Assembly (NCBI GenBank): GCA_009693505.1
Contig: SHXD01000001.1
Span: 1-64,000, forward strand
Source: Limnohabitans sp.
GTDB taxonomy: Bacteria; Pseudomonadota; Gammaproteobacteria; Burkholderiales; Burkholderiaceae_C
Direction of reading: 5' to 3'
DNA length: 64,000 bases
Shown: piece after piece, positions 1 through 64,000 of the stretch
Numbering within the stretch: the first letter of the stretch is position 1
Layout of the letters: each line of letters starts with the position of its first letter
Notes under the pieces: generated by a model
Seen by the model: only the letters and a program-made list of their open reading frames with translations
Database searches by the model: none
Told to the model about the DNA's origin: nothing
Translations under genes and position numbers: made by a program

Positions 1-851
1 GCCACCACCTCAGGAGGGGTGCCAGCGGGCACAAAAACGCCATACCAAGTTTCAACCACACCGTTTTGAACACCGAGCTCTTTCAGTGTGGGCACATTGG
101 GGAATGCAGGAGAGCGCTCAGCACTCATCAAAGCCAGCATGCGCAAAGCACCACTTTGCAAATGCGGTGCAGCTGTTTGCAAAGCCACAATGCTGGCTTC
201 CACATGGCCGCCCATCAAATCGGTCAGAGCACCCGCGGTGCCTTTGTAGGGCACATGCAAAAGTTTGACACCGGTTTCTTGCGCCAACAACTCCATGGCC
301 AAGTGTTGCGGAGAGCCAGTCCCTGGCGATGAATAGTTCAACACCCCTGGCTGCTTTTTAGCTGATTCTTGAAAATCTTTGAACGTGTTCAATGGCGACT
401 TACCTGATGTGGCAACACCCAAAGCACTGGTGCTCAACAGGACAACAGGCGTAAAGGCTTGTTGCGGGTTGAAGGGCAATTTAGGCATCAAAGCGGGAAA
501 GGTGCCGTGCGCAGTGGCCGTGACCAAGACCGTCAAGCCATTGGGTGCAGACTTGGCAGCGATACCTGTGCCTATGGAGCCACTGGCGCCCGCTTTGTTG
601 TCGGTCACAACAGAAACTTTCCATTTATCGGCCAACTTAGGGCCCAAAAGCCGCGCCAACAAATCTGCCCCAGTGCCCGTTGTGAAAGGCACCAACAGCG
701 TGACCGGGCCAGCAGGGTATGCGTTGTTAGCGGCAGAGCTGCTTTGGGCATTGGCAGCACTCAAGAAAAAAGTGCTCCAGCATGCCAATGCCGCTAAGCA
801 AAAGGTCCCGCGGCGCGTGAAAGAACTAGGCCGATTGTTTGATTGAGACAT
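1..851 (-). CDS. Tripartite tricarboxylate transporter substrate-binding protein (Bug/TctC family), truncated by window start
   Basis: Reverse-strand reading from ATG at 851 gives MSQSNNRPSSFTRRGTFCLAALACW...YPAGPVTLLVPFTTGTGADLLARLLGPKL...; signal peptide plus Bug-family pattern; no stop before window edge. Confidence 0.85.
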   Translation of the reverse strand, partial: MSQSNNRPSSFTRRGTFCLAALACWSTFFLSAANAQSSSAANNAYPAGPVTLLVPFTTGTGADLLARLLGPKLADKWKVSVVTDNKAGASGSIGTGIAAKSAPNGLTVLVTATAHGTFPALMPKLPFNPQQAFTPVVLLSTSALGVATSGKSPLNTFKDFQESAKKQPGVLNYSSPGTGSPQHLAMELLAQETGVKLLHVPYKGTAGALTDLMGGHVEASIVALQTAAPHLQSGALRMLALMSAERSPAFPNVPTLKELGVQNGVVETWYGVFVPAGTPPEVV

Positions 852-867
852 ACAAAATTTCTTTCAC

Positions 868-1599
868 TTAAACAGGCAATTTGCTTTTCCAAACATTCCA
901 AGGACGTTCAACTTGACCCGCATTGGTTTCAGCAGAATTGCGCGCTTCTTCTTCAGACAAATAAATCGGCTCGCCAGCGCCCATGCCAAAGCTCATGCGC
1001 ATGGCCTCGGCTTGCAACTTGGCATTGCATTCGGTGTAGTAAGCGCGAAACACTGCAAGTTGAATCGAATTGGCCACCACCACATTGCCATGACCGCGCA
1101 GCAATGCCACGGTGTTGTTACCCAGCGTGTTGGCCAATGACTCGCCAATGCTTTGATTGCGAATGAGCATGTCGGATGTTTCACCCAAGGTATCGCGAAT
1201 TTCAAAGGTGGGCACGCTGCTGCCCAAGAAGCCGCTCATATGACAAATGGGACGCAGGCGAGCACCTGTGACGCCAAACGGAATGATGGCCGGCGAATGG
1301 CTGTGCACCACCGAATTGACATCGGGCCGTTTTTTGAAAATAGCACTGTGAATGAAACGCTCTAGATAAGACTTGCGACCCTGTGCATCGTGCACGTCAC
1401 CATTCAAGTCGCACTCCACAATGTCAGAGGCCCTCACAGATGCAGGCGCCATGCTTCGCGCGATGAAAAATCGCTCGGGATTTTCTGGATGCCTGACACT
1501 GATATGGCCAAAGCCGTCAAAGACGCCTTCGTTGGCCAAAATTTGATTGGCCGTGGCCAAGTCCTCTAAGAGCTGTTGAATAGCAGGTGACGTTGACAT
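868..1599 (-). CDS. Class II aldolase/adducin family protein
   Basis: ORF 868..1632; likely start MSTSPAIQQ at 1599 with GAGAAA upstream; motifs HISVRHPENPERFFIARS, VVHSHSPAIIPFGVTG, LLRGHGNVV. Confidence 0.85.
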   Translation of the reverse strand: MSTSPAIQQLLEDLATANQILANEGVFDGFGHISVRHPENPERFFIARSMAPASVRASDIVECDLNGDVHDAQGRKSYLERFIHSAIFKKRPDVNSVVHSHSPAIIPFGVTGARLRPICHMSGFLGSSVPTFEIRDTLGETSDMLIRNQSIGESLANTLGNNTVALLRGHGNVVVANSIQLAVFRAYYTECNAKLQAEAMRMSFGMGAGEPIYLSEEEARNSAETNAGQVERPWNVWKSKLPV

Positions 1600-1633
1600 G
1601 TTGGCTTTCTCGATCTGTGATTTTTTTTTCAAT

Positions 1634-2743
1634 TTACTTCGTTAAAAACAAACGAGTCCAGTGCTGATTCCATTTCTCAGCCTCGTCAACCACGATACCT
1701 GGATCTGTCAGAACGTAATTGAAGTTGTTCAAGTTAGATTTCACTTTTTGACTGGCAGGTGGACGACCCATGCTGTTCAACAGCGCTTGTGCTTCAGGCG
1801 ACAGAATAAAGTCTGCCAACAACGCAGCGGCATGCGGGTGCGCTGCATTTCGTGCAACACCCACGCCTTGGGGCCGCGCCAATGTGGGCTCAATGGGCAC
1901 CCAATCGATGGGCGCGCCGCGCTGCTTCAAAGATTGGGCGTTGGCGTTGTAGATGGTCAACCCCACATCGGTCTCACCCGCCGCCACCATTTGCGCCAAC
2001 AAAATGTGACCTTTGCGCACATCTGGTTTTTGCTCTGACAATTTCCGGAAGAACGTCATGCCGCGTTGTTCGCCCAAAGCGTTCACCAAGCCGCCCATCC
2101 ACTCAGCGTCCGTCGATTCAATGGCAATTCGGCCTTTCCACTTGGGCTCTGTAAAGCCTTCGTAGTGTTTGGGCAAGTCTTCGCGTTTGACCTTTTGTGT
2201 GTTGAAAGCCACCACAAAAAAATTCACACGGTCAGGCATCCACATGCGGTGCTTCGGAATCATGCCTTGCGGTAAATCGGCAATGTGCGGACTGTGAAAT
2301 TCGGACAACATTTTTTCGCGTGCCAACATTTCCATCTCGGGCCCATTGGTTTCCACCACATCCACCGTATGGCGCTTGGCACGCCCTTCATTTACAACGC
2401 GCTGAACAACCCCATCACTTAAACCTCGCCACACTGTCACTTTGATGCCATACTTTTTTTCAAACTCTGCCATCAAAGGAACCGCCTCGGTTGGGGCCAA
2501 TGAGGTGTAAAGCGTGACGGCGCCTTCTTTGCGTGCACGCTCTAAAAGCCAAGCCTCGCGATCTGGTGCCTTGTTCATGAAAATGGCATCGTGTGGGCCA
2601 CTGTTTTGGGCCGCCGGTGTTTGAGCCCATGACGGCACGCTCATGAAAGCTGAGACCAGGCAAAGCGCAAGCCTGCGCAAAATTGCTTTTGAAGTTTTCA
2701 AATCTCGATCAAAACAAACTTGCTGCATGAAGTTCTCCTTCAA
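1634..2743 (-). CDS. Extracellular solute-binding protein of Fe3+-type ABC transporter
   Basis: Signal peptide; EGAVTLYTSLAPTEAVPLMAEFEKKYGIKVTVWRG and PKWKGRIAIE motifs; paralogous to ORFs at 15265 and 16401. Confidence 0.85.
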   Translation of the reverse strand: MKENFMQQVCFDRDLKTSKAILRRLALCLVSAFMSVPSWAQTPAAQNSGPHDAIFMNKAPDREAWLLERARKEGAVTLYTSLAPTEAVPLMAEFEKKYGIKVTVWRGLSDGVVQRVVNEGRAKRHTVDVVETNGPEMEMLAREKMLSEFHSPHIADLPQGMIPKHRMWMPDRVNFFVVAFNTQKVKREDLPKHYEGFTEPKWKGRIAIESTDAEWMGGLVNALGEQRGMTFFRKLSEQKPDVRKGHILLAQMVAAGETDVGLTIYNANAQSLKQRGAPIDWVPIEPTLARPQGVGVARNAAHPHAAALLADFILSPEAQALLNSMGRPPASQKVKSNLNNFNYVLTDPGIVVDEAEKWNQHWTRLFLTK

Positions 2744-5124
2744 ACTGAGGTCAAGATGGATTTCACACGTGCAGGGTTCATGGGTGCTTGGCGCATCCGG
2801 ACACCCGTGGCATCAAAAAATGCATTGGCTACCGCTGCTGGTACCACGCGGCAGGTGGCTTCGCCCGCCCCTGTAGGCGGGGCTTCTGGTCGGTTGATTA
2901 ACACAATGTCAATTTCTTCAGGAGCGTCTTTGATGTCCAAAATGGGGTAGCTGTTCCAATCGACACTTTTGACTTTGTCGGGCGCAAACTGCACCTCTTC
3001 AAAAATAGTTCTGGACAGTGCTTGGACCAGCCCACCTTCAATCGTGTAACGCAAACCTTGTGGGTTCACAATCAAGCCGCAATCGTGTGCCACTGTGAAT
3101 TTACGGCCCCAAATTCGACCTGTCTTGCGGTCCACTTCAACCTCTGCAACAACCGCCACAATGGTGCCTGCGCGTTGTGCGTAAGCAATGCCACGGCCAC
3201 TCAAAATAGGGCCGCGTCGGTCTCGTTTGGCATTGCCGCGAGGCTCCCAACCCGACTTTTCGGCAGCCGCTTTGAGCACCGCAATGTCTCTGGGCGCCTT
3301 GGCATATTTCACGCGGAATGCAACAGGATCTTCGCCAGTGGCGTAGGCCAATTCATCAATGAACTGCTCACTTGCAAATTGAATTTGCAAACCCACTGGA
3401 TCGCGCAAGTGTGAGGTTCGCATGGGCGAAGCGCTGGCAATCAAATCGGGAATGACTTCCCATGCCAACATTTTGTTGTCAAAGGCATAGCTTTCCTCAG
3501 GCGTGCCAAAAGTGATGCCGCCCTTGGGTGGCAAACCCAACTCCATGCCCACCAAACTGTCCCTTGGATCTGACTCGTTGCTGTCAATGGTGGCGCGCGA
3601 GAAAGCGCGGGTTGTGAAATCGTAGGCCACCACTTTGCCAGAGGCATCAATGGCAGCACGTGCGCGGTGCACCGATGCGGGCGCTTTTGGATCCCAGGCT
3701 GTGCCATCGTGTCGCATGCCTTGCACGCGCACAGGCTGCCCCACCATTTTTGAAATCATGGCAGCGTCCAAGATGGCATCACCTGCATCGTTGCGACCGT
3801 ACGAGCCTGGACCTTGGACCCAGAAGGCCTCAACCGTTTCTACGGGCACCTTCAGCAGCGCCGCCACGCCATCGCGTGCGTAATGGGGTTTTTGCGAGCC
3901 TGTCCAAATGGTGATTTTGTCTGCTTTCACATCGGCCACGGCGCTGGCCGGGCCCATGCTAGCGTGCGATTGGAAAGGCCATAAATATTCAGCCTCCACC
4001 ACCTTCACTGCCGACTTCAAGGCCGCGGCCACATCACCGTTTTTGATGTCCTCAGAACGCTTACGCGTTGGCGCTTGGCGAATGTGCTCATGCAGTTTTT
4101 CAAACTCAGGAAATGGTTTGCTGTTGGCCACCCAAGTGACCTTCAATTCCTTGGCAGCCTTCACGGCGTCCCACTCACGCTCGGCCACCACAGCCAAAAA
4201 ATTCTTTTCCCGCACCACGCGGGCACCCTTGATGTGCTTGATCGAAGACTCGTCCACCTTCTCTGCAAGACCCCCTGCAACAGGTGTGCGAATCACACGC
4301 GCATGCAACATACCAGGCACTCTCACATCTGCAATATTGCCTTCAGTGCCAAAGACTTTCCACGCCACATCGTTGCGCGGCAAAGACAATCCCACCACTT
4401 TGTATTCAGAGGGCAGCTTGGGTTTGGCCACGCCTTTGACATCCAACGGATTGCCAATTCGTTTGTTCCATTCCACTTTTGAATTGAAGTACTTACCGCC
4501 GATCAGTTCTGCATAAGAAACTTTCTGCGCTTCGTTACCTTTGACAGAAATGACGCCGTCGAAAATACTCAAATTAGCAACGGGCACATTCAGTTTTTCA
4601 GATGCCAAATTAAGCAAAATGCGGCGCGCCTCTGCAGCTGCATTGCGAAGCGGTTTGGCACCACCCTGAATACCCAAAGCGCTGGAGGCACCGCCCTGAT
4701 TCAAAGAAGTGGCTGAATTGCCCATCACAATTTTGACTTTGCGATAAGACACGTCTAACTCTTCCGCCACGATTTGCGCAATGGCCACATCCAAACCCTG
4801 CCCCAAATCAACTTTGCCGTAATAGGCCACCACGTTGCCATCGGGTTGGATCGCCACCCAAGAATCTAGCTCTTCTGCTTTCAAAGCTGGCTTGACGTTG
4901 CTGATGGTGGCCAAGGTGGTACCGATGGCCCCAGCTGAACTGGCGGCCGCGTTGGCTGGTGCTTGCGCAAGGGCTTCAATAGGCAAGCTGCCACTTGCCA
5001 CCGAAACGACCAATGCGCCAGCTGCACTTAAAAAATCGCGCCTTGAAGTACCGCTGACAAATTCAGGCTTGTCTTGTTTCAAATCCATTGGATGGGCGAT
5101 GTCTTGATTGAGCTTGTGTGTCAT
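2740..5124 (-). CDS. Xanthine dehydrogenase-family molybdopterin-binding subunit (isoquinoline/aldehyde oxidoreductase beta type), Tat signal
   Basis: 794 aa; Tat signal SRRDFLSAAGALVVS; GKVDLGQGLDVAIAQIVAEELDV, WVQGPGSYGRNDAGDA, GAGEATCRVVPAAVANA motifs. Confidence 0.92.
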   Translation of the reverse strand: MTHKLNQDIAHPMDLKQDKPEFVSGTSRRDFLSAAGALVVSVASGSLPIEALAQAPANAAASSAGAIGTTLATISNVKPALKAEELDSWVAIQPDGNVVAYYGKVDLGQGLDVAIAQIVAEELDVSYRKVKIVMGNSATSLNQGGASSALGIQGGAKPLRNAAAEARRILLNLASEKLNVPVANLSIFDGVISVKGNEAQKVSYAELIGGKYFNSKVEWNKRIGNPLDVKGVAKPKLPSEYKVVGLSLPRNDVAWKVFGTEGNIADVRVPGMLHARVIRTPVAGGLAEKVDESSIKHIKGARVVREKNFLAVVAEREWDAVKAAKELKVTWVANSKPFPEFEKLHEHIRQAPTRKRSEDIKNGDVAAALKSAVKVVEAEYLWPFQSHASMGPASAVADVKADKITIWTGSQKPHYARDGVAALLKVPVETVEAFWVQGPGSYGRNDAGDAILDAAMISKMVGQPVRVQGMRHDGTAWDPKAPASVHRARAAIDASGKVVAYDFTTRAFSRATIDSNESDPRDSLVGMELGLPPKGGITFGTPEESYAFDNKMLAWEVIPDLIASASPMRTSHLRDPVGLQIQFASEQFIDELAYATGEDPVAFRVKYAKAPRDIAVLKAAAEKSGWEPRGNAKRDRRGPILSGRGIAYAQRAGTIVAVVAEVEVDRKTGRIWGRKFTVAHDCGLIVNPQGLRYTIEGGLVQALSRTIFEEVQFAPDKVKSVDWNSYPILDIKDAPEEIDIVLINRPEAPPTGAGEATCRVVPAAVANAFFDATGVRMRQAPMNPARVKSILTSV

Positions 5125-5133
5125 GTGATCTCC

Positions 5134-5598
5134 TTAAGCCATCAAGGTTTGAGCGCGCTTGATGGCGCGCAAGATGGAGACATGCGTGCCGCAGCGGCAC
5201 TTCAAACCATCGAGTGCTGTTTTGATTTCAGCATCGGTGGCTTTGGGATTTTTCTTCAAAAATGCGGCAGAGGTCATGACCCAGCCATTGATGCAATGGC
5301 CGCATTGCGGCACTTGCTCTTCTAAAAATGCCACTTGAATGGGATGCGGTTTTTCGGGGGTGCCTAGGCCTGCAAGGGTGGTCACTTTTTTGCCCTTCAC
5401 TGCCGATACAGGCATGACACACGAACGCACCGCTTGGCCGTCGATGTGCACCGTGCATGCGCCACATTGGGCCAGGCCGCAGCCAAATTTTGGATTGTTC
5501 ATTTTCAGATCATCGCGCAATGCGTAAAGCAATGGCATTTGCGGATCGCTGTCGATTTGGACGGGTTTGCCGTCTACTTGAAAGGGTGTTAAAGCCAT
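5134..5598 (-). CDS. (2Fe-2S)-binding small subunit of molybdenum hydroxylase
   Basis: 154 aa; KFGCGLAQCGACTVHIDG and QCGHCINGWVMTSAA...CRCGTH cysteine motifs of the CoxS/IorA type. Confidence 0.93.
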   Translation of the reverse strand: MALTPFQVDGKPVQIDSDPQMPLLYALRDDLKMNNPKFGCGLAQCGACTVHIDGQAVRSCVMPVSAVKGKKVTTLAGLGTPEKPHPIQVAFLEEQVPQCGHCINGWVMTSAAFLKKNPKATDAEIKTALDGLKCRCGTHVSILRAIKRAQTLMA

Positions 5599-5619
5599 GT
5601 TGTCTCCTGTTTAAATAGA

Positions 5620-6630
5620 TCAGTCTTCTGAAAGCATTTCATCCAAAGCGGCCACCAGTGCGCGCTGCAATTCCGGGTCTTGGCTGGAGTGCCCTGCTGT
5701 GTGCACCACACGCAGCTTACCAAGTGGCCACACTTGCTTGAGTTGCCAGGCTGTTTCGGCAGGGGTCACCATGTCGAATTGGCCTTGCACAATGGTGCCG
5801 GGTATGTCTTTGAGATAGCCATTGGGCGTGTTGGGCAGTACATGTCCGCGACTTCCCAAATCGGGATCATGCGCAAAAATGTGCGCCGATATTTTGGCCA
5901 TGGCCAAACATTGTCGTTCAGCTTCTGGCGAGACGTAGTCATTCAACGAGGGCTCACTAGGGTGCACGCTGCTAAGGGCATCTTCCCAAGCACACCAAGC
6001 TTTGGCCATGGCCAGCACTTGATCTTTTTTTTCACTTTTTAGCACACCGTCATAAGCGCGCAGCACCTCACACGATTGGCCTTGCGAACGCAGTTCTTTC
6101 AGTGGCGTGAGTGCTGAAATGGCTTCTACATAAGCTTGCCATTCCGCTCTGAAAACGCGAGACGCGCCGCCTTCTTTGTACAGCCAATCAAGCTCTTGAT
6201 CTTGCGCCGCAAAGACGCCGCGCAAGACCATGCCTGTGACACGGCTTGTGTATTTTTTAGCGTAGGCCAGTGCCAATGTGCACCCCCACGAGCCACCGCA
6301 CAACAGCCATTTGTCAATGCCTAGCAAAACTCGAAGTTGCTCAAGATCAGCAATCAGGTTGGTTAAAAAATTGTGTGCTGTTTCAGCGTGAGGCGTCGAT
6401 CTGCCGCAACCTCTTTGGTCCATCAAAATAATTCGGTACCGATGCGGGTCGAACAAACGTCTGGCGGTGGGTGTACAGCCACCGCCTGGGCCGCCATGCA
6501 AATACACCACGGGGCGACCTTTGGGGTTGCCGCACTCTTCCCAGTACACCTGATGGCCATGCCCTACAGCCATGTGGCCTGAATGGTGAGGGGTAATGGC
6601 GGGGTACAAAGGGGTCAACAAAAGGCTCAT
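5620..6630 (-). CDS. pip: Proline iminopeptidase-like alpha/beta hydrolase
   Basis: YLHGGPGGGCTPTARRLFDPHRYRIILMDQRGCGRS...LCGGSWGCTLALAYA; start MSLLLTPLYP overlaps upstream EutA-like stop (ATGA). Confidence 0.85.
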   Translation of the reverse strand: MSLLLTPLYPAITPHHSGHMAVGHGHQVYWEECGNPKGRPVVYLHGGPGGGCTPTARRLFDPHRYRIILMDQRGCGRSTPHAETAHNFLTNLIADLEQLRVLLGIDKWLLCGGSWGCTLALAYAKKYTSRVTGMVLRGVFAAQDQELDWLYKEGGASRVFRAEWQAYVEAISALTPLKELRSQGQSCEVLRAYDGVLKSEKKDQVLAMAKAWCAWEDALSSVHPSEPSLNDYVSPEAERQCLAMAKISAHIFAHDPDLGSRGHVLPNTPNGYLKDIPGTIVQGQFDMVTPAETAWQLKQVWPLGKLRVVHTAGHSSQDPELQRALVAALDEMLSED

Positions 6631-8168
6631 GGTTGTAACGCCGTTCGGCCAAGTCCGCAAGTGCCAGGAAAAACCAAACTTTTGATCACCACGGGCACTG
6701 CGCCTGAAGTTTCAAGCATAGCGCCAATGTCAATGAAGTCCAACTCTTTAAGCGTGATGCCATCGATCGACAAGACCGGGCTGCTGATGTGCAACTCTTC
6801 GTGGCAATGAATGCCAACCAGGCCACCACAATCGGCCTCGCCCACCAACAGCAGGGGATGCCCTTGATTCAACACAGCCCTCATGCCTTGCACCACCGCA
6901 CGGCAGAAGGCGTCTAGTCTTTGAAAGGTGGCCGAGCCTTGCCAGCGATAGCACAAGGTAACGGCCTGTTCACCTTCGTGCAAATCCAAACGCCTGAGTG
7001 CACGTTGAATGTTCTCTGCAATGTCTTGAACGTTCAATGTGTCAGCTGTCAAATCCAATTGCGGCGCAATGACCGGCACATTGCGCAGCGGCAAAATACT
7101 GGCGGGCTCCACATAAATGGTGCTACCGCTCACCTGAATGGTGTACTGCGATGCGCCAATGACTGTGGCGCGTATGCCTTGATCTGGCACTTCGAGTCTG
7201 GGTCCCCATGTTTCTGCTTTGGCCCGAACTGCCTTGGCCAGCATTGGGCCTAAGTCGCCATAGACTTGCGTTTCTCTGCCGTAAACGTATTCTGAAACGC
7301 CGCCCGAAAACGTGAGCACGTCTGGCATTTTTTTCGCCAACAATGGCTCGAGCCTGAGCAAGGACTGGCTGATGGCGTCTGGTGTGGAGGTGCCAGCCAC
7401 TTCAAAGATTCTGTCGGCCATGCGCTCTACCATGCGTTCCAAATCTGCGGGTGCGACAATCTGACCTAATTGCAAATCGAGACCCACTTCTTGAGCAAAT
7501 CTTCGGCCAGCCTCTTCCAAACGAACCACAGCACCCTTGGCATCCAAAGCCAAAATGCGTGCGCCGATGTCCACCGCCGTCAGGTCAACCAACTCGCCGT
7601 TTTCACACACGGCAATTTTGGTAGTGCCACCGCCAATGTCGATGTTCATGACGCGTGCTGTTTCGCGCACGGAGCGTGCTGCGGCACCAGAACCAAAGGC
7701 TGCGAGCGTGGTTTCTAGTGCATCGCCTGCACTGACCGATACAAACTTACCTGCTTGCGCTGCAAACAAATCTGCAATGGCGCGCGAATTACTTCTGCGC
7801 ACGGCCACACCCGTGAGAATCAAAGCACCCGTGTCAATTTTGCCGGGCTCAATGCCAGCTTGTTCATATTGCGCGTGAATGAATTCGCCCAAAGCCTTCG
7901 CATCAATGCTTTGATCTGATGCATAAGGCGTGAGCAGCACATCAGATTCATGCAGCACGGTGCGCTCGCTCACGATGTAACGATTGTCTAAGCGCTCCAG
8001 CACCAGTCTGGAAAAAACCAAGTGGGACGTGGACGAGCCAATGTCAACGCCCACACTGACCAAAGTAATTTCATCTTCGCCCTCCAAACTGCGGCGAACA
8101 TTGCTGAAAAAAACGCGCCCGCCAACAGGTGCATCCTGCTGTTTGGGTGCGTTCACGTTGTTACGCAT
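6627..8168 (-). CDS. EutA-like ethanolamine ammonia-lyase reactivase family ATPase (copy 1)
   Basis: VGVDIGSSTSHLVFSRLVLERL..., ALILTGVAVRR, MNIDIGGGTTKIAV, TFSGGVSEYVY; actin-like ATPase fold motifs; paralog of 25022..26821. Confidence 0.8.
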   Translation of the reverse strand: MRNNVNAPKQQDAPVGGRVFFSNVRRSLEGEDEITLVSVGVDIGSSTSHLVFSRLVLERLDNRYIVSERTVLHESDVLLTPYASDQSIDAKALGEFIHAQYEQAGIEPGKIDTGALILTGVAVRRSNSRAIADLFAAQAGKFVSVSAGDALETTLAAFGSGAAARSVRETARVMNIDIGGGTTKIAVCENGELVDLTAVDIGARILALDAKGAVVRLEEAGRRFAQEVGLDLQLGQIVAPADLERMVERMADRIFEVAGTSTPDAISQSLLRLEPLLAKKMPDVLTFSGGVSEYVYGRETQVYGDLGPMLAKAVRAKAETWGPRLEVPDQGIRATVIGASQYTIQVSGSTIYVEPASILPLRNVPVIAPQLDLTADTLNVQDIAENIQRALRRLDLHEGEQAVTLCYRWQGSATFQRLDAFCRAVVQGMRAVLNQGHPLLLVGEADCGGLVGIHCHEELHISSPVLSIDGITLKELDFIDIGAMLETSGAVPVVIKSLVFPGTCGLGRTALQP

Positions 8169-9394
8169 TATTTTTTCGGTCCAAACTTTTCCATGAACTC
8201 AGCGGGAATGTTGTACCAATCGGGGTCCATGCGATCAGGCACGCTGTTGCGCTTCAAGAGTTCTTGGTACTCTTTGCGAATGTGCGGATCTTCCAACCAA
8301 TACGGAATGGTGGTGCCGCCCTCGGTCACGTCTTGGGCGGTGTAGTCAGTGTGCTTAGAGCCGGGTGCGCCAGGATCGCGGCCAGGATTGTGCGGACCAA
8401 ACCAAGCGGTCAAGCGCAAGGCCTCATCGCCCGAACTGAAATGTTGGTGATACCAACGTGCGCCGCCAGGTGCCGCAGACACCAAACCAACCGGCTCGTA
8501 ATCAATGCGGCGCACCAAATGTTCTTTGCCATCTTTCCAAGGTGTTTCACCTTCGTCTTCTGGCCAGGTGTAGGTGTAGCCCTTGCCATTCAAGCAGATG
8601 AGCACTGCAGCTGAAGTGTGCGCGTGTGCCCTTGAATATCGGCCGTTCTCGTGTTGACCAATCCAAAAGTAAAAACAGTTGTTGGTCATGAAGGGCTCAA
8701 TCCGGCGATAGCCAGGTGAGCGGCGATTGTCCAAAGGCAACTCGCACTTCATCACATCGGGAATGAAGTTGGTTTTGCGCATGGCCAAACCGCGCACAGG
8801 GTCGGCTTCCACCTCATCGCGCGCTTGGTAAAAATCATCGGCACCATTGAAGCGATCACGGAACACGAAGGGGTTGTTGAAAACAGCTTCTGTGCTTTGC
8901 AACATGTTCAAGACATTGGGCGCGGTGGTGCCGGCTAGCAATAAGGCGCCACTTGAAGTGGCATTCACAATGCGGTGCCAAGCATTGATGGGAATCGAAA
9001 ACATCGAACCTGCTTGCCATTCAAACACGTGCTTCTTGGTGTCACCTTCTTGCCAGACTTCGGTGGTGCCGCGTCCTTCAACAACCAAGTAGATTTCTTC
9101 GTACATGTGCTTTTCAGGGTGTAAGGCACCGGCACCTGGCACTTCAACCACGTAGCAGCCCCACTTGGTTTCTGTACCGTACAACTGAATGAAATGGCCC
9201 TTACCGCCAGTTCGCTTCCAAGGCACCAAGGGCAGGTTTTGAACCTTGTTAATGCCCACATCGCGAAATACGGGCAAACCTTCTGATTCCATGAATGCGT
9301 CATAAGGCGTGGGTTGTTTTTTGAATACGCCATAGCCGGCTTTTTTGTGACCCGCTGGCTCGTGCCAATGGCTGGTGTCTTTGTCGTGTGGCAT
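8168..9394 (-). CDS. Cupin-domain protein, ~408 aa, probably bicupin
   Basis: LHPEKHMYEEIYLVVEGRGTTEVW...FEWQAGSMFSIPINAWHRIVNA and GRYSRAHAHTSAAVLICLNGKGYTY...WYHQHFSSGDEALRLTAW. Confidence 0.8.
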   Translation of the reverse strand: MPHDKDTSHWHEPAGHKKAGYGVFKKQPTPYDAFMESEGLPVFRDVGINKVQNLPLVPWKRTGGKGHFIQLYGTETKWGCYVVEVPGAGALHPEKHMYEEIYLVVEGRGTTEVWQEGDTKKHVFEWQAGSMFSIPINAWHRIVNATSSGALLLAGTTAPNVLNMLQSTEAVFNNPFVFRDRFNGADDFYQARDEVEADPVRGLAMRKTNFIPDVMKCELPLDNRRSPGYRRIEPFMTNNCFYFWIGQHENGRYSRAHAHTSAAVLICLNGKGYTYTWPEDEGETPWKDGKEHLVRRIDYEPVGLVSAAPGGARWYHQHFSSGDEALRLTAWFGPHNPGRDPGAPGSKHTDYTAQDVTEGGTTIPYWLEDPHIRKEYQELLKRNSVPDRMDPDWYNIPAEFMEKFGPKK

Positions 9395-9452
9395 GTCTCA
9401 AGTCCAAAAATAATGGGTTGCAAAAGGACGCATCCAAGGCGTGTCGGAAACC

Positions 9453-9477
9453 GTTCTTTTATACAGAACGGCGTTCT
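9453..9477. promoter_or_regulatory. Candidate regulon operator A (GTTCT-N7-AGAAC-N3-GTTCT)
   Basis: GTTCTTTTATACAGAACGGCGTTCT; shared with four other sites; lies upstream of the cupin/EutA operon. Confidence 0.65.
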
Positions 9478-9657
9478 ACTATGCTAAACCACCCCTGTCG
9501 CACCGTCAACAGGGTTGGCGTTTGTAAGAGCCTTGAATGCTGTGGCTTTTTCTCACAAGGCACGACACCAAAAAGTGTTGTTCTGGCGCAAATCAAAGGG
9601 GGTCTAGGGTATTTACGAATGTGTAAAGCTCCCGTTTTTTCGCTTAATGTAAACACT

Positions 9658-9682
9658 GTCTTTTAAAAGAGAACAGTGTTCT
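9658..9682. promoter_or_regulatory. Candidate regulon operator B
   Basis: GTCTTTTAAAAGAGAACAGTGTTCT; AGAAC-N3-GTTCT intact, first half degenerate; upstream of the porin gene. Confidence 0.55.
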
Positions 9683-9757
9683 ACATGCCGGAACAGGCGG
9701 CGGAACCCCCAGGCCACTGGACTCAATGATTTCACTTTTTATTACTTGGAGATAAGC

Positions 9758-11011
9758 ATGAATTTCAAATATCGCGCACTGACATTGGGTTGCTTTGCAG
9801 CCATGGCTTTGGCTGGTACAGCACAAGCGGTGCAAGTCGCTGGTGACCTGCTAGAAGTTTACGGCAACCTCTATCCACAATACCAAACCGTTACTTTTGG
9901 TGATTCATCTGCCACTGGCTCATCCGTCAGCACAATGACCAAAGGCAAAACTGGCACTCAAACCAACACCTTTGCAGCGGGCGCAGTCAGCGTCAACAAA
10001 ATTATCCCAGTCAACTCTTACATCGGTTTCAAAGGTAAGAAGTCTGTGGGCGAACTTACCTTGGGTTATGACTTGCAAGGCGTGATTAACATCGACAGCA
10101 CGGCCACAAACCCTGCGTTCATGTCCGAGCCACGCGATGCCTTTGTTTATGTCAGCCACAAAACGTTGGGCACTTTGCAAGCTGGTCAGCAAGACACCAT
10201 TTACAAGCGTTACGGTGATCGCGTTCGCATGTTGAATGTTTCATCCAGCAATTTTGTTTCAACTTCCAACATCATTTCAAACACCACTTGGGGTAACAAA
10301 GGTGTTTCAACTTCGTTCAATACACGTATCAATGGCCAGTTAGCTTGGAACAGCCCACGCATGAATGGTTTTGAAGTTGGCTACTCTTTGCGTCAAGACC
10401 CAACAAAAACTGCAACTAAGAATGCCGGCCTGAATTCCATCGGTATTAACTGGACTAACAGCATCTACTACATTGGCTTGGCACAAGAAGTTCACAACGA
10501 TTACTTCGCATTCAGCGGCACAGCCTCTACAGCAGCAGCGGGTTCTATTTACAATGCCGCAGCTGGCTTGCGTTCAAAAGACACGGGAAACCGCGTTTCC
10601 TTTGGATACCGTGACAAAGGTGTACGCATTGGTGCTGACGCTGCAAGCTTGAATTACACAGAAACATCTACCCAAGCCAATGGCTTCCGAAGCCACAAGT
10701 TCAACACTTGGCAAGTCACAGGCGAATACGACCTGAACAGCCAGGTTACTTTGGCAGCTCAGTACGCCAGCAACGGCGCTGGCAATTGCACATTAAATGG
10801 TGCAATTTCTTGCTCCACAGTCGGATTGGGTGGCGATTTGGTTGGCTTTGGCATGAAGTATGTTTTAGATAGAAACTTCTCGCTCTTCGCACTTGCTGCA
10901 AAAGGCACTGCAAACTCTGGCGCCGTCTTATCTTTGGGTAGCAATGCAGGCAAAACAGCCATCGGTGGCACGATCATGCCATTCGCGGTAGGTATCAACG
11001 CTCGCTTCTAA
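9758..11011 (+). CDS. Gram-negative porin (trimeric, Burkholderiales type)
   Basis: MNFKYRALTLGCFAAMALAGTAQAVQVAGDLLEVYGNLYPQY..., SYIGFKGKKSVGELTLGYDLQ, terminal FAVGINARF. Confidence 0.88.
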   Translation: MNFKYRALTLGCFAAMALAGTAQAVQVAGDLLEVYGNLYPQYQTVTFGDSSATGSSVSTMTKGKTGTQTNTFAAGAVSVNKIIPVNSYIGFKGKKSVGELTLGYDLQGVINIDSTATNPAFMSEPRDAFVYVSHKTLGTLQAGQQDTIYKRYGDRVRMLNVSSSNFVSTSNIISNTTWGNKGVSTSFNTRINGQLAWNSPRMNGFEVGYSLRQDPTKTATKNAGLNSIGINWTNSIYYIGLAQEVHNDYFAFSGTASTAAAGSIYNAAAGLRSKDTGNRVSFGYRDKGVRIGADAASLNYTETSTQANGFRSHKFNTWQVTGEYDLNSQVTLAAQYASNGAGNCTLNGAISCSTVGLGGDLVGFGMKYVLDRNFSLFALAAKGTANSGAVLSLGSNAGKTAIGGTIMPFAVGINARF

Positions 11012-11036
11012 TCAAAGCACTTAGGTGCAATGAGCA

Positions 11037-11069
11037 AGCAGGTGTTCTTCGCGGAGCACCTGCTTTTTT
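11037..11069 (+). terminator. Rho-independent terminator after porin
   Basis: AGCAGGTG...CACCTGCT stem followed by a T-run. Confidence 0.75.
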
Positions 11070-11091
11070 CTTGTTTGATCAGGGCCCTGAT

Positions 11092-11454
11092 ATGAAAATG
11101 ACTTTTGTAAATTTAAGCGTGTTGGCCAGCGTCGCCTCCTGTGCGCTTGCCAGTGCGGCCGATTTGGAAGCAGCCAAAAGAGGCGAAACGCTCTATATGC
11201 AACACCAATGCTACAGCTGCCATGGCACCCAAGGACAAGGTGGTGAGCGCAATGCGGGGCCCAAAATTTTTCCGAACCCTACGCCCTTTGTGGCGTTTGA
11301 ATTGCAAATGCGCACACCCCGCAACGTGATGCCCCGTTATTCCGTGCAAAACATCAACGCTATGCAGTTGAAAGATTTGTATGCGTTTATGGAAAACATG
11401 CGCACCAGCCCTGCTGTTGCACAAATTCCATTGCTCAGCAATGCAATGCGCTGA
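11092..11454 (+). CDS. Periplasmic monoheme c-type cytochrome
   Basis: Signal peptide MKMTFVNLSVLASVASCALASAADLEAAKRGETLYMQHQCYSCHGTQGQGG; CxxCH heme motif; distal Met. Confidence 0.85.
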   Translation: MKMTFVNLSVLASVASCALASAADLEAAKRGETLYMQHQCYSCHGTQGQGGERNAGPKIFPNPTPFVAFELQMRTPRNVMPRYSVQNINAMQLKDLYAFMENMRTSPAVAQIPLLSNAMR

Positions 11455-11465
11455 ATCACATTAAT

Positions 11466-11648
11466 TCAGAAGCTTATTTCCGCGTGAAATACAGTATCTT
11501 GCAAGCGACCAAACCGACTGACAAACGCATCTAAGCGTTCAGCCAGAAGAGGGTCAACTTCAATGCGCTTAGCATCCTCTATTGTGAAAAGGTCAGCAAA
11601 TAAGCACTGGTCAGTGCCAAGCAAACGTTAGCACTCTTTTTCAGTCAC
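11466..11648 (-). pseudogene. Remnant of HEPN-domain (HepT-like) protein
   Basis: Reverse frame reads VTEKEC*RLLGTDQCLFADLFTIEDAKRIEVDPLLAERLDAFVSRFGRLQDTVFHAEISF*; the DPLLAERLDAFVSRFGRLQDT segment is typical of HEPN partners of MNT nucleotidyltransferases; in-frame stop and truncated. Confidence 0.65.
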
Positions 11649-11692
11649 TCTGCATAAAAATGCAAGTCAAGTTGACACTTGATCAGTGATCT

Positions 11693-11992
11693 TCAAAGCA
11701 ATACCCCGTTCTCTTTGACCATGTCGTGAATTGGAAAGTGCTTCAAATTAGGCGCATCGATGAGCACGTCAACTTTTCTGCCGTACATGCACTTCGACAC
11801 CTTTGTGGCTAGCTTGATCATCAAGCCAGCGGGGTCATTCACAGGCTCAGTGAGTTGAAGCATCAGATCAACATCACCGCCGCGAGATGTTTCATTGATA
11901 CGAAATCCAAACAATCAAACAGGCGCAACATGCCCTACAACCTCTAAGGTTGCATCACGAATGGCTTGGACTTGATATTCTGTGAGGCGCAT
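11693..11992 (-). pseudogene. Remnant of minimal nucleotidyltransferase (MntA-like) with in-frame TGA
   Basis: Reverse frame: MRLTEYQVQAIRDATLEVVGHVAPV*LFGFRINETSRGGDVDLMLQL...FPIHDMVKENGVLL*; the stop sits where the conserved Trp of VWLFGSR normally lies (TGG to TGA). Confidence 0.75.
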
Positions 11993-12030
11993 CTTGTCAT
12001 TCTAGACCCCAAACATTGGATCTCAAAGCA

Positions 12031-13974
12031 TCAGCGCGCCTGGCAAACTACATCCAACAATGCAGGACGTCCCTTTTTCACTTCAGCCAACGCGCGCTGA
12101 AGTGCACCTTTAAGTTGCGCTGGGTCTTTGATGGGGCCCTCGGCCCAAACACCATGGCCTTGTGCAATTTTGGCGTAATCAATATCCGGGTTGCGCAAGC
12201 TGTTGCCAATCCAAGCCTGATCTGTGCGGCGGTTGTGCAAGGCAGCCATGCGCTGCAAGTGCATCACTTCTTGGTAATAGCCACCGTTGTTGTGCATGAC
12301 CATGAGTAATGGAATCTTGTGATGCGCAGCGGTCCACAGTGCGCCTGGTGCGTACAACAAGTCGCCGTCGGGCTGAAAAGTCACAGTCATTCGGCCGAGC
12401 GCTTTGTTGGCCAATGCGGCACCCACTGATGCCGGTAATCCATATCCCACACCTTGTCCGCCAGAGCCACCCAACATTTGGTGGTACTCGGTGGTGGGCC
12501 ACAACTTGCGAGCCCAAGAAATACGGTCGCTCACGGCCAAACACCAAGGCTCGTTTTTGATCACTTCGTATGTTTCCATGGCCAAGCGCGCTGTGCTGAT
12601 GGGTGAGGCATCCCAAGCCAATGCGGCACCTTCCTTGGCGTCTTGCAACTGCTTGTCCCAGCGTTTTTTCATGGGTTCACGGCGCGCTTCAAAGCTGGTT
12701 TTTTGCGCTGCTGTTGAATTTTTCAAAATGTAGTCGGTGAGAATGGGCATGGACGCTTGCGCCTCACCAGGTATGGCCATCTCTACTGACAAAAATCTTT
12801 GAAAGTCTTGGTAGTTGGAACGAATGGACACATCGTTCATGCCAATGGTGATAATTTTCACATCAGGCTTGGCTTCGGGGCGAACTGTTTTAAAGGGGTC
12901 ACTCAAGCCATTGACTTGGCCCCAAGGGTCGTACACCTCGAGCATCAAAATCACATCGGCGTCGCGCACCAAGGCGCGCTTTTGATCACTCAAGCACAGA
13001 TGGTGCGTGCTGGGAAAATTCATGCGCGCGCCTAAATCAACCACGGGGGCTTGCAAGCTTTCTGCCAATTTCACCAAAGCCTTGACACCCTCTTGATTGC
13101 GCGTTGCGCGGTCGGCCAGGATGACGGGGTTCTTGGCATTCAACAAAAGCTTGGCGGCTTCTTGCAGTGCGCCTGTATCGCCTTGCAGGGGTAGTGCGGG
13201 CCGCAGCTTGGGAATGCTGGGTGGCTTGCCATGAATGGCGTCTTCTTGCAGATCAATGTCGGCCATGATGACCACGGGCCCCATTTGTCCAGTGGTGGCC
13301 ACACGGTAGGCACGCACGGTAGATTCTGCAAAGTGTTGCAAAGAGCCTGGTGCGTCATCCCACTTGAGGTAGTCGCGCAACATCAAGGCCGGATCTTGTA
13401 CCGAGTGCGACCATTCCGTGCCAGGCCGGCGCTTGTCGGCATCGATGCCATTGCCACCAAACATGATGACAGGCACCCGATCGCACCAAGCGTTGTACAC
13501 AGCCATGGCCGCATGCTGAAAACCCACACTGCCGTGCGCCATGACGGCCATGGGCTTGCCTGATGCTTTGGCATAACCGTGGGCAATGGCCACTGAAGAC
13601 TCTTCGTGCAAACAGGTGATGAGCTCAGGGCTCTTGTTGCCACCGTAATTAACCAAGGACTCGTGCAAACTTCTAAAACTTGAGCCAGGGTTAGCGGCCA
13701 CATATTCCAAGTTCAAACTCTTGATCACATCGACCATGAAATCGGATCCGGGGCGCGGAATCAGGCGGCCGCTTTCCACAGCCTTTGCATCCACATCACT
13801 GAGCTTGGCTGCAGCAGCATTGACAGCGGGGGCAGCCGCTTGAGCTTGCTGAACCATGGCCACACCCGCAGCGGAAGCCGTAGCCACACCTTTGAGAAAA
13901 TCACGACGGCCGGAGCTTGCTTCTGATGTTTCAGATTCTGAGCCAGCGTTTGAAGGCTTATTGTGTTCAAGCAT
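12031..13974 (-). CDS. Thiamine-diphosphate-dependent enzyme (acetolactate synthase/benzoylformate decarboxylase-like) with Tat signal
   Basis: GRRDFLKGVATASAAGVAMVQQAQAAAP N-terminus; CLHEESSVAIAHGYAKASGKP (catalytic Glu region); PDGDLLYAPGALWTAAHHKIPLLMVMHNN (ThDP/Mg site). Confidence 0.85.
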   Translation of the reverse strand: MLEHNKPSNAGSESETSEASSGRRDFLKGVATASAAGVAMVQQAQAAAPAVNAAAAKLSDVDAKAVESGRLIPRPGSDFMVDVIKSLNLEYVAANPGSSFRSLHESLVNYGGNKSPELITCLHEESSVAIAHGYAKASGKPMAVMAHGSVGFQHAAMAVYNAWCDRVPVIMFGGNGIDADKRRPGTEWSHSVQDPALMLRDYLKWDDAPGSLQHFAESTVRAYRVATTGQMGPVVIMADIDLQEDAIHGKPPSIPKLRPALPLQGDTGALQEAAKLLLNAKNPVILADRATRNQEGVKALVKLAESLQAPVVDLGARMNFPSTHHLCLSDQKRALVRDADVILMLEVYDPWGQVNGLSDPFKTVRPEAKPDVKIITIGMNDVSIRSNYQDFQRFLSVEMAIPGEAQASMPILTDYILKNSTAAQKTSFEARREPMKKRWDKQLQDAKEGAALAWDASPISTARLAMETYEVIKNEPWCLAVSDRISWARKLWPTTEYHQMLGGSGGQGVGYGLPASVGAALANKALGRMTVTFQPDGDLLYAPGALWTAAHHKIPLLMVMHNNGGYYQEVMHLQRMAALHNRRTDQAWIGNSLRNPDIDYAKIAQGHGVWAEGPIKDPAQLKGALQRALAEVKKGRPALLDVVCQAR

Positions 13975-15268
13975 GTGAGTCTTCCTTTGAATGGGCGGGA
14001 ATCCAAACCACCATGATGTTGGCAATGATGATGGTGGCGGCTAACAAATAAAACGCTGCCAGCAGACCATACTGGTCCGCCACGATGCCGCCCAAAATGG
14101 GAGCAATGGCTTGTGCGCCTGATTGCATGCCGAACATCAAACCGATGGCTGTGCCGCCCATGTTTTTAGGTGTGGCATCTAGCATCCAGGCCTGCATGAT
14201 GGGCCGGGCTGCATAAAGGAAGAATCCCAACACGGCAATCAGAAACACAAACCAAGGCGAGCCGCCTGCAAAGGTCATGAGCAACAAGACCACGCCGCTC
14301 ATGCCAAACGACACCATCAAAATGTTCTTGCGCCCCATGGTGTCAGACAGATGACCTGCAATGGGCGCGGCGATAAAGCCTGTGAGTTGCAACAAGGCCA
14401 TGCCAGCGCCAACCCAAAACACGTTGTAATGCATTTCATTGGCCAAATACAAGGGCAAGAAGGTAAGCAAAGTGCCTTGCGTCATCGATCTGAAACCAGA
14501 GCTCAGGGTTAGCAAAAACAAGCCAGGTGTTTGCATCAAGGTGCGAAGTCCTGCAACATAGCTGCGCATGCTCTGGCCTTTTGAATCTGCGGCAGGTGAA
14601 GTATTTGCAGTATTTGCAATATTTGCATCGTTGACTTCAACTGAAGTTTTTGCTTTTGACTTGGGTGCAAATGTCATGGTGCCCAAGAAAAACAAAATAA
14701 GCATGGACATGGCAGCGCCCGGCACCACATTGAGCACCACAATTTCGCGCCATGACAAGGTGGTCAAAAGTGCACCCACCGCCAAGGGTGCCAGCGCATC
14801 ACCCACATTGCCCCCCATGCCGTGCAATGACAGTGCCAAACCCTTGCGCTTGGGAAACATGCTGCCCAACAAAGGAATGGCAGTGGGGTGCCACAAATTG
14901 TTGCCAATGCCCACCAGCATCACGCAGATGAGCAGCATCCAATACTGAGAACTGAAGCCCATCATGAGGTACGGGAAACCCACCCAAAAAAGCGAAAGGG
15001 CCATTAGCTGGCCCTTCTTACCCCACACATCCACCAGCATGCCGCCGGGGACATTTGAAAGTGCACCCGCAGCATATTGGCACGTCATGATGAAGCCAAT
15101 TTGGCTGTAGTTAAGCCCCATTTCATTGCCAATGAGAGGCAACAACATGAAAAATGTTGCGGGGTACCAGTGTGTTAACGAATGGCCCAGCGTAATGAGC
15201 CCCATGTTGCGGATGTCCAGCTTGGACATCGGCACTGCGCCATCCGCAGTGGCTTGCGAGGTACTCAT
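13967..15268 (-). CDS. MFS transporter
   Basis: 433 aa, multiple TM segments, GHLSDTMGRKNILMVSF and VDVWGKKGQLMAL MFS loop motifs. Confidence 0.88.
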   Translation of the reverse strand: MSTSQATADGAVPMSKLDIRNMGLITLGHSLTHWYPATFFMLLPLIGNEMGLNYSQIGFIMTCQYAAGALSNVPGGMLVDVWGKKGQLMALSLFWVGFPYLMMGFSSQYWMLLICVMLVGIGNNLWHPTAIPLLGSMFPKRKGLALSLHGMGGNVGDALAPLAVGALLTTLSWREIVVLNVVPGAAMSMLILFFLGTMTFAPKSKAKTSVEVNDANIANTANTSPAADSKGQSMRSYVAGLRTLMQTPGLFLLTLSSGFRSMTQGTLLTFLPLYLANEMHYNVFWVGAGMALLQLTGFIAAPIAGHLSDTMGRKNILMVSFGMSGVVLLLMTFAGGSPWFVFLIAVLGFFLYAARPIMQAWMLDATPKNMGGTAIGLMFGMQSGAQAIAPILGGIVADQYGLLAAFYLLAATIIIANIMVVWIPAHSKEDSHA

Positions 15269-16350
15269 GGTTTTGCTCCGCGGATAATGATTTCATCGTA
15301 AAGCTTGCGCCATTTGTCGCGGCCGTCCAAGCTTTCTTGTGGATCCACCACCAACATTTTGTAGTTGCGCAGCGATGACGCAATTTTGCTGTTAGCAGGC
15401 AAGTAGGCCAAATCGGCATAGGCTTGCTGTCCTTCACCCAACAAATAATCCATGAACAATGCCGCCGCGGCTGGGTTTTTCGCATTCTTCATCACGCCCA
15501 CCGCATTGCCCCGAACCACCGCAGGCTGAAGCACCAACCAATCGATGGGTGCGCCTTTTTTCTTTAGCTGCTCGGGCATGTAGTTGTAAACCGTGAGAGC
15601 CACGGGCACTTCACCGGCTGCCACCATGTTGGTTAAATTGGTATGCCCCTTGCGCACAGAAATGCCGTTGCTTGTGGCCAAGTCGCGAAAGTATTGAAGC
15701 CCTTTGGCTTCGCCCATGGACTTGACCACGGTGACAAACCAATCGATGTTTTCAACTTCATAACCCAAACGGCCTTTCCATTTGGGATCGAGCAGGTCCT
15801 CATAGGTTTTAGGCAGTTCTGCTGTTTTCACCGACCCGGTGTTGTAGGCCTGCACCCACATGGAGTAGATGGTGGTGGCGTATTCCTTGTGAGCAGGCAC
15901 GCTGCTCGGCATGAGCTCCGTGAAATGAGGGGACGCTACAGGCTGCAACATTTTTTCGCGGTGAAGCACTTCAAGCTCGACCGTGCCTGCGTGGACCAAA
16001 TCGACGTTGTAGCGCTTAGCACGCGTTTCATTGATGGTACGGTTCATGACACTGTCGCCGCTGGCACGCCATGTGGTGACCTTCACACCGTATTTTTTTT
16101 CAAAAGGATCAATCAATGGCTTGAGATCTTTTTCTGCAATGGAGGTGTAGAGCGTGATGCCGCCTTCCAATTTGGCCGCAGCAGCCAACTTAGCTGATCG
16201 GTCTGGTGCCGTACTTTTGAGCAAGGTCAAATCGGTTGCGCTCTGTGCTTGAGCCAAGCTGGTCAAACTGCTACTCAAACACAGACACAAGGCAGCCAAA
16301 TGAACGAGGTGGCGCACTCGGGTGACTGTTAAACGTTTGGAATTCAGCAT
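15265..16350 (-). CDS. Extracellular solute-binding protein, Fe3+-type ABC transporter
   Basis: Likely start MLNSKRLTVTRV; EGGITLYTSIAEKDLKPLIDPFEKKYGVKVTTWRASGDSVM; LPKTYEDLLDPKWKGRLGYE. Confidence 0.85.
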   Translation of the reverse strand: MLNSKRLTVTRVRHLVHLAALCLCLSSSLTSLAQAQSATDLTLLKSTAPDRSAKLAAAAKLEGGITLYTSIAEKDLKPLIDPFEKKYGVKVTTWRASGDSVMNRTINETRAKRYNVDLVHAGTVELEVLHREKMLQPVASPHFTELMPSSVPAHKEYATTIYSMWVQAYNTGSVKTAELPKTYEDLLDPKWKGRLGYEVENIDWFVTVVKSMGEAKGLQYFRDLATSNGISVRKGHTNLTNMVAAGEVPVALTVYNYMPEQLKKKGAPIDWLVLQPAVVRGNAVGVMKNAKNPAAAALFMDYLLGEGQQAYADLAYLPANSKIASSLRNYKMLVVDPQESLDGRDKWRKLYDEIIIRGAKP

Positions 16351-16400
16351 GCTGTGATCCTTTGTTGTATGCACCTGCGGCGCTATGGATTGAATGCGTA

Positions 16401-17468
16401 TCAACCTCTGCGGCTGAAAATATCGTCGTAAATTTTGTTCCACTTTTGACCATCGTCTAACGTAGTTTTGGGGTTGGCAAAAGTCAGCGGCATTTTGTTC
16501 AAGTTAGAAGGCACTTTGATGCTGGTCGGAATGAAATCCCGCTTGCCCAAAATAATTTGACCTTCTGTCAATTCAAAATCTTGGAACAACAGCGCGGCAT
16601 GAGGATGCGGCGCATTTCGTGCAACACCATTGGCATTGGGCCTTGCAATGGTGGGGTCTAAAGCAAACCAATCGATTGGCGCGCCAGAATTTTTCATCTG
16701 CTCAATTTTGTAGTTGTAAACCGTGAGCGCCATGGGTACTTCACCGGACGCAACCAAGTTGGACAACAAGGTATGTCCCTTGCGAACCGAAACTGCGTTC
16801 TTGCGCGCAATTTCCTTAAACAAAGCAATTCCTTTTTCTTCACCCATTCTCATGACAGTTTCAGCCAACCAGTCACTGTCATCTGCCTCGACTGACAATT
16901 TGCCTTTCCATTTCGGATCGAGCAAGTCTTGATAGGTTTTAGGCAACTCTTCTTTTTTAACCAGCTTGGTGTTGTAAGCACACGTGAAAATATTCAAGCG
17001 TGTGGCAATCCACTCCTTGTGTGAGGGAATGGCTTGCGGAATGAGCTCGTTCAAAAAGGGCGAGTTGGCTGCAATCAATACTTTCTCGCGAGACAACACT
17101 TCCATTTCGGGGCTGTTGGTTTCGAACACATCGACCTCAAACCGATTGGCTTTGGCTTCTAGCAATCCGCGCTGTAAGATTTTTTCTGAACCGCTGCGCC
17201 ATACTTTGGCTTTGACGCCGTACTTCGCTTCGAAGGCGGAAGTGAGCGCAGCCATATCGTCTAGCGGCATCGACGTATAGATGCTGACAACACCCTCTTT
17301 TTTCGCGCCTTCAGCCAAACGCTTTTGGCGCTCAGCCCCAGTCAAAGCGGCCAAAGCTGCGATGTTGGAGGCTGAGGCTTGCGCCATGACAGAACCCAAG
17401 CTGGCAGCCCCTACAGTGGCTGCGCCTGCTTGAATCATTTGTCGACGTGAAAAACGAGCATTGTTCAT
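16401..17468 (-). CDS. Extracellular solute-binding protein, Fe3+-type ABC transporter, Tat-like signal
   Basis: FSRRQMIQAGAATVGAASLGSVMAQASA; EGVVSIYTSMPLDDMAALTSAFEAKYGVKAKVWRSGSEKI; LPKTYQDLLDPKWKGKLSVE. Confidence 0.87.
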   Translation of the reverse strand: MNNARFSRRQMIQAGAATVGAASLGSVMAQASASNIAALAALTGAERQKRLAEGAKKEGVVSIYTSMPLDDMAALTSAFEAKYGVKAKVWRSGSEKILQRGLLEAKANRFEVDVFETNSPEMEVLSREKVLIAANSPFLNELIPQAIPSHKEWIATRLNIFTCAYNTKLVKKEELPKTYQDLLDPKWKGKLSVEADDSDWLAETVMRMGEEKGIALFKEIARKNAVSVRKGHTLLSNLVASGEVPMALTVYNYKIEQMKNSGAPIDWFALDPTIARPNANGVARNAPHPHAALLFQDFELTEGQIILGKRDFIPTSIKVPSNLNKMPLTFANPKTTLDDGQKWNKIYDDIFSRRG

Positions 17469-17481
17469 TCGAGATCTCCAA

Positions 17482-18597
17482 CTAGGATTTAGGGGGAAGT
17501 GTCGGTAATTCCGCCTCGTAGGCTTCTTCCATGCGTGGCGTCATGCCGTGCTTGGCCAAAGACTCCTCGAAACGCGTGCGAACCGCCTGACTTTCGTCAG
17601 CATAATCAATTTGGTCGCCGCCCACACGGCGGCTGATCCAAGCCTTAGGCACGCCTTGGGCATTTCGAATCGACACCACCTCGTGCTTAAAAGCAAGGTA
17701 TCGTGCGGGAGTTTGCCCCGTATTGAAATGCTGGTGGAGCCACATGTTGGGCGGTACGATCATGGCGCCCACTTCCCAATCGTACTGACGGGGCTCCTCG
17801 CCTTCAGGCCACATCAAGCTGTAGCCTTCACCGCTCAAAATAATCACGTGGGCGCCTGGGCCGTGGCAATGGGCCTTTTTGTAGGTACCTACCGGGAATT
17901 GAGAGATGTGACTGTTCATGGAGCCACGCGCCATGTTGAAACGAATGTGTCCGCCACCGGCACCGCGCTCTTTGGCGCTGATGAGTGGCAAGTTGACGGC
18001 ATCGGCCACAAAATTGGTTTCCAGCAGCAAACCTTTTTGCTCGCCCTTGCCACTGAAGTAATCTGGCTCGCCATTGAAGCGATTGGCAAAGTCGTGTTTC
18101 GTGTTAAACACAAAGTTCAAATCTTCGTACAAGTTAATGACGGGTGGGCCATTGGTCACAGCCACAAAACGCGCAGCATCTTTGCCTGAACCGTTGAAGT
18201 GTTGGTGCATGCAGTTCAAAGGAATCGCAAACAAGGCACCTGCTTGCCACTCAAATGTGATGCGATGGCCTTCGTCATTCCAGACCGTGGTTGAACCGCG
18301 GCCAGACAACACATAAATCATCTCTTCAAAAATTTGACGCTGCGGCTCAAGCTGCTTGCCTGGCGCAATTTCGCACACGTAGCAATCGTTGGAAGTGCGT
18401 GAGGCTTCGTGATTGATGTAAACGCCTTTGCCGCCGCGGCGCGCCCAAGGCTTCAAATCAACCGTGTTCAGACTGCGAATGTAATGGGCACTGATGATGT
18501 CCAAACCTTCGTTTTTGACCCAACGGGTATAGGGTGTTTCTTTTTCAGTTGCAAATTTGGAAGCAAGGTCTTCCGATACGAGTGCGTCTTTAGCCAT
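17482..18597 (-). CDS. Cupin-domain protein (bicupin)
   Basis: LEPQRQIFEEMIYVLSGRGSTTVWNDEGHRITFEWQAGALFAIPLNCMHQHFNGSG and YKKAHCHGPGAHVIILSGEGYSLMW. Confidence 0.82.
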   Translation of the reverse strand: MAKDALVSEDLASKFATEKETPYTRWVKNEGLDIISAHYIRSLNTVDLKPWARRGGKGVYINHEASRTSNDCYVCEIAPGKQLEPQRQIFEEMIYVLSGRGSTTVWNDEGHRITFEWQAGALFAIPLNCMHQHFNGSGKDAARFVAVTNGPPVINLYEDLNFVFNTKHDFANRFNGEPDYFSGKGEQKGLLLETNFVADAVNLPLISAKERGAGGGHIRFNMARGSMNSHISQFPVGTYKKAHCHGPGAHVIILSGEGYSLMWPEGEEPRQYDWEVGAMIVPPNMWLHQHFNTGQTPARYLAFKHEVVSIRNAQGVPKAWISRRVGGDQIDYADESQAVRTRFEESLAKHGMTPRMEEAYEAELPTLPPKS

Positions 18598-18656
18598 ATG
18601 CTGCTCTGTTTTATTTGTAATGCGTCAATGTGGGCGCAGCAAGCGCCCACCGAGTT

Positions 18657-19253
18657 TTATTTGCGCAAATATTTCAAAATTGCTTCGCCATCCAAGGTGA
18701 TGGAGGGATCAAACTCTGGCGCGTTCTCAATTTGCTCCAAGTCATTCAAGCCGCAATATTTGAAAATGCGGTTGATGGAAGAAATTAAGCGCACAGGGTG
18801 ATCAGGATCTGCGTTGAAGTGTTGGTGAATGGTGTTTGGTGGAATGTAAATCACATCACCCGCTTCCCACTCATAACGTTTGATTTCGTCTTGAGGCTTC
18901 CAGTGGTACGTGTCTGTAATTTCCACGTCGCAATCTTGATGCAAGTCGTAGCCTCGGCCTTCGAGCACATACACGCACTCTTCAGCCAAGTGGCGGTGCT
19001 TGCCCGACTTGCTGCCGGGTGGAATGATTTGCATGTAAGCATCGACAGTTTCGATGCGCGTGTTCATGGACTCATTCAGCAAGTGCTTGAGCAAACCTTG
19101 GCGCGCCATTTCCCATGGCATGTCTTCGGGGCGTACCACTTTGTGGCGCTTGGAATTGCGCGCAGGCATTTGCTCTGCGTCGTCCAAGAGACCTTGGTAA
19201 TACTTGCCTTGTTGGTTGCCTTGCAACCATGATTTTGATTCGTCCCAAGCCAT
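18657..19253 (-). CDS. Cupin-domain protein (single domain)
   Basis: Likely start MAWDESKSWL at 19253; GSKSGKHRHLAEECVYVLEGRGYDLHQD...YEWEAGDVIYIPPNTIHQHFNADPDHPVRL. Confidence 0.83.
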   Translation of the reverse strand: MAWDESKSWLQGNQQGKYYQGLLDDAEQMPARNSKRHKVVRPEDMPWEMARQGLLKHLLNESMNTRIETVDAYMQIIPPGSKSGKHRHLAEECVYVLEGRGYDLHQDCDVEITDTYHWKPQDEIKRYEWEAGDVIYIPPNTIHQHFNADPDHPVRLISSINRIFKYCGLNDLEQIENAPEFDPSITLDGEAILKYLRK

Positions 19254-19254
19254 C

Positions 19255-19857
19255 TCAGTAGCCTCCCTTTGGATGGTTAAAGTCTTCTTCGTCGTTGCGC
19301 GCCACAAAGCCTTCGCCGCCAGGTGCGGGCTCGCTTGGGCGTGGTTCGACTTGGTGCTGGAACAACATGTTCATGAACATGTACATGGGCTTGGTTTTGA
19401 TGACCAAGGCACGGGCGGGGCGCTCGTTGCTGGCATTGAAGTGTTGGTGTACGCAGTTGTTGTGAACAACGGCAATGTCGCCAGCTTTCCAGTCGTAGCG
19501 AATGCCGTCATGAATTTCGTAGCCTGTGCCATCCAAAATATAGAACGCAGCTTCGTTCACGTGCCCGTGCTTTTGTGAGTTGCCGCCAGGGCCATACTCT
19601 TCCAAGTGCATGTGAAAGGTTTGTGTGATGCCATCTTTGGGCTCCACATAGTGACGGCTAAATGCTTGAGGGCCATCGTTGAATTTGATGTCCTTGCCTT
19701 TGCGCACGCGGGGCATGGCGCGCAAACGCTTCAATTCATCGCCTAAGTTGTAGGGGCCGGCAATGGCGCGTACAAAGGTGCGATCTTTTTTACTGTGGTA
19801 GTGCGACTCATTGGGAACGAATTCCGTAGAGGGCGCTTTTTTGTCATCAGCACTCAT
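19255..19857 (-). CDS. Cupin-domain protein (single domain)
   Basis: GGNSQKHGHVNEAAFYILDGTGYEIHDGIRYDWKAGDIAVVHNNCVHQHFNASNERPARALVIKTKP. Confidence 0.83.
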   Translation of the reverse strand: MSADDKKAPSTEFVPNESHYHSKKDRTFVRAIAGPYNLGDELKRLRAMPRVRKGKDIKFNDGPQAFSRHYVEPKDGITQTFHMHLEEYGPGGNSQKHGHVNEAAFYILDGTGYEIHDGIRYDWKAGDIAVVHNNCVHQHFNASNERPARALVIKTKPMYMFMNMLFQHQVEPRPSEPAPGGEGFVARNDEEDFNHPKGGY

Positions 19858-19876
19858 GGTTTTCCTTTAAAATTTA

Positions 19877-20989
19877 TCAATTTTTGTGTTGCTTGAGAAC
19901 GATGCAGTCGGAAGGGTCCAGCACAATGTGAATGGGTGCTCCAACGGGTGTTTTTTGACTTGGGTGAACACGGGCCAACATGACTTTGTCGTTCACTTGC
20001 ACTTGAAAATCAAGCACATCGCCTAAGAAGATTTTGGCATACACGGTGCCCAAATAATGGTTGGTGTGACTGACGGGCGGCGTTGAATCACTGAGGTGCA
20101 CGTCTTCTGGGCGCACACACACTTGCACTTCTTCTCCCACATGAAAATCATTGATCATGGGTACTTGAACCGTGCCAATTTCTGAATCAACCACCATGGC
20201 CTGAGCTGCAGCATCCACTGACCTGACGGTTGCCTTGATGAAATTGATGGTGCCCACAAAGTCAGCGACGAACTCTGTGTTGGGCGTTTCGTAAATTTGA
20301 CGAGGTGTGCCAATTTGCATAATGCGCCCATTGCGCATGACCGCAATTTCATGCGACAAGGCCAGCGCTTCTGACTGATCGTGCGTCACATAGATGGTCG
20401 TGATGCCCAACTCGCGTTGAATTTTCTTCAACTCAAAGCGCATCTTTTCACGCAGTTTGGCGTCTAGGTTGGACAAGGGCTCGTCGAGTAACAACAACTT
20501 GGGCTCCATGACCAAGGCGCGCGCCAAAGCCAAACGCTGTTGCTGTCCACCTGAAAGTCGTGTGGCATCGCGGTCTGCATATTGCGCCAATTCGACTGAA
20601 TCCAATACCCGCATGACTTTGGTTTCAATGTCTTTGCGAGAATATTTTTTTTGCCCCACTTCCAATGGAAAACTGGCATTTTGAAATACCGTCATGTGGG
20701 GCCAAATGGCGTAGGACTGAAACACCATGCCAAATCCACGTTTGTTAGGCGGGATAAATACTTTCTGCGCTGAGTTGTAGACGGCAGTGCCACTGACTGT
20801 GATAACCCCTTCAGTGGGTTTTTCTAAGCCTGCGATAGATCGCAAGGTGGTCGTTTTGCCACATCCGCTAGGGCCAAGCAAAGTAAAAAGCTGCCCCTCG
20901 GGCACTTCAAAGCTCACATCTTGCGCGGCCTTGACGACGACACCTTTGTCACTCACATATTCCGTATGCAATCCACTGACATTTAGCAC
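19877..20989 (-). CDS. ABC transporter ATP-binding protein (Fe3+/spermidine type)
   Basis: Walker A GPSGCGKTT, signature LSGGQQQRLALARAL, Walker B LLLLDEPLSNLDAKLR; C-terminal TOBE-like region. Confidence 0.95.
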   Translation of the reverse strand: MLNVSGLHTEYVSDKGVVVKAAQDVSFEVPEGQLFTLLGPSGCGKTTTLRSIAGLEKPTEGVITVSGTAVYNSAQKVFIPPNKRGFGMVFQSYAIWPHMTVFQNASFPLEVGQKKYSRKDIETKVMRVLDSVELAQYADRDATRLSGGQQQRLALARALVMEPKLLLLDEPLSNLDAKLREKMRFELKKIQRELGITTIYVTHDQSEALALSHEIAVMRNGRIMQIGTPRQIYETPNTEFVADFVGTINFIKATVRSVDAAAQAMVVDSEIGTVQVPMINDFHVGEEVQVCVRPEDVHLSDSTPPVSHTNHYLGTVYAKIFLGDVLDFQVQVNDKVMLARVHPSQKTPVGAPIHIVLDPSDCIVLKQHKN

Positions 20990-21053
20990 TTTAATTCCTT
21001 GTTTTAAATGAAGTCAGGCAAGGCCGCGTTGGCCTTGCTCACCTGCAACTTTT

Positions 21054-22787
21054 TTAGCTGTCTTTGACACCAAAGCGTTTACCAGCCATCTGAGCTATGC
21101 CGACCAAGACCAGCAAAAGCAAAATAAAGAGCACGCTTAAAGCGGACAACTCCACATACTGTCCGTTCTCCCACAGCTCCCAAATCACAATGGAGATCAC
21201 TTCATTGCCGGGGCTGTACAAAAGAATGGAAGTGGATAGCTCGCGAATCGAAACAATCATCACGTAAATCCACCCAGCTACCAAGCCCGGCTTGAGCAAT
21301 GGCAAGATGATGCGGCGGAACACAGTCAGCCAACTGCCCCCACTCATGCCAGCAGATTCTTCCAAGTCTTTGTGAATTTGCAACATGGACGTGGTGCTGT
21401 AGCGCAAACCATAAGGCAGGAATCGCGTGACATAGGCCAACAAAATGATCCAAAAGGTGCCATAAATCCCAATGTCAAACGTGAGATAGAAAATCATAAT
21501 GGACACGCCAAGCACCAAGCCAGGAAACACCATGGGCAATGAAGCCAAGTTGTCCAACAACCAGCGGCCGCGAATTTTTGTCTTCACCACAATCCAACAC
21601 ACAACGGCCGCTAACAACATCACTGCCGTCGCTGTTGCAAACGACATCCACAAACTGTTTAACACGGCGTTGCGAATGGATTCAGAGCCCAAAATATAGC
21701 GGTACCCGTCCAAGGTGATGCGTGACAAAGCTTCGACAGAAGGTGGCGCATAAAATTTTTGCAATGACGACCACAAAAGCACTAAAAAGGGCAGCACAAC
21801 AATGAACAAAAAGTAAACAATGAAGATGGCCAATGTGAAGTACCGCCATACCCCTAAATCGATGGTGCGAGGACGGAAACCTTTGCCCGTCACGGTGGCG
21901 TATTTGCTGCCAGTGGAAGAGATACGAGACTGCACATAAATACCGCCCGTGGTGAGCAACAACAAAATAACCGAATAACTTGCCGCTAAACCAATTTGGC
22001 TTGGGTACTGGTGAATCGCTTGGTAAATGGCAGAGGTGAAGACTTGAATGCCTGCGGGCAAGCCCAACAAAGCAGGCACCTCGAATGAGGCGATGGTGTT
22101 GACAAACAAAGTCAGTACCGTGGCCATGATGGCGGGATAAGCCAGCTTCAAGGTGATGCGGCGCAATGTATTCAATATGCTTGAGCCGCTCATGACGGCC
22201 GACTCTTCAAGCGAGGGGTCCATTGCCTTGAATGCCGACGACATGAGCAAGAACGCCATCGGCGAGCAATGCAGTGCATCGACCCAAATCATGCCCCACA
22301 TGGAGTAGATGTTGAAAGGCGGTGACTCAAGGCCAAAAATGGCCATCGCCCAAGTGTTCAACAAACCAATCTTTGGGCTGGCCAACATGATCCATGAGAT
22401 GGTGAACAAAATGCCTGGAATGATGAGTGGCACGATGGACAAGGCAAAAAACAAACGTCGCAAGGGTGTATTGGTTCGCTCGTTCATCCAAGCCAAAGCC
22501 GTACCGATGACAAACGCCAACAAAGAAGTGCCCAGCGCGAATTGAACCGAGTTCCAGAAAATAGCCACTGTTTCGGGGTTGGTGTAGGCCTTGACGTAAT
22601 TGCCCAAGGTGAATACGGAGGGCGTTGAGGCAGTCTCTGGCGTGTGGAAACTCTGCCAAATCATGAAACAGAATGGGACCAACGCAAGAATGGCCACCAC
22701 CACCAGGCTGATACCGATGACCACCCACTTGGCGTCAAATGCTGTACCAAACTTAGGGCTTGCAGTTTCTGCGACTGAACTTTGCAC
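21054..22787 (-). CDS. Fe3+-type ABC transporter permease, duplicated (two permease domains)
   Basis: 577 aa, two BPD_transp domains; EESAVMSGSSILNTLRRITLKLAYP and EESAGMSGGSWLTVFRRIILPLLKPG EAA loops. Confidence 0.93.
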   Translation of the reverse strand: MQSSVAETASPKFGTAFDAKWVVIGISLVVVAILALVPFCFMIWQSFHTPETASTPSVFTLGNYVKAYTNPETVAIFWNSVQFALGTSLLAFVIGTALAWMNERTNTPLRRLFFALSIVPLIIPGILFTISWIMLASPKIGLLNTWAMAIFGLESPPFNIYSMWGMIWVDALHCSPMAFLLMSSAFKAMDPSLEESAVMSGSSILNTLRRITLKLAYPAIMATVLTLFVNTIASFEVPALLGLPAGIQVFTSAIYQAIHQYPSQIGLAASYSVILLLLTTGGIYVQSRISSTGSKYATVTGKGFRPRTIDLGVWRYFTLAIFIVYFLFIVVLPFLVLLWSSLQKFYAPPSVEALSRITLDGYRYILGSESIRNAVLNSLWMSFATATAVMLLAAVVCWIVVKTKIRGRWLLDNLASLPMVFPGLVLGVSIMIFYLTFDIGIYGTFWIILLAYVTRFLPYGLRYSTTSMLQIHKDLEESAGMSGGSWLTVFRRIILPLLKPGLVAGWIYVMIVSIRELSTSILLYSPGNEVISIVIWELWENGQYVELSALSVLFILLLLVLVGIAQMAGKRFGVKDS

Positions 22788-22834
22788 GAATTAATTCTCC
22801 AGAATTACGCTGATCAAATCAGAACCACTTACTC

Positions 22835-22859
22835 GTTCTTTTATGCGGAACTACAGTCC
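22835..22859. promoter_or_regulatory. Candidate regulon operator C
   Basis: GTTCTTTTATGCGGAACTACAGTCC upstream of ABC permease operon; third half-site degenerate. Confidence 0.5.
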
Positions 22860-23007
22860 ATATAAAGGCACAACGGCTATTAGGCGGGAATCAACCAAAA
22901 GTGTCAAGGGACGGTCGGACGGGTTTACCCTAGCGGGAGTTTTCCTCTCATGAACCTCCAAAGCAACTTTTGCCGGCCTCTTTTTAAAGCGATTGATTTG
23001 GATGATC

Positions 23008-23032
23008 ATTCTTTTATAAGGAACGATGTTCT
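23008..23032. promoter_or_regulatory. Candidate regulon operator D
   Basis: ATTCTTTTATAAGGAACGATGTTCT upstream of the iclR-family gene. Confidence 0.6.
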
Positions 23033-23181
23033 TTTAAGTGGGAAATCGATATGATGTCACACAAATGCTAGCAGCACCCAAAAAACCCTTGTCCTCCAAA
23101 AGCTGATGGCCTCTCAATCATGGCTTTGACAGGGCGTTCATTACAAACTCAGAAACCTTCGAATGAAATTGTCAGAATCTC

Positions 23182-23964
23182 ATGACCACTGAACCCTCTT
23201 CGTCCAAAAGCTCACGCCTGTCTTCTGTGGCAGCGGCTGTTCGCGTGCTGAAATGTTTCTCTGAAGTTGAGCCTGAAATTGGCATCAGCAGTTTGGCCAA
23301 ACGTTTGTCTTTGGCCAAAAGCACGGTCCACCGCTTGGCCGTCACGCTCACCAGTGAAGGTCTTTTGGAACAAAGCCCCGAAACTGGCCGATACCGCTTG
23401 GGCATCAATTTGTTCGTGATGGGGGCTTTGGTTCGCCGTCGTTTGGATGTGTCCAACATGGCGCAACCCTTTCTGAATGTGCTTCGCGAACAAACCGGCG
23501 AAACCATTCACTTGGCCGTGATGAACGAAACCAATATTTTGTACCTCTACAACCTCGAAAGCCGCCAAGCCATTCGCATGAAGAGCTACATCGGAACCAT
23601 CAAGCCTGCGTTCTGCACTTGCGAAGGGCGTGCCATTGTGGCTTTTGGTGGCCCCGAATTGATGAACAAAGTTCTTAACGCACCGCTCATAGCGCGCACC
23701 CCTGGCACCCAAACAGACCCCGCGCAACTCATGAAAATATTCGCCGAAATTCGGTCGCATGGTTACGCCATTGACGATGAAGAGTCTGAGCAAGGCATGC
23801 GCGGGATTAGCGCGCCGCTGCGAGACATCACGGGACAAGTGGTGGCTGCCATTGGCATTGGCGGCCCAAGTCAGCGGTTGACACTTAAAAAGTTACGCGG
23901 TTTGGCGCCTGTTTTGCTCAGTACCGCTGAGGCCATCTCGTCTCAATTGGGCTATCGCGCTTAA
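23182..23964 (+). CDS. IclR-family transcriptional regulator
   Basis: N-terminal wHTH SLAKRLSLAKSTVHRLAVTLTSEGLLEQSPETGRYRLG; C-terminal effector domain GISAPLRDITGQVVAAIGIGG. Confidence 0.93.
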   Translation: MTTEPSSSKSSRLSSVAAAVRVLKCFSEVEPEIGISSLAKRLSLAKSTVHRLAVTLTSEGLLEQSPETGRYRLGINLFVMGALVRRRLDVSNMAQPFLNVLREQTGETIHLAVMNETNILYLYNLESRQAIRMKSYIGTIKPAFCTCEGRAIVAFGGPELMNKVLNAPLIARTPGTQTDPAQLMKIFAEIRSHGYAIDDEESEQGMRGISAPLRDITGQVVAAIGIGGPSQRLTLKKLRGLAPVLLSTAEAISSQLGYRA

Positions 23965-23968
23965 ATTT

Positions 23969-25012
23969 ATGCCTCAAGCAGTACACCTCATTCAACTGGC
24001 TGGATCCGATCAGTCCTTCCCTTGCGCAGACAACGACACCTTGCTTCGCGCAGCACTTCGACATGGCATCGCATTTCCCTACGAGTGCAATGTCGGCTCT
24101 TGCGGCAATTGCAAATTTGAATTGCTAGAAGGCGTGATGTCCTTCTGCTGGCCAGAAGCCCCTGGCCTTTCAGACAAAGATCGCGCCAAAAACAGAGGTC
24201 TCGGTTGCCAAAGCAAGCCCTCGGGCCCTTTGCAAATTAAGCTTCGCACCAGCGAAAAATATGCACCCCAGCATCGCCCTGTTCGCACCACAGCAACTTT
24301 CGTTTCAAAGCACGCCATCACGCATGATTTGTCGGAATTCAAGTTTGAAACCACCACGCCTGTTGCTTTTTTAAGTGGCCAATACGCCTTGGTTCAAATG
24401 CCCGGCATTGCGGGGCCGCGCGCCTACTCCATGAGCAACGTGGGCTTGATCAATGGCCACCCCCAAGCAAGTCAAGTGATGGAGTTTCAAGTTCGACGCG
24501 TTCCTGGCGGGCATGGCAGTGCGCACTTGTTTGATCAGTTGGCACCAGGCGCACAAGTTGAAATTGATGGCCCTTACGGCATGGCCTATCTGCGGGAAGA
24601 TGTTGAACGCGACATTTTGTGTGTGGCGGGTGGTTCGGGTTTAGCACCCATGGTTTCGATTGCACGCGGCACATTCAACAGCCCCAAAATGCAAAGTAGA
24701 AAATTGCATTTCTACTATGGCGCACGTTCTTTGCAAGATGTCTGCGGCTTGGACATGCTGCAAGCGCTTTCCGACTGGGATGCTCGCGGCCATTACCAAG
24801 CGATCATTTCTGGTGAGCCAGACACTGCCAACTTAACCAACCCTTATCTGCGTGGTTTTGCCCACGACGCAGTGGCGCAAAGCTTTGGCGAACGTTTGCA
24901 ACAAATGGAAATTTATTTTGCAGGTCCTGCCTTGATGGGACAGTCTCTTTTAAAAACTTTGATTGATCTGAAAGTGCCCATGGACCAAGTGCACTTTGAT
25001 CAGTTTTATTGA
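23969..25012 (+). CDS. 2Fe-2S ferredoxin / FAD / NAD(P) oxidoreductase (oxygenase reductase component)
   Basis: PYECNVGSCGNCKFELLEG plant-type 2Fe-2S motif, RAYSMSNV FAD motif, CVAGGSGLAPMVSIA NAD motif. Confidence 0.9.
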   Translation: MPQAVHLIQLAGSDQSFPCADNDTLLRAALRHGIAFPYECNVGSCGNCKFELLEGVMSFCWPEAPGLSDKDRAKNRGLGCQSKPSGPLQIKLRTSEKYAPQHRPVRTTATFVSKHAITHDLSEFKFETTTPVAFLSGQYALVQMPGIAGPRAYSMSNVGLINGHPQASQVMEFQVRRVPGGHGSAHLFDQLAPGAQVEIDGPYGMAYLREDVERDILCVAGGSGLAPMVSIARGTFNSPKMQSRKLHFYYGARSLQDVCGLDMLQALSDWDARGHYQAIISGEPDTANLTNPYLRGFAHDAVAQSFGERLQQMEIYFAGPALMGQSLLKTLIDLKVPMDQVHFDQFY

Positions 25013-25021
25013 ACGGTCAGT

Positions 25022-26821
25022 ATGAGCAGCGAAGACATTAAAAACAAACACAGCGTCCACGACCACCAATATGGCGCTGACACGTATCACACACACGATG
25101 GCGAAGCAGACCATGACCACGATCATGATTTTGCCGGCGACGATCCGTCACAAGAATCTTTGTGGCGCCAAGACAATGTGACCCTGCACAGCGTGGGCAT
25201 TGATGTGGGCTCTTCAGGCACGCAGGTGGTCTTTTCGCGCATTCACTTAAGGCGCATTGCAGAAGACTTGTCGAGCCGCTACACCGTGGTCGAGCGCACC
25301 GCGCTGTATCAATCGCCCATTTCTTTAACGCCTTATTTGAGCGACAGTTTGATGGACGCCAAAGCACTGGGCGCCATCATTGACAAGGCTTACCAAGAGT
25401 CGGGTTTGCACCCCGATGAAATTGATGCCGGTGCCGTCATTTTGACGGGCGAGGCGCTGCGGCGCGAAAACAGCGAATCGATTGCGGCTGTGTTGGCAGA
25501 GCAAGGCGGCGAGTTTGTATGCGCCACAGCCGGCCACCACATGGAAGCCATGCTGGCTGTGTACGGCTCTGGTGCGGCCAAACGGTCTTACGATGACAAG
25601 CACCGTATCTTGAACATCGACATTGGTGGCGGCACCACCAAGCTCGGACTGGTTCAAAACGGCGAACTTGTTGCCACGGCCGCTGTGCATTTGGGCGGAC
25701 GCCTGTTGGTGGTGGATGAAAAAAACATTCTGACTCGACTCGATCCGGCCGGTGCTTACTTGGCCAAACAAGCTGGCTTCAACTGGAAGTTGGGCGATCA
25801 AGTCACCCGTCAAGAATTGGCCACCGTGGCCCAGTGGATGGCCGACGCACTGGTGCGCGTGCTCACTCAAACGTTTTCACGCGAAGATTTGTCTAATTTG
25901 TATTTAACCGACCCCGTCGACGACTGGGGCCAACTCGACGGCATCATGTTCTCGGGCGGTGTGGGTGAGTATGTTTACCGCCGCGAGATGCGCGACTTTG
26001 GCGATCTGGGCAAATTGTTTGGTGAAGCGGTACGCCAACGTTTGGACCAAAATGCCGTGCCCGTGGCATTGTTGCCAGCGGGTGAGTGCATTCGTGCCAC
26101 TGTTTTAGGCGCTTCTGAATACAGTGTGCAATTGAGTGGCAACACCACCTTCATTTCTGAACCTGCAGCGCTTCTGCCGCGCAAAAATTTGCAGGTCATT
26201 CCTTTGAACCTAGAGTTGAAAGACCACATTGATTCTGCAGAAATTGTCAGTGCATTGAGCAAGTCTTTCAAAAGACACGATCTGGTCGAGGGTGCGCAAG
26301 ATGTGGCCATCTCATTGCGTTGGTTGGGCGCACCTTCTTTTGTTCGCATGAATGCTTTGGCGCAAGGCATTCTCAATGGCCTGCCCGAAACTTTGAAACA
26401 ACAGCGTCATTTGTACATCGTGACCGATGGCGACATTGCGCACAATTTGGGGCATCTCTTTAAAGAAGACGAGCGCGTGAAGTGCGAAGTCTTGGTCATT
26501 GATGGCGTCACTTTGTGGGGCTTTGACTTTGTCGACCTAGGACGTATTCGCATGCCTTCATGGACTGTGCCTGTCACTGTCAAATCCTTGGTCTTCAATG
26601 AAGATCCCCGCGCGCATGGCAAGTCCGATCCTGGTGAATGGCACGCCCACGAAGACGGCAAGATGCACCGCCATGATCACAACAAGGCCCATTCTCATGG
26701 ACATGGGCACTCTCATGACCATGACCACAGTCACGCCCACGATCATTCACATGGGCACGCTCACGGCCACTCACACGACACACAACACGCTCTGAATTTG
26801 GCCCACAAAAACAAGCCCTAA
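25022..26821 (+). CDS. EutA-like reactivase-family ATPase with His-rich N- and C-termini (copy 2)
   Basis: VGIDVGSSGTQVVFSRIHLRRI, ILTGEALRRENSESIAAVLAEQGGEF, LNIDIGGGTTKLGLVQNGEL, MFSGGVGEYVYRRE; C-terminus HAHEDGKMHRHDHNKAHSHGHGHSHDHDHSHAHDHSHGHAHGHSHDTQH. Confidence 0.82.
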   Translation: MSSEDIKNKHSVHDHQYGADTYHTHDGEADHDHDHDFAGDDPSQESLWRQDNVTLHSVGIDVGSSGTQVVFSRIHLRRIAEDLSSRYTVVERTALYQSPISLTPYLSDSLMDAKALGAIIDKAYQESGLHPDEIDAGAVILTGEALRRENSESIAAVLAEQGGEFVCATAGHHMEAMLAVYGSGAAKRSYDDKHRILNIDIGGGTTKLGLVQNGELVATAAVHLGGRLLVVDEKNILTRLDPAGAYLAKQAGFNWKLGDQVTRQELATVAQWMADALVRVLTQTFSREDLSNLYLTDPVDDWGQLDGIMFSGGVGEYVYRREMRDFGDLGKLFGEAVRQRLDQNAVPVALLPAGECIRATVLGASEYSVQLSGNTTFISEPAALLPRKNLQVIPLNLELKDHIDSAEIVSALSKSFKRHDLVEGAQDVAISLRWLGAPSFVRMNALAQGILNGLPETLKQQRHLYIVTDGDIAHNLGHLFKEDERVKCEVLVIDGVTLWGFDFVDLGRIRMPSWTVPVTVKSLVFNEDPRAHGKSDPGEWHAHEDGKMHRHDHNKAHSHGHGHSHDHDHSHAHDHSHGHAHGHSHDTQHALNLAHKNKP

Positions 26822-26834
26822 AAGGGATTGCCAC

Positions 26835-26863
26835 TAAAAAGCGCAGGCCTTGTGCTTTTTTTT
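26835..26863 (+). terminator. Likely intrinsic terminator after EutA-like gene
   Basis: AAAAAGCGCAGGCCTTGTGCTTTTTTTT; imperfect hairpin plus T-run. Confidence 0.55.
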
Positions 26864-26900
26864 CGCACCCAAGTATGACGAATTAGAAGAAAATCACACC

Positions 26901-27767
26901 ATGGATTTGAATACCACTTCACTGCTCGCCACGTCCGGTTTGCTGCTCGCTTTGGGCTTTCGGCATGGCCTCGACCCAGACCACATTGCGGTGGTCGATG
27001 GCATGACACGTCTGCGCCACAACGGCAGCGCTTATTGGATAGCACGCCTGACTGGCTTTCAATTCGCAGCCGGTCACAGCCTGACTATTTTGCTGGCCAC
27101 CTTTGTGTTTTATCTTTATGGGGTTCAGTTGCCACAATGGTTGGATGCCGTGGGTCTTTGGATTTCAACGTTTTTCTTGTTGTGGCTGGCTCACCGAAAT
27201 TTCAAGTTTTGCTTTTCAGGCAGCGAAGACCACAACCACGCTGGCAGCCCTGTTCAGCGCAAAATTTTGCAAGCCATGGGGCCATTTGCACACCCCATGG
27301 GCGTTGGTTTTGGATTTGCCATTTCATTGGATTCTTTGGCACAAGCAGGACTGATGGCAGCCAAGGGCCACGAGCTGGGTGGGTTCTTTGCCATCGTGGC
27401 CTTGGCTGTGAGTTTTGGCGCAGGCATGATCCTGGCCGATACCAGCAATGGCTTGCTCATGCATTGGCTGGTCAATCGGAGCCACCATTTGGCACACCAG
27501 ACAGGTCGCATCATGAGTGGCGTTGTGGCCACGCTGTCACTGGTGGTGGTTGCCGTTGGCCACTGCAGCCAGCACTTTAGCAACTTGGAAGAGATTTGGG
27601 ATGCTTGGGGTGGCTACATTGGCATTGGCGTCACAGGCATCGCCTTGTTGGTCTACTTGGTCAGCGCTCGCATTTACAAATCAAAAAATCTCAACTGGCA
27701 GGTTGTAAGTGAAAATGGTGAACCCCATCGCCGTGGTCGTGCCCCTTCGCTGCTTTTTCCAAAGTAA
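26901..27767 (+). CDS. Nickel/cobalt transporter, NiCoT-like
   Basis: LGFRHGLDPDHIAVVDGMTRLRHN matches the NiCoT Hx4DH signature; multiple TM helices; next to nikR. Confidence 0.78.
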   Translation: MDLNTTSLLATSGLLLALGFRHGLDPDHIAVVDGMTRLRHNGSAYWIARLTGFQFAAGHSLTILLATFVFYLYGVQLPQWLDAVGLWISTFFLLWLAHRNFKFCFSGSEDHNHAGSPVQRKILQAMGPFAHPMGVGFGFAISLDSLAQAGLMAAKGHELGGFFAIVALAVSFGAGMILADTSNGLLMHWLVNRSHHLAHQTGRIMSGVVATLSLVVVAVGHCSQHFSNLEEIWDAWGGYIGIGVTGIALLVYLVSARIYKSKNLNWQVVSENGEPHRRGRAPSLLFPK

Positions 27768-28161
27768 GCGGCACAATTTGCACCGAGCCGTGGCGCACGC
27801 CCGTTTGCGCCACGATGCGATGCGCAAATTGCCTCACCTCTTTGGTTTTACCTTTTAAAAACGCAACTTCCAAACAGTTATCATGGTCTAGATGCAAGTG
27901 CATGCTCGAGACCGTGAGGTCATGGTGGTCATGCTGCAAGTTGGCAATGCGTTCCGCCATGGTGCGGTCGTGGTGGTTGTACACATAGCCCAAATGCGCA
28001 ATGCAATGCTCACTTTCGTTTTGGCGCAAGGTTTCTTGCGAATGCCAGCCGCGAATCAAATCTCGAATGGCCTCTGACCTTGAGGTATAGCCATTTTTCT
28101 CTGTCAGTTGGTCCAAAATAGTGGCCAACTCTGTTTCAATCGAAATTGTGATGCGTTCCAT
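27691..28161 (-). CDS. nikR: NikR-like nickel-responsive regulator
   Basis: N-terminal RHH MERITISIETELATILDQLTEKNGYTSRSEAIRDLIR; metal-site pattern SSMHLHLDHDNCLEVAFLKG (H, HxH, C ligands). Confidence 0.9.
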   Translation of the reverse strand: MERITISIETELATILDQLTEKNGYTSRSEAIRDLIRGWHSQETLRQNESEHCIAHLGYVYNHHDRTMAERIANLQHDHHDLTVSSMHLHLDHDNCLEVAFLKGKTKEVRQFAHRIVAQTGVRHGSVQIVPLTLEKAAKGHDHGDGVHHFHLQPAS

Positions 28162-28226
28162 GGTCTTGCCTTGCAGAAATGTGAAGCGAATGGCACGATG
28201 ATACGCACAACCCACTGACCCGTCAC

Positions 28227-29360
28227 ATGACCCTTTCTATTTCCACGCCTGATCTTGTTCGCACAGACGACAAACGCATTCCCGTGTATTTGCTCACGGG
28301 CTATTTGGGCAGCGGCAAAACCAGCCTGCTCAAGTCGTGGCTTGCGCAAGCTGAGTTCAAAGAGGCCGCTCTCGTTATCAATGAAATGGGCGAGGTGGGT
28401 TTGGACAATCAACTGCTCAGTGGTGCCACCGAAAGCAGCGCACTGGTGGCCAATGCCTGCGTTTGTTGCACCGGTTTGCCAGGCTTGGCCGAGGCGCTTG
28501 AAGATTTGTTTTGGGCGCGTTTAGAAAGGCGCATGCCACGTTTTCCCAACTTGGTCATTGAAACCACTGGCCTCGCAGAGCCAGGCCCCGTGGCCGAAGC
28601 ACTGCGAAGCAGCGACTTGCTCAGCGAGCGTTATCGCTTGGCGGGCGTCATCACATGCCTCAGCGCCAGCACGGCCGATGCGGTTCTCAAACAACACGCC
28701 GAAGCACGCGCGCAACTGGCAGGCGCAGACGTCTTGATCATCACCAAAACAGATTTGGTCAGTTCAGAGAATTTGGACGCACTCAATTTGCGCGTGCAAC
28801 ATCATTTGGCGCATTTAGAACTTGAAAAGCCACCCTACCTGCTTACCTCAGCGCGGGCTGACTTGTCGGTAAAAGATTTACTGAGCAGTTTGGCACTGCG
28901 ACTCACTTCAACAAATGAAGCGTCGCCACCATCAGCTCAAGCTATTGCGCTGCAAGTTGTGACAACGCCTTTGCACGCTTTGCACTTGCACAAGCCAGGT
29001 GTGTCCTGTGCAATTTGCGAGCAAGGACACGAGCATGTTCATTCTGCACAGGCCTTGTGGTGGCCGATCACTTCCAGCCTTTCAATCAATGCGCTGCAAG
29101 CGCAAGTGAGTGAATTGCAAAAAACATTGGGGGCAGCGCTGCTTCGCTTAAAGGGCCGAGTCCAAACAGCAGAGGGTCAGTATGTGGTTCAGTTGGCGCC
29201 CTTTGAAACACAAGCTGAAGTGTGCGCCGATGAATTGGCTTGGACAGACAGCACACTCAGTGGTCTGACTGTGATCGTGAGCAGCCACTTGTCTGAGGCT
29301 TCAGCGCACTACCTTGTGCAACAAGGCATTTCAAGTCTCGGCGTAGACGCCAAGACTTGA
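28227..29360 (+). CDS. CobW/COG0523-family GTP-binding metallochaperone
   Basis: PVYLLTGYLGSGKTSLLKSWL Walker A; NACVCCTGLPG (CxCC); VIETTGLAEPGPVAEAL; ITKTDLV. Confidence 0.92.
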   Translation: MTLSISTPDLVRTDDKRIPVYLLTGYLGSGKTSLLKSWLAQAEFKEAALVINEMGEVGLDNQLLSGATESSALVANACVCCTGLPGLAEALEDLFWARLERRMPRFPNLVIETTGLAEPGPVAEALRSSDLLSERYRLAGVITCLSASTADAVLKQHAEARAQLAGADVLIITKTDLVSSENLDALNLRVQHHLAHLELEKPPYLLTSARADLSVKDLLSSLALRLTSTNEASPPSAQAIALQVVTTPLHALHLHKPGVSCAICEQGHEHVHSAQALWWPITSSLSINALQAQVSELQKTLGAALLRLKGRVQTAEGQYVVQLAPFETQAEVCADELAWTDSTLSGLTVIVSSHLSEASAHYLVQQGISSLGVDAKT

Positions 29361-29373
29361 AGATTTTCATCTT

Positions 29374-30483
29374 TTATTTCCAAGGATCGATGGTCATGTG
29401 AATGGCGTCTTCTGCGCCTTCACCTACCAAAGATCGGATGGCGAATTCGGTTTGGTCCAAACCAAACATGTGCGTGCTCATGGACTTCACGTCGTGGCGA
29501 TTGCCGGCAATGAGTTGCAGCGCTAATTCCACAGATTCGTAACTGTGGCCGCGCATACCCTTCACTGTCAGGAATTTTGCAATGATCATGTCGCTGTCAA
29601 ACTGCGGCACTTTTTGGCGCTTGATACCGCCCAAAATCACGCGGCCTTTTTTGCGCGCCAACTGTATGGCGCTGATCACAGAGGCAGGGCCACCAGAGGC
29701 ACAGTCAATGACCAGGTCGGCCATTTGACCACCTGTTATTTCGGCCACCGATTCGAGCAAATCTTCATCGCCAATGGCCACGGTGTGACTGGCCCCCAAG
29801 TGCTTGGCCATGGCCAAACGCTTTTGATCTGAGGGTGTGTTCAAGCCCGTCACAATGATTTTGTCGACACCCGCTTCACGCGCGGCCACCACACACGACA
29901 AACCTTGTTGGCCAGGGCCTTGAATCAAAACAGTTTGGCCAGGGCCTGCGCCGCCATGCAGGTAGACCCACTCAACGCCATTGGACACGGGCAAAGCCAG
30001 TGCCGCATATTTAGGCTCAAGTCCTGCGGGCACTTTGTGGAACACGGTGTTCATGTGCAGTTCTTGGTACTGGGCAAAACCACCCCACAAGCCAGAGCCC
30101 CGGTTCAAGCCGGTGGCACCATACCGCGGACCGCCCAGTCGCCAATCGGTGGCATTGCACAAACGGAAATCGCCGCTTCTGCAAAAGTCGCAATGGCCAC
30201 AAGGCAAGTACTCTTCTAAGGCCACCAAGTCGCCTTCTTTCACACCCCACTTAGGTCCGGCTATGGCACCCACCTCTTGCACATGGCCGACTGTTTCGTG
30301 ACCCAAAATGGCGGGCCCTTGAATTTTGGGGAGGTCTTGGAAAAACATCCAATCGCTGCCGCAGACACCAGTGACCGCCACCTTCAACAAACCCGCATCC
30401 GGCTTGGGATCGGGTGTTTGAAAGTTTTGAATCTCAATGGTGCCGTTGGGCATGGCCACGGCGGCCTTGAATGTTTGTCCCAT
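29374..30483 (-). CDS. Zinc-dependent alcohol dehydrogenase-like protein (MDR family)
   Basis: GVCGSDWMFF, GHETVGHVQEVG, CGHCDFCRSGDFRLC structural-Zn motif. Confidence 0.87.
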   Translation of the reverse strand: MGQTFKAAVAMPNGTIEIQNFQTPDPKPDAGLLKVAVTGVCGSDWMFFQDLPKIQGPAILGHETVGHVQEVGAIAGPKWGVKEGDLVALEEYLPCGHCDFCRSGDFRLCNATDWRLGGPRYGATGLNRGSGLWGGFAQYQELHMNTVFHKVPAGLEPKYAALALPVSNGVEWVYLHGGAGPGQTVLIQGPGQQGLSCVVAAREAGVDKIIVTGLNTPSDQKRLAMAKHLGASHTVAIGDEDLLESVAEITGGQMADLVIDCASGGPASVISAIQLARKKGRVILGGIKRQKVPQFDSDMIIAKFLTVKGMRGHSYESVELALQLIAGNRHDVKSMSTHMFGLDQTEFAIRSLVGEGAEDAIHMTIDPWK

Positions 30484-30525
30484 GTATGACCTTTTTATTT
30501 TGAAGTAACGATGGCGCGTTGCAAA

Positions 30526-31809
30526 TTAAACACTCGAATGGGGCTTGCCCGGTGCCGACTTGAAGTGCTCTTTGGCGCCTTCTTTGTAATGCACACCGCG
30601 TTTGATCAGCATGGCCACCGACCGCACTTTTTGATGCTCAGGGTCTAAACCTGGCAATGCAAAATCAGGGTTCTCAGCCAAGGCGCGTGCAGTTTTAATC
30701 AAGCGCTGACGCGCCATGATGATGCCGTTGTCGGTGGAGACCAAATTTTCTTTGGTGCGGTCTTGAATTGCGCCCATGCTTTCTTGCAGCGATGCGTCTT
30801 GCATGCCAATCCCTTCAATGCCGCTGTACAAGGAGCCTTCGCGCTGGGCCTTGCGGTCCATGAGGTAGTCGTTGTCCATGCGTTGCAATGGCACGTAGTC
30901 TTCGTCGACCTTCACGTGAATGCTGGCACCGCCTTTCATTGCGTCCACTTCAGCGGTGGTCAGTGCACGAGTTGGATGGTAGTCAAAACTCCATGTCCAG
31001 CACGCATGATCGTTGATCGGTACCCAGAAGTGACCGTGCACAGGATGATCACCCCGCGGCGGCACCATGGTAAAGCTGGGCATGACCCAAGGTGTAATGC
31101 GCCAGTAGTACTGATCGTCTTCGGCATTGCGGCGTGCACCCACCAACAAACCCCCATCGGCCTCGACCACTTCAAACACCGGGCTTAAGTCGTTGAGGTT
31201 GTACTCATTGCCTTTGGCGCCCTTGAACAAAGGATCGCGGCTAAGTGATGCGCTGTGTAAGAAAGAAACGTGGCTTGAATCAATGCCGCCTTCCAAAGCC
31301 TGCAACCAATTGCTGGCTTGCACGCGCTTAGACATGTAAGAGTGCTCCAGTGGCAGTGTGGCAAATTCCCACTCAGGCAAGGGTGGCTGTTTGTCGGCAG
31401 GCCCCATGTAAACCCAAATCACACCACCACGTTCCACCATCGGATAAGACTTCAACTTGATGCGCTCGCAATAACCTGAGGTGGGCTCTGAAGGCACTTC
31501 GGTGCAATTGCCGTTCACATCGTATTTCCAGCCGTGATAGGGGCAGCGAATGCCATTTTGTTCATTGCGGCCAAACCACAAAGACACGCCGCGGTGAGCG
31601 CAAAACTCATCGATCAAGCCCAACTTACCTTCGGTGTCCCGAAAGGCCAGCATTTTTTCTGACAGCAACTCTAAGCGCACGGGATCGCAATCGGGGCCAA
31701 GCAACTGTTCGGACATCAAAGCCGGCAACCAATAACGACGAAACAGGTTGCCCATGGGCGTGCCAGGTCCTGTTTGGGTTGCCAAGTCGTTGAGTTCTTT
31801 TTTCAACAT
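30526..31809 (-). CDS. Rieske 2Fe-2S aromatic ring-hydroxylating oxygenase (phthalate 4,5-dioxygenase-like)
   Basis: CAHRGVSLWFGRNEQNGIRCPYHGWKYD Rieske motif; NWLQALEGGIDSSHVSFLH mononuclear Fe motif; GAGGAG RBS upstream of MLKKELNDLA. Confidence 0.92.
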   Translation of the reverse strand: MLKKELNDLATQTGPGTPMGNLFRRYWLPALMSEQLLGPDCDPVRLELLSEKMLAFRDTEGKLGLIDEFCAHRGVSLWFGRNEQNGIRCPYHGWKYDVNGNCTEVPSEPTSGYCERIKLKSYPMVERGGVIWVYMGPADKQPPLPEWEFATLPLEHSYMSKRVQASNWLQALEGGIDSSHVSFLHSASLSRDPLFKGAKGNEYNLNDLSPVFEVVEADGGLLVGARRNAEDDQYYWRITPWVMPSFTMVPPRGDHPVHGHFWVPINDHACWTWSFDYHPTRALTTAEVDAMKGGASIHVKVDEDYVPLQRMDNDYLMDRKAQREGSLYSGIEGIGMQDASLQESMGAIQDRTKENLVSTDNGIIMARQRLIKTARALAENPDFALPGLDPEHQKVRSVAMLIKRGVHYKEGAKEHFKSAPGKPHSSV

Positions 31810-31888
31810 GCAGGTCTCTCCTCGTGTGCAATTGCACGGGGTCATAAAGTGGTCGATATTTCGGTATGAAATTTTCGCAGATGAAATT

Positions 31889-31913
31889 GTTCTGCATAGC
31901 AGAACAATGTTCT
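31889..31913. promoter_or_regulatory. Candidate regulon operator E
   Basis: GTTCTGCATAGCAGAACAATGTTCT; GTTCTGC-ATA-GCAGAAC inverted repeat overlapping AGAAC-AAT-GTTCT; between divergent Rieske oxygenase and Rieske ferredoxin. Confidence 0.65.
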
Positions 31914-31969
31914 TTCATTAGAAACGAGGTTATCATCTGCGACTTGTCATTGTCAACTGGAGATTCTCT

Positions 31970-32287
31970 ATGTCGGGTGCGTGCCGTTTTCTCTCTTTGT
32001 GCAAAGCGTCTGAGGTCGCGGAGGGCAAAGCCATCAAAGTCGAAAAAGAAGGTTTGATTTTGGCGGTGTTCAAGATTGATGGAGAGTATTTTGTCACTGA
32101 TGACGCCTGTACACACGGCCCGGGCTCTCTGTCAGAGGGCGAAATTGAGGGTGATGTGGTCGAGTGCGACTTTCACAATGGCTCTTTCAATATCCGTACA
32201 GGGGACGTGGTGGCGGCCCCCTGCATGATCCCTTTGAAAACCTACAAAGCACGTTTGCAAAACGACAGCATTGAAATTGAGACTTGA
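31970..32287 (+). CDS. Rieske 2Fe-2S ferredoxin
   Basis: 105 aa; CTHGPGSLSEGEIEGDVVECDFHNGSFNIRTGDV. Confidence 0.88.
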   Translation: MSGACRFLSLCKASEVAEGKAIKVEKEGLILAVFKIDGEYFVTDDACTHGPGSLSEGEIEGDVVECDFHNGSFNIRTGDVVAAPCMIPLKTYKARLQNDSIEIET

Positions 32288-32329
32288 AGCCAAGCGCTGA
32301 AGCCAATCCTTTTTCTCACATCAGCTTGA

Positions 32330-32356
32330 AAAAAAGCCCGTTTCCGGGCCTTTTTT
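32330..32356 (+). terminator. Intrinsic terminator after Rieske ferredoxin
   Basis: AAAGCCCGTTTCCGGGCCTTTTTT hairpin plus T-run. Confidence 0.8.
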
Positions 32357-32383
32357 GTGGACGCTTGAAGACACGCCTTGGCG

Positions 32384-33415
32384 TCAATTGTCTGACTTCA
32401 CCGTTTTGATCATCGGGGCCCATTGCTTCAGTTCTTCTCCCACATATTGGGTGAACCGCGCTGAATCCCAATCGAACGTTTCCATAGATTGCTTTGCCAA
32501 CGTATCTTTGGCGACTTGGCTCTGCATGATCTTGCGTGTTTCCTTGTTCAATTTCTCAACCACAGCTGGCGACATGCCGGGCGGTCCGGACAAAGAGAAC
32601 CAAGTCAAGGCAATCAGTTTGGGGTAGCCCTGTTCTGCAAAAGTGGGCACATTGGGGAACTCTGGCAAGCGCTTTGAAGACGTGATGGCCAGGGCGCGCA
32701 ACTTGCCGCCTTGGATTTGAGCGCTGGCTGTGGAAAGCGTGGTGAACAGTGCCGGAATGTGGCCAGCGATGGTGTCGGCTACCGCGGGGCTTCCACCTTT
32801 GTAGGCAACGTGTTGCATGGGCGTTTGTGACATCACTTCGAAGGCTTCGCCAATCAAGTAGCCATGCGTGCCCTTGCCTGGAGAGCCCCAGCTTACAGGG
32901 TTTGCTTTTGCATAGGCAATGAAGCTTTTCAAATCAGTGATGGGCAATTGCGCATTCACGGCCAACACGATGGGCGGGCCACCCAACATGGCAATGTGCG
33001 TGAAGTCTTTAAGAGGGTCATAAACCTTTGGATTTTCTGAAGGGCCAATGACATGCGAGGCCACGCCCGAGATGACCAAGTTATAGCCATCGGGTGCAGA
33101 TTTGGAAACCTGTTGCGAGCCGATCATGCCGCCCGCACCGCCTTTGTTTTCTATCACGAAGGGCTGTTTCAAAGATTCCGTCAAGCCTACAGAAATGAGT
33201 CGGCCCAGCGTATCTGAGCTGCCGCCAGCAGCGTAGGGCACAACGATCTTCACTGCGCGCTGTGGCCAGACAGCATCTTGGGCCATGGCTGTACCCGTTC
33301 CCAAACAAGTGATCATCCCTGCGGCTACACCCAGCAAGCTTGCAGCACTGGCGCGGAAATTTCTAGGCATGATTCCGAGAATCAAAGAAAAGCGTTTCAA
33401 GTTCAAATCCTTCAA
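32384..33415 (-). CDS. Bug/TctC-family substrate-binding protein
   Basis: WPQRAVKIVVPYAAGGSSDTLGRLISVGLTESLKQPFVIENKGGAGGMIGSQQVSK. Confidence 0.9.
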   Translation of the reverse strand: MKDLNLKRFSLILGIMPRNFRASAASLLGVAAGMITCLGTGTAMAQDAVWPQRAVKIVVPYAAGGSSDTLGRLISVGLTESLKQPFVIENKGGAGGMIGSQQVSKSAPDGYNLVISGVASHVIGPSENPKVYDPLKDFTHIAMLGGPPIVLAVNAQLPITDLKSFIAYAKANPVSWGSPGKGTHGYLIGEAFEVMSQTPMQHVAYKGGSPAVADTIAGHIPALFTTLSTASAQIQGGKLRALAITSSKRLPEFPNVPTFAEQGYPKLIALTWFSLSGPPGMSPAVVEKLNKETRKIMQSQVAKDTLAKQSMETFDWDSARFTQYVGEELKQWAPMIKTVKSDN

Positions 33416-33546
33416 ACAAAAGAGTCTATGGTTATGCGTTAACTTTCGGTGAAACTGGCCGCACTGTCAAGCATGGAGAACCGCCGTTCATCATGAGGTA
33501 ACGAACAATTCTCACAGACGATGGCCGCTTTGGGCAACAGATTCAT

Positions 33547-34596
33547 TCAAGGCTTGACCCAGCCGGTCGACATCATCTTTTCAGAAACCGGTTTGGTCAA
33601 AAAGATGGTGGTCAAAATGCGCGTTAAGTGAAACGCCGTGACGATGGGCGCGCCCAAGCCAAAGGCCTTAGACAAGATGCCCATTTCGGTCATGCCGCCC
33701 GGCGCCATCGACAAGAAGGCGGTCATCACGGCCACATCAGCGCCTTTGGAAATAAACCATGCCGCCACCATGCACACCGCCAAAATGCCCAAGGTGACAA
33801 CAGCCACCGAGGCCAAGGTGCGCGGTGCACGGGTAAAAAACGCGCGGTTGATGTGTTGGCCCAAGCCCCAACCAATGACAATTTGCGCCACAATCAATCC
33901 CAAGTCGGGCAAGCGGCCAGTGATGTCGTGGTTGGCGCAAATGGCAGCAATCAGCAATGCGCCCAAGACCCATGGATTGGGTGTCTTGAGTTTTTGTAAA
34001 CACCAACCGGTGAAGCTTGCGGTTAGCAACAAGCCCAGCGTCACAGGCCAACTCAGTACGCCAATGCCTGGCGTGGGCATGATGGGTGTGGCGCCACTGG
34101 CCCAAGCAATGTAGGAAGCGGTAGAGGTGACCATCATGATGCGAACCGCGTGAGCGGAGGCTACCACCGCGCCATCAGCACCTGCACGTTGAGCCTGCAC
34201 CGACATCTCAGAGGATGCGCCCAATGCCACCGAATAAATGGCTGTGGGGCCATCGACATTGGCCAGTTTTTGCAAAACACGGGCCGACATCACCGACATG
34301 AAAATGCCCACAAACGCACCCAACACCATCCAAGGTGCCAAGCCGCCAATGAGTTGTAAAACTGCAGGCGTGAAATACAAACCAATGGAAGCACCGATGT
34401 AAATCTGCGCCGACTTGCGCGCCAGCACAGGTTGCTTGTGAACCTGATTGGCCATGCCCACACACGCCACGGCCACCATGGGGCCTAAGACCCACGGCAA
34501 AGGCACATGCACATAAAGTGCACACCACCCACCTAGGACAGCAAAGCCAACAGTAAGCGCAAGTCGGCCCCATCGGTTCCAATCGAACAGCATCAA
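33547..34596 (-). CDS. AbrB-type membrane protein (ammonia monooxygenase-like / YbgC-type AbrB duplication)
   Basis: 349 aa polytopic protein; PWVLGPMVAVAC, LGASSEMSVQAQRAGAD, AFLSMAPGGMTEMGILSKAFG. Confidence 0.8.
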   Translation of the reverse strand: MMLFDWNRWGRLALTVGFAVLGGWCALYVHVPLPWVLGPMVAVACVGMANQVHKQPVLARKSAQIYIGASIGLYFTPAVLQLIGGLAPWMVLGAFVGIFMSVMSARVLQKLANVDGPTAIYSVALGASSEMSVQAQRAGADGAVVASAHAVRIMMVTSTASYIAWASGATPIMPTPGIGVLSWPVTLGLLLTASFTGWCLQKLKTPNPWVLGALLIAAICANHDITGRLPDLGLIVAQIVIGWGLGQHINRAFFTRAPRTLASVAVVTLGILAVCMVAAWFISKGADVAVMTAFLSMAPGGMTEMGILSKAFGLGAPIVTAFHLTRILTTIFLTKPVSEKMMSTGWVKP

Positions 34597-35351
34597 GAAC
34601 CCAAGTAAGTGCCGCCGTTCACATGCATGACCTGCCCTGTGACGAACCTTGCTTGATCACTGGCCAAAAAAGTGACCATGGCAGCCACTTCTTCGGCCGT
34701 GCCGCGGCGGTCCATCAAGGGGTGGTGCGTGGCATGGTGGTTAGGCTGAGCAGACACAGTACCACTGTTGCGCTGGGTTGAAATCATGCCGGGCGACACA
34801 CAGTTAACCGTGATGCCAGGCGCTAAGTCATGGGCCAATGCGCGCGTCAAACCCACCAAGCCCGATTTGGCGGTGACCACGTGCGGGCGGTTCTTGGCGC
34901 CCGTGTGCGCCGTCAGGCCGCCAATGTTGATGACGGCACCCATGGGCGACAGGCGCAGCATGGGCAGCGCGGCTTGACTGCAATAAAAGGCGCCATCGAG
35001 CACCACCGCCAAGGTGTTGCGCCAATCTTCCACCGACACTTTCTCAAGGGGTGCTTCGCGGCGAATGGCAGCATTGTTCACCACCACATCTAAGCGACCC
35101 CAATTTGATTCAATCAAGTCCATCATGCCTTGCACGCTTTGCCTGTCGGTGACGTCTGCCACGCACAGTAATGCGGGGGTCCCCAGTGCCAGCAATTCAT
35201 CAACCACCGCTTGACCTTCATTGACGGATGCACGCACATTGATGGCCAAAGCAAAGCCTTGCTTGGACAGCGCATGCGCAATGGCACGGCCAATGTTGCG
35301 GCCTGCGCCCGTGACCAGTGCCACTTTTTGATCCGGCTTGAGAGTGGTCAT
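34593..35351 (-). CDS. Short-chain dehydrogenase/reductase
   Basis: ALVTGAGRNIGRAIAHAL, NNAAIRREAPLEKV, SPMGAVINIGGLTAH..., VTAKSGLVGLTRALAHDLAPGITVNCVSPG. Confidence 0.9.
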   Translation of the reverse strand: MTTLKPDQKVALVTGAGRNIGRAIAHALSKQGFALAINVRASVNEGQAVVDELLALGTPALLCVADVTDRQSVQGMMDLIESNWGRLDVVVNNAAIRREAPLEKVSVEDWRNTLAVVLDGAFYCSQAALPMLRLSPMGAVINIGGLTAHTGAKNRPHVVTAKSGLVGLTRALAHDLAPGITVNCVSPGMISTQRNSGTVSAQPNHHATHHPLMDRRGTAEEVAAMVTFLASDQARFVTGQVMHVNGGTYLGS

Positions 35352-35394
35352 GCTTTACTTTTCCTGCTTCTAAATTGAATTTACTGCACTTGGC

Positions 35395-36792
35395 TTATTT
35401 CAATGCCAAGCAGCTGAGAGACACGGCGCTGGCTTTGAACAAGCCATTGACCTGCGACAAAATGGCCTCCGTTTGCGCAATATCCAAACCGCCAAATTTG
35501 CAATTGGCTTTGAATTTTTGCAGCAAATCAGAATCTGACATGGGGTGATCGACACCGCCTTTGAAAAATCCTTGGCGCTGCTCCAGCACTTGGCCGTTTT
35601 TCAAATGCAAGCGCACATGACCCGTGAATTGTTGGGGGTAGGGATTGTTGGGGTCGACGATGTAACTCACCTTGGCTGCCAATGCGCGAATGTCCGCGCC
35701 TTGCACCACGGCTTCTGTGTAAGCCTCTAAGCCCGCATCGTCGAGCATCAAGCCCGCTGCAATGGCATAAGGAATGCTGAACTTGGCGGCATACGCGTTG
35801 GGGGGTGAATGCTTCAGAGACAAGGGTTCCCACAAGCGGTGAACAATGCCTTCAGCAGTGTCACACTCAATGCGGTCAATTTCTGTTAACGCTGCGTTTT
35901 GCTTTGCCAAATCTTGGCGAATCAAACGCGCACAATCAATGAAGGGGTGCGCCATGGTGCCGCATGCGTAGGGCTTGAACGCAATGGTGGTCCAAATCCA
36001 CGCATGGCCAAAGTCTTTCATCATGGCGTCGAAGTTGCCGTCGCTGGTGTTGGCAAAACCATGGAACAAACCGTGATGTCCTTCAAACACGGTAGCGGGT
36101 CCTTTGAAGCCCGCTTGTGCCATGCGCACCGCGCGGTACGCTGACTGCGCTGCCCAGCCCGGGTGCATGCGCTTGGTCCATGAACCATCTGCCAAATACT
36201 CGATGATGCCGCCGGCCATGCTGCCAGCAATGCCAAAGGCATTGACCAGTTGTTCTTCGGTCAAATTGAGTGCGGCACCCAAACCAGCCACACCGCCCAT
36301 CACACCAAAAATGGCTGTGGGGTGAAAACCTGCTTTGTGCACGCGTGTGGGCGCCACTGCGCACAAGCGGCACATCACTTCCACGCCCATGGCCACACCA
36401 CGCAGCAAAGCTTCGCCCGACAAGGCATGGCGCTCGGCAGCGGCCAACAAGGCGGGCACAATGACCACGCCGGCATGCACCGGGCCGCCTTCGTAGGTGT
36501 CGTCAAAGTCTTCACCGTGTGCGGCAATGCCGTTGACAAACGCAGCGCCTTCAACACCGCACTTTTGCTCAAAGCCAAACACGGTGCAGTGACCGTCTTG
36601 CTCAAATGAGCTGAGGGCTGCCTTGACATAAAACTCATGACGCGCCGCAATGCAGATGCCCGCCACGTCCATGATCAAACGCTTGCCCACATGCAGGCCC
36701 AATGCTTCCTTTTCTGGATGGGCTTTGAGAATGCCTTGCGCCAATTGCTGCGCAATGGTCAGTTTCGTTTTGGCCTCTTTGTGTTCACTCAT
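35395..36792 (-). CDS. MmgE/PrpD family protein
   Basis: DFDDTYEGGPVHAGVVIVPALLAAAE, WTKRMHPGWAAQSAYRAVRMA, YACGTMAHPFIDCA. Confidence 0.9.
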   Translation of the reverse strand: MSEHKEAKTKLTIAQQLAQGILKAHPEKEALGLHVGKRLIMDVAGICIAARHEFYVKAALSSFEQDGHCTVFGFEQKCGVEGAAFVNGIAAHGEDFDDTYEGGPVHAGVVIVPALLAAAERHALSGEALLRGVAMGVEVMCRLCAVAPTRVHKAGFHPTAIFGVMGGVAGLGAALNLTEEQLVNAFGIAGSMAGGIIEYLADGSWTKRMHPGWAAQSAYRAVRMAQAGFKGPATVFEGHHGLFHGFANTSDGNFDAMMKDFGHAWIWTTIAFKPYACGTMAHPFIDCARLIRQDLAKQNAALTEIDRIECDTAEGIVHRLWEPLSLKHSPPNAYAAKFSIPYAIAAGLMLDDAGLEAYTEAVVQGADIRALAAKVSYIVDPNNPYPQQFTGHVRLHLKNGQVLEQRQGFFKGGVDHPMSDSDLLQKFKANCKFGGLDIAQTEAILSQVNGLFKASAVSLSCLALK

Positions 36793-38273
36793 TTAGCTGA
36801 CTTTCGACGTTCAGAGATTTCTTTCCAGAGCGAGTAAGCAGAAAGCACTGCCGACAAGCCCAACAAAATAGCTGAGACCGTGTCGGTCACAAAAATGCTG
36901 TGCTCACCCCCAGAGATGAGCAGGCTGCGTCTGTAATTTGACTCCACCATGAAGCCCAACACCATGCCCAGCACCATGGGTAGAACGGGTATTTTGAGCA
37001 GGCGCATGGCATAACCCAAAACGCCAATGAGCAAGACCAAACCACAATCAAACAAGCTCTGCTGAATGGCAAAGACGCCGGCCATGACAAGTGCCAAAAT
37101 GAAGGCAATCAAATACGGTTTGGGCCGGTTCACCAGCCACATACAAGGCGACAGGATGACCAAGCCAATGAGCAGCATGGCAATGTTGGCAATGAACAAG
37201 CCACCATACAGGCCATACACCACTTCTGGTGCTTTTTGAAACAACATGGGGCCAGGCTGCAAACCATGAATCAAAAAACCACCCAGCAAAATGGCGGCTG
37301 AATTAGAGCCGGGAATGCCCAAGCTGAGGAGTGGCACCAAGGCCGTGGCTGTGACCACGTTGTTGGCCGATTCGGGTGCCGCCACCCCTTCCGGCGAGCC
37401 CTTGCCAAACTCCTCTGGATGATTGGACCAGCGCTTCGCTTCTGTGTAAGCCATGAAGGCGGCAACGGTACCGCCAGCACCGGGCGTGACGCCTTCAAAG
37501 GTGCCAATGACCGCACCAATGGCTTGGGGCTTGAACAGCCGCTTGCTCATGGCCCAGTTGGGCAATTTCAAGCGCGTCGAGCCCGTGTTGCCGCGGGCCC
37601 ACGGCGGCTCGCCAATTTGAACCAGCATTTCAGTGACTGCAAACAAGCCCACCATGACCAGAATGGGTTTGACGCCGTCCAATAAATCCACGGAGCCAAA
37701 GGTAAAGCGTTGCACGCCGGACACAGGGTCGCTGCCAATGAAGGCAACCATCAAACCCATGCACGCAGCGATCAAGCCGCGGAGCAGCGAACCGCCCGAC
37801 AAGCCTGCAATCACCGACAAGCCCAAGATGCCCAACGAAAAATAAGCTGCCGGTGTGAAGGCCAAGGCCACTTGCGCCAAGCTTTCGGTGCAAAGCACCA
37901 GCACCAGCAAACCAAACAAACCACCATAAAGCCCCGACATCAAGGAGATGCCCAGGGCCTCACCTGCTTGGCCTCGCTTGGCCATTTCATTGCCATCAAT
38001 GACGGTGGCAGAAGCTGAATTGGTGCCGGGCGTGCGAATCAGAATGGCAGGAATAGAGCCGCCATACTCAGCACCTACATACACGCTGGCCAACAAAACC
38101 AGTGCATTGGTGGCTTCCATCCCGACCGTAAAAGGCAACAGCAATGCCATGGCAATGGAGGGTGAAATGCCAGGCAAGGCGCCGCCAAAAATGCCCCATA
38201 ACACACCCGCAAACGCTGACAAGATGACCCAACCCGATGACAGGTTAGAAAGGGCTAACAAAAAACTGTCCAT
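36789..38273 (-). CDS. Tripartite tricarboxylate transporter permease, TctA family
   Basis: GALPGISPSIAMALLLPFT, AEYGGSIPAILIRTPGTNSASATVIDG, GVTPGAGGTVAAFMAYTEAKR. Confidence 0.95.
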   Translation of the reverse strand: MDSFLLALSNLSSGWVILSAFAGVLWGIFGGALPGISPSIAMALLLPFTVGMEATNALVLLASVYVGAEYGGSIPAILIRTPGTNSASATVIDGNEMAKRGQAGEALGISLMSGLYGGLFGLLVLVLCTESLAQVALAFTPAAYFSLGILGLSVIAGLSGGSLLRGLIAACMGLMVAFIGSDPVSGVQRFTFGSVDLLDGVKPILVMVGLFAVTEMLVQIGEPPWARGNTGSTRLKLPNWAMSKRLFKPQAIGAVIGTFEGVTPGAGGTVAAFMAYTEAKRWSNHPEEFGKGSPEGVAAPESANNVVTATALVPLLSLGIPGSNSAAILLGGFLIHGLQPGPMLFQKAPEVVYGLYGGLFIANIAMLLIGLVILSPCMWLVNRPKPYLIAFILALVMAGVFAIQQSLFDCGLVLLIGVLGYAMRLLKIPVLPMVLGMVLGFMVESNYRRSLLISGGEHSIFVTDTVSAILLGLSAVLSAYSLWKEISERRKSAK

Positions 38274-38276
38274 GAT

Positions 38277-38774
38277 TTATTTTCCAATCCACTGCGACCA
38301 CATTCCTGTAGGCAAGCGAATTTCTAATGCGTAGTCAAACGACAACCACAGCAAGGGGCCGGTGAGCAAGGCACACCACATCAAAGTTTTGAACTGGCGC
38401 GCGCCGCCAAAATAAGCCACGGCCGCCACCATCACACCGATGGAGAGAATGAAGCCGAAAACTGAAACCAGTGCCACAAAACCAAGCAAGATGGCCAGCA
38501 GGCCCATGGCTTTAAGGTGCGGGTGGTCACTGCCGCCAGGCTCGGGGGCTGCGTCGGGCTCAGAAGTCGCAGGTGCTTTGGATGGCAACCAAGACTTCAA
38601 AAACAAAAATACAGCGGCGGTGCCCAACAAGACGCCAATGGCCGTTGGCACGCCCGTCACGCCCACGGCATCGGCCAGCAAACTGTCTTCAATTAAACTG
38701 GCTTGGTAGACATAAATGGACGAGCCAATCATGCCCAACAAACCCGTTAGGCGATCTTTTTGCTGTGCATTCAT
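38277..38774 (-). CDS. Tripartite tricarboxylate transporter, TctB family
   Basis: 165 aa, 4-TM pattern, immediately upstream of tctA-like gene. Confidence 0.85.
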   Translation of the reverse strand: MNAQQKDRLTGLLGMIGSSIYVYQASLIEDSLLADAVGVTGVPTAIGVLLGTAAVFLFLKSWLPSKAPATSEPDAAPEPGGSDHPHLKAMGLLAILLGFVALVSVFGFILSIGVMVAAVAYFGGARQFKTLMWCALLTGPLLWLSFDYALEIRLPTGMWSQWIGK

Positions 38775-39754
38775 TTCAGCAAGCCCATCTCTTTAAAGTC
38801 TTGCGCTGTTTCTTGCGCCACGTCTTGAATGAATTTGCGCGAAGCTTCTCTGCCGAGCAACATGGGCGTCAAGTGATCTTTCGTGTACTCCGTTTTGTAA
38901 GCGGGCAACTCCAGCACTTTGCGAGCGCCATCTTCCCAAGCCTTGGCAATGTTGTCTGACAAGCCCTTGGGACTTGCCAAACCTCTGAACTTGCGGATGA
39001 CCACGTCGTAACCTTGCTCTTTTGCGGTTGGCAGTTGCGGCAATCCAGACAAGCGTTTTTCTGACAAGGTGGCCAGCAAGCGAACCTTGCCTGCTTCCAA
39101 CTGACCTTGCAATTCTTGAATTTCACCGATGCCAATGTCGTAGGTGCCATTCAGCACACCAATCATTTGATCGCCGCCGCCCTCATGGCTCACGATGGGC
39201 ACTTTGACGCCGGCAGCACGCGATAGCTTCTCCATGCCAATCCGCTCCAAGGACGCTGGGTTGGAGGCGCCCCAACGTGATTTGCCAGGATTGGCCTTGG
39301 CATGCACCATCACATCTTGCAGCGTTTTAAAAGGCGAATCTGCGCGCGTGAAAATTACCTCGGGGTCAATGAACACAATCAGCATGGGGTCTAAGCCGTC
39401 ATAGCCTACAGAGGGTTTGGACAACAAGGTGGTTTGAATGTACGTGGGCGTGGTGCCATAAAACATAGAGCCATCGGTGGGCCCTTTGGCCACGTGCGCC
39501 ACAGCCTTGGCACCACTGCCGCCGCGAATATTTTCTACAGCAAAGTTGGTTTTCATGATCGGCGCCATGTATTTGGCCAACTCGCGCAAAAACACATCGG
39601 TACCACCGCCCGGACTTGAATGTGTCACCAAGGTCACGCGGGATACAGGATAAGGGGCCACTGTTTGAGCCTTCACGGAAGTCAAGCCTGCACAGGCCAA
39701 GCAAATGGCCAATGCCGTTTTCAAACTCAAAATGTGTTTCATATGGGTCTCCAT
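38771..39754 (-). CDS. Bug/TctC-family substrate-binding protein
   Basis: VTLVTHSSPGGGTDVFLRELAKYMAPIMKTNFAVENIRGGSGAKAVAHVAKG. Confidence 0.9.
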   Translation of the reverse strand: METHMKHILSLKTALAICLACAGLTSVKAQTVAPYPVSRVTLVTHSSPGGGTDVFLRELAKYMAPIMKTNFAVENIRGGSGAKAVAHVAKGPTDGSMFYGTTPTYIQTTLLSKPSVGYDGLDPMLIVFIDPEVIFTRADSPFKTLQDVMVHAKANPGKSRWGASNPASLERIGMEKLSRAAGVKVPIVSHEGGGDQMIGVLNGTYDIGIGEIQELQGQLEAGKVRLLATLSEKRLSGLPQLPTAKEQGYDVVIRKFRGLASPKGLSDNIAKAWEDGARKVLELPAYKTEYTKDHLTPMLLGREASRKFIQDVAQETAQDFKEMGLLK

Positions 39755-39806
39755 GGGTTTAAAAAAGTCTCGAGGTTTGCGCCTTCAGGACTGAATTTTT
39801 TAAAAC

Positions 39807-41183
39807 TTATTGAGTCAAGCTTTTCAGCAAGGCTTTCAAATCTTGTTGCGCCGCCAAACTCATGCACAAGTTCCAAGCTTCTTCTGTTTTTTGTGCACCC
39901 AAAATAGGCGTGCTTTGATCGACAAACTTGGCCTTGAGTTGCTCATTGCTCATGGGCTTTTCCAAGCTGCCTATGGCACGCTCAATGTAGATGTGGTGTT
40001 TTTGGCCGTCTGTGGTTTCAACGGTCACGTCAACAGACGCTTCGTGAATGCTGCGGTCCACAATCAAGTCCACTTTGTCGCGAACGCCGATCACCAGGGG
40101 CGAGCGCACCACATCGTCGGCGTACTCATGCTCACCCGCACGACCATAAATGAGGGCCACAGCGCATGAATGGAACACGCTGAATTTGGCCAGCAATCCA
40201 TCGGTGGGTGTTTTCTTGCCTGTGAGTTCTTGCACCAAGGGGTGGGCTTTCAATGTGACTTTGGCCACTTGCTCGGGCTTTAAGTTGTGCTTCTCGCGCA
40301 ATTGCACGCAGGCATCGATGGCGGGGTGGATCACAATGCCGCAAGCAAAAGGCTTGTAGGTATTGAGTTCAATTTCCCAAGTCTTGCCTAAGTTTTCTGT
40401 GATTTCTTTCCAATCGGTTTTATCGGAAAACACTTGCATCAAACCGCGTGGTGCTTCTAAAGCGCGAGAAGACGCGGTGTAACCGTGTTTGGCCATCAAG
40501 GCCGACATCAAACCTACTTTGGCAGCGCCACCAGGGTGGAAAGGCTTGGTCATGGTGCCAAACTGTTCGCGCAAACCAACGGGTTGTGAAGCGGCAATGC
40601 CCAGTGCCATTTGCGTTTGCTTGGCGTTCAAACCCAACAACCGTGAGCAGGCTGCAGCACTGCCCAACATGCCTGTTGAGCCCGTAATGTGCCAGCCGCG
40701 GTCATAGTGGTTGGGATACACGGCATTGCCTACGCGGCATGACACTTCCACGCCCAGCACCAAGGCGTCGATCAGTTGACGACCGGTGGAACCTAGATGC
40801 TCTCCCAGTGCCAAGATGGCGGAGGCCACCGGGCCAGCAGGGTGAATGATGGTTTTCAAATGCGTGTCGTCAAAGTCAAAGGTGTGCGAGCTGATGCCAT
40901 TGAGCAAGGCCGCATTGGCCATGTCAACACGGTCGCTGCGGCCCAACACAGCAGCTTGGGCAGAAGGCGCCAACTCTTTCACTGCGCCCAATGCGGCTTC
41001 CATGGTTTCATGGGTGCTGGGGCCCACAGCGCAACCGGCCCAGTTGGCAAAGGTGCGGTGGGCCTGGGCTTCAACGGCATCGGACCAGCCCTTGGAAGGA
41101 TGAGAGGCAACAAATTCAGCCAACATCTGGGTGATTGCGGGGGCATTGGCGTCGGCAACGACAGTGGTATTTCGTGCGGTCAT
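39807..41183 (-). CDS. MmgE/PrpD family protein (second copy)
   Basis: FDFDDTHLKTIIHPAGPVASAILALGEHLG, FHPGGAAKVGLMSALMAKHGYTAS, KPFACGIVIHPAIDACVQLREKH. Confidence 0.9.
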   Translation of the reverse strand: MTARNTTVVADANAPAITQMLAEFVASHPSKGWSDAVEAQAHRTFANWAGCAVGPSTHETMEAALGAVKELAPSAQAAVLGRSDRVDMANAALLNGISSHTFDFDDTHLKTIIHPAGPVASAILALGEHLGSTGRQLIDALVLGVEVSCRVGNAVYPNHYDRGWHITGSTGMLGSAAACSRLLGLNAKQTQMALGIAASQPVGLREQFGTMTKPFHPGGAAKVGLMSALMAKHGYTASSRALEAPRGLMQVFSDKTDWKEITENLGKTWEIELNTYKPFACGIVIHPAIDACVQLREKHNLKPEQVAKVTLKAHPLVQELTGKKTPTDGLLAKFSVFHSCAVALIYGRAGEHEYADDVVRSPLVIGVRDKVDLIVDRSIHEASVDVTVETTDGQKHHIYIERAIGSLEKPMSNEQLKAKFVDQSTPILGAQKTEEAWNLCMSLAAQQDLKALLKSLTQ

Positions 41184-41473
41184 AGGAAATAAGGGATAAA
41201 AGCCCCTTCAATTGGTCAAAAGAAGCGATGATCATAGGGTAATCGCGGGGTTTTCACACGAGAGCTCACAGGCAGACACCCCCAAAACAGAACAAAGCGG
41301 TCGGAATGGCTAGAGATTTCCTCACAATCTGCGAAGGTCTTTCTTGCCTAGTCCCCGATGCACGGCCATTGACCCATGTCACTCACGGGAAAAGCCACTC
41401 GGTTTAGACTCGGGGCATCTATTTTGATGGCACCCAAGCACGGCTTGCGCACCTTGAGTTTTTCCCCTTACTT

Positions 41474-42583
41474 ATGACTACAAACGCCACCCCCGACAAT
41501 TTGCACCCAATTCCGCCAGATCAGGACATGCCGCACCGCAAAATCATTCGCGAGTGGCTCAAGCCCTTGTCTGATCGCTCCACCCTGCGCGCCTTTGTTC
41601 TCTTGCTTGTTGACACGGCCTTGTTCATGGGGCTTGTGGCAGGCACCGTGCTGCTCGAATCTGTGTGGCTCAAGCTTTTGTGCGGTTCGGCGGCTGGTTT
41701 TGTCATTGGCCGTTTGTTCATCATTGGCCATGACGCTTGTCACCAAAGCCTCACGCCGCACCGCGAACTGAACAAATGGATTGGCCGTTACGCCTTCTTG
41801 TACTCGCTCACGCCATTCAGCCTGTGGGACACCGGCCACAATGTGGTCCACCACGGCTATACCAACTTAAAAGGTGTCGACTTTGTGTGGACACCACTCA
41901 CGGCTGAAGAATTTGCTGAGCTCGGCCCCGTTGGCCGCTTGATGCAATACCTCTACCGCAGTGGCTGGGCCCCAGGTTTGTATTACCTTGTTGAAATTTG
42001 GTGGAAGCGCGAGTTCTTCCCGAACAAAACGCACATGCCTACACGCCGTCCGATTTTCTTTAAAGACAGCTTGTTGGTCACAGTGTTTGGCATTTTGTGG
42101 ATGGGTGTAGTGGGCTATGCAGCTGTCGCCACAGGTCAATCTGTATGGCTCACCTTGCTAATGGGCGTCTTTGTGCCCTTCTTGTTTTGGAACACCATGA
42201 TTGGTTTCGTTGTGTATGTTCACCACACCCATGTGCGGGTGTCTTGGCACAACGACAAATCGGCATGGACCAAAGCTCAGCCCTTCGTATCCACCACCGT
42301 ACACCTCACTTTTCCCATGAAGATTGGCAACATGGTGCACCACATCATGGAGCACACCGCGCACCATGTGGACATGAGCATTCCGCTTTATCGCTTGAAA
42401 AAAGCACAGGCCAAGTTAGAAGAAATGCTGCCAGGTCGCATCATTGTTCAACCCTTCTCTTGGGGCTGGTATTTCAAAACAGCCAAGGCTTGCAAACTGT
42501 ACGACTTCACCCGCGAATGCTGGACCGATTTTCAGGGCCACATGACAAGCCCTGTGCGCGGCAATTTGCCTGCCAAGCCCTAA
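41474..42583 (+). CDS. Fatty acid desaturase
   Basis: Histidine boxes HDACH, HNVVHH, HHIMEHTAHHVD. Confidence 0.9.
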   Translation: MTTNATPDNLHPIPPDQDMPHRKIIREWLKPLSDRSTLRAFVLLLVDTALFMGLVAGTVLLESVWLKLLCGSAAGFVIGRLFIIGHDACHQSLTPHRELNKWIGRYAFLYSLTPFSLWDTGHNVVHHGYTNLKGVDFVWTPLTAEEFAELGPVGRLMQYLYRSGWAPGLYYLVEIWWKREFFPNKTHMPTRRPIFFKDSLLVTVFGILWMGVVGYAAVATGQSVWLTLLMGVFVPFLFWNTMIGFVVYVHHTHVRVSWHNDKSAWTKAQPFVSTTVHLTFPMKIGNMVHHIMEHTAHHVDMSIPLYRLKKAQAKLEEMLPGRIIVQPFSWGWYFKTAKACKLYDFTRECWTDFQGHMTSPVRGNLPAKP

Positions 42584-42619
42584 GCCTTTTCAACTCGGCC
42601 TGAAGGTCGATTCAGATGC

Positions 42620-42648
42620 AAAAAAGCGCTTCTCACGAAGCGTTTTTT
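42620..42648. terminator. Bidirectional intrinsic terminator between desaturase and pgk
   Basis: AAAAAAGCGCTTCTCACGAAGCGTTTTTT. Confidence 0.8.
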
Positions 42649-43838
42649 CATTGTGCTCGGCGCAACAAAATCTCAAAGGCTGGCAATGTTTTGCCTTCCA
42701 AGATTTCTAAGAACGCACCGCCACCGGTGGAGATGTAACCCACTTTTTTTTCAATGCCGTACTTGGCAATGGCCGCCAAGGTGTCGCCACCACCGGCAAT
42801 GCTGAAGGCTTTAGATGCGGCAATGGCGTGTGCAATCACGCGCGTGCCATTTTCAAATGCAGCAAATTCAAAAACCCCCACAGGACCGTTCCACACAATG
42901 GTGCCGGCCGCTTTAAGTTGCGCTGCCAATTTAGCGGCTGTCTCGGGGCCAATGTCCAAAATCAAATCGTCATCGGCCACTTCTGTGGCCTTCTTCACAG
43001 TGGCCACGGCATCTGCTGAAAAAGTTTTGGCTGTGACCACATCAGTGGGAATGGGCACTTCGGCACCGCGTGCTTTCATGATGTCTATCACCGCTTTGGC
43101 CTCTGCCAGCAAGTCAGGCTCTGCCAAGCTTTTGCCAATGTTCAAGCCAGCCGCCAACATGAAGGTGTTGGCAATGCCACCGCCCACAATGAGTTGGTCC
43201 ACTTTGTCGGCCAAGCTCTTCAAAATGGTCAGTTTGGTAGACACTTTGCTGCCGCCCACAATGGCGGCCAAGGGACGCGCAGGGTGCGCCAGTGCTTTGG
43301 TGATGGCGTCAATTTCAGCAGCCAACAAAGGGCCTGCGCACGCCACTTTGGCGTACTCAGCAATGCCATAGGTGGTGCCTTCTGCGCGGTGCGCTGTACC
43401 AAAGGCATCGTTCACAAAAATGTCGCACAACGCCGCCATTTTTTGAGCCAGTTCTGGGTTGTTCTTTTTCTCACCCTTGTTCACGCGGCAGTTTTCAAGC
43501 AAGACAACTTGGCCTGCGGCCACTTCAACACCTTCAACCCAATTGGCTTTCAAAGACACATCACGGCCTAGCAGTTCTGCAAGTCGTTTGGCCACTGGTG
43601 CCAAGGAATCTTCCGGCTTGAATTCGCCTTCTGTAGGGCGGCCTAAGTGACTCGTCACCATGACGGCCGCGCCAGCATCGAGGGCCATTTGAATGCAGGG
43701 TAGAGAGGCGCGAATGCGCGTGTCTTCTGTGATGTCGCCGGCATCGTTTTGCGGCACATTCAAATCGGCGCGAATGAAAACTCGCTGGCCTTTGACTTTG
43801 CCTTGTTGGCACAAATCTGAAAAACGAATGACGTTCAT
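42648..43838 (-). CDS. pgk: Phosphoglycerate kinase
   Basis: [67 protein letters not shown]. Confidence 0.98.
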
Positions 43839-43967
43839 GAAAGCTCTCTTGAATGACGAGGAAGGTCCAGAAGCACTTAGAAACTTTTGGAAACAAGCAG
43901 AATTTTAGACCTGCAAACTGGCGGAAACTTACCCGCCGCTTTCGCAACAGTTATGCCGTGCGCTAAA

Positions 43968-44312
43968 TTACCAACCCAGCAGCAAATGCAATGGCAAGTA
44001 GGCCAACATTCCCGCCACAATGGTCAGTAGCACATTGTGGCGCCAGAAATAAACGGCAGCACCCACAGCGGCACCCATCCACCTGGCATCCATCCAGTTG
44101 TGCAAAACCTCTCCCTGCTGCATTAGGATCTCGGGCAAGACCACCGCTGCCATGGCCGCGATGGGTGCATATTGCAAACCGCGCTGTGCCCAGTCGGGCA
44201 AGGCCCATTCCTCGCTTGAAAAGAAAAAGAAACTGCGCGTGACAATGGTGACGCCCGTCAAACCCGCGATTACGGCCAAAGTCCAAAAATCGGTCCCCTC
44301 AAAAAAGCTCAT
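43968..44312 (-). CDS. azlD: AzlD family branched-chain amino acid exporter subunit
   Basis: 114 aa, 4 TM; overlaps azlC (ATGA); LQYAPIAAMAAVVLPEIL. Confidence 0.87.
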   Translation of the reverse strand: MSFFEGTDFWTLAVIAGLTGVTIVTRSFFFFSSEEWALPDWAQRGLQYAPIAAMAAVVLPEILMQQGEVLHNWMDARWMGAAVGAAVYFWRHNVLLTIVAGMLAYLPLHLLLGW

Positions 44313-45043
44313 GCAGCTTGTCCTTCACGCTTTTTTTGAAAACGCTCCAGACTCATGCTCAAGACAACAGCAACGCCAATGGCCATGACGATGTTCAATT
44401 TCAAAGGCAAGTGGTACGCAGCAATGGCGGTGGCAGCGGCCACGCTTGCCGCAAAAATTCGCATGCGCGTGCTGGCCAATGAGCACAAGATACCCACCAA
44501 ACACAAGGTGCCCGCAAAGCCCAAGCCCCAAGAAGGAGGAATCATGTTGGCCAAAAAAATACCGGCGAAACTGGCCACGACCCAACTCATCCACATCATG
44601 AAAGTGTTACCAGCAAGAGAGGCCGCTTGCGTCAATTGATCTGCAGGGTCTTCGCTTGGAATAGCAAATCGCCGCGTGAACAACACATAACTGATGTCGG
44701 CGGTGAGATAACCGTGCACCATTCTTTCAAGGCGTGGCAAATGCATGAGGTATTTGCGCAGATGCAAACTGAACACCATGAAGCGCAAGTTCACACAAAA
44801 GCCTGTGGCCAAAATGACCCAGGCAGGCGCTCCGGCCACGATCAAAGGCAAGGCCGCCAACTGAGAGCTGCCCGCATACACAAACAGCGTCATGGCAATG
44901 GCCTCAACCACACTCAAACCAGAATTCACCATGGCCACGCCCGTCATCAAGCCCCATGCAGCAAGGCCTGGCGCTTGCGGTGCCAAGTCACGCACAGCTT
45001 CCATGAAGGCGGGGTGACGGTAATTTTCAGCTTTGAAAAACAT
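44309..45043 (-). CDS. azlC: AzlC family branched-chain amino acid exporter
   Basis: [45 protein letters not shown]; likely start [13 protein letters not shown]. Confidence 0.9.
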
Positions 45044-45989
45044 CGCCCACCTGAGCTTTGAAGCTGCGAACAAAGTCTGTTGTTGATTGGCGTTTGCCGC
45101 CCGCCTTTTGCAATTGCGTGAGGCATAGAACGCCTTCACCGCAAGCCACTCTCAGGCCTTCTTCTTGCACACTGAGCAAAGTACCAGGCGCTTTGTGATG
45201 AGAAGTTTCGAGCGGGATTGGCTCAGCATGCGCTTGCCAAACCTTGATCACTTCGTCGCCCCATTGCACTGTCATGCCTGGAAATGGGTCAAACGCCAGC
45301 ACGCGTTGGGCCAACACTTGCGCCGATTGTGTCCAATCGATGGCGGCTTCTGTTTTTTCAATTTTGTGCGCGTAAGTCACACCCTCAATAGGCTGCTTCA
45401 CAGGTTTGAAGTGGCCAACTAGCGAGAGTGCCGTCACAATCATTCGCGCGCCCATCTCGGCCAAAGTGTCATGCAAACTGGCCGTGGTGTCTTGCGCACT
45501 GATTGGGCACCTTTCTTCAAGCAACATGTCACCCGTATCTAGTCCTGCATCCATTTGCATGATGGTCACACCGGTTTGAGCATCGCCGGCTTCAATGGCG
45601 CGGTGGATGGGCGCAGCACCTCGCCATCTGGGCAGCAGTGAGGCGTGAATATTCAGACAGCCATAGCGGGGCGCATCAAGGACCCACTGCGGCAAGATCA
45701 AGCCATAGGCCGCAACCACCACGACGTCGGCTTGCAGATTTGAAATGAAGGCTTGGGCCGCGAGCGCTTCATCGGGATACTTGCCATCCAATTTCAGACT
45801 GTGCGGCTGAACAACTGTCAGTCCTTTTGACAATGCAAATTGCTTTACAGCAGAAGCTTGAAGCTTCATGCCCCTTCCCGCAGGCCTGTCAGGTTGTGTC
45901 AAAACCCCCACGATGTCATGTCCTGCCGCATGCAGTGCTGTCAATGCGCTGCGAGCAAATTCGGGCGTGCCCGCAAAAATCACGCGCAT
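45027..45989 (-). CDS. fmt: Methionyl-tRNA formyltransferase
   Basis: [48 protein letters not shown]. Confidence 0.97.
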
Positions 45990-46010
45990 AGAAATTCTTT
46001 CAATGTAGGT

Positions 46011-46517
46011 TTAAGCGTCTTCTTTTTGGGCTTTAAGCATTTTGGTCTTGATGCGATTGCGTTTGAGCGGCGACAAGTACTCCACAAAAACCTTGCCCAT
46101 CAAATGATCCAACTCGTGTTGCACGCACACAGCCATCAGGCCTTCAGCTTCAAGCTCGCGAACTTGGCCGTGTTCATCGGCCGCTTTGACCTTGACAGCC
46201 ACAGCGCGCTCAACCCCATCGTAAATGCCAGGCACAGACAAGCAACCCTCTTCGCTCTTGACGCGCTCTTCACTGAACCAAGTGATTTCTGGATTGATCA
46301 ACACCGTGGCCTGGTTACGCTCTTCAGACGTGTCCAACACCACCAAGCGCTGGTGCACATCGACTTGCGTTGCCGCCAAGCCTACGCCTTGTGCCTCGTA
46401 CATGGTCTCGAGCATGTCCGCCACAAGCTTGCGCAACTTGTCGTCGAACGCCGTGACGGGCGTTGCCACCTTGTGCAGGCGGGGGTCTGGGTAGCAAAGA
46501 ATGTTTAAAAGTGCCAT
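46011..46517 (-). CDS. def: Peptide deformylase
   Basis: [28 protein letters not shown]. Confidence 0.97.
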
Positions 46518-46632
46518 GGTGATTTATTTAGCAATACCTCTATTTTCGCCAATTTGAAGAAGCCTTGCCCAATTGACGAATCGTACCCAAAATCGGCCTC
46601 CCCCAATCTGCGGGGCACTGTTTAGGAAAAAA

Positions 46633-47853
46633 ATGATTTCGTCTAGAGAAAGTCTAAAGGCTTGGCTGCGTTTGAGCCTGACGCCTGGTGTTGGCAATGT
46701 CACAGCGCGCGCCTTGCTTTTGAGGTTTGGCTTGCCAGAGGCCGTCTTTGAACAAAGCACTTCCGAGCTGCAAACAATTGTAAGCAGCGCCATTGGCCAG
46801 CAGCTTCGCCTCATTCCCCTCGGCTTAGAAGACGCATTAGAGACCACTTGGGAATGGCTCCAGACGCAGGCTGATCTCGGCACGTCCAAGGTCGCGCACA
46901 AGCGCCTTCTCACCTTGGCCGATAGCGACTATCCAAGTAGCCTCATGCTCACTCCCGACCCACCTGTTCTGCTGTATGTATTAGGTCAAACTCAGCACCT
47001 GCACTTGCTCAGCCCACCCGCCCACCAAGCGCCACGTGCAATGGCCGTGGTGGGCAGCAGAAATCCCACGCCACAAGGCCGTTTGAATGCACACGACTTT
47101 GCCGTCCATCTGGCACAAGCGGGTCTCACGGTGGTTTCTGGCTTGGCCCTGGGCGTAGACACAGCCGCGCACCAAGGCGCTTTAAAAGGTGGCAGCCCGC
47201 ATCATCCCTTGCACACGGTGGCGGTGGTAGGAACCGGCTTAGACCGCGTCTATCCGCATCAAAATCATGCCTTGGCCTTAAAGATTGCGGCGCATGGCTT
47301 GTTGATCAGCGAATACCCATTGAACACGCCGCCCATCACATCCAATTTCCCACAACGCAATCGGTTGATCGCTGGCTTGTCTCAGGGCTGCTTGGTGGTC
47401 GAAGCCGCAGCGCGTTCTGGTTCTTTGATTACCGCCAAGCAAGCCCTGGACTTGGGCAAAGAGGTGTTTGCCATACCCGGCTCCATTCACACCACCGTCT
47501 CTAAAGGGTGTCATGACCTCATCAAGCAAGGCGCCAAGTTGGTCGACTGTGCACAAGATATTTTGGAAGAGTTGAGAGACCTGCCCGCTGTTGATTGGCA
47601 CACCGCGCCTGCACCTGACTTCTTAAACCCACCTAGGGCGCACGAACCTTTGTTAGAAAATGAACAGATTGGCACGTCAACTTTGAGGGTGCTTGACTAT
47701 TTGGGACAAGACCCTGTTGGCCTAGATGAGTTGCAACTGCGAAGTGGCTTAAGCACCTCTCAGTTGCAAGCTGAATTGTTTCAATTGGAATTGAACGGGG
47801 CACTAGGCCGTTTGCAAGGCGGCCTTTACCAAAAGCTTAGCCCACGTCGTTAA
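46633..47853 (+). CDS. dprA: DNA processing protein DprA
   Basis: AVVGSRNPTPQGR, SGLALGVDTAAHQGAL, GTGLDRVYPHQN, FPQRNRLIAGLSQGCLVVEAAARSGSLITA. Confidence 0.95.
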   Translation: MISSRESLKAWLRLSLTPGVGNVTARALLLRFGLPEAVFEQSTSELQTIVSSAIGQQLRLIPLGLEDALETTWEWLQTQADLGTSKVAHKRLLTLADSDYPSSLMLTPDPPVLLYVLGQTQHLHLLSPPAHQAPRAMAVVGSRNPTPQGRLNAHDFAVHLAQAGLTVVSGLALGVDTAAHQGALKGGSPHHPLHTVAVVGTGLDRVYPHQNHALALKIAAHGLLISEYPLNTPPITSNFPQRNRLIAGLSQGCLVVEAAARSGSLITAKQALDLGKEVFAIPGSIHTTVSKGCHDLIKQGAKLVDCAQDILEELRDLPAVDWHTAPAPDFLNPPRAHEPLLENEQIGTSTLRVLDYLGQDPVGLDELQLRSGLSTSQLQAELFQLELNGALGRLQGGLYQKLSPRR

Positions 47854-47888
47854 CTCTTCTCCTTAACCCTCTTCCTAAACCTTCTTGT

Positions 47889-48842
47889 TTAAACTACGGC
47901 ACCAGAGTTGGGGTCGTCTGGGTCTTCGTCTTTTTTCGGTGGCGCTTTGATCAAGTCTTCGCGCTGAATGCCCAACCACATGGCAATGGCCGCCGCCACA
48001 AACACGGAAGAATAAATGCCAAACAAAATACCGATGGTCAGCGCCATGGCAAAGTAGTGCAAAGTTTCACCGCCAAACAACAACATGGAGAGCACCATGA
48101 TTTGCGTTGAGCCATGCGTGATGATGGTTCGACTGATGGTGGAGGTGATGGCATTGTCAATGATTTCCACTGTACTCATCTTGCGATAACGCCGGAAGTT
48201 CTCGCGAATTCGGTCAAAGATCACCACCGACTCGTTCACCGAATAACCTAGCACCGCCAGTACCGCGGCCAACACCGCCAAGGAGAATTCCCACTGAAAG
48301 TAGGCAAAAAAGCCCAAGATGATAATGACGTCGTGCAAATTGGCAATGATGGCCGCCACCGAGAATTTCCATTCGAAGCGCACTGCCAAATACAGCATGA
48401 TGCCAATCACCACAAAAGCCAAAGCTTTCAGACCGTCAGTCGCCAACTCTTCACCCACTTGAGGGCCCACATATTCTGTGCGGCGCATGGTGGCTTCTGC
48501 GTTTTGCGCTTTCAATGCTTCCATGAGTTTGTCACTTTGCTGAGCAGAACTAACGCCCTTTTGCGCAGGCAAACGAATCATCACATCCCGCGCTGTGCCA
48601 AAGTTTTGCACTTGTACATCGGTGTAGCCTAAGCTAGAGACCACGCCGCGCACCTGTGTAAGGTCGGCAGGTTGGCTGTAGCTCACTTCCATGACGGTGC
48701 CGCCCGTAAATTCCACCGACAAATGCAAACCACGGCTGAACAAAAAGAACACCGCTAGCAAAAAAGTGGCCAAGGAGATCACGTTGAAGATCAACGCATT
48801 CTTCATAAATGGGATGTCTTTGCGGATTTTGAAAAATTCCAT
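47889..48842 (-). CDS. secF: Protein translocase subunit SecF
   Basis: GLHLSVEFTGGTVMEVSY, GYSVNESVVIFDRIREN. Confidence 0.97.
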   Translation of the reverse strand: MEFFKIRKDIPFMKNALIFNVISLATFLLAVFFLFSRGLHLSVEFTGGTVMEVSYSQPADLTQVRGVVSSLGYTDVQVQNFGTARDVMIRLPAQKGVSSAQQSDKLMEALKAQNAEATMRRTEYVGPQVGEELATDGLKALAFVVIGIMLYLAVRFEWKFSVAAIIANLHDVIIILGFFAYFQWEFSLAVLAAVLAVLGYSVNESVVIFDRIRENFRRYRKMSTVEIIDNAITSTISRTIITHGSTQIMVLSMLLFGGETLHYFAMALTIGILFGIYSSVFVAAAIAMWLGIQREDLIKAPPKKDEDPDDPNSGAVV

Positions 48843-48856
48843 GATGCTGCTCCGCT

Positions 48857-50749
48857 TTATGCTTTGTCGTCGGTTGTTGCAGGCAGTGCAGACCCGTCAG
48901 GTCGCCAGACTGTACCGATAGACACCGACTTGAGTTTCTTCTGACGGCCATACCAAAGATTGACCAAGCCGCGTGAGAAAAACACCGCAGAGAACATGCT
49001 GGTCAAAATGCCCAAACAGTGCACCACCGCAAAGCCGCGCACGGGGCCAGAACCAAATGCCAACAAAGCCACACCTGCAATCAGGGTGGTGATGTTGGAG
49101 TCAAAAATGGTGGCCCAAGCACGGTCGTACCCGTTGTGAATGGCCGCTTGAGGCGAAGCACCCAAACGCAACTCTTCACGCACACGTTCATTGATCAACA
49201 CGTTGGAGTCAATGGCCATGCCCAGCGCCAAGGCCATGGCGGCCATGCCAGGCAAGGTGAGGGTGGCTTGCAACATCGACAGAACCGCCACCAACAACAA
49301 CAAGTTGAAGCCCAGTGCAATGCTAGAGAAAAGACCAAACACCATGTAATAAATGCTCATGAAAGCAACAATCACCAAGAAGCCCCAAATGACGCTGTTG
49401 AAACCTTTGGCAATGTTTTCAGCACCTAAACTTGGGCCAATGGTGCGCTCTTCAATGATTTCCATCGGCGCGGCCAAGGAACCTGCGCGCAACAGCAGCG
49501 CCGTGTCGTTGGCTTCGCTGGTGGTCATGCGGCCAGAAATTTGAACGCGGCCGCCACCAATTTCTGAGCGGATGACAGGGGCTGTCACCACTTCGCCTTT
49601 GCCTTTTTCAAACAGCAAGATGGCCATGCGCTTGCCCACGTTTTCGCGGGTGACATCTTTAAAGATACGTGCGCCTTTGCCATCCAATGACAAGTTCACA
49701 ACCGGCTCTTGTGTTTGACCATCAAAGCCTGGTTGTGCATCGGTCAGGTTGTCGCCCGTCAGAATGACCTGCTTTTTCACAATCACCGGCTGGCCGTTAC
49801 GCTCTAAGTAACGCTCAGAGCCAAAGGGCACCAAACCATTGGTTTGCTCTGCAGAACGCGCCTCGCTGCTCTCGTCGACCAAGCGGACTTCCAAAGTGGC
49901 TGTACGACCCAAAATATCTTTGGCCTTGGCCGTGTCTTGCACGCCAGGCAGTTGCACCACAATGCGATCAAGGCCTTGCTGTTGAATGACAGGTTCGGCC
50001 ACACCCAGTTCGTTGATTCGGTTGTGCAAGGTGGTGATGTTTTGCTTCAAGGCCTGTTCTTGAACGCGGCGCGCAGCGTCAGGTTTGACATTGGCCGTGA
50101 TTTTGAACTCGCTGCCTTCGGCCGCATCACCGACTTGCAAGTCGGCAAACTGATCAGCCAAGACACGGCGTGCGGCATCCAATTGCGCTTGATCGCGCAC
50201 TTTGATTTCAATGCTTTGGCCGTTGCGTGTGATGCCACCATGGCGGACATCTTTTTCACGCAATGTGGTGCGAATGTCACCTGCCAATGAATCGGTTTTT
50301 TGCGACAACGCGGCTTTCATGTCAACTTGCAACATGAAGTGAACACCACCACGCAAGTCCAATCCCAAGTACATGGGTGAAGCGTGCAAAGCGGTCAACC
50401 ACGAGGGTGACCGCGACAACAAATTCAAAGCCACCACATAGCCGTTGTCTGCGCCTTCTGGAATCAAGGCTTTTTGAATAGCGTCTTTGGCTTTGAGTTG
50501 TTGCTCAGTGGTTTCAAAGCGAGCTTTGATGGAAGTCCCTTCCAGCGTAACGGCTGCATAAGGCACATTGGCTGCCTTGAGAGCCTCTTCCACACGCGCC
50601 AAAGTGGCCGCGTCCACCTTCGAGCTCATCTTGGAAGACGAAACCTGAACCGCAGGTGCTTCACCAAAAAAGTTAGGCAAGGTGTAGACCACGCCCAACA
50701 ACAAAGCGATCACAATGATCGCAAATTTCCACACCGGATAACGGTTCAT
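48857..50749 (-). CDS. secD: Protein translocase subunit SecD
   Basis: MNRYPVWKFAIIVIALLLGVVYTLPNFFGEAPAVQ, LGLDLRGGVHFMLQVD, GMAIDSNVLINERVREELR. Confidence 0.97.
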   Translation of the reverse strand: MNRYPVWKFAIIVIALLLGVVYTLPNFFGEAPAVQVSSSKMSSKVDAATLARVEEALKAANVPYAAVTLEGTSIKARFETTEQQLKAKDAIQKALIPEGADNGYVVALNLLSRSPSWLTALHASPMYLGLDLRGGVHFMLQVDMKAALSQKTDSLAGDIRTTLREKDVRHGGITRNGQSIEIKVRDQAQLDAARRVLADQFADLQVGDAAEGSEFKITANVKPDAARRVQEQALKQNITTLHNRINELGVAEPVIQQQGLDRIVVQLPGVQDTAKAKDILGRTATLEVRLVDESSEARSAEQTNGLVPFGSERYLERNGQPVIVKKQVILTGDNLTDAQPGFDGQTQEPVVNLSLDGKGARIFKDVTRENVGKRMAILLFEKGKGEVVTAPVIRSEIGGGRVQISGRMTTSEANDTALLLRAGSLAAPMEIIEERTIGPSLGAENIAKGFNSVIWGFLVIVAFMSIYYMVFGLFSSIALGFNLLLLVAVLSMLQATLTLPGMAAMALALGMAIDSNVLINERVREELRLGASPQAAIHNGYDRAWATIFDSNITTLIAGVALLAFGSGPVRGFAVVHCLGILTSMFSAVFFSRGLVNLWYGRQKKLKSVSIGTVWRPDGSALPATTDDKA

Positions 50750-50828
50750 GATGGCGGCCGCTTCAAAGAAGAGAAAAGAGCAACAAGCAAATTCCCCTGC
50801 ACATTCAATGCTCAGGGTTGTTTTGCAA

Positions 50829-51161
50829 TTACTTCATTGAGCCCTTGGGCAAAACTTGAACCACAGCAGAACGTTGCATTTGAACTTCAACGCCATTGGC
50901 AATCTCAATGTTCAAATAGCCGTCGCCTAATTTGCTGACTTTGCCCAAGAAGCCACCGGCTGTCACGATTTCGTCGCCTTTGGCGAGCGCATCAATCATG
51001 GTTTTGTGTTCTTTTTGTTTTTTCATTTGGGGGCGAATCATGACGAAATACAACACCACAAACATCAAGAGCAAGGGCAACATGCTCATTAAAGAAGATT
51101 GCAGGTCGCCACCCGATGCAGCTGCTGGGGCGGTTTGGGCAAAAGCGGATGAAATGAACAT
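50829..51161 (-). CDS. yajC: Preprotein translocase subunit YajC
   Basis: YFVMIRPQMKKQKEHKTMIDALAKGDEIVTAGGFLGKV. Confidence 0.95.
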   Translation of the reverse strand: MFISSAFAQTAPAAASGGDLQSSLMSMLPLLLMFVVLYFVMIRPQMKKQKEHKTMIDALAKGDEIVTAGGFLGKVSKLGDGYLNIEIANGVEVQMQRSAVVQVLPKGSMK

Positions 51162-51291
51162 CGACGAACTCCACGAATAAATTTAAGGTAATTCCCAAAA
51201 ATCGGCTTGTAACCGGCTTTTCAGGCCAACCTCCGATTGTATGCGGGGCTATGATGGCATTCAAAGACCTTGTCCAACTCGGGAGACGACC

Positions 51292-51897
51292 ATGACCAGC
51301 CATTCTCATGACCACGATCACGACCATTCCACCTTAAGTGAAATGGACGTCAGAGTTCGCGCCTTGGAAGCCCTGCTCACCCAAAAAGGGTACATCGACC
51401 CTGCCGGCATCGACCGCATCATTGAGACTTACGAAAACGAAGTTGGCCCTCACAATGGCGCCCAAGTGGTGGCCAAAGCTTGGGCCGAGCCCGACTTCAA
51501 AGCTTGGCTGCTTCAGGACGCTACCGCCGCCATCGCCTCTTTAGGCTTCACAGGCCGTCAAGGGGAGCACATGGTTGCGGTAGAAAACACCACCGACCAA
51601 CACAACATGGTGGTTTGCACCCTTTGCAGTTGTTACCCCTGGCCCGTTTTAGGCTTACCGCCCGTTTGGTACAAAAGCGCCGCCTACCGTTCTCGCGCAG
51701 TCCTTGAGCCGCGCAAGGTATTGGCCGACTTTGGGGTTGTCTTACCCGAAAGCACCCACATTCGCGTTTGGGACTCCACTGCCGAAGTTCGGTATTTGGT
51801 CTTGCCCAAACGCCCCGCTGGAACAGACAATTTGTCGCAAACAGCCCTGGCTGCTTTGGTCACGCGCGACGCCATGATCGGGACGGCACTGATATGA
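51292..51897 (+). CDS. nthA: Nitrile hydratase alpha subunit, Co-type
   Basis: [45 protein letters not shown] metal motif (Thr = Co-type); His-rich N-terminus [12 protein letters not shown]. Confidence 0.95.
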
Positions 51898-52568
51898 ACG
51901 GCGTTCACGACATGGGTGGCCAGCAAGGTTTTGGCCCCGTTCTTTTAGAAGAAGCTGAGTCTTTGTTCCACGCCAACTGGGAAAGTCGGGCCATGGCCAT
52001 GATTGTGGCCATGGGCGCCAGTGGCCAATGGAACATTGACCTGAGCCGCTCTGCCCGAGAGTCATTGCCACCCGCTGCCTATTTGTCCAGCACCTACTAC
52101 GAAATTTGGATTCGGGGGCTGGAAAAACTCTTGTTAGAACGCGGCATGGTGACGCAGGCAGAGCTTGAAGCAGGTCAGCTCATCACGCCGCCCGTCAAGG
52201 TCAACAAAGTGCTCACGCGTGACACCGTCGACGCAGCCTTGAAAGCGGGCACCCCCACCGAGCGCCCCATCGCTCAGCCCGCCTTGTTCAAATTGGGCCA
52301 AAAAGTACGCGCGCTCAATATGCATCCACAAGGGCACACCCGTTTACCGCGTTATGTGCGCGGCCATGTGGGCACCATCGTCAGCTTGCACGGCGGTCAT
52401 GTGATGCCTGACCAGCACACCCTTCGCGCATTGCCGCCCTTCAACGTAGCCGTTGAGTGGCTCTACACCGTGGTATTTGATGGGCCGACTTTGTGGGGTA
52501 CGGGCAGTGACCCCAACGTGGAGGTGACTGTGGACGCATGGGAATCTTATTTAGAAGCCGCACACTGA
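51894..52568 (+). CDS. nthB: Nitrile hydratase beta subunit
   Basis: [36 protein letters not shown]...; ATGA overlap with nthA. Confidence 0.95.
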
Positions 52569-52587
52569 TTTGTTCTCAAGCACAGCC

Positions 52588-52971
52588 ATGCAAAACACCC
52601 AACTGACCCTTGAAGACATCGCCCAACAGTGCGGCGGCGAAATGCCATTGCCCGTGCAAGAAGCCAACGGAGTCGTCTTTGCAGAACCTTGGCAAGCGCA
52701 TGCTTTTGCCATGACGCTTCAGTTACACGAAAAGGGCTTGTTCACGTGGCCCGAGTGGGCAGTTGCGTTGACGGGTGAAATTCTAAAAGCGCAGACTGCT
52801 GGCGATGCTGACACCGGCACCACGTATTACACGCACTGGCTCAATGCCCTGGAGTCAATGGTGTTGGCCAAGCAATTGGGCACCGCCGACCAAATTCATG
52901 ATTTGGAACATGCTTGGGAAGCTGCCGCTGCACGGACACCCCACGGACAGCCCATCGCCTTAGACATTTAA
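52588..52971 (+). CDS. Nitrile hydratase accessory/activator protein
   Basis: VFAEPWQAHAFAMTLQLHEKGLFTWPEWAVALTGEI; immediately downstream of nthAB. Confidence 0.88.
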   Translation: MQNTQLTLEDIAQQCGGEMPLPVQEANGVVFAEPWQAHAFAMTLQLHEKGLFTWPEWAVALTGEILKAQTAGDADTGTTYYTHWLNALESMVLAKQLGTADQIHDLEHAWEAAAARTPHGQPIALDI

Positions 52972-53030
52972 GTCTCTGGGGTGTCGGTGCCGACAACACT
53001 ATGATGCGCACATCTTCCGGATAATTAAAC

Positions 53031-53903
53031 TTGCGATTTCCTTTTTTACCTGTTGCCGCCCTGATGGTCAGTTTGATCACTCTGTGTGCTGGCACATCCT
53101 TGGCCAAAGGTTTGTTTCCGTTTGTAGGTGCCGAGGGAACCACCACCTACCGATTGGTATTTTCCACGCTATTGCTCATGGCTTTTTGGCGCCCTTGGCG
53201 CCGCGCCTGGACTTGGGCCGATGTGCCCATCCTGGTGGTGTTTGGCGCCACATTGGGCGTGATGAACTTGCTGTTTTACAGCGCTATCAAAACCGTGCCC
53301 TTTGGTTTGGCCATCGCCGTTGAATTCACGGGGCCGTTGGCCGTCGCTTTGTGGTCTTCCAAAAAACCGCTCGACTTTGTATGGATTGTTTTAGCCGTTG
53401 CTGGCATGGGCCTGATCTTGCCACTTGGAAACACGATGGGTGCAGACATGCAGACAGCTGCGATCGATCCGCTGGGAATTGCTTATGCGTTAGGCGCTGG
53501 TGCTTGCTGGGCTGTCTACATTGTTGTCGGCCAACGCGTGGCCGATCGCATTGGGGCATTTGCCACACCCATGGGCATGTTGGTGGCAGCCTTACTGGTC
53601 ACCCCTGTGGGCATCAGTGTGGCGGGCAGTTCATTGTTAAACCCAGAGTGGATGTTGGCTGGCTTAGGCATTGCCTTGCTGTCGAGTGCTATTCCCTATA
53701 GCTTGGAAATGTATTCACTCAAACACTTGCCCAAACAAACATTCAGCATCTTGCTCAGTCTAGAGCCCGCCGTAGGTGCATTGGCGGGTTGGCTGGTTCT
53801 TTCAGAACAACTCAGCACACAACAATTGGGTGCCATCGGCTTGATCATGGCCGCTTCGATGGGAAGCGCCATGACCGCGGGTCAGCGCAAGATCGCTGAT
53901 TGA
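53031..53903 (+). CDS. EamA/RhtA-family DMT exporter
   Basis: 10-TM; AIAVEFTGPLAVALWSSKK, SAIPYSLEMYSLKHLPKQTFSILLSLEPAVGALAGWLVLSEQL; TTG start assumed. Confidence 0.87.
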   Translation: MRFPFLPVAALMVSLITLCAGTSLAKGLFPFVGAEGTTTYRLVFSTLLLMAFWRPWRRAWTWADVPILVVFGATLGVMNLLFYSAIKTVPFGLAIAVEFTGPLAVALWSSKKPLDFVWIVLAVAGMGLILPLGNTMGADMQTAAIDPLGIAYALGAGACWAVYIVVGQRVADRIGAFATPMGMLVAALLVTPVGISVAGSSLLNPEWMLAGLGIALLSSAIPYSLEMYSLKHLPKQTFSILLSLEPAVGALAGWLVLSEQLSTQQLGAIGLIMAASMGSAMTAGQRKIAD

Positions 53904-53912
53904 TTCCAGGAA

Positions 53913-56582
<2,670 letters not shown>

Positions 56583-56620
56583 CTAAGGGTGTTTTGATTC
56601 ACCTTCAATCGGCTCTGGCC

Positions 56621-57730
56621 TTAAATGCGCATGGGCATCACCACGTATTTGAACTGGTCGTTTTCTGGGATGGTGATGAGTGCAGAGCTGTTGGCATCGG
56701 CCAAATCAATGCGCACCATGTCTTGGCCCATGTTGGTCAGTACATCGATGATGTAAGTGACGTTGAAGCCAATTTCAATGCTGTCGCCAGCGTAGTCAAT
56801 GTCAAGTTCGTCCACGGCTTCTTCTTGCTCGGCGTTGGTCGACGCCACGCGCAAAGTGCCGGGGTCTAAATTCAAACGAACGCCTTTGAATTTGTCGCTG
56901 GTCAAAATGGCAGTGCGTTGCAAGCAAGACAACAAGGCTTGACGGCCCAGCGTGAGGTTGTTGCGGTGGCCTTTGGGAATGACGCGGTTGTAATCGGGGA
57001 ACTTGCCTTCTACGAGTTTGGTCACAAACTCCATGCCACCAAAACTGAACTTGGCTTGGTTGTTGGCAAACTGCATGTCGATTGCGCCTTCGGCATCACT
57101 TAACAAGCGCTGCATTTCTAACACTGTTTTGCGGGGCAAAATAACTTCTTGTTTGTTGGGCACATCGGTGTCCAAAGTGGCCGAAGCAAAAGCCAAACGG
57201 TGACCATCGGTAGACACCAAAGACAACTGCTTGCCTTCGGCCACAAACAAAATACCGTTGAGGTAATAACGGATGTCGTGCACGGCCATGGCAAAAGACA
57301 CTTGGCTGAGCAACTGCTTCAAAGTTTTTTGCGGCACGCTGAAAGCGGGGCCAAAGCTGGCCGCTTCTTGCACCAGTGGAAAATCTTCTGCAGGCAATGT
57401 CTGCAATGTGAATTTGGATTTGCCACCCTTCAAAATCAATTTGCTTTGACTGGATTCCAAACTGACGGTTTGATCGGAAGGCATGGTGCGCAAAATGTCG
57501 ATCAGTTTGCGCGCGCCCACCGTGGTCGTGAAGTCGCCGGCATCGCCGTCCATTTCGGCGGTGGTGCGAATTTGGATTTCAAGATCGCTGGTAGTCAACT
57601 GCAGAGCTTTACCAGTTTTGCGAATCAACACATTGGCCAAAACAGGCAATGTGTGACGACGCTCAACGATGCCAGAAACGGATTGCAAAACAGACAGCAA
57701 TTTGTCTTGGGTGGCCTTCAGTACGATCAT
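56621..57730 (-). CDS. dnaN: DNA polymerase III beta subunit (sliding clamp)
   Basis: MIVLKATQDKLLSVLQSVSGIVERRHTLPVLANVLI...; C-terminal YVVMPMRI. Confidence 0.98.
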   Translation of the reverse strand: MIVLKATQDKLLSVLQSVSGIVERRHTLPVLANVLIRKTGKALQLTTSDLEIQIRTTAEMDGDAGDFTTTVGARKLIDILRTMPSDQTVSLESSQSKLILKGGKSKFTLQTLPAEDFPLVQEAASFGPAFSVPQKTLKQLLSQVSFAMAVHDIRYYLNGILFVAEGKQLSLVSTDGHRLAFASATLDTDVPNKQEVILPRKTVLEMQRLLSDAEGAIDMQFANNQAKFSFGGMEFVTKLVEGKFPDYNRVIPKGHRNNLTLGRQALLSCLQRTAILTSDKFKGVRLNLDPGTLRVASTNAEQEEAVDELDIDYAGDSIEIGFNVTYIIDVLTNMGQDMVRIDLADANSSALITIPENDQFKYVVMPMRI

Positions 57731-57746
57731 GTCTTCCTCTGTTTTA

Positions 57747-57777
57747 GGGGGCCCCAATTTGGAATTCGGGGGCCCCC
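57747..57777. repeat. GC-palindrome pair in dnaA-dnaN intergenic region
   Basis: GGGGGCCCC-N11-CGGGGGCCCCC; self-complementary units able to pair with each other. Confidence 0.6.
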
Positions 57778-57864
57778 AGATTTTCGCTGATTTTTAGCCT
57801 CAAATTGAGCTTTTGACGGCTTAATTCAGCATTCTTTAGGGGGGCTCGGCCACCCACCCCAAAC

Positions 57865-59271
57865 TTAGCCTTTGAGGGTTTGTTCCAAAACGTGCAATTG
57901 TTGGTTCAACTCAGTCAGTTGCTGGCGTTCTGCGCTGATTTTTCGCACGGCATGCAACACCGTGGTGTGATCGCGTCCACCAAACAACTCGCCAATTTCA
58001 GGGAGGCTTTTTTGGGTCAATTCTTTGGCCAAGTACATGGCAATCTGACGCGGCCGAGCAATGCTGGCCGGGCGCTTTTTGGAATACATGTCGGCGACCT
58101 TGATCTTGTAATAATCGGCCACCGTTTTTTGAATGTTCTCGACGCTGATTTGGCGGTTTTGAATGGACAGCAAGTCGCGCAGGGCTTCCCGTGCCAGTTG
58201 GATGGAAATTTCCTTCTGGTTAAAACGCGAATACGCCAAGATTTTGCGCAATGCGCCTTCCAGCTCACGCACGTTAGAACGCACGTTCTTGGCCACAAAG
58301 AAGGCCACTTCTTCGGGCATGACACTGCCTTCACTGATGGCCTTGTTGATCAAAATGGCCACCCGCATTTCAAGCTCAGGCGGCTCAATGGCCACCGTGA
58401 GGCCCGAATCAAATCGGGATACCAGCCGCTCATGGATGTCAGCCAAGCCTTTGGGATAGGTGTCGCTGGTCATCACAATGTGCGACTTTTTGGCCAGCAA
58501 GGCCTCAAAGGCGTTGAAGAACTCTTCTTGGGTGCGATCTTTGTTGGCAAAGAATTGCACATCGTCAATGAGGAGCAAATCGAGCGAGTGATAGCGATGC
58601 TTGAACTCGTCAAATGTTTTGCGCTGATAGGCTTTAACCACATCTGACACAAACTGTTCAGCATGAATGTAGAGAACTTTGGCATCGGGCCTGTCAGCCA
58701 AGAGCTTGTTGCCCACCGCATGCACCAAGTGGGTCTTACCCAAACCCACGCCACCGTAGATGAAAAGAGGGTTGTAAAGGTGGCCGGGCATGGTGGCCAC
58801 ATGCATGGCTGCAGCGCGGGCCATGCGGTTGGCAGAGCCCTCCACCAAGGTGTCAAAAGTGAGGGCCGTGTTCAAACGGTGACGATGGCCGTCGGCGGGC
58901 ACTTCATCGGGCGCATCACCTGTTTCGGGCCTGGCTTCCAAAGCAGCTTTTGCCATTGAAAATGCAGTTTTTCCTTGAACTTCTCTGGTAGTAAGTGCTA
59001 ACTCTATTTGAATTTTTTGGCCATGCAACCGAGACAAGACATCGGCCAATTTCGAGCTGTATTGCGCCCGTATCCAGTCTAATTTGAATCGGTTGGCCAC
59101 AAACAAAGTGACCTTTGACAGGTCATCTGAGACCTGGGCGGTGAGCGGCTTGATCCATGTGTTGAATTGCTGCTCAGGGATCTCCTGGGCCAGCTCGTCT
59201 AGGCACACCTGCCAAAGCGCTTGACCGGCTTCGTCTGCGTCCGAGGGATGCTGTCCGTTGCTCATTGGCAA
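57865..59271 (-). CDS. dnaA: Chromosomal replication initiator DnaA
   Basis: [59 protein letters not shown]. Confidence 0.98.
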
Positions 59272-59280
59272 GCGCCTAGG

Positions 59281-59480
59281 GTGTGGACAGATGGTTGTTT
59301 CATTGGGCTCAAAAGTAACTTTATCAAGAGTTTATCCACATGCAAGGTGGACAGCTTATGCCATCATAAACTAGAATTTTCAGGTGGGTCCATGGATATT
59401 TTCAGAACAAATCAGAACCAGGGTTTGCCAGCTCCCAGAAAGTTTGCGATAATCGCTGGTTTCCCCCAAAAATATCTGAT
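59281..59480. other. Putative oriC region (dnaA-rpmH intergenic)
   Basis: Canonical dnaA/rpmH divergence; DnaA box TTATCCACA at 59332-59340; flanking TGTGGACAG (59282) and GGTGGACAG (59346) degenerate boxes. Confidence 0.6.
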
Positions 59481-59485
59481 TCAAA

Positions 59486-59620
59486 ATGAAACGCACTTAT
59501 CAACCCTCTAAGACACGCCGCGCACGCACACACGGATTTTTGGTTCGCATGAAAACACGTGGTGGCCGTGCTGTGATCAATGCACGCCGCGCCAAAGGCC
59601 GCAAACGCTTGGCTGCTTAA
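59486..59620 (+). CDS. rpmH: 50S ribosomal protein L34
   Basis: [44 protein letters not shown] (44 aa; missing from the supplied ORF track). Confidence 0.98.
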
Positions 59621-59671
59621 GCTTGGTCATTGCGCCTTGTTTATTGGGCAATCCCATGACTCGGCAGTGGT

Positions 59672-60085
59672 GTGCAGCGATTAAAAACCCGCCCTCAATT
59701 CCAAGCTGCCCTTGCAGGTGGCACGGTTTCTCGCACCCCACATTTCGCATTGCATCGCCTCAGCTTGACTAGCTCTGGCACAAATGCAGTCAACCCACAG
59801 GTTGAAGCTGCACATCCCCCTCTTTTTTATCCGCAAGCTGTTTGGCTTGGCGCCATGGTGCCCAAACGTTGGGCCCGACGCGCCGTCACTCGCAACACCA
59901 TCAAGCGACAAATCTACGCCATCAGTGCGCAGTTTGAAGTTCGATTGCCTTGTGCAGCCCACGTTGTTCGCTTGCGTTCAGGATTTGATCGGAAACAATT
60001 CATCAGCGCTACATCCACACTTCTCAAGCAAGCTGTCCGGCTTGAGCTAGAGCAGTTGTTTGAACACGCAGCCAACAAGCCATGA
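59672..60085 (+). CDS. rnpA: Ribonuclease P protein component
   Basis: GTG start; LKTRPQFQAAL..., VPKRWARRAVTRNTIKRQIYA. Confidence 0.93.
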   Translation: MQRLKTRPQFQAALAGGTVSRTPHFALHRLSLTSSGTNAVNPQVEAAHPPLFYPQAVWLGAMVPKRWARRAVTRNTIKRQIYAISAQFEVRLPCAAHVVRLRSGFDRKQFISATSTLLKQAVRLELEQLFEHAANKP

Positions 60086-60366
60086 TTCAGAAACTATTAA
60101 TCGGCATTGTGAAAGGCTATCGCCTTTTTCTCAGCCCTTGGTTAGGATCGGCATGTCGGTTTGAGCCAACCTGCTCTGTTTATGCCATCGATGCTTTAAA
60201 GCAACATGGCGCTGGAGTTGGCAGTTATCTCACCCTCAGACGTATAGGCCGTTGCCAGCCATGGTGCAACGGTGGCCACGACCCGGTGCCCGAACAAGCA
60301 CCGAAGTGGCTTTCGCGTTTATTGCATCACCCGTTAACTCACTCCTCTTCGAAGAAGTCTTCATGA
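60082..60366 (+). CDS. yidD: Membrane protein insertion efficiency factor YidD
   Basis: GYRLFLSPWLGSACRFEPTCSVYAIDALKQHG...GRCQPWCNGGHDPVP. Confidence 0.95.
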   Translation: MIQKLLIGIVKGYRLFLSPWLGSACRFEPTCSVYAIDALKQHGAGVGSYLTLRRIGRCQPWCNGGHDPVPEQAPKWLSRLLHHPLTHSSSKKSS

Positions 60367-62069
60367 ACGATATTCGCCGCACCTTTTTATGGGTCATTTT
60401 TGGCTTCTCAATGGTTCTTCTATGGGACCAATGGCAGGTTTACAACGGGCACAAGGCCACGTTCTTCCCTGCGCCCACAGCTGCAACCGCCGACAAAGCA
60501 ACGGCAGCGGCTACGTCTTCTGCAGCCAAAGACTTGCCCCCCGTAGCATCCGCCACAATTGCAGCCCCCAACATGGCAGCCGGGCCCTCACAAGTTCCAG
60601 TTTCTACCAATGTGCCTGTTGCCACCCCATACGAGCGCATTGATGTCAGCACCGATGTTTTAAAACTAAGCTTTGACTCGGAAGGTGGCTCCTTGGTGCG
60701 TTCCGAGTTCTTGAAATTTGGGGAACTTGCAGACAATCAAAAACCTTTTGTGCTTTTAGACGATAGCAAGTCTCGCGTCTATTTGGCGCAAACGGGCTTG
60801 ATCGGTGGCCCCTTTGCTTCGCACAAAACACCCATGAAATTCACTGGCGAGCGCGAGCTCAAAGCGGGTCAAAATGAACTGGCCTTGACATTTGAGTCTG
60901 CCGATACGGGTGGCTTGAAATTGGTCAAAACATACACATTGACACGCGGAAGTTATGCTTTGAAAGTTTCGCACAAAGTTGTCAATACAGGCACGGCGGC
61001 AGCGGCCCCGCAACTGTATGTCCAGCTCGTGCGTGATGGCAACAAGCCTGAAGGTGAGTCTTCTTTTTACATGACCTTTACGGGGCCGGCTGTTTACACC
61101 GATGCGAAAAAATTCCAAAAGCTTGAGTTCGCTGACATCGAGAAAAGCAAAGCCGATTTTGAGAAAACAACCCAACAGGGTTATGTGGCCATGGTGCAGC
61201 ACTACTTTGCATCGGCTTGGTTGCTGCCTGAAAACACTTCTCGCGAAAACTTTGCCCGAAAAGTGGATACCAATTTGTACGCGGTTGGCATGATCACGCC
61301 CTTCAATGAGCTTGCGCCTGGTCAAAGTAAAACCATGGACGTCACCCTCTTTGTGGGTCCTCAAGAAGAAAAAATGCTCGAGGCTTTAGCACCCGGCTTG
61401 GAGTTGGTCAAAGACTACGGTTGGTTAACGGTCTTGGCAAAACCACTTTACTGGTTGCTCGATCGCTTGTTTAGCTTCTTGCAAAACTGGGGCTGGGCCA
61501 TTGTGGCCTTGGTGTTCTTGCTCAAATTGGCTTTCTATTGGCTCAATGCCAAGGCCTATGCCAGCATGGCCAAGATGAAAGCCATCAACCCACGCATCAT
61601 GGAAATGCGCGAGCGTCTGAAAGACAACCCACAGCAAATGCAGCAAGAGATGATGCGCATTTACCGCGAGGAGAAAGTCAACCCGATGGGCGGTTGCTTC
61701 CCCATCATGGTTCAAATTCCCGTTTTCATCGCGCTTTATTGGGTGTTGTTATCCTCCGTTGAAATGCGCAATGCCCCCTGGGTTGGCTGGATCCACGATT
61801 TGTCAGCACCCGACCCCTACTTCATTTTGCCCGTGGTGATGACGCTGTCCACCATGCTGCAAACCGCTCTCAACCCTGCACCACCAGATCCTATGCAAGC
61901 TAAGCTGATGTGGATCATGCCCTTGGTGTTCAGCGTGATGTTCTTCTTTTTCCCATCGGGTTTGGTGCTTTACTGGATCACCAACAACATTTTGTCAATT
62001 GCACAGCAATGGATGATCAACACCAGAATGGGTGTTCCACCGCAGTTCAATCTGCCAAAATTCAATTGA
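60363..62069 (+). CDS. yidC: Membrane protein insertase YidC
   Basis: MNDIRRTFLWVIFGFSMVLLWDQWQ...; GGCFPIMVQIPVFIALYWVLLSSVEMR; ATGA overlap with yidD. Confidence 0.97.
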   Translation: MNDIRRTFLWVIFGFSMVLLWDQWQVYNGHKATFFPAPTAATADKATAAATSSAAKDLPPVASATIAAPNMAAGPSQVPVSTNVPVATPYERIDVSTDVLKLSFDSEGGSLVRSEFLKFGELADNQKPFVLLDDSKSRVYLAQTGLIGGPFASHKTPMKFTGERELKAGQNELALTFESADTGGLKLVKTYTLTRGSYALKVSHKVVNTGTAAAAPQLYVQLVRDGNKPEGESSFYMTFTGPAVYTDAKKFQKLEFADIEKSKADFEKTTQQGYVAMVQHYFASAWLLPENTSRENFARKVDTNLYAVGMITPFNELAPGQSKTMDVTLFVGPQEEKMLEALAPGLELVKDYGWLTVLAKPLYWLLDRLFSFLQNWGWAIVALVFLLKLAFYWLNAKAYASMAKMKAINPRIMEMRERLKDNPQQMQQEMMRIYREEKVNPMGGCFPIMVQIPVFIALYWVLLSSVEMRNAPWVGWIHDLSAPDPYFILPVVMTLSTMLQTALNPAPPDPMQAKLMWIMPLVFSVMFFFFPSGLVLYWITNNILSIAQQWMINTRMGVPPQFNLPKFN

Positions 62070-62120
62070 ACGCCCTTCATTTAACAGCAGGGCCCATTGG
62101 CCTGCTTTGAAATGACCAAC

Positions 62121-62149
62121 ACAGGGCCGCTCATGCGGCCCTGTTGCTT
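62121..62149 (+). terminator. Hairpin between yidC and mnmE
   Basis: ACAGGGCCGC-TCAT-GCGGCCCTGT 10-bp perfect stem, short T-rich tail. Confidence 0.6.
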
Positions 62150-62172
62150 TGTCTCATTGATGTTTTAACTTT

Positions 62173-63615
62173 ATGACCGCCATGTTGTCTCGCCATCAAG
62201 ATCCCATCATTGCCATTGCCACGGCCCCTGGCAGAGGCGCAGTGGGCATCGTGCGGGTTTCTGGGCCGCACTTGAAAACTTGGGCTGACGCTTTTTGCGG
62301 CAAACCACTCCAAGCGCGGCAAGCGCATTACCTGTCATTCAACGACGACAAAGGCGAGCCCATCGATCAGGGACTGGCCATCTTCTTTCCTGGCCCTCAC
62401 TCCTATACGGGTGAGGATGTTCTTGAATTGCAAGCACATGGGGGTCCTGTGGTCTTGCAATTGCTCTTGGCGCGCTGCATTGAGTTGGCAGAGTCTGTTA
62501 ACCCGCACACTGGCAAGGTGCTGCTTCAGGGTCTTCGCTTGGCGCAAGCTGGCGAATTCACACAACGCGCATTTCTCAATGACAAAATTGATTTGGCCCA
62601 GGCCGAAGCCATTGCCGATTTGATTGATGCATCCACCAGTGCCGCTGCACGCAGTGCCAGCAGATCTTTGGCCGGGGTGTTCTCTCAAGAAATTCATACG
62701 CTGCGTGACAGCCTGATTCACTTGCGCATGTTGGTAGAAGCCACTTTGGATTTCCCAGAAGAAGAAATTGATTTTTTACAGAAAGCCGATGCGCAGGGGC
62801 AACTAGAGAGACTGCAAACGCAACTTGAAAAAGTATTGCTGCGAACCCAGCAAGGCGCATTGCTGCGTGAGGGCATTAAGGTGGTCATTGCAGGCCAACC
62901 CAATGCCGGGAAAAGCTCACTGCTCAATGCCTTGGCGGGTGCCGAGTTGGCCATCGTCACGCCCATCGCAGGCACCACGCGCGATGTGGTGCAACAAACC
63001 ATTCAAATTGAAGGCGTGCCAATTCACATCATTGACACCGCAGGCCTGCGCGAAGGCGAGGGCATTGATGAGGTGGAGCAAATTGGCATTCAACGCGCTT
63101 GGGCCCAAATTGCAGGGGCAGATGCTGTCTTGTTTTTGCACGACCTGACGCGCAGTCATGACCTCGAGTATTTGCAGGCCGATCACAAAATACAAGAAAG
63201 CCTTACCGCGCAGCTTCCGCATGGCGTGACTTTGCTGAACGTCTGGAACAAGTTCGACCTTGCGCCTTCTGCTGCATCACCGCGCACCAGTGACAACACT
63301 TCCAATGACATTGATTTGTCTGCCAAAACAGGGTTGGGCATTGATCAACTTCGCGCCAAGTTACTTCAGACAGCAGGCTGGCAACCGGCCAGTGAAGGTT
63401 TGTACTTGGCGCGCGCGCGGCACGTCCAAGCACTCAAACGTGTTCAATCTCACGTTGAAATGGCCGATGCGCATTTGCGCGCACAAGCCCAGTCACTGGA
63501 CTTGTTGGCTGAAGAGTTGCGCTTGTCGCAAACGGCTTTGAATGAAATTACAGGCGAGTTCAACGCCGACGATTTGCTGGGCGTTATTTTCTCCAGCTTT
63601 TGCATTGGTAAATAA
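62173..63615 (+). CDS. mnmE: tRNA modification GTPase MnmE
   Basis: [50 protein letters not shown], terminal FCIGK. Confidence 0.98.
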
Positions 63616-63618
63616 CAC

Positions 63619-64000
63619 ATGGCCAAGACGCCCATCATCGATCGACCTTCACCACAAAATCCAAAGTCATTGAGTGGCTTGCTGCCTTTTTTAAAACCCT
63701 ATAAGTTGCAAATTGGTTTAGCGATAGCGTTCTTGGTCTTGGCTGCAGCATCGACCTTGATATTTCCAATTGCCTTGCGCCAATTGATTGACAACGGACT
63801 TCAGCACCCCGACCCCGGCGCACAGGCCATGGCATTGCAAGGCAATTTCATCATGCTGTTTGCCGTTGCCGTTGCATTGGGTTTGTTTTCTGCGGCGCGC
63901 TTTTTCACAGTCAGTTGGCTAGGCGAGCGCGTGACCACCGATCTGCGCAATGCGGTTTACAGCCATGTCTTGAAGCAGAGCCCCGCTTTTTTTGAAACCA
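63619..64000 (+). CDS. ABC exporter (MsbA-like) N-terminal part, truncated by window end
   Basis: MAKTPIIDRPSPQNPKSLSGLLPFLKPYKLQIGLAIAFLVLAAASTLIFPIALRQLIDNG...; ABC transmembrane domain pattern, open at window end. Confidence 0.8.
   Translation, partial: MAKTPIIDRPSPQNPKSLSGLLPFLKPYKLQIGLAIAFLVLAAASTLIFPIALRQLIDNGLQHPDPGAQAMALQGNFIMLFAVAVALGLFSAARFFTVSWLGERVTTDLRNAVYSHVLKQSPAFFET

Follow-up and report, generated by a model that had tools for sequence, protein, structure and literature searches.

Introduction

Members of the thiamine diphosphate (ThDP)-decarboxylase superfamily are normally cytoplasmic. Benzoylformate decarboxylase (BFD) is a cytoplasmic enzyme that pairs with benzaldehyde dehydrogenase. 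Oxidation of the Breslow intermediate with the aid of an electron carrier is carried out by other ThDP enzymes, PoxB (pyruvate:quinone oxidoreductase) and pyruvate:ferredoxin oxidoreductase. As to the twin-arginine (Tat) route, the glucose-fructose oxidoreductase of Zymomonas is exported with its bound organic cofactor NADP, judging from the reference list of a review on Tat (PMC6708511), and ThDP is not among the Tat-carried cofactors named in that review. A search of the open-licence full-text literature yielded no description of an exported ThDP enzyme or of a ThDP-cytochrome c gene pair.

The window studied here is a stretch of 64,000 nucleotides from a Limnohabitans sp. contig. One of its genes had been predicted, from the sequence, to encode a ThDP enzyme that is exported by Tat.

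The ThDP enzyme and its fold

The features at this locus are the following.

12031 to 13974, minus strand: ThDP-dependent enzyme with an N-terminal Tat signal, 647 amino acids (open reading frame, Pfam TPP N, M and C domains, family motif RRxFL)
13837 to 13974, minus strand: predicted Tat signal peptide, residues 1-46 (from the sequence; R23, R24 and F26 invariant; low model confidence)
13967 to 15268, minus strand: MFS transporter, overlapping the start of the ThDP gene

The reading frame of the ThDP gene is intact and starts at an ATG at position 13974, which is preceded by the Shine-Dalgarno-like GGAAG. This start lies inside the 3' end of the MFS transporter gene and overlaps its stop, so that the two genes are likely to be translationally coupled. 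An MFS gene stands beside the ThDP gene in 8 of 82 loci, all of them in the nearest clade.

The Pfam domains TPP_enzyme_N, _M and _C were found in this order in the 647-residue protein, all above cut-off and with E-values of 1e-14 to 1e-20. An AlphaFold2 model that was built from a 65-sequence family alignment had a mean pLDDT of 86.7 and a pTM of 0.87, with low confidence for the linker and, as expected, for the leader. By Foldseek, the part of the model outside leader and linker matched structures of acetolactate synthase, BFD, benzaldehyde lyase and 2-hydroxyacyl-CoA lyase, with a fold match at an E of about 1e-31 that places it in the ThDP-decarboxylase superfamily; pyruvate oxidase was absent from the top 50 fold matches. 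The protein did not reach the equivalog cut-offs of NF005485 (BFD; 160 bits versus 493) and TIGR00118 (acetolactate synthase large subunit; 124 bits versus 538), nor the curated cut-off of NF006203 (thiamine pyrophosphate-requiring protein; 248 bits versus 456). Therefore, none of these names fits. The original prediction had called the protein acetolactate synthase/BFD-like, which holds as a superfamily label and not as a statement of its specific chemistry, since the NCBIfam equivalog cut-offs are widely missed.

The catalytic residues are largely preserved. The cofactor-activating glutamic acid E124 is present in 80 of 81 aligned Tat-type sequences and the Mg ligands D536 and N563 of the GDG...NN motif, of which the first glycine is replaced, are present in 81/81. 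Together with H147 these three residues are kept in nearly all Tat-type and sister sequences. S98, E124 and H147 correspond to the active-site residues S26, E47 and H70 of BFD and are kept, whereas by eye a clear counterpart of BFD His281 was not seen near residues 345-351, where the alignment is weak.

The Tat leader is conserved throughout the family

The leader reads MLEHNKPSNAGSESETSEASSGRRDFLKGVATASAAGVAMVQQAQA, followed by AAP, and has its twin arginines at residues 23-24. The N-terminus, SSGRRDFLKGVATASAAGVAMVQQAQA, is that of a textbook Tat leader with the core SGRRDFLKG...QAQA, and signal cleavage is probable after AQA at residue 46. By sequence and by conservation it shows the (S/T)RRxFLK motif, a weakly hydrophobic h-region and the AxA pattern. 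In the 65-sequence alignment R23, R24 and F26 are invariant and the linker that follows them is unconserved.

In a scan of 84,980 species genomes 233 relatives came up, and the top 80 of these were retained. The close-family set comprised 81 members, counting the gene of the window itself and another copy that comes from a genome of the same genus. An RRxF(L/I) motif ahead of the ThDP domain was detected in a first pass in 75 of these 81. Three of the six misses (L042, L049 and L089) are genes truncated by the contig, and the other three (L064, L068 and L084) proved to have the leader once the frame was read from mid-match. Two plasmid-borne relatives with about 41-48% identity (L118 and L119) were added later. 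With genes cut by a contig edge excluded, RRxF(L/I) was thus found in all 80 testable members, at about 41-100% identity. According to the record titles the hosts are Beta-, Alpha- and Gammaproteobacteria, Acidobacteria and Rokubacteria, single taxon names needing care because many records are metagenome bins. A class-wide draw of 185 genomes contained only one further strong relative, and the family is therefore sparse. The Tat-type sequences (n = 82) formed one side of a single branch with an SH-aLRT of 98, in a tree made by a quick method and with some long branches.

Homologues that begin downstream of the twin arginines exist only in a separate sister clade of 18 relatives with 34-42% identity, in which the leader is absent (0/18), and not within the family itself. 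The leader as an artefact of start choice is rejected in view of this absence together with its conservation in the family; the leader predicted for the ATG at 13974 is confirmed as no chance match. The window's genome contains a TatC gene. From the conservation of the leader and its co-inheritance with a periplasmic cytochrome c (see below) we strongly infer that the ThDP enzyme is exported by Tat in its folded, cofactor-loaded form, in agreement with the original prediction.

A small cytochrome c accompanies the Tat-type enzyme

11092 to 11454, plus strand: mono-haem c-type cytochrome with a Sec-type signal and the motif CYSCHG (Pfam Cytochrome_CBB3), member of the conserved partner family

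When neighbouring open reading frames were clustered without preselecting a partner, a small c-type cytochrome ranked top. With a profile of this family, 79 of the 83 non-redundant Tat-type loci proved to have a member close to the ThDP gene; in 76/83 it lies less than 1 kb away, and in 61/83 it follows the ThDP gene immediately, in the same orientation and with the haem domain no more than 250 bp off. At locus L040 the distance is about 5 kb. Of the four loci that lack it, L107 is situated at a contig end and L046, L072 and L095 are real exceptions with adequate flanks. On an alphaproteobacterial contig (L096, 5249-12822, plus strand) three Tat-ThDP enzyme-cytochrome c gene pairs follow each other in tandem, and on plasmid p3 of the annotated isolate Caballeronia zhejiangensis a TPP-binding protein gene is followed after a gap of 8 bp by that of a c-type cytochrome. 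The arrangement in the window is looser, the two genes being convergent and about 580 bp apart, whereas in the nearest relative the gap is 39 bp. An apparent remnant of a nucleotidyltransferase-like gene, recognized by eye at 11690-11980 on the minus strand, lies between them and may account for the wider spacing.

The cytochrome family was found in 0/18 sister loci and 0/22 more distant ThDP loci. For this contrast Fisher's test gave a p of about 2e-16, for loci that share ancestry and are thus not independent. Likewise, in a set of 60 related genomes only 4 have the cytochrome family, and these are the 4 that encode the Tat enzyme, at about 90% identity (p = 2e-6, again with shared ancestry and hence without independence); one of the four has some 5 kb between the two genes. 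In most Tat loci enzyme and cytochrome are the sole conserved pair. As judged by gene neighbourhood, the conserved partner of the Tat-ThDP enzyme is cytochrome c alone.

The sister clade, annotated as 'thiamine pyrophosphate-binding/requiring protein' and closest to NF006203 among the NCBIfam models, shares H123, E124, H132, H147, H154, D536 and N563 with the Tat family. It differs by the lack of both leader and cytochrome and by an aldehyde dehydrogenase gene that adjoins the ThDP gene in 13 of 18 loci, versus a single Tat locus. Its cytoplasmic enzyme probably releases an aldehyde, which an NAD-dependent aldehyde dehydrogenase would then oxidize.

A second lineage of ThDP enzymes with a Tat leader

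L033 (6260-8206, plus strand), L032 (2000-3943, minus strand) and L138-L140 encode a remote ThDP enzyme, of about 25% identity, that has a leader of its own, SRRGFL. It comes from relatives and has no strong match in the window's genome. In L032, L033, L138 and L140 its gene is flanked on both sides by genes for small proteins with a CxxCH motif; the contig of L139 shows the downstream one only. The downstream protein is a cytochrome c by Pfam, the upstream one has no Pfam match, and at the threshold used both fall outside the cytochrome family that goes with the main lineage. Because this lineage stands apart from the main one in the tree, exported ThDP enzymes probably became paired with a cytochrome c twice. 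The other matches, L141-L143, contained no further Tat-ThDP lineage.

Mo-hydroxylase and other neighbouring genes

2740 to 5124, minus strand: large subunit of a Mo-hydroxylase, which has a Tat leader of its own, TSRRDFLSAAG (Pfam); not a conserved partner
5134 to 5598, minus strand: 2Fe-2S subunit of the Mo-hydroxylase (Pfam)

The ThDP enzyme had also been envisaged to work beside this Tat-dependent Mo-hydroxylase. The large subunit occurs in 14 of the 44 loci whose flanks exceed 5 kb on each side, which lends the idea local support; as an obligatory partner it is rejected for the family in general. The Mo-hydroxylase may cooperate locally with the ThDP enzyme.

UbiD was found in 14/82 loci and a UbiX-like flavoprotein in 7/82. 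In L073, L086, L088, L092 and L098 genes for UbiD, the UbiX-like flavoprotein and DUF4936 lie directly upstream of the Tat-ThDP/cytochrome pair, an arrangement that belongs to one freshwater betaproteobacterial clade and of which UbiD and the UbiX-like protein were confirmed by Pfam in L086. Carboxylate transporters, UbiD, UbiX-like flavoproteins and cupins near the Tat loci hint at organic acids, in a way that varies by clade. The substrate cannot be fixed from the context, because transporters (TctC, ABC, MFS), UbiD/UbiX and cupins all change between clades.

The window further holds two homologues of EutA-like reactivases (6627-8168, minus strand; 25022-26821, plus strand), one of which is followed by genes for a NicO-type nickel transporter and a CobW GTPase. 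An ethanolamine ammonia-lyase, which EutA might bring to mind, was ruled out as EutB was not found in the genome. EutA and a cupin gene recur beside ThDP genes of the exported as well as the cytoplasmic kind (L121). Four cupin genes are clustered on the minus strand of the window (8168-9394, 17482-18597, 18657-19307 and 19255-19857). Three of the four weakly resemble 5-aminosalicylate 1,2-dioxygenase, and ring-cleavage or sensing proteins are possible functions.

A proposed periplasmic oxidoreductase and its alternatives

The reading that we consider rather probable is that the Tat-exported ThDP enzyme and its dedicated small cytochrome c constitute a periplasmic two-protein oxidoreductase for 2-oxo acids or aldehydes. 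Judging from the conserved leader, the enzyme would fold and bind ThDP and Mg in the cytoplasm and would then be exported by Tat in the folded state. Its substrate in the periplasm would be an aldehyde or a 2-oxo acid, the latter possibly of the aryl-glyoxylate kind, and attack on it would give a Breslow enamine, as suggested by the conservation of ThDP-binding and BFD-like residues. Two electrons would subsequently pass one at a time to cytochrome c and on to the respiratory chain, with release of the acid. This last step would replace the release of an aldehyde to an NAD-dependent aldehyde dehydrogenase and is proposed because of the exchange of partners, aldehyde dehydrogenase in the sister clade versus cytochrome c in the Tat clade. 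The simplest reading of this exchange is that the exported form, in a place where NAD is unavailable, hands its electrons to cytochrome c. Several points count against such an oxidoreductase. ThDP sites in this fold are buried; L046, L072 and L095 have no cytochrome gene nearby; the locus counts come from loci related by descent; and in the window the distant, convergent cytochrome gene is on a separate transcript.

Alternatively, the enzyme could be a non-oxidative periplasmic decarboxylase that frees an aldehyde. A separate dehydrogenase, for which the window has the Tat Mo-hydroxylase, would oxidize this aldehyde with cytochrome c as the acceptor. The Mo-hydroxylase in the cluster of the window and in 14/44 well-covered loci is consistent with this, as is the finding that BFDs are the closest solved relatives by sequence. 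It is nevertheless unlikely, since 30 of these 44 loci have no Mo-hydroxylase in the covered stretch while the cytochrome is nearly always present, and enzyme and cytochrome are the only pair conserved at most loci. A redox-neutral carboligase or lyase of the benzaldehyde-lyase or acyloin type, with the cytochrome serving another step of the regulon, would be in line with the Foldseek matches to benzaldehyde lyase, acetolactate synthase and 2-hydroxyacyl-CoA lyases. We regard it as quite improbable, given that the cytochrome stays constant while the neighbouring catabolic genes change between clades and that the aldehyde dehydrogenase of the sister clade suggests chemistry at the level of an aldehyde that is then oxidized. 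That the twin arginines are there by chance or do not work, and that the enzyme stays in the cytoplasm as is usual in its superfamily, hardly comes into consideration with RRxF invariant across about 41-93% identity and several phyla, missing in the sister clade, and linked to an exported cytochrome.

Beyond the oxidoreductase reading itself, we tentatively propose a new class, the periplasmic ThDP:cytochrome c oxidoreductases, in which a haem protein might oxidize the Breslow intermediate directly, without NAD, quinone or ferredoxin, and which would have arisen at least two times and spread through Proteobacteria, Acidobacteria and Rokubacteria. If this is true, ThDP would join the Tat cargo as an added class of cofactor, and freshwater and soil bacteria would have a new entry point into respiration for electrons taken, outside the cytoplasm, from keto acids or aldehydes. 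The two-gene system is directly testable, and isolates exist (C. zhejiangensis, Noviherbaspirillum humi and Limnohabitans sp. 15K).

Comparison with known systems

ThDP oxidoreductases are known; periplasmic ones that use cytochrome c are not, as far as was found in the open-licence literature. The best solved relatives are the BFDs of Pseudomonas putida (MdlC/BFD) and M. smegmatis (4q9d), with E-values of about 1e-28 for a single sequence and about 1e-37 for a profile. The order of the TPP N, M and C domains and the counterparts of S26, E47 and H70 are common to both, whereas identity over the fold match is about 22% and the Tat leader and cytochrome c partner are particular to the Tat enzyme. 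With PoxB and pyruvate:ferredoxin oxidoreductase the likeness is a functional analogy only, namely oxidation of the Breslow intermediate by way of an electron carrier; these are cytoplasmic, employ FAD/quinone or Fe-S clusters, and have neither a periplasmic cytochrome c nor a Tat leader. The glucose-fructose oxidoreductase of Zymomonas resembles the present enzyme in its Tat export with a bound organic cofactor, and differs from it in fold, in cofactor and in having no cytochrome partner.
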